The notes beneath the pieces are model-generated. The model did not search any database and was not told the origin of the DNA. It saw only the letters and a list, made by a program, of their open reading frames with translations. Source: Thoreauomyces humboldtii (taxonomy: Eukaryota > Chytridiomycota > Chytridiomycetes > Spizellomycetales > Powellomycetaceae). From it: a stretch of 28,479 bases of DNA. The stretch covers positions 1 through 28,479 of the forward strand of contig JADGJA010000240.1 in NCBI GenBank assembly GCA_027596035.1. Reading direction: 5' to 3'. This document shows positions 1-28,479 of this stretch, piece by piece. The position numbers were made by a program, and so were the translations under genes. Positions within the stretch are counted from its first letter, which is position 1, and every line of letters begins with the position of its first letter.

Positions 1-22
1 CCCCCCCCCCCCCCCCCCCCCC
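1..22. repeat. Poly-C homopolymer at window edge
   Basis: The window opens with 22 consecutive C residues followed by ordinary mixed sequence. No telomere-like repeat (CCCTAA type) adjoins it. It is either a short homopolymer or an assembly or sequencing end artefact. I see no function. Confidence 0.9.
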
Positions 23-362
23 GATGGGAAGCAATGAAAACTTAAGATGAAAGGTTGAGGATGAAAGACAATGGGCCTTAATACACTTACTTGACAAGTC
101 TCTGGGCTCTGGCTATCGGGAAGGGGATAAAATCGGACAGTCGGTCGAGGTGAAGTCAATGCGATCGGTGCATTAGGTAACAACCCCTCTGGGAGATGCA
201 AAGAGAGGGCGGGTCGAGCAATTGGGGAAACATGCTTTCAACACGGGGCCCTATTTAACGCGTTCCTGGGCTCTAGCATGTGGCATGGGAACGAAACGAC
301 GAACACGGTGAAGCGACCGCGAGGGGTTGGGGCAATGGGAATGGGCGCGATGACCCTAGGGT
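23..362. other. No gene seen, left edge
   Basis: About 340 bases of mixed composition. There is no long reading frame with a plausible start, no tRNA-like fold and no clear promoter element. It may be intergenic or belong to a gene outside the window. Confidence 0.5.
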
Positions 363-809
363 CTAGCTGCACGTCTCGATTGAGGACATGCTGGGAAGGG
401 AAACATTGAGCAGACACGCCATCGCCAATTGTACATAGGACGAAGGCATTAAAGAATAGGGATGAGAGACCAGGCATGCATAGGGCTCGTCGCAACATGT
501 CTCGAGCTTCTCATTGCGGCGTGCAAGATGTGCGAAAAAAGCGCTGTGCAGTTCGAAACGTCCGAAACGGGTCCGAATCGCTCGGGCAGAGGTCGCCGTT
601 CTCGCAGGGGCTGCCGACAGCGAGGTTGTCGGGCACACGAAGCGTTTAACCCTCAACATACCCAATCTCTGAAGTCGGGACCAGAGGATATCTGGATCAA
701 AGACGTCGAATCTATTGTTGGTGAGCCCCCTCTCCTCCAATTTATGGATAACAGTAGAGATTAGGAAATTATTCTGGTCTCGCCACGGAATGCTGAACCA
801 GTTCGCCAT
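363..809 (-). CDS. Hypothetical ORF, doubtful
   Basis: An ATG at 809 on the minus strand opens a 148-codon frame ending at 363. No family is recognised. The N-terminal third (residues 1-45, with motifs such as WFSIPWRDQ and FDVFDPDILW) looks protein-like; the rest is arginine- and serine-rich and less convincing. A good donor-like GTATGT lies near 660, with possible acceptors near 610, so the true gene, if any, may be spliced. It lies about 250 bases beyond the lipase stop on the same strand. It could equally be a chance frame. Confidence 0.2.
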   Translation of the reverse strand: MANWFSIPWRDQNNFLISTVIHKLEERGLTNNRFDVFDPDILWSRLQRLGMLRVKRFVCPTTSLSAAPARTATSARAIRTRFGRFELHSAFFAHLARRNEKLETCCDEPYACLVSHPYSLMPSSYVQLAMACLLNVSLPSMSSIETCS

Positions 810-1062
810 CCGCCGAGATGCAACGTCCGCCAGGTCGTCGTCACGCTCGATATGCAACGGTTAAAACGCGTAGTATCGGCAAGAGTTGCATGGTCGTGTT
901 GTGCCAGCGATGTGCCAACCGGGCATGGACTCTTCCTTCATGCGCGTTACTGTTTACGAACAAAAATATGGGACAGACTCATCAGGAAGCTAGCAGAACC
1001 AACACCAAAAAAAGTGCGTTGAAGCCAAAACTCGGAATACGCCCTGTCCTTCACGCACGCCA

Positions 1063-2931
1063 TCAGATAGCTACGCCACGGCCTGTCGACGCTGGAACCT
1101 TGTCGCGGGCTGCCCGTCCTTCTGCCTCGGCCACGCTCAGGTTCAGTGCATACTCTGTCGGAAAATGGTCTTTGATGAGGAACAAGGGCGAGACAGGCGA
1201 TCCGACGGCAGCAGCCAACCACGTGGGACTGGTGAGAGCGGCCAGGGGAGAGAGCACGATCTCCTTGACGAGCGTTTTGAGGACACTGCGAAGGGGCCGT
1301 TCCGACATATGGAGACGCCCGCTTCGCCATCCGACTCGGACCGGCTGTCCGATATGACGAAAGTCGAGCAGCGTGATGCCAGGAGGACGGGTGGCGGGGA
1401 GTCCCGTCTGCGAATTCACTTTGGGCTGCATGGGGGCGGGTGCCTCCTTCTTGCCGCGAAGGTACGATCCCAGGGACGAGAGGGGCCCGCCCGGAGCCGA
1501 GCAGACGGGATCGTTCGCGTTGATGACGCGGTAAAACTGGTATTGGGGTTGTTCCGGGTTGAGCGTGGTGAAGGTATCATCGACGTTGGACAGCACCGTC
1601 TCCATCGCGTCCCGAAAGTCGGTGTCGCCCGTCTTGGGAGTCCCAAAGGTGTAGGTGCCGCGGAGAATGAACTCCTCGTCCCATTTCAGATTCACCACAG
1701 GAGATGCCTTTCCGATCTGGGTTCGCTGCCATAGCATCATCGCGGTGAACAGACTAGCAGTCGCTGCTCCAAGCGAATGACCTGCTATCCAGAGATCGGG
1801 TTTCGTGCCAACAGGAAATCTCAATAGGATTGCGAGAAGGTTGGGCAGAATTCCTGTAAAGAAGAAGTCTTTGCGATCGTATCGCTGAAGATTGAAAGGT
1901 ATGGGTTTCAAAGGTAGGTTGGATTGCCGACTTTTGCGGTAGTCGTCGAGGACGTCGGGTAAGAAGCTCGTTACCACCTCTTCATCGGGAAAACCGAGTG
2001 CGGAATAAAATCCCTGAGGCAGGGCACGGATTGATAAGCCCGTTCGCTTCGGAAATCCCCAAGCTCTTGAAGGACTCACTGTATGTACCAGACCCGGCAG
2101 CACGGCGTTCTTCGCTGGAGTTTTCCGCAAGCTGCAATCTGTCAACCATTCGCTGAGGTCAAGAGGGCTGAACGAAGAAAAGCTGATTATCAGCACCAGC
2201 AGACCAAAATTGCGAGGGAAAGGGACCTCGACATACCTAGTGCCTTTGAACGTCAGGCAGACGAAGTTGTATTTGACGGACCAAACCGCCAGTATGCAAC
2301 ACCCGTCGTGTCCAAAGCGAGTGTACTGAAAATCATTTCCCCACTTCTCGAATACAGCCTGCAAAACTTGGTTGCTCTCATACACGAGTGCACTCAAGTG
2401 GATGAAGAAGTCGGCTAGCTTGAGACTGAACGTGTTGGGCGGCTGGCGAATTTCGTGTAGAACGTCAGCCATTTCCCCCTCGTGGATCAACTTGTGGAGA
2501 TAATGAGCATGGAAGCCGGGTACGGGAAGCGAAACGAGAGAAAGTTTGAGAGGCATCTGCTGCTTGTCTCCCGGGATCGTGAACGAGTAGCCAAACAAAC
2601 GACCTCCGAGTATCCTGCCGGAAACGCGGAACACCCCTTCGACGACCGGCCAGACAAGAAGAGCGCAGAGGAAGACGAAAAAGACAAGGGCTGAGGTGGC
2701 AGCCCACAATCCTGCGTCGATGGCAGTGATCATGCTTGTCTGTAGGAGACCATAGAACTGATCGTAGTCTGTATCGTCAGTGACGTCTACGGCGCTGGAA
2801 ATATGATCGTTCTCGTTGTTGACGGAAAATGGCCGGACTCGGCCGCCTCCGGAGGGGTTGGCCACCTGAAATTTTCTGGGCTCAGAAGCCTGCGCGGCAA
2901 GGGCGGTGTGAGACAGGTGAGACGCCAACAT
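1063..2931 (-). CDS. Class 3 lipase, membrane-anchored
   Basis: Predicted alpha/beta-hydrolase of the fungal class 3 lipase family (triacylglycerol or diacylglycerol lipase type), hydrolysing acyl esters at a membrane. Exons run 2931-2237, 2167-2080 and 2013-1063, giving 577 residues. Both introns (2168-2236, 69 nt; 2014-2079, 66 nt) are multiples of three without stops, so the unspliced frame also reads through. Splicing restores the family motifs FKGTSPLDLSEWLTD and LVHTGFYSALGF. The nucleophile elbow GHSLGAA gives Ser341, NANDPVCSAP supplies the likely Asp429, and DHFPTEY the likely His544. A hydrophobic segment at about residues 75-100 should anchor the protein. This N-terminal membrane segment plus distal lipase domain recalls sn1-specific diacylglycerol lipases, but substrate specificity is inference. 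It is divergent from the glycosyltransferase gene and shares a 326-base promoter region with it. Confidence 0.85.
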   Translation of the reverse strand: MLASHLSHTALAAQASEPRKFQVANPSGGGRVRPFSVNNENDHISSAVDVTDDTDYDQFYGLLQTSMITAIDAGLWAATSALVFFVFLCALLVWPVVEGVFRVSGRILGGRLFGYSFTIPGDKQQMPLKLSLVSLPVPGFHAHYLHKLIHEGEMADVLHEIRQPPNTFSLKLADFFIHLSALVYESNQVLQAVFEKWGNDFQYTRFGHDGCCILAVWSVKYNFVCLTFKGTRYVEVPFPRNFGLLVLIISFSSFSPLDLSEWLTDCSLRKTPAKNAVLPGLVHTVSPSRAWGFPKRTGLSIRALPQGFYSALGFPDEEVVTSFLPDVLDDYRKSRQSNLPLKPIPFNLQRYDRKDFFFTGILPNLLAILLRFPVGTKPDLWIAGHSLGAATASLFTAMMLWQRTQIGKASPVVNLKWDEEFILRGTYTFGTPKTGDTDFRDAMETVLSNVDDTFTTLNPEQPQYQFYRVINANDPVCSAPGGPLSSLGSYLRGKKEAPAPMQPKVNSQTGLPATRPPGITLLDFRHIGQPVRVGWRSGRLHMSERPLRSVLKTLVKEIVLSPLAALTSPTWLAAAVGSPVSPLFLIKDHFPTEYALNLSVAEAEGRAARDKVPASTGRGVAI

Positions 2932-3257
2932 GTCACAGGTTGGTCTGGCGAAGGTAGAGAGCTATGAGGCCTCTATCGAGAGTTGGTCGAATCGAACACG
3001 AGTGGAATGCCTCCAAGAGCGAACTCTTCGCTGGAAACTCGGAGGGCCTTTCCGCCTTTTATTCGCCTGAGGACCGGAGGAAGGAGTTGACGGAAGCGAC
3101 GGCGATGATGCGTCGGCACGCCGTTGGTGTGTGCTCGTGTGTCCGTGCGTTGGCTCCGGTCGCTTCTTTGCACGAGGGCACCGTCACCCGAAGAAGAAGA
3201 TTAAATTACAGGGACCCCACTTCACCACCACCACCGTACCGTAGACCAAGCAAGAGC
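2932..3257. promoter_or_regulatory. Divergent intergenic region, lipase / glycosyltransferase
   Basis: These 326 bases separate two divergently oriented starts and must hold both promoters. No clear TATA box is seen. The glycosyltransferase frame stays open upstream through this region, including an alternative in-frame ATG about 150 bases before the chosen one, so its start is not fully certain. Confidence 0.5.
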
Positions 3258-4846
3258 ATGGGACCTCTGCAAACACCAGGACGGCCGCAGGAACCTTTCG
3301 TATTCAACCCGCGTCGTCTCGTCCGCTTCCTCACCGGTTCCCGACGCGTCGTCCGCTTCCTCACCGCATTGGTGATATTCTTGGTTGTCTGCTCCCTCAC
3401 CTTCAGATTCACACACAACCACGAGCTGGCCTCTACGGCAATAACGCCTGAGATCCAAGCTCATCTCGACAAGGTAGCGAGTCCACTTCCTGCATTACCG
3501 CAGCGATCGCCATGGCCTCAGGATGGTGCGAGGAACGCTTCGATCGATCAGCTGTACGCCATGGGCCACATACCCTGGCTGGACTATCTGGATACTCTAG
3601 ACGACAAGGGGCTCGCTCCGTTGACGAAACTGGCCCAGAGGTGGATCTATGAAAGGCAGCACCCGCCTGCGCGAGATTGCCCAACCCACAAGTTCCTTGT
3701 GTCCGAAGGGACCCAGGAGATCGGATTGGGCGCCTACCTCCACAGTGAGTGTTTCGACCGGTCCACGCAATCGATTATCAGAGACGGATATCCAACTTAT
3801 TCGTGTCAGAACAGGGTTTTGGGTTGGGCGCGGCGCTGGAAGCCGATCTCATCTTCGTCATGGAACCGGTGGGCTCGCGAGAAGGAGCCTTTGATTTCGC
3901 GGACGACTGCGGATCGAACGGCGACCCAATGACGAGTCAAGAGTGCTTCACGCAACCATTGAGCTCCTGCTCCCATCGGGACGCCGTTGTCGGTCGCAAC
4001 GCTTGGAAATTCGGATCGAGGATGTGGGACGTAGTAAACGCCAACGGCGTCAAGTTCTACAAGGACGATTGTCCGTCCTTTCTGAAAGAAAAGCTCCAGG
4101 CTTACTACCGCGGTACAGATCTCACACCGGCATTCTTCAAACTGTGGTGGCGAGCGCAGAGCGCAGCGTATCTTTCCCGACTCAATGCAGAGACGACCGA
4201 CCACCTGAGAACTGCTCGTCGCGATGCCGAGCTACATCAGACGTGGCTGCATGGAAACGATGGTCGACCGACCGCTGGCGTGCCATATCCTTTACCGCCT
4301 GGCACGTCCAGCCTCCACGTCCGACATGGCGATAAGGCGTCTGAGATGACGTTAGTTCCTTTCGAGAAGTACGTGGACGCCGCAGAGCGGTACTCGAGCG
4401 AGAACCCGCTGGCCGGTCGCAAAGCGCTTTTTGTGTCGAGCGAGAGCCCGGGTGTCATCGAGAACGCGGCGCGGCTGCCAGACGATGGCCGAAAGAAGCA
4501 GCTCACCTCCGCTGACGAACACTGGCAGGTGTTCACGTCCAACATCCCGCGCTTCAATTCTGGGCCATATCAGCAGATAAGAAAGTATGGTCCGTCGACC
4601 ATGACGCGGTCCTGGTACCTTCAGCTCTGGATGGCCCTGGAGTGCGATGCATTCTTCGGCACGCGGTGAGTCGCTGCTGAGGCTCCTCCATGTCCGATTT
4701 TGGCCGACAGCTAAGCGATTTTCGCGAGCAGAGCTTCGAATTGGAATCGCATCATTGACGAGTTCCGATGCATCTTTGTCGACAAGTGCCAGCTCCCATA
4801 CTTTGAGCTGGGTCCCGAGACGGACTGGGACGAGTACTTTTGGTAA
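3258..4846 (+). CDS. Type II membrane glycosyltransferase, fucosyltransferase-like
   Basis: Probable Golgi glycosyltransferase. Exons 3258-3744, 3810-4665 and 4732-4846 give 485 residues; the introns are 65 and 66 nt. Joining them yields continuous YLHKQGFGLGAALEAD and FFGTRASNWNRIIDE. A short basic cytoplasmic tail precedes a single hydrophobic segment at about residues 31-49, the type II topology of Golgi transferases. The motif SLHVRHGDK (His332) resembles the donor-binding HVRRTDK motif of alpha-1,6- and related fucosyltransferases. The downstream LFVSSESPGVIE and WYLQLWMALECDAFFGT segments fit the same fold (a sugar-nucleotide-binding half followed by a C-terminal GT/SNWNR motif). Fucose specificity is inference; another GT23- or GT68-like activity is possible. 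The start at 3258 was chosen because it places the membrane segment near the N terminus. The segment before the membrane helix contains an imperfect duplication (RRLVRFLTGS, RRVVRFLTAL). Confidence 0.75.
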
Positions 4847-5000
4847 TGGAACCGTCTTTCGGACCCTTGCCGTTTCCTTCCCTGTTTTTTCTTTTTTTTT
4901 TTTTGTTCTTCTTTTTGGTTCCTTTCCATGCACATTTCTTGTTCGCTGAATACACATTGCACACGCACATAGACACACGTACGTCTCATACTCATCAGCC
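4847..5000 (+). promoter_or_regulatory. Short intergenic region with T-rich tract
   Basis: Only 154 bases separate the glycosyltransferase stop from the RIX7 start on the same strand. A T/C-rich tract at about 4876-4920 includes runs of T. It could act as a nucleosome-excluding element for RIX7 or as part of the upstream 3' end. No TATA box is seen. Confidence 0.4.
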
Positions 5001-7875
5001 ATGGCTCGGGGAGCAGTATCAGGTCTTCGGAAGGGTGCGGCTTCGAGGAATCGTCCTACCCGGTCGCTGCAGGACGGCATCCAGCAAAGGATGCTTCCCC
5101 TCGTGCAAGAGTACCAGTTCCAACAAAGTCAGATAGAGGGTCTCCAGAGCGACGTCGCTCTGCGGGAAGAGGAGGTCATTCTTGCTTATATTCGGACGTC
5201 CGATCGAGAACTGGCAAGGACCAAAGACTGGAACTTGAGGACGGCACTGGCAAATGGTGACTTTCCGTGGAAACAGTTTTCGTTATTTTCTCAGGAAGAG
5301 GGGCTCTAATGGGTTTTCTGGAACTAGTTATACAAACGGTCAGACGCGAAGGGACGTCCTGGAACGATAACGATGGCAATGAAGATTCTGGTTCGGAGGA
5401 GTTTGAACCTGATGTGCCTATGATGGAAGTCAAGGTACATCTCACAGTGCCCAATCCGTTTACCCCAGTGCTCTAAGCGTCCGGTACTTTTGTAGAACAC
5501 AAACTCTCTCAACAGATCCATTCTTGGCGTTTATGGGCAGCACAAGCCAATAGTCGATAATCCACCAACCTCCGTAGCTACTGCAACGACAGCGGGACCA
5601 ACACCTGCAGAAGAAACCAACAACGCTGGGGAGCCGGCAGAGGGAGTTGTCAGGACTGTAGAAATCGAGGAGACCGAGGTGGATGTCACTACAGCGGAAG
5701 GCCGCACGCGCACCAACAAACGAAGACAACGGGACACGTTAAGCGGTCAGGAGCCAAAGAAGCGGCGCTCCGCTCTGCCCGCTTCCGAGAAATGGCCTAC
5801 GCCGACCGCCCGCTTGAGCGACCTAGGAGGCATGGACGGTTGTGTCGAAGAAGTGCTCAAGCTCATCGGGATGCCCGTGAAGCATCCTGAGATCTACTCG
5901 CACATCGGCACCGAGCCTCCGAGAGGCATCCTCTTCCACGGGCCTCCCGGATGCGGAAAGACGATGTTGGCACATGCCATTGCAGGCGAATTTGGCGTGC
6001 CGTTCATCAACATTTCGGCACCATCGGTCGTCTCTGGCATGTCCGGGGAGTCGGAGAAGAAGCTTCGGGAGATCTTTGAGGAAGCCAAGGAGCTTGCGCC
6101 GTGCATCCTTTTCATAGACGAGATTGATGCAATCACGCCAAAACGTGAGACTGCGCAGCGCGAGATGGAGCGCAGAATCGTAGCTCAGCTGTTGACCTGC
6201 ATGAACGATCTGTCCATGGAGAAGACGGACGGGAAGCCCGTGATCGTGATCGGAGCCACCAACCGACCCGATTCGCTGGACCCTGCGCTTCGAAGAGGAG
6301 GGCGGTTCGATCGCGAGATTAGTATCGGCGTTCCCGACCAACCGTCTCGCCTGAAGATCTTAGAAAAGTTGTGCAGCAAGTTGCGATTATCGGGCGATTT
6401 GGATCTGAACCAACTTGCCAAGATGACTCCTGGATATGTTGGAGCGGATCTGAGTGCCTTGACCGCGGAAGCTGGCATGCTAGCCGTCAGCCGATTCTTC
6501 AGCACCCTCAAAAGTAGAATCGTGGCACCAGATCTGCCTGAGCTTCTCAGATCGCTGCCCGTAGCAGCCCTGCTCGACGCAAATGCGATGGAGGTTGATT
6601 CCATATCGGTTACACCATCGCAAACTGAGGCGGTTGCGCTTGCTAATGCCTCCGAGGCATTCGAGGTCACGCCTCCTGCCCCTTTCTCTATCGCTCAGTT
6701 CCTCAGCGGCAGCACGGAACCGCTTACCGCAGCCGAGCTCGAGCCGCTTTGCATCCTCGAGGCCGACTTTACGGCTGCATTGAAGAAGGTGCAACCGTCC
6801 GCGAAGCGAGAAGGGTTCGCGACAGTGCCCGACGTGTCATGGGAGGATGTGGGCGCTCTGACCGGCATACGCGAGGAACTTCAGATGGCGATCGTGGAGC
6901 CCATCCGGAATCCCGAGCAGTTTGCGCACTATGGAATCGCTGGTTCCATGGGCGTCCTACTCTGGGGTCCGCCCGGGTGCGGGAAAACGCTGCTCGCTAA
7001 GGCAGTAGCCAATGAAACGTGCTGTAATTTCATTTCTGTGAAAGGGCCAGAACTCTTGAACAAGGTATGTGCGTCTTTGCTGGTTTCCGATTATGCTTTT
7101 GCTTATGTATCTGTTACAGTACGTAGGAGAGAGTGAACGGGCGGTGCGCACAGTGTTTGCACGAGCGCGGGCTTCGTCCCCTTGCGTTATCTTTTTTGAT
7201 GAATTGGATGCGTTGTGTCCAGCTCGATCCAAGGAAGCGGAGGTTAGTTGAACCTGCTCCCGCTTCCCTCCTCGTGTGATCACTCACAAGCTTCACCTGC
7301 AGTCTCAATCATCTTCACGTCTTGTGAACGCTCTGCTGACAGAGATGGACGGCATGGAAGGTCGCAAGGATGTATACGTCATCGCTGCCACAAACCGACC
7401 AGACATGATCGATCCAGCGATGCTGCGTGGCGGTCGTCTCGGAAAGCTGCTCTACGTGGACCTTCCATCAGCGCCCGAGCGGGCAGCCATCCTGGCCACG
7501 GTCGGGAGAAAGACCCCGCTCGCGGATGACGTGGACCTGATGGTCATCGCGAGCGATACCCGATGCGAAGCCTACAGCGGTGCAGACCTCGCGGCGTTGA
7601 TCCGCGAGGCGGCCGTGGCGGCACTTCGCGAGGGCATCGCACAGTCAGGTTTGACGCTGGGCGCTAGCATGCCGTCTTTTGTCAATGCTCGCGTTCATCA
7701 TCGTCATTTCGACGCTGCGTTTGGGAAGACGGCACCTTCCGTTAGCGCAAAGGTAGGATGAACTCTTCCAACACCTTAGGTAAATGTTCGCTCAATCTCT
7801 TTTCTGATCCATGTGTAGGATCGCCGAAGGTACGAGCATCTGCGAGTGCAGCTGAGCCGCGGGCCAGCGAGTTGA
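5001..7875 (+). CDS. RIX7: Ribosome biogenesis AAA-ATPase Rix7/NVL
   Basis: Nucleolar/nuclear tandem AAA-ATPase that strips assembly factors from pre-60S ribosomal particles. Exons 5001-5256, 5295-5434, 5496-7064, 7120-7242, 7303-7752 and 7819-7875 give 864 residues, close to yeast Rix7 and human NVL. An N-terminal helical domain (about 1-115) is followed by an acidic, low-complexity linker with basic clusters KRRQR and KKRR (likely nuclear localisation). D1 has Walker A GPPGCGKT near residue 280, Walker B ILFIDEID near 336 and the second region of homology [10 protein letters not shown]2 has Walker A GPPGCGKT near 622, Walker B IFFDELD near 680 and [14 protein letters not shown]. The D2 motif departs from the usual RPGRLD. 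The first intron is only 38 nt (5257-5294); the other introns are 55-66 nt. Closely related p97/Cdc48 is less likely because of the N-terminal domain and the RRGGRFDRE type of D1. Confidence 0.93.
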
Positions 7876-8399
7876 GCTCAGCTGCGGCTCGTACTGGCGT
7901 CGCTTTTGCAATGGCTTGATACCAACCCGTTGTCCAATTTTGGAACTGTTCACATTTTCCACTTCATCGATATGTACAGTATTTATCTCCATCGGTGACT
8001 CAAATGGGTGCATCGCCATAACATAACGATCGTAATTGGAATTCCAAATCACATGGTCGGACCCTAGACTTTTCCACCAGCAATTGGGACTCGTCCCGTC
8101 CGTCCATTGCGTTGGTCATGATCACAACCCATCGGTCCCGCTCGTCGTTTCCCTCCTCACACAATTTCGTTTCCACAATCCACCGTGGTGCATGTGTGTT
8201 GGCCAGACCGGGCGGGTTTGCGAACGGACTGCGAGTGTGAAAGACCATCGCGCGGACGAGGACGAAGACAGATGAGACAGCTGGAGGACCGCGAACAAAA
8301 GGATGTCCCCCAAGACAGATCAACAAGAATGTACGATATGGTGTGTAAGGTGGCCCAGTGTACGAGAAAGAACCGCTTCCTCCTTCCCTTTCTGGTTTC
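7876..8399. other. Intergenic region between convergent genes
   Basis: These 524 bases lie between the stops of RIX7 (+) and the small membrane protein gene (-) and should hold both 3' untranslated regions. No coding frame with family-like content, no tRNA and no repeat was seen. Confidence 0.6.
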
Positions 8400-8676
8400 C
8401 TAAATGAGCTTTGGAAGTCGCTCCTCCTTCAAAGGCTATGCAGGACACCGAAACAGTATCAGTGACGGAACAGAACACAAAAGATAACGGGGGTCGCCTT
8501 TCCTTCCTTACCTCAGCGTTTGTAAGTTCCCGCTCCCTTGAGGCCTTGTTGGCTCGCCTCACGATGCCCACCACCATGCTCGTCGCGTTGAGTGCGAGGA
8601 GGGCGGTCGCTCCGATGAGGAACCCTCCTACGACCTTGTGCGCTACGTTCGCTGCTCGGGTTGCTGTTCCTGACAT
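8400..8676 (-). CDS. Small single-pass membrane protein, possibly COX14-like
   Basis: A 66-residue protein from two exons, 8676-8512 and 8435-8400, with a 76-nt intron (donor GTAAGG, acceptor CATAG). The exon join is in phase and ends cleanly in PKLI and a stop. After a short N terminus (MSGTATRAANVAHK) there is one hydrophobic segment at about residues 15-38, then a basic stretch VRRANKASRERE and a charged tail. Size, single helix near the N terminus and positive charges just after it resemble the COX14 family of mitochondrial inner-membrane assembly factors for cytochrome c oxidase. That assignment rests on architecture only; another small mitochondrial or ER protein fits equally well. It is divergent from the copper radical oxidase gene, 296 bases away. 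Confidence 0.7.
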
Positions 8677-8893
8677 GGTCGTCCTGTGTGTGGGGTACGG
8701 GTGCAGTATGGGATGTGTGCGTTGTTCGGTGGAATGGAGAGCGGATGATTTTCTGTGCAAGGTGATGGCTTGCACCAGGCACGAGGTAGCGCTAAATTTC
8801 CCACCGGAAGCGCAGCAGCCTGTGTAATAATCGACACGTTTGCTGCGCGCGCCTCATGGTTCCCAAACCTGGAAGCGTCCCCACAGAACCTTC

Positions 8894-8900
8894 TATAAAA
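8894..8900 (+). promoter_or_regulatory. TATA box of the copper radical oxidase gene
   Basis: TATAAAA lies 79 bases before the oxidase ATG, a normal spacing for a TATA-driven fungal gene with a short leader. It sits in the 296-base region (8677-8972) shared with the divergent small membrane protein gene. TATA dependence suggests regulated expression. Confidence 0.7.
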
Positions 8901-8972
8901 GGGAGCAAGTCCCCAGAGAAGAACGACTTTGCAAGCCCAAGAGTTTGAGTTGAAAAAGACGACTGTACAAGT

Positions 8973-11900
8973 ATGAAAGCTACATGTGCACTCGTGCTCG
9001 CAGGTCTCCTGGCGGGACCCGCATCCGTCGCAGCAGTGCAAGGAACATGGCAGATTGTGGGCAACACGAGCTTGTCGTGCGTGCATCAGGCGTACACGTT
9101 CGGAGATCGCATATTTTGCATGGAGCGGCCCCATGTCTACCCTGTAAGCGAGAGCGCGGCGGCGTCCCATGTCCTCGGATTCCATCCCGCTGATCACACC
9201 ATCTTTCCCCTTCCGCAGTACGTGTGGAACATCTATGCTACCGGCCCGAATGGCGAGGTCTTTGAAGGCCAAGAGTCGACATTCATCAATTCGCAGGCAA
9301 CCTCTCAGCCCCTTCCCGTTCCTCAAGTCCCCTTCTGCTCGGGTCATTCGATGACTCAGACGGGAGGCGTCCTGGTCGCGGGTGGCGACATGCCCTATGT
9401 TGTCGGCAAGAACTGGGATGGCAAGCAGAGCATGTAAGACGTCTCACTCAGCCTTGCAAACGCTTGGGCTTGACCCTGATCTCTCGTTGATCTCAGCCGT
9501 GAGTATCATCCTGCACCCAAGACCATCGGCCAAGGACAGCAGCCTCTCGGCACCTGGTCCGTATACGCGAACATGACGACTCCGCGCTGGTACCCGACCG
9601 TTGCCACATTGGCCGCCGGAAAGTAAGTCGTCCCTAGCATTCGGGAATTTCGCAAGCGTTACAGTCGAAAAAATGGTCTTAACTTCCCTCGCTCTCGTTT
9701 TCAGCCATATCATCGTTGGCGGGTCATACAGCAATCGTAAGGAGTCCACACTCCCTTGTAATACTACTACCTGAGCTCACAGCCGCCGATGCCTTGCTTT
9801 ACTTTCCAGAGGCTGACCAGATCGATCAAAACAACCCAACCTACGAGTACTATCCGCCGAAGACGGGCGCGTTGTGGGTCAATGGCTATGTTAACCTTAC
9901 GTTGCTCGATGATGCCTGTGAGTACTCTGGCTTCCGCTTGGTCTCGTCAGTATCAATTAACTTGTTACTTTTTTCCGACAGTCCCGGCCATGCTGTACCC
10001 GCTGGTATTCCAACTGCCTTCTGGCAAAGTCTTCGTCTTTGCGAACACCTTCGCAAACTTGATAGATCCTGTCACCGATACCATAACTAAGGTAAAATGG
10101 TGATTCTAGGTTTCGTCTCATGCGTTCGCCGATCTGATGCTTTCAAACTAGCTGCCTGATCTTCCCAATGAGGGCTTGGACCACTCGCCCTGGACCTACC
10201 CTTTCACACCGACGGCCGCCCTTCTCCCTTTGCGTCCCAGCAACAACTACCTCGCTACTGTTCAGATTTGTGGTGGCACCGTCATATCCATTGTAGACTC
10301 AGCTGGTCTTCCCAAGGCCGCCACGACTTGCATGCAGATCAGTCCTGAAGCGCCGAATGGAGCTGTCTGGACGCGGGTAGAAGATCTTCCTACTGGACGT
10401 GTGATGCCAGATGTAGTCATCCTCCCCGGTAAGCTGTTGCTTGAGGGAATGTAGTATGCCGGACTGCCTGTCCTTATTTATTTACAATTGATAGATGGTG
10501 GACTCGTGTACACAAATGGCGGCGGAATGGGTCTCTCGGCCGGTGACGCCGGCACTGGTCGATGCTACAACCCTGCCTTCCAGACGGACATCATGTACCC
10601 AGAGCGCCCGGCCGGCCAGCGCTGGTTCCCCAATGTGGCGACCAGTACAATCTCTCGGCTTTACCATTCTGGAGCTCTCCTTCGATACGACGGCCGAGTG
10701 TTCACTACAGGTTCAGACCAGCAAAATTACATCGACAAATGGGGCACCAATGGCACTGGTCCCGTGCGAGAAAACTGCTGGCCCGTCGGACTTGATGTCT
10801 GCACCGACCCCTTCGAATACCGGATCGAGCTATTTACGCCTCCCTACCTTATCGGTACCACAAGACCTGTTATCGCAAGTGCCCCAGCAACCATCGTTCA
10901 TGGTCAGGCTTTCACCATCACCACCTCAACGGATGGAACTCTCGTGACAAAGGTCGTCATCATGCGACATGCAAGCACAACTCACTCGACAAACTCCGAT
11001 CAGAGACTGGTCGAACTGCAGATCACCGCGACGACAGCTACCTCTGTTACTGTTGTTGGACCTCCTAATTCGCGTATCGCGGTCCCTGGATCATACATGC
11101 TCTTCCTTCTCAACGCTGCTGGCACTCCGAGTGAGGCCACGGACGCTTTGGTGGCCGTTACTGCCACCTCGTATCCTGTAGGTACTTGCAGTTCCTTGGT
11201 AATCAATACCTTCTTCCAGAACAGCATCAACAACCTGGTAGGCTATTTGTCTGGAGTTTCACTTACTTGCTCGAAAAAAAAGATACGTGCTAAACTTCTT
11301 GTGAACCTAGGGCGGTGCTACTGGTGACGACGGAACCTCCATCGGCCTGCTTGCGACAAATGGTCGCGTCAAATTCACACCGCAGGCTGGAACTTACTAC
11401 TACGAAAACCTCGGCACGCCGTACATCAATGCGTCGCCTTACAACTTCCTTGTTATCTTTATCAACGCCAATGCCACAACGGTAAAGAATGCGACGACAT
11501 CCAGTATTTTTGGAGAACCTCAACCTGATTATGCACTCTTTCGTAGCCCTCGTTCACGCTTCAAGTGCAGACGGGTGCAACCACCGCTGTTAGACAGACG
11601 TTCCCGGCCATCAGCGTTGCATCCGGAGTGGATACACTTCTGGCTATCAACCTGACTGCCTTTGTTACTCCTGTATCCTCCCTCGCACAGCTCCGTGCCC
11701 TCTCATTGACCTACAATTATGGCACTACCGGAGTCTGGTCCATGGGGAACTTGAAGCTTGTCACCACCTTGGCTGACTGCGGCATGAGCTCGGCAAGGAT
11801 CGTCAACCCTACCACTGTAGCTGTCCCGACGACCGCTCCAGCTGGTTCCACCACGAGCACCGCGGCTGTTAGTACCTCGTCATCCGTTCCAGGCGTTGTT

Positions 11901-13369
11901 ACCACCACTAGCTCTGCAGTTATCGTTCAGACTTCGTCTGCGCCCGCCGTCACGACCACAGCGGCTGCTGTACCTCTTGGAGTGTGCAACCAGACGGCCA
12001 TCAACTCCTTTACGAAGTTTGGCGTCAATGCATTGGGCTACAGCTTCAGTGATGACGGATCAACCAGCAAATACACGGTGAACAATGGCATCCTGTCGTT
12101 CGTGCCTATCGCAGGATCCTACTACTACGAAGTCTTGAACTGCTTCTATACCGCCACCAGGCCCTACATCGCGTTCACCATCCAGAGCGCGGGACCGGTA
12201 CGCTGACACAATTTACGGGAAGGTTAAGTAAATCGATGCTAATCTTGCTCTTGCTACAGGTATCTTTCAGAGTGCAACTTCAAGGAGGTTGCTACTCCGA
12301 CGGAGCACAGATCAACGGACCTGTCTGGTCGGGCAACCCAGTCACGGCCACGACGATTGTCATCGACGCCGCCTCGTACCTTGCCACCGCTCCAGCTGCG
12401 TCCTCGAAGAGCCTCTGGTCTCTAGTGCTCGCCAGCATGACGGGAGACGGAACAACTTCCTGGCAGATCACCAACATCGTAGCCCTCAGCGGTCTCAACT
12501 CGGGATGCGGCTTCACGTCGGCCTCCCTGATCAGTTACACCGGTGTCTCGACTTGGTCTGCCAGTGCAGCGACTTCCACCAAGAGTACCGCAACGACTTC
12601 GGCTGCGGTCACTTCCACGAAGAGCAGTTCCGTTGCTGCTACCACGACTGCATCCGCGGCTGCTCCTTGCGTTTCGACTACCATCGATGCTTTCACTGCC
12701 CCGTACAGCAACGCTCTAGTAAGTGTCATGTTTGTATCTCACCTGAAAAGGACATGATGGACGCTAACCGCGCTGTGGCTTTTAGGGCGGAGAGAAGGGT
12801 GACGATGGTTCCATGGCCTCCTACGCCGTGTCGAACGGACAGCTAGCTTTCGTTCCCAAGGCGGACGGGTCCTCGTACCTTTACGAGAACGTCATCGCGG
12901 ATGGATCCACCGCTGCCATCAACGCGGCGCCGAACCCTATTTTCGTCTTTACCGTTCAAAGCGCCTATGCAAAGGTACGAGCAGTTGAAATGTGATTCGA
13001 TGGCGTTCGTTCTGAGTCCCCAACTGACGCCTTGTGGTTCACTTTCCTTGTTTCCTGCAGGCTGCGTTCACTGTCCAGATCCAGATCAAGGCGAACGGGG
13101 TCGTCAGCCGGTACCCCATCAACATCCCTGCCTTCGGAACGGCCGCCAAGACGTTCGCCATCTCGATCAGCAACATCATCCCCGCCACGTCCTCTATCAA
13201 CTCTCTCTGGTCGCTGGCCTTTGTCAACTTTGTGTCGGACGGCGCCACGCCCTGGTACCTGAGCAACCTGAAGCTCGTCAGCAGCACAACCGCCTGCGGT
13301 TTCGCTGGAGCCACGGTCCCGGCGGGAGCCGGAACGGTCCAGAGGAGGAAGAGGAGCGATGAGCTCTGA
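8973..13369 (+). CDS. Secreted copper radical oxidase (glyoxal-oxidase type) with three C-terminal modules
   Basis: Oxidises aldehydes or alcohols with O2, releasing H2O2 (family knowledge; substrate unknown). Twelve exons: 8973-9433, 9497-9622, 9705-9736, 9810-9917, 9982-10091, 10152-10428, 10495-11237, 11311-11481, 11547-12197, 12260-12718, 12786-12974, 13061-13369; 1211 residues, about twice a plain glyoxal oxidase. A signal peptide covers residues 1-22. All active-site residues are present: Cys122 (VPFCSGHS) and Tyr186 (TPRWYPT) for the Cys-Tyr radical cofactor, Tyr428-His429 (RLYHSG) and His535 (TTHS) as copper ligands. A galactose-oxidase-like C-terminal domain ends near 597. Three homologous modules follow (about 600-761, 821-986, 1030-1195), joined by Ser/Thr-rich, probably O-glycosylated linkers. 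The modules are unassigned and may bind carbohydrate or the cell wall. The protein ends in QRRKRSDEL: a dibasic site, then an ER-retrieval-like tetrapeptide. Confidence 0.92.
11178..13318 (+). repeat. Three tandem protein modules within the copper radical oxidase
   Basis: Modules span 11178-11801, 11979-12538 and 12668-13318 including introns. Each starts with a Cys followed by an INxF/IDAF-like segment, continues with NxLGG/NALGY, a D-D-G-S/T turn and a GSYYYE/GTYYYE-type strand, then a strand with a xSFxxQxQ pattern, and ends in a W..xNLKLV..xxCG motif. The pattern suggests beta-sandwich domains. Modules 1 and 3 have introns after the equivalent residues NNL and NAL; modules 1, 2 and 3 all have an intron just before the xxFxxQxQ strand. 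All are phase 0. Shared intron positions indicate duplication of a two-intron block, with one intron lost from module 2. Confidence 0.8.
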
Positions 13370-16290
<2,921 letters not shown>

Positions 16291-16714
16291 AAAAAAAAGT
16301 TCTCTTCTCGGTGGAAAGGATGGGGTTCCCATGAGCGTTCGGGATCTGACCTCCCCTTGCGCTGGAATGCAGTGATGATCGGTCTCATGTAACAAAGGAA
16401 ATTTTAGCATGTTTGCAACGCCCAAAAATATATCTCGTTTTTCTCATCTTCTCATGACCCGTCCACACACAGGCTCTCTTTATTTCAGGTGCGAGGGCAA
16501 GGGGATAGTGCAAGGGCAGGTGGAAGAAGGTGTCCCCTCACATCTATTCCAATGATCCCACTATATACAGCCTGTTCCTCGTCCTGCCTTCGTTCGGAAG
16601 CGTCTCGGGAAAGCGCCGGAAGCGGGTCGGAAAGAGCTCAACCGCATCACTGTCGAAAACCAACTTGGTTCCGGGGACGCTGAATTGTTTGAGACTGTTC
16701 GGGATGAAAGGTAT
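16291..16714. other. Intergenic region between convergent katG and CNOT11
   Basis: These 424 bases lie between two stops and should be 3' untranslated sequence of both genes. An A-rich run directly follows the katG stop and an AAAATATAT stretch lies near 16425. No gene, RNA or repeat was seen. Confidence 0.6.
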
Positions 16715-18103
16715 TCAGGAGGCGTTGGGATCGGGTTCCTCCTTCTTCAGGAGCCGGAAGAGACCGGCCGCCTCCCGTATCCTCGAGAACTGGATGCAGA
16801 AGGCTTGGATGTCCACGAAAAAGTCTGCTATCGAGATGGTTTTGTTGCGGATCAGAGACTGCAAAAACACGCACACCTAATTGAACCATGAACGGCATAA
16901 GTTCATACTGCATAGGGGAAAAGGGTACTGAGGACACTTCCGTACCAGTCGAACCTGGCGATTCTGCAGGTACCTGTCTCGCGTCTGATCGCAAGTCGCT
17001 ATGCATCTGACCACGTACATGCGAAGGAAATCGCTCGGCAGTGGGGTGGCCGAGGCGAGACGGTTGACGACCTCCAAGGAATGGAGGGACATCGTGACGG
17101 AGAGGAGAGCCGAGAGGTAGTCCTCGGGGGTTGCGGTGGCCTCGGGTGATGGAGGGTTGCGGAGGAGACGGACGAGGAGCTCGAAGGCCAGGTTGGGGTT
17201 GTTCTCGACGAGGAGCGGGAGGGCCGCAGGGGTGAGAGCTTTGTTTACGAGAGTGGCATCGTCGAGGGATTGCACCAGACTCTGCTGCTGGTCGAGGGGC
17301 AGAGGAGCCGACTGAGCTGCCTCCAGGATCGTTGTCCACAGGTCGGCTGCCCGATCGGCAAGTAGACGGGACGCTTCGAGACGGGGGCTTTCCGACATCG
17401 TCCCGCGTTCCGCCAATATTGCTTCCCGCAGCGATCCGGGGCCTTCGGGGGTCTGCAGTATGTTCAAGAAGTGTAGGGTGCTTTCCGCTGGAGCTTCCTT
17501 GTAGATCCGCGTGAAAAGCACAATAGCCTCCTGCAAAAGCGACTGCTGGTCTCCCTTTGCTCGACCGTCCGGAAGCGGTGAGGGTCGAGGCAAGGGGCGG
17601 CCCGAAGAATCCTCATACTGCTTGACAAGGCCCTGCAGTTCCGACGCCGCATCCTGGACGAACGACCATGCTTTCCGTGCCTTGGTCGGGTCTTCCATCT
17701 GCGCGGACACGACGTCGGGTGACGAATGTGCAGCAAAGCTATGGTCGCCGGTCACGAGCTTTGCGGCGAGCCAGTGTTCTGGCAGCAGCCGAGTTTCGTC
17801 CGAGCATTCCGAACCCGAGCGCGCGTACGAGAGAAGGGTAGCCAGGAACGGGTGTAGGATGGGGGATACATCGTACAAGGCGCTCAGAGCGTACAGCGCT
17901 GCCAAACGGAGGGGGATCGAGGGCAGCAAGAAGGACGGCTCTGCGAGCAGCACGGCCATGGCCACTGCGATTTTGAAGCGACGGACGCTGCTGGCTCCTG
18001 CCGAGGTAACGATGCGTTTGCCTATGGCATCGAAAGTCTTTTCGCTCCCCGTCAGATTCCCGTACAATGTCACTAAGTCCACATTGTCGTGAGCCGAGGG
18101 CAT
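16715..18103 (-). CDS. CNOT11: CCR4-NOT complex subunit 11
   Basis: Subunit of the CCR4-NOT deadenylase complex, which in animals docks with CNOT10 on the CNOT1 N-terminal region and affects mRNA turnover. Two exons, 18103-16946 and 16876-16715, give 439 residues; the 69-nt intron join produces [16 protein letters not shown], a strongly conserved family segment. The C-terminal domain (DUF2363) begins near residue 285 with [27 protein letters not shown] and [16 protein letters not shown], and ends in [16 protein letters not shown]. The N-terminal part carries the helical [22 protein letters not shown] segment expected of CNOT11 (shortened here to its key residues LLxEPxxLLP). The middle (residues 130-260) is low complexity and variable. 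Baker's yeast lacks a clear ortholog. The ATG at 18103 gives a complete N-terminal domain. Confidence 0.9.
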
Positions 18104-18600
18104 CGCTCCGTGGGGGAACGCCCGGGACTCTCCCGTAAGGTGTCAATCACAATACAGCAGCGATTCCCTCGATACAGCGAAGAAAGGTTCTGGGTTTGCG
18201 TCTACGTAGAGGTTGGTGGAAGTTCGTTTGGGAAGCGAGAGGCTTGCAAGGTAGGTAGTTGAGGTATGACCCAAGGAAACAAGGCTTGGACTGAACGCGA
18301 AGCGTGCGATTCGGAGGGGAAGACCAGAGAGAGGAACAGGGAAGTCAGCAAGAGGCACACCACCACCGTTTATATGTCTGAACAGGGCAGTGACTATGCT
18401 GGTGGAGTTGTCTGGAGGTGTTGGAGTTGGAGGTTGTCTTGTCTTGTCTGGGTGGGACATGGAGCGAGGAGCGAGGAGCGAAGAAGGGACCGGGAGGAGG
18501 AGGAGGCATGTCCGATGGGTTCAGACATAGGATCAGTGATCAGTGGCTATTGATAAACCTCCTGAAGATGGAGACCAGCTAGACTACCCTTTACGCGAGT
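18104..18600 (-). promoter_or_regulatory. CNOT11 upstream region
   Basis: These 497 bases contain the 3' end of GatB and the promoter of CNOT11. On the minus strand CATATAAA (18369-18376) is a possible TATA element, about 265 bases before the CNOT11 ATG. A purine-rich tract at about 18465-18510 lies further upstream. A 105-codon open frame here is probably untranslated. Confidence 0.35.
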
Positions 18601-20761
18601 CTAGCTAAGCTTGCTTTTGAAAATCCCAGCCACCATCACGGGATTGGACTTTCCCTTGGTCTTCTTCATCACCTCCCCAACGAAAAACTTGATCAGTCGC
18701 TCCTTTCCCTGCCGCACTGCCGATGCCTGTTAGGGAATAAAACGTGTTGTAGTTGATTGACTTGCTATGCACAGGAAGTGGAGCGTTGTCTGTCCTACCT
18801 CCTTGGGATGTGCGATGATCAACTCGGCGCATAGCGTCTCCAACTCGCCACGATCGTTGACCTGCACCCAACCCTTCTCCGCGGCGATGGCGGCAGCAGC
18901 ACGAGCATCCCCGTCCATCATCAGGTGAAGGGCGTCTTTTGCTCTGAGTCCTAAACAGCGACAGTTTTTCCATCTGAGTCGCGACGATCAATTGCGTGTT
19001 TCATCAAGCCGGCAAGTCCTCATTTACCGGATAGAGTCCCGCCTTCGACCATGTCGATCAGCTCGCCGACTCGACCGGGTTCCACGGGACACGCGTTGAG
19101 CTTCAGATCCCGCATGCGCAACCATCCAAACAGCTCTCCCACCACCCAGTTGGCAGCCTTCTTCCCGTTTCTTCCGTTTGCCACGGTCTCAAAGTATTCG
19201 ACAGCTCCAGGTTCGTCCAAAAGGATCTCGACTTGGTGGTGAGGCAAGGCGTAGTGGGTCAGCAGACGGGCTCGGCGTTCGTCCAGCGGTTCCGGAAGGC
19301 TGAATCGCACATTCTCGACGTATTCCTGCAGAGACAAAGGGATGTAAGGGTTAAGATGAACAATTATTCCAAAAGTTCGGCAAGTCTTCATCCTAACATT
19401 GGTAAGAAGGATCTGGGGCAGATCCGGTTCCGGCATGAACCGGTAGTCCTGGGAATCCTCCTTGCTTCTCATTCGGAAGGTCGTTCCCAGTCGAGCGTCG
19501 AAACCGCGGGTTTCTGCTTCTACCGGCTTTCCAGACTGGAGTAGCGCTATCTGTCGCTCGACTTCATACTCTCCATCAACAGATAAGGTTGGGATTCTCC
19601 TTGATCACACGCATGCATAACAAAGGAGCTTACCTATGGCCTCCTTGATGGATGTGAACTTGACGAGATGCTTTATCTCGGTCCGAACTCCCAGCGGGCC
19701 TCCCACAGGACGCACCGACACGTTCACGTCGCACCGCCAGGCGCCCTTTTTAATTGGACGACCGTTTCCCGATCAGCTCGAGAGTGGACTGTGACCTTTT
19801 TTTCTTGTCAAAGAACACGCACCTCGTCCATGTCGGCGGCCGAAACCTTGATGTACCAGAGCAATCGCTGTAGCTTCTTCAGGAACGCCACGACTTCCTC
19901 CGAGGACCTGAAGGGGCGCGGTTGGGGGTTGGTATTCGCGCGAGTTGGTACCGTTGGAGTCGCTGCCCCTCTTTGCCGGAAAAGTAAGCGGAATGGGCTG
20001 GGATTGGGGGCTCACCGGAGATCGGGTTCGGTGATGATCTCGAGGACTCCTACTCCCGCTCGGTTGAGGTCGATGAGGCTCTGACCCTCGGTGATGCCCT
20101 GGACCGTCTTTCCCGAGTCCTGCTCGATCTGGATTTGGACGAGTCGCACCCTCCTCCCTTCCTCTCCATCACCGTTCGCCTTCGTGGCGACGAGTCCGTC
20201 GAGGGATCCCACGTCGACCCATCCTCCCCGCGCCACGGGTTCCCAGAGCTGCGTGACCTGGTATCCGGCCGGTAGGTCACCGTAAAAGTAGTGCTTTCGG
20301 TCGAAGCTGGACACGAGCTGGACGTTGCTGTTGAGAGCGAGGGCGGTGACGACGGCCTTGCGAACGCACTCTGAGTTCAGAAGCGGGAGGGAGCCTGGGA
20401 TGGCAGCGTCGAACGGGTCGACCGAGGTGTTGGGTGAAGCGTTCGAGGCCAAGGGTGCAGGGGAGAAGAGCTTTGTGGTGGTGGAGAGTTGGGCGTGGAC
20501 TTCCAATCCAATCACTGTTTCCCATGCCGGCGATGACGAAGACTCAGAAGCAAGCAAGCGTCGGGAAGAGGTTGGGTGGCAGTGAGCGGGTGGAGGAGTT
20601 CGTATTGGTGGATGATGCCTTGGCAACAAGGGAGTACTGTTGGAAGACGCCGCGCGCCGTGCGAGAAAGAAAGCCACCGGCGTACGTTGCAGCCAGTACC
20701 CGAAGTTGCACGGGAGCACCGACGGACTTTGGCCGACAATGGCAAAGCCCTTGGGACGCAT
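18601..20761 (-). CDS. PET112: Mitochondrial glutamyl-tRNA(Gln) amidotransferase subunit B
   Basis: GatB component of the mitochondrial amidotransferase that converts Glu-tRNA(Gln) to Gln-tRNA(Gln). Seven exons, 20761-20016, 19907-19823, 19745-19634, 19570-19398, 19325-19028, 18950-18799 and 18726-18601, give 563 residues. Splicing recreates family motifs across junctions: ITEPDLRSSEEVVAFL, DEGAWRCDVNVSVRP, KEAIEYEVERQI and TLSGLRAKDALHLM. The catalytic core starts at ETVIGLEVHAQL (residue 81). Residues 1-75 are rich in Arg, Ser and Pro with few acids, fitting a mitochondrial presequence. The C terminus holds the GatB/YqeY tail domain (RLIKFFVGEVMKKTKGKSNP). The frame remains open 98 codons upstream of the chosen ATG, but the chosen start best fits a presequence. 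Introns are 63-108 nt. It is divergent from the beta-lactamase-like gene. Confidence 0.94.
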
Positions 20762-21169
20762 GCCGAACGTTGGGTTAGTGAAGTCTGAACCACCTTCTCC
20801 GCGAGAAATGCCACCACGACGAATCCCCAATCTTCGACGAATCTCGCGAATGTTGTTGCATGTATCGCGGTGGTGGGGAGACGAGATGAGATGAGATGGA
20901 AGGGCAAGCCACTCCGCAATCCGAAAGGAACACCGCACGCCGCACCTCGCCCCATGAAAAAACGGCACTCGATAAAAACGGTCCAAAAAAGCTAAATGGG
21001 ACAGATTGCGGTGCGTGCGGTGGAGGTGCGGTGGGCAAGTTTCTGGCTCCACCAAGTACCGGTTTATGCCTTTCTTTTATAAGGGACGGCCACCCGTTCC
21101 CATGTCGTCTCGAGTTCACCCAGATAGTCCGTCCGTCCTTCGCTTCACCCGGTAACCTCCCTAGCAGAC
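20762..21169. promoter_or_regulatory. Divergent promoter region, GatB / beta-lactamase-like gene
   Basis: These 408 bases separate two divergent starts. TATAAG at 21078-21083 lies 92 bases before the hydrolase ATG and is a likely TATA element for it; no clear TATA faces GatB. This fits a highly expressed, regulated hydrolase beside a housekeeping gene. Confidence 0.55.
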
Positions 21170-22723
21170 ATGTTCCCCTTCCTTCCCGATGCCGTTCCCT
21201 CTCCTTCCAAGGACATCCTTCACCTCTTCGAGTCCAAGGTCTGTCCAGGAAAGACCATGCCGCTGGAGAGGTACCTGCAGCAGTACGACCTGATCCCAGG
21301 CTGCTCCATTGCTGCCGTGAACGGAGGGGAGATCCAGTGGGTCAAGAGCTATGGCGTCAGGCAGGCGGACGCGGGCAAGGAGGACGGCGGACTGAAGCCC
21401 GTCGACGCCTTCACCCAGTTCCAGGCGGCCTCCGTGTCCAAACCCGTGACGGCCGTGGCGGTCGGAAGGTTGGTCGACCAGGGTCTCCTGGACCTCGATG
21501 CGGACGTCAACGTCTACCTGAAGAGGTGGAAGGTGGAACCTCCCGTCGGCGTCGTCGTCACCCTCCGTCTCCTGCTCTCCCACCGCGCCGGTCTGAGCGT
21601 CTCGGCGTTCTCGGGCTACGCGAGGAACAACGAGGCGAGCAGGGCCAGGATCCCGAACCTCGTCGGCGTGCTCAACGGTGACGGGAACAGCGTGCCCGTG
21701 GGCGTCGACTCGGTGCCCGGTTTCGAACGGTACTCGGGAGGTGGGTACGCCGTTGTCCAGTGCATCATGGAGGACGTCTGCGGGAAGCCCTTCCACGAGA
21801 TCATGGACGAGCTGATCCTGACGCCGTGCGGCATGACTCACTCCACCTTCAAGCTGGCCGACGTCGCTCCTCCTAGCGACAACTACGCTTCGGGACATCC
21901 CTTCTCCCACGCTTCCATCTCGGGCAAGTACATGGCCTACCCGGAATCGTCGGCCGCAGGTTTATGGACGACCGCCTTGGACATGTCTCGCTTCGGACTG
22001 GTGCTCGGGAAGGCCGTCCGTCCGGTCGTGGAAGGAGCTGCTCAGGACAGGAACGACTCGGGTCGGGGAGATCTGCTCCTCAGTCAAGCGATCGTCAGGG
22101 AGCTTATCACCATCCCAGGCGTCGAGTTGAACGCGGAGACGGACAAGAACCCGGCCAAGAAGCGCATGACCCTCGGTTTCAACCGATGCGGGTACGATTC
22201 TAGCCTCCGCCTCTCCCACGGTGGAGGAAACCTCGGTTTCACCTGCGTCTTCGAGATCTGTCCGGCGGGTGGGTTTGGGTTCGTGGTGTTTCTGAACGGC
22301 CACGATGAAGGTGGACTGTTCGGACAGATCCGTGGAGCGTTGCAGGAGATCTATGGCTGGACTCCGGTCGCTCCACTTAAGGAGAAGGAGTACAAGAGCG
22401 AGGAAGAAGCTGGCAAGTACGTCGATTTTGCCACGATCGCTGGGACTTACAGGGCTGCGAACGGCGACGGTACCTTAGTCATGCAAGTCGACGGAACTTG
22501 CTCCTTCCCTCCCTTTGCGAACGGCCCGTTCGGTCTCGAGAGGGTCGAGGAGAACAAGTTTGCTCTCATAGGGTTCCCTTCCAAGGCCCCCGAAGGCACG
22601 TCTCTCGAGCTGCGGATGGACGAAAAGACACACAAGTGCCTTGGCGTGGACATGGAGGGACCGGGTGACGACGGCGACGCGGTCAGCTTTGACCGGGTTG
22701 CGGATGAGGTTCCCAGGGAGTAG
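21170..22723 (+). CDS. Serine beta-lactamase-like hydrolase (peptidase S12 family)
   Basis: Penicillin-binding-protein/class C beta-lactamase fold hydrolase. In fungi such proteins are esterases, amidases or D-aminopeptidases rather than resistance enzymes; the substrate is unknown. One uninterrupted frame of 517 residues. The catalytic SxxK is Ser88-Val-Ser-Lys91 (AASVSKP), the second motif is Tyr188-Ser-Gly (where YxN is usual) and the third is His350-Gly-Gly (LSHGGGN), matching the HxG variant. About 120 C-terminal residues (from [11 protein letters not shown], near 421) form an extra beta-rich domain seen in many S12 family members. There is no signal peptide or obvious membrane segment, so it is probably cytosolic. 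Codons are strongly C-ending, and the gene has its own TATA box, both pointing to high expression. It lacks introns while neighbours have many. Its stop lies only 87 bases from the convergent QNS1 stop. Confidence 0.88.
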
Positions 22724-22810
22724 AATAAAGTTGGGTTGTTGGGGTTGGGTCTGCAGTTACAAAATACATCACTACGTTCTATCGAAGACAGTCTACATAA
22801 GTACGAGTTC

Positions 22811-25800
22811 TCAGTTGCACTTGTCTCCCACCGTCTTGAGCTTAGTGACCGCCTGGGCACCCTCGTCGATCCTCCTAAACTGCCACGTCCACGACGAGTT
22901 GTACAAGAAAGGTCGCAGATCAAAACGGTTGTCATCGGGAGAGTACGGGGACATGTGGTACGAAGGGGGAAGAATAGTCGTCTTGTGACGGTTGATGGCG
23001 TAATAGAAAAAAAATGACTTGACTTTGTCGGCAATCTAGGTGAGCAGGTGTTAGTACTGTCCGGGGATGAACGAATTGGCCTTCCGGCCAGATAGATTGT
23101 CCTCACGTCGGTTGGTGACAGGATGTGTCCCCAAGTGTGCAGAAGCTTTGAGAACATGCCAAACGGTCCGCATTTCGCCACCTTGCGGAGCGTGCCGTAG
23201 ATTGAGAGCTCCTCGTACGTCATCTTCATGTCCACCTCGTCGCCCTGAACATAGTCCTTCGTTATAGGTTCAAGCTCCGCCGTGGGCATGGCGTCCAAAA
23301 ACCTGCAGAAAGGAGACTAGTGTCAGTCGAGCTTGATTCCCATCGGGGGAAATGGGCATGACTTCCGGCTTACTCCTGCAAGATATCGAGACCCAGTTCT
23401 GTTCGCGAGTAGGCGACGAACTTTCGAAGATCAATCTTGGAGATACCACCAATCGGGTTTACATCGGCGCTCGAACAGTCGTATTTGGTAAAGTATCCGC
23501 GCAAACTATCAAGAGCTCCATTAGCCGGACATTTTCTGCTGGTTCTCAAATCAAGAGGTGCCTTCTACTTACGTCTCATCTACGTTGGCGCTGCCCAGTA
23601 CAAGCAAGGCACCGGCTCTGCCCCGAATCCACAGCAACAACTGAGCAAACATGTATGCTAGCACCATCCTGGATCTCGCTTGAATGTTCTGCAAAGCCAG
23701 ATTCTCCGTCTCTGTGCCTCCCCGGATCTTATACACTGGCATCTTCCCCGTCGCCATTTGGAACACGGAGAGGAATGCTGAGACGATAGAGTCCATGTTG
23801 ATGTCAACGTGGCAACTTCCAATCCACTCTGCCAGATGCTTCGCTCGAGCCCGTGTGTCCTTGGATGAGTTCTCAGTCCCCATGTAGCACGTATGGAAGA
23901 TGCGACCGCTAAACTCTTTGGGATCTGTTGGAACGTACGAGGAGTCGGCGACTTCGCCAGCCACTCGTCGGGCATCGGCAATAACCTGCTTCTCTGAGGT
24001 TACGAGCACGGTAAGTCACCGCGGAAGTCAGCGAGGGTTTTCGATTGGGCACCTTGATGTCCTGCTCATACCTCCGTTCTTGGCAGCCTTGCAGACCAGG
24101 TCGCACATGGAGTAAACAATGACGGCGGTGCAGCAGCTGTCCAGGCCGCCGCTGAGAGGAAGAAAGAAGCCTCCGGACTTTGAACGTCGGAGGTAGTCCC
24201 ACAACCAGCAAGCTGGGCCGTATCTGCTGCCAAATCAGCAAAGGGCAGCCACAAACGGAAATTGCCATGTCTACTCACCGAATCTCCTCTTCCGGGGAGT
24301 GATAGAACGGTGCGCGAGGCTCAGATGGAGGGGAAATGTGTCCGTCTTTGAAGGCATCGTACGTCAAGGCGATATCGGCGAAGACCCGAGGGTACGTGGG
24401 TGCAATCACGGCTTGAGCCGTGCGGCTGGGTTGATCCCCGCGACGCGATCGCACTTCCTCGATGTCCATCGTCGCAATCACAACTTCCTACATTCCCCAA
24501 CATTGGTTCTCAAGATCCTTGCTAAAGACATGGCTTCTGAGCTACATACCACATCCTTGAGGGAAAATTGAGTGCCTTGGGCCAAGATTTCTCCGTTCAT
24601 AACAATGAGTCCGACCCCGTCGTAGTACACTCGTTCCCCGTCACATCCTTGCTGGTTCGCATAAAGGTAGATACCTCCGGACTATCAAATGGGCACTCAT
24701 CAGCAAGCGTCGGTAATGCGAGGGTTGATCCACGTGTGCCCGCCCTACGACACCACCTTGCGCGTGGCTCCCCGAATCAGATCTATCCTAGTGTCTAATT
24801 TTCGGAACTCGTGATGACTTCCACTACTATTGGTGAAAATCTCGACTCCGTCGAGCGCTTGATGAATGTGCGGACTGGTAAATATTACATCAGTTTGAGG
24901 TCTTCTGGTTAGGCAGCACTGGGACTTCACCTGTCTGGAGTGAAAAGCTCCTCGCACATCTCCGTTCCCAGAACCGTGCTGAGACAAGAACCTGATCAGT
25001 CAGGAGTCCACAGACGAGGGCCAGACCTTGAGACGTACTCTCTAGCCGAGATTACACCATCTCCGAAAGGAACGGTGTGCTAAATTCAAAAACAAAAAAA
25101 AACAGAGAATGGCGCTGTCAGTTATGCGCTCTCCCTACTAAGCGGCCGTATCCGAACTCACCTGCTTGGTGATCTCCGAGATGATTCGCGGGAGGTAGAA
25201 GTCTTCGACCGTCCTTAGTTTTTGCCAAGCAGCAAACCACCTCATCTCCCGATAATTCCCGTCATTGGCGAGGAACATCTTTGGTCGGATCAGAAGAACC
25301 TTCTTGTTGAGAAAGATGACCCGGCAATTGTACTTGACGTTTTTGTGGGCCACGGGCCTGGACGCGCCAGCTATATGAGCACATGCATACTTCACAGGCT
25401 CTGGAACCTCTGGGCTCGTCTCACATTCCCACATCAATAAGCATGTCCTGGCATACATCAGCCGCCAGGAGCTTTGCGAGGACTTCCCAGGAGTGGAGGT
25501 AAGTGTCTCCTAGAGGCAGACACATCGCAGGTAAGGACTCCAACGTCCACATCTCCCGGCGTCTCTTCTTCCAAGCTCGAACCTTCGTAGAAATGATCGT
25601 TGCATCCATATCCTCTGTTCGCGAACCGCAAGCATTAGCTTGGAGTTCCGGCAATACTCATCGGACCGCGCTTGCAAGTTCCTACGTTATCTCAAGCTCA
25701 GGACCCAGACGATAACGCGCACCCCCTTCCTTGGCCAGCCGAATGCTCTCGAGGATTCGCTCGTAGTTGCCTTGAAAGTCAAGCGCCCACTGGTTCTGAA

Positions 25801-25895
25801 GGAATTGGGAAGAACCCGTCAGAGGATGGATAAAGCGCCGCTCGGAGGGCGGGCTTTACCAAGACACAGGTCGCGAGGGTGATGTAGTGGCCCAT
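22811..25895 (-). CDS. QNS1: Glutamine-dependent NAD+ synthetase
   Basis: Final step of NAD+ synthesis: amidates nicotinic acid adenine dinucleotide using ammonia from glutamine. Fifteen exons: 25895-25860, 25795-25686, 25614-25583, 25509-25425, 25357-25162, 25079-25039, 24978-24931, 24874-24757, 24681-24550, 24487-24279, 24223-24072, 23993-23573, 23505-23374, 23302-23107, 23035-22811; 710 residues, close to the 714 of the yeast enzyme. The N-terminal nitrilase-type glutaminase domain has triad Glu45 (PELEITGYG), Lys114 ([11 protein letters not shown]) and Cys175 (GTEMCEEL), exactly the family positions, which supports the exon model. The synthetase domain has the ATP pyrophosphatase loop [10 protein letters not shown] and continues through [20 protein letters not shown] to [15 protein letters not shown]. 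Introns are 55-82 nt. One donor is GTTCGA (intron 25510-25582), and exon 3 is a 32-nt microexon. Expected in cytosol and nucleus. Confidence 0.96.
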
Positions 25896-26790
25896 CGTAA
25901 GAGTGTGCCGTTCCGATGAATCCTAGCGCCGGAATTCAATGCTGCTTGGACGGTCTGAAGATGATCCTGCAAGAAGTTGACGTCCAAGCCGCGATCTCGG
26001 CCTTCGGTTCGGACTTGGACAATCGCGGTACCTTTGCTGCCTGCCGGTATACGCGAAAAGAATGGGCAGCCTGCAAAGCTTGACCATGGCCGAACTCGCT
26101 TCTGGCCAGCCCATTTCCGAGAGGGCACGTCGAGGCCGTGCAGACCTGCCTCGGATAGAGGAGGCTCTGTGGACGCTAACTTGACCTATCCCACTAAACT
26201 CCTTATGCTGGTTTCTCTTAACACTTCATGGCCGGCCAGCCAAACAGATGTGCGGTATCGTTTTGTTGATATTCAAAAACAGACCGTGTCAAATGATAAA
26301 GAAGTACTGAGTAGTGATTTATGAGAGTGTAAAACATTGGCAAAAACTAGCTATCGCAGTTCCCGGAACACACTCGCCATGGCGCCATGCTACGCAGCCC
26401 CAATTTCTTCACGTGACTCTAAGAGCCTCATGGCTACCGATGAACGTCTCATACGTAGAGGGAGAACTGGGCAACGGGGAGAATGCAATGCTACGTGGTT
26501 CATGTACGTGCGATCTGTTCGGGTCTGCGATCTCGCAAATGTCGCGTGGGAGATTCACTTGCGCAGCATAACAAGAGACCATCATCTGAACCACGCAGCA
26601 CCTGCTTGGGTCATACGGAGCATGCGGGCACATCACTTGCATGCGATTCGCGGTGAAAGTCTCGCTCTACCCTCACTTCCTGATATTTAGGATGACAGGA
26701 GAGATCGACCTAGCAAAACCCCAGGGGTGTATCTGTCGAGAGTGGCGCAGCTGTCCTTTTCCTTTCCCGATTAGGAAGTGCTCTCCTGTG
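25896..26790. other. QNS1 upstream region, no gene seen
   Basis: About 900 bases. The first part must hold the QNS1 promoter; no clear TATA faces it. Short open frames occur on both strands, but none has a convincing ATG, family motif or splice partner. Composition is more AT-rich near 26200-26340. No RNA gene or repeat was recognised. Confidence 0.5.
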
Positions 26791-26837
26791 ATTGGCTGCC
26801 TGAATAGGAGACGCGTCTAGCCCGAAATCCTATAAAA
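26791..26837 (+). promoter_or_regulatory. CCAAT/TATA promoter block
   Basis: ATTGG (inverted CCAAT) at 26791-26795 is followed 36 bases later by TATAAAA at 26831-26837. This is the best core-promoter arrangement in the right third of the window. No protein-coding start follows closely, so it may drive a non-coding transcript or a gene with a very long leader, such as the partial gene at 28109. Confidence 0.5.
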
Positions 26838-26864
26838 GACAGGGCCTTCTGGCCTTCCCCCCGG

Positions 26865-27300
26865 CCTTTTCTTCATCCGACAACGCACATTCCAGACAAG
26901 ACTCCAACATAGGACTGGGCAACAATTTCGAACTCAAGACTCGCCACATCGACTCGACAACAACTACGGCACACAGCACTCGGCACATCATCCACACCTG
27001 GGCAGCCACTCGACTAGAGGGTGGGCAAGACTGCGACACTTCGACACTCAACACTTTGCAACAACTGGACACATTAACCGGGCAGCAACTCGACTAGAGG
27101 GTGGGCAAGTCCACGACAGCAACTTCGGCACACAACGCTCCACACTCGGCAAGAACTCGACACATATTGACCGGGCAGCAACCCGACTCGAGGGTGGACT
27201 TGGAAGGTACATGAGGTTTGTGGTGTGCGCCTGCTGTTCATCAATACACGTCGGCCCCCCTGCTCTGCATGTATATCAAATAAAATCGCGAGCTCATCCG
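26865..27300 (+). ncRNA. Possible non-coding transcript with internal repeats
   Basis: Downstream of the TATA box, the first ATG comes only near 27211 and all three frames before it are interrupted or non-protein-like. A candidate polyadenylation signal AATAAA is at 27279-27284. The block between these signals, about 430 bases, carries three degenerate tandem repeats and is rich in CA and CGACA words. A short polyadenylated non-coding RNA is one reading; a long 5' leader, or a decayed solo LTR, are others. Evidence is only the signal arrangement. Confidence 0.25.
27000..27197 (+). repeat. Three degenerate tandem repeats with shared core
   Basis: A core of about 30 bases beginning GGGCAGC and containing CGACTAGAGGGTGGGC occurs at 27000-27029 and 27080-27109 with a single mismatch, and in a diverged form at 27173-27197. 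Spacing is 80 then 93 bases. Spacers also resemble each other: ACGGCACACAGCACTCGGCAC before the first core and TTCGGCACACAACGCTCCAC before the third share most words. The unit is therefore 80-93 bases. Confidence 0.8.
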
Positions 27301-28108
27301 TGTCTTTGGCTTCCCCATGCCATTGGCCAAGGGTGGGACTCAAGCGAACATTGTCCTCATACCCTCGCTCCTTCCGTCCCTCCCTCCATTGTCCCTATAA
27401 CTATACCTGGCGTCCAATGCAGCTTGGCTCTCCTTGGAGAGCCGAACCGTCCCAAGCCGGTGCAAATGCAGAGGGGACGCCTTCGTCACACTTCCCTCCA
27501 TCATAACTTCCTTGTATCCCTTTTTCCTATAATACTTTCTACAATACAACACGTCTACTTCTCATAATACTCTCTTGCCTCTGGACGGTCCTTGTAAACT
27601 TTCCTCAATACATTGCGTCTCTTGAGCCGACCGTCCCCGGACGTCTTGCAGACTCTCGGGGGCACGCGAATGGCTCATCTTCTCGACCCTTCGACTTTGT
27701 TCACTCAAGGAGTCATCTCTCTCAGCCTTCTCGAACTCGCGTTCTATTTCGTCCTCGTTCACGCGAACGGCTCATCTCGGGTCCATCTTTCACAAGAAAC
27801 ATTCGACATTCGCACGACGACGAGCTTTTCTTTCAGGACGTTCATGAGACTCTCTCATTTTTCCTCGAGGCCAATCTCTCGTCCTTATTTTTTTCATTCC
27901 ACGCGACGAATGCTTGGTCACGACAACCACTTTCGTTTTCACTTCCCGAAGCCACCTTGGATTTCATTTTTGTATCACGACAACGACGACGACGACGACG
28001 TTCTTCTCGACTCCTTTTGATTCTATTCTCATTCTTCTACTTGCGCACCCCTGGGGTCCGACTCTCAACTTTTACACCGACACGGGCTTGTGCGGGGAAT
28101 GGGGAAGC
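27301..28108 (+). other. Pyrimidine-rich stretch with short direct repeats
   Basis: About 800 bases, strongly C/T-rich on the plus strand. An 18-base direct repeat, CACGCGAAYGGCTCATCT, occurs at 27663-27680 and 27760-27777 with one difference. A simple (ACG)n run lies at 27981-28000. One frame is open for about 135 codons but has serine- and phenylalanine-rich content typical of pyrimidine tracts. It is most likely promoter and leader sequence of the gene starting at 28109. Confidence 0.4.
27981..28000 (+). repeat. (ACG)n microsatellite
   Basis: A short trinucleotide run, CAACGACGAC followed by GACGACGACG. It lies in the pyrimidine-rich stretch and outside any supported gene. Confidence 0.85.
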
Positions 28109-28479
28109 ATGGAAGGAAAGGAAGACGAGCCAGCGACAGGTTGCGATGTCCCCGTTTCCGTCGAAGAGCTCCTGATGGAAGGGAGTCCATTTCAGCGGGA
28201 GGGAGGGGCAGGGAACCAGCGAAACAGGGACCGAAAGTGGAGAGTAAGGAATGTGTTGGGGTTGGAGGAAAAACGTGGAGTGGAATGTTCTGATAAAGGG
28301 TCTTTTCCCTTTCTCCGTTCCACAGGTTTCACGAAGTCTTCCCGAGCCTTTGGAAGTAGGGCCCATCTTCCGGAGTAGAACCTCGATCGTCAACTCCAGG
28401 AAGGCAAAGCCAAGGTTCAGGCGACGACAAAGTTTATTGTACGGCGACACGAAAAGAAGAAAGGGGTGTGGGGAAGAGG
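28109..28479 (+). CDS. 5' part of an unidentified gene, cut by the window end
   Basis: The ATG at 28109 opens a first exon of 45 codons to 28243 (MEGKEDEPATG to DRKWR). A good donor GTAAGG at 28244 and an acceptor TTCCACAG ending at 28325 remove an 82-nt intron and continue in phase into an exon open to the window edge (VSRSLPEPLEVG, then IFRSRTSIVNSRKAKPRF and RRRQSLLYG). The first exon is acidic and low complexity; the second is strongly basic. No family is recognised. The reverse strand here also has an open frame but lacks an ATG and good splice signals, so the plus strand is preferred. Confidence 0.45.

Follow-up and report, generated by a model that had tools for sequence, protein, structure and literature searches.

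Excerpts of PMC13390370 describe copper radical oxidases as enzymes whose accessory domains and natural substrates are poorly understood; WSC and PAN/Apple domains occur widely among them, with functions that are largely unresolved. AA5_1 enzymes of Fusarium and Colletotrichum carry three N-terminal WSC domains (excerpts of PMC13094651), and the galactose oxidase and aryl alcohol oxidases of Fusarium, which belong to the other subfamily, AA5_2, carry a single N-terminal CBM32 (excerpts of PMC8207647). Galactose oxidase has also been engineered with binding modules: a C-terminal CBM29-1-2 fusion was stable and uniform, whereas an N-terminal fusion was poorly expressed (excerpts of PMC4706568). 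CBM29-2 and the CBM8 of Dictyostelium (DdCBM8) have in common a binding platform of two Trp and one Tyr (excerpts of PMC9079177).

We analyzed a 28,479-nt stretch of Thoreauomyces humboldtii DNA (the window) in which the gene HKX48_003745 probably encodes a copper radical oxidase of the AA5 type, apparently closest to the glyoxal and aldehyde oxidases; its presumed function is taken from the family. Its catalytic module and its possession of repeated accessory domains recall fungal AA5_1 oxidases such as FgrAldOx (9n3u), whose accessory domains, however, are N-terminal WSC domains with eight Cys (excerpts of PMC13094651 and PMC13390370), whereas those found here are C-terminal, predicted beta-sandwiches with 2 to 4 Cys. 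The Fusarium AA5_2 enzymes with CBM32 are alike in joining a binding module to a copper radical oxidase. The same layout, an oxidase followed by tandem binding modules, is found in the man-made galactose oxidase–CBM29 fusions (excerpts of PMC4706568), of which the T. humboldtii enzyme may be a natural counterpart. Excerpts of PMC13390370, PMC13094651 and PMC8207647 do not describe a C-terminal module array on a copper radical oxidase. Similarly, a protein like HKX48_003745 is not described in the titles and abstract openings of the open-licence literature on chytrid copper radical oxidases or AA5, nor mentioned in excerpts of PMC8778642 and PMC6690862.

Splicing out 11 GT-AG introns (46–86 nt) yielded an open frame of 1220 residues, whose product is identical, letter by letter, to the public T. 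humboldtii protein HKX48_003745 (P0001). Both observations bear out the sequence-only reading of this DNA, which had proposed a complete, spliced glyoxal-oxidase-type gene with three extra modules. The features of the gene are:

8973..13369, forward strand: whole gene by splicing, from the ATG at 8973 to the stop codon ending at 13369 (12 exons, 1220 aa)
8973-9433, 9497-9622, 9705-9736, 9783-9917, 9982-10091 and 10152-10428, forward strand: exons 1-6
10495-11237, 11311-11481, 11547-12197, 12260-12718, 12786-12974 and 13061-13369, forward strand: exons 7-12
8973..9035, forward strand: putative signal peptide, about residues 1-21 (hydrophobic stretch; cleavage site judged by eye)
9294..11141, forward strand: catalytic part of the copper radical oxidase, introns included (Pfam, active-site residues)
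11184..11789, forward strand: module 1, type A, residues 611-766, two introns inside (profile search, tree, introns)
11790..11981, forward strand: linker, residues 767-830, 41% Ser+Thr
11982..12517, forward strand: module 2, type B, residues 831-988, one intron (profile search, tree)
12518..12664, forward strand: linker, residues 989-1037, 53% Ser+Thr
12665..13306, forward strand: module 3, type C, residues 1038-1200, two introns (profile search, tree)
13307..13369, forward strand: C-terminal tail ending in QRRKRSDEL and the stop codon, not strongly hydrophobic

Module 1 starts at 11184, near the position (about 11240) at which the earlier reading had considered that the transcript might end, as would be expected if an oxidase gene stopped there and the module part were a separate, adjacent gene, or if the gene model were an artefact. 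We regard this as exceedingly unlikely. Positions 11238-11310 are an intron by sequence, the frame runs on through the introns, the annotated protein is identical to the spliced product, and three ortholog entries of two further genera show the same fusion with a conserved tail; on these grounds, separate genes were rejected.

At the N-terminus, the hydrophobic stretch CALVLAGLLAGPASVAAV has a mean hydropathy of 2.11, and the oxidase would be secreted. At the other end, RRKRSDEL (13343-13369, forward strand) resembles a kexin site as well as an ER retrieval signal. Its SDEL might thus keep the enzyme inside the secretory pathway, with the modules binding nascent glycans there, and an HSP70 of the same genome, taken as BiP, does end in HDEL. 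However, SDEL is not conserved, because the orthologs end in HVDEF or TGTA/TATA, and the basic cluster before it would suit cleavage by kexin, whose motif we presume to match this part of the tail. Retention is therefore very improbable, and we return to a secreted oxidase below.

Within the catalytic part, Pfam placed Glyoxal_oxid_N at residues 108-330 (E 1e-19, 71.2 bits, cut-off 37.5) and GO-like_E_set at residues 504-596 (E 9e-24, 84.1 bits, cut-off 25). Searching P0001 and the module protein P0052 (see below) against NCBIfam gave GlxA alone, in the catalytic part, at 133 bits versus a cut-off of 800. The best solved match by sequence was FgrAldOx of Fusarium graminearum (9n3u, E 1.3e-35), followed more weakly by Streptomyces GlxA (4unm, 2.8e-24) and the galactose oxidases (best 3.9e-17), whose chains matched the catalytic part only. 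All five active-site residues are present, as had been claimed from the sequence alone. Cys122 and Tyr186 had been placed correctly, but the second Tyr and the His pair are Tyr437, His438 and His544, nine residues beyond the positions first given (Tyr428, His429, His535). We take the Cys122-Tyr186 pair together with Tyr437, His438 and His544 to be the AA5 cross-link pair and copper ligands; all five are identical in 8/8 aligned sequences (own one included), chosen out of the 51 proteins returned by the whole-protein search. Elsewhere in the genome, five more GO-like_E_set matches (G000:C813, C581, C456, C77 and C256; L002-L006) are possibly further copper radical oxidases, none of them at places matched by the module searches.

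The module boundaries come from a six-module profile (alignment A2, with three own modules and three of relatives in the genome). The three modules are mutually homologous (BLASTP E 2e-19 for 1-3, 4e-16 for 1-2 and 6e-19 for 2-3), and the linkers between them are rich in Ser and Thr, just as had been read from the sequence; there is no such linker between the catalytic part and module 1. Both inter-module linkers are probably flexible and O-glycosylated. Modules 1 and 3 each contain two phase-0 introns in the same alignment columns, 19 and 86, and the type-C module of a relative has introns in these columns too, presumably because an intron-bearing unit was duplicated. The single intron of module 2 lies at column 81, likewise directly before an x-Ser-Phe stretch, and we infer that it occupies the same ancestral site as in modules 1 and 3.

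Comparing 28 modules (21 from oxidases, three from C70 and C208, four from P0053 and P0055, with P0054 and C304 left out; see below), we found eight positions identical in 28/28: Cys2, Asn16, Pro42, Tyr47, Tyr49, Glu50, Trp140 and Cys155 in module 2 numbering. Cys2 and Cys155, near the module ends, probably form a disulfide. Another pair of Cys, close to positions 55 and 85, is present in all eight type B modules and in three of the four type A modules, the pair being lost as such in module 1 of the T. humboldtii oxidase, whereas type C modules have no extra Cys (15/16) or a lone one (1/16). The total is 2 to 4 Cys per module across the 28.

To place the array among its relatives, we used a whole-protein search, whose length rule admitted proteins of about 671-2135 residues. 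Modules were found on four of the 51 returned proteins (own one included): three on the T. humboldtii oxidase and six each on those of Powellomyces hirtus (1707 aa) and two Geranomyces variabilis entries (1678 and 1674 aa). All three genera are Powellomycetaceae, and the catalytic parts of these relatives are 61–63% identical to that of T. humboldtii. A tail search that included the Ser/Thr linkers was probably swamped and returned only the query at E ≤ 0.001. In all three protein searches, scoring covered the ∼8000 candidates with most words in common, and relatives in Spizellomyces or Dikarya may therefore exist. A comparable 'DDGT' motif may occur in modules of ascomycetes.

In a maximum-likelihood tree, 24 modules (21 of the four oxidases, three of two other T. 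humboldtii genes) fell into three types, A, B and C. Module 1 of all four oxidases grouped together (100/98), module 2 of all four grouped with the relatives' B modules (99/97), and module 3 of T. humboldtii was placed next to modules 3-6 of the other oxidases and a single module of a relative (93/86). According to a program warning, long branches meet in this tree, those of T. humboldtii modules among them, so that part of the joins may be false. The simplest reading would be an ancestral order A-B-C, followed either by multiplication of C in Powellomyces and Geranomyces or by loss of copies in Thoreauomyces.

AlphaFold models of module 2 (pLDDT 89.4, pTM 0.85) and module 3 (pLDDT 91.8, pTM 0.88) both had carbohydrate-binding modules as their top Foldseek matches, in agreement with the beta-sandwich that had been suspected. 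In a viral structure library, matches were of the same common fold, many of them phage tail and fibre proteins. That the modules belong to no named family, also proposed earlier, held up in Pfam searches of 19 modules one by one, which gave nothing convincing, and in a search of the module profile against all PDB sequences, which gave no match at E ≤ 10. The best Pfam E-value was 0.0068, for a short MAP1B_neuraxin repeat in one of the 19; we judged this hit, Ourmia_CP in P0003 (0.028) and DUF4979 in 2/19 modules (best 0.027; P0002 0.068, P0003 0.09) to be chance. WSC (PF01822) did not match the modules at E ≤ 10, and its eight conserved Cys are absent; we rejected WSC, CBM32 and other named Pfam domains as the identity of the modules for want of a convincing match. 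A WSC search of the T. humboldtii genome found nothing, but control genomes were equally silent, so that absence is not established. Scanning bacterial and archaeal genomes with an alignment of four type-C sequences turned up 38 pattern matches, of which none was confirmed. As in carbohydrate-binding modules generally, a separate fold (here predicted) is joined to a carbohydrate-active enzyme. The modules appear to form an undescribed CBM-like family, confined to Powellomycetaceae within the reach of these searches.

For modules 2 and 3, the predicted folds match both CBM29 and CBM8, including the beta-sandwich of the former and the DdCBM8 fold, which raises the question of whether the modules could belong to either family as strongly diverged members. 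CBM29-1 and CBM29-2 originate from Piromyces equi, an anaerobic chytrid-like fungus, where they also form a tandem pair, in non-catalytic protein 1, and, when aligned by eye, the invariant Tyr47 may fall close to Tyr46 in CBM29-2. By sequence, however, we found no relation: CBM29 and CBM8 both have PDB entries, which the module profile did not match at E ≤ 10, hhalign against CBM29-2 gave a probability of 0.1% (a weak test, with a single template sequence), and identity to CBM29-2 was 8–12% in second alignments. CBM8 of CelA (7t7y) showed 16% and 10% identity, and it sits on an endoglucanase (excerpts of PMC9079177), whereas the modules here sit on an oxidase. The planar Trp-Trp-Tyr site of Dictyostelium CBM8 (W572/W574/Y600; excerpts of PMC9079177) was not found in the modules, nor was the Trp pair of the CBM29 site (W24, W26, Y46), for which only a Tyr46 equivalent is possible. 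Within residues 1-45, where the pair would fall by eye, 26 of the 28 modules have no Trp and the remaining two have Trp13 alone. We rejected CBM29 or CBM8 by sequence on the PDB and hhalign results, and consider membership in either improbable. Since the Trp pair is absent, any sugar binding by these CBM-like modules would use other residues, the candidates being the aromatic cluster 47-49 or residues 112 and 129.

Because its modules are shaped like known carbohydrate-binding modules, the enzyme is probably held on polysaccharide, which agrees with the earlier suggestion that they could target it to a polymer. With fair confidence, we favor a secreted AA5 oxidase with a C-terminal CBM-type array that anchors it there and lets peroxide be released locally. 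The modules would bind a polysaccharide of the debris substrate or of the fungus's own wall, several weak sites summing, as the fold and layout suggest; the oxidase, thereby held at the polymer, would oxidize small aldehydes or alcohols, as its family does, and make hydrogen peroxide on the spot. Alternatively, the modules could bind no sugar and serve as spacers, or as protein–protein or adhesion domains that keep the oxidase within a complex of the wall or matrix. The missing aromatic pair of CBM29/CBM8, the occurrence of the fold in listed proteins not known as CBMs, and Ser/Thr-rich linkers that fit a stalk would suit such a role; against it, CBMs head the match lists for both models, the modules are joined to a CAZy-type enzyme, and their multiplication in relatives would fit avidity. 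We find this alternative rather unlikely. A polysaccharide-bound oxidase with C-terminal modules would mirror in nature what engineers built by hand with galactose oxidase and CBM29, and its modules, possibly a new binding-module family, would offer a handle on the polymer to which chytrids direct peroxide.

Modules also occur on proteins without the enzyme. Single-module queries of the host assembly (20.7 Mb, 823 contigs; best candidates scored) hit three more places, C70, C208 and C304. The C208 product (430 residues, database entry P0052) has a B-C layout and a signal-like start, and a search for similar proteins returned three two-module Geranomyces proteins (P0053-P0055) and no other at E ≤ 10. 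The C70 product (579 residues) has a single B module, preceded by an N-terminal part without Pfam match; it was missed by that search with its length in range, so either the search was not exhaustive or the C70 gene is unannotated. C304 (L037, about 3900-5322, reverse strand) is an apparent degenerate copy of C70 with the middle partly missing, by eye. P0052-P0055 and the C70 product all (5/5) show hydrophobic stretches close to each end, with a C-terminal mean hydropathy of 1.50–2.48 versus 0.6–1.1 in the four oxidases. Because of the C-terminal stretch, the enzyme-free proteins would likely be GPI-anchored, and they might link the surface of the cell to a polymer of the same sort.

Downstream of the oxidase, 701 bases past its stop codon and on the same strand, starts a gene for a catalase-peroxidase:

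14071..16290, forward strand: KatG, no introns (TIGR00198 above cut-off; PF00141 twice)

The protein is full length by TIGR00198 and, among the peroxidase loci found in the genome, it alone has two full domain matches; two other loci match. The AA5_2 oxidase gene of Colletotrichum and Magnaporthe has a heme peroxidase gene next to it, whose product is needed for activation, and in Verticillium a catalase gene adjoins an AA5_2 gene, without common regulation and with the catalase predicted to be intracellular (excerpts of PMC13390370). KatG is a possible functional partner of the oxidase here; it has no evident signal peptide by eye either, so that the partnership is no more than a suggestion. 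More tentatively, and with some doubt about the picture as a whole, the modules may be a new fungal CBM family, so far found only in Powellomycetaceae, in 3 or 6 copies at the C-terminus of a secreted oxidase and also on surface-anchored proteins, as a chytrid counterpart to the WSC domains of Dikarya oxidases, with KatG activating the oxidase, as the Colletotrichum heme peroxidase does, or removing peroxide.

Pfam searches of ten open frames in the window left three without match; further genes, each recognized on a single open frame, are:

1063-2958, reverse strand: class 3 lipase
5496-7133, forward strand: AAA ATPase
16880-18142, reverse strand: CNOT11
20012-21076, reverse strand: GatB
21128-22720, forward strand: beta-lactamase-type serine hydrolase
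23572-24015, reverse strand: NAD synthase
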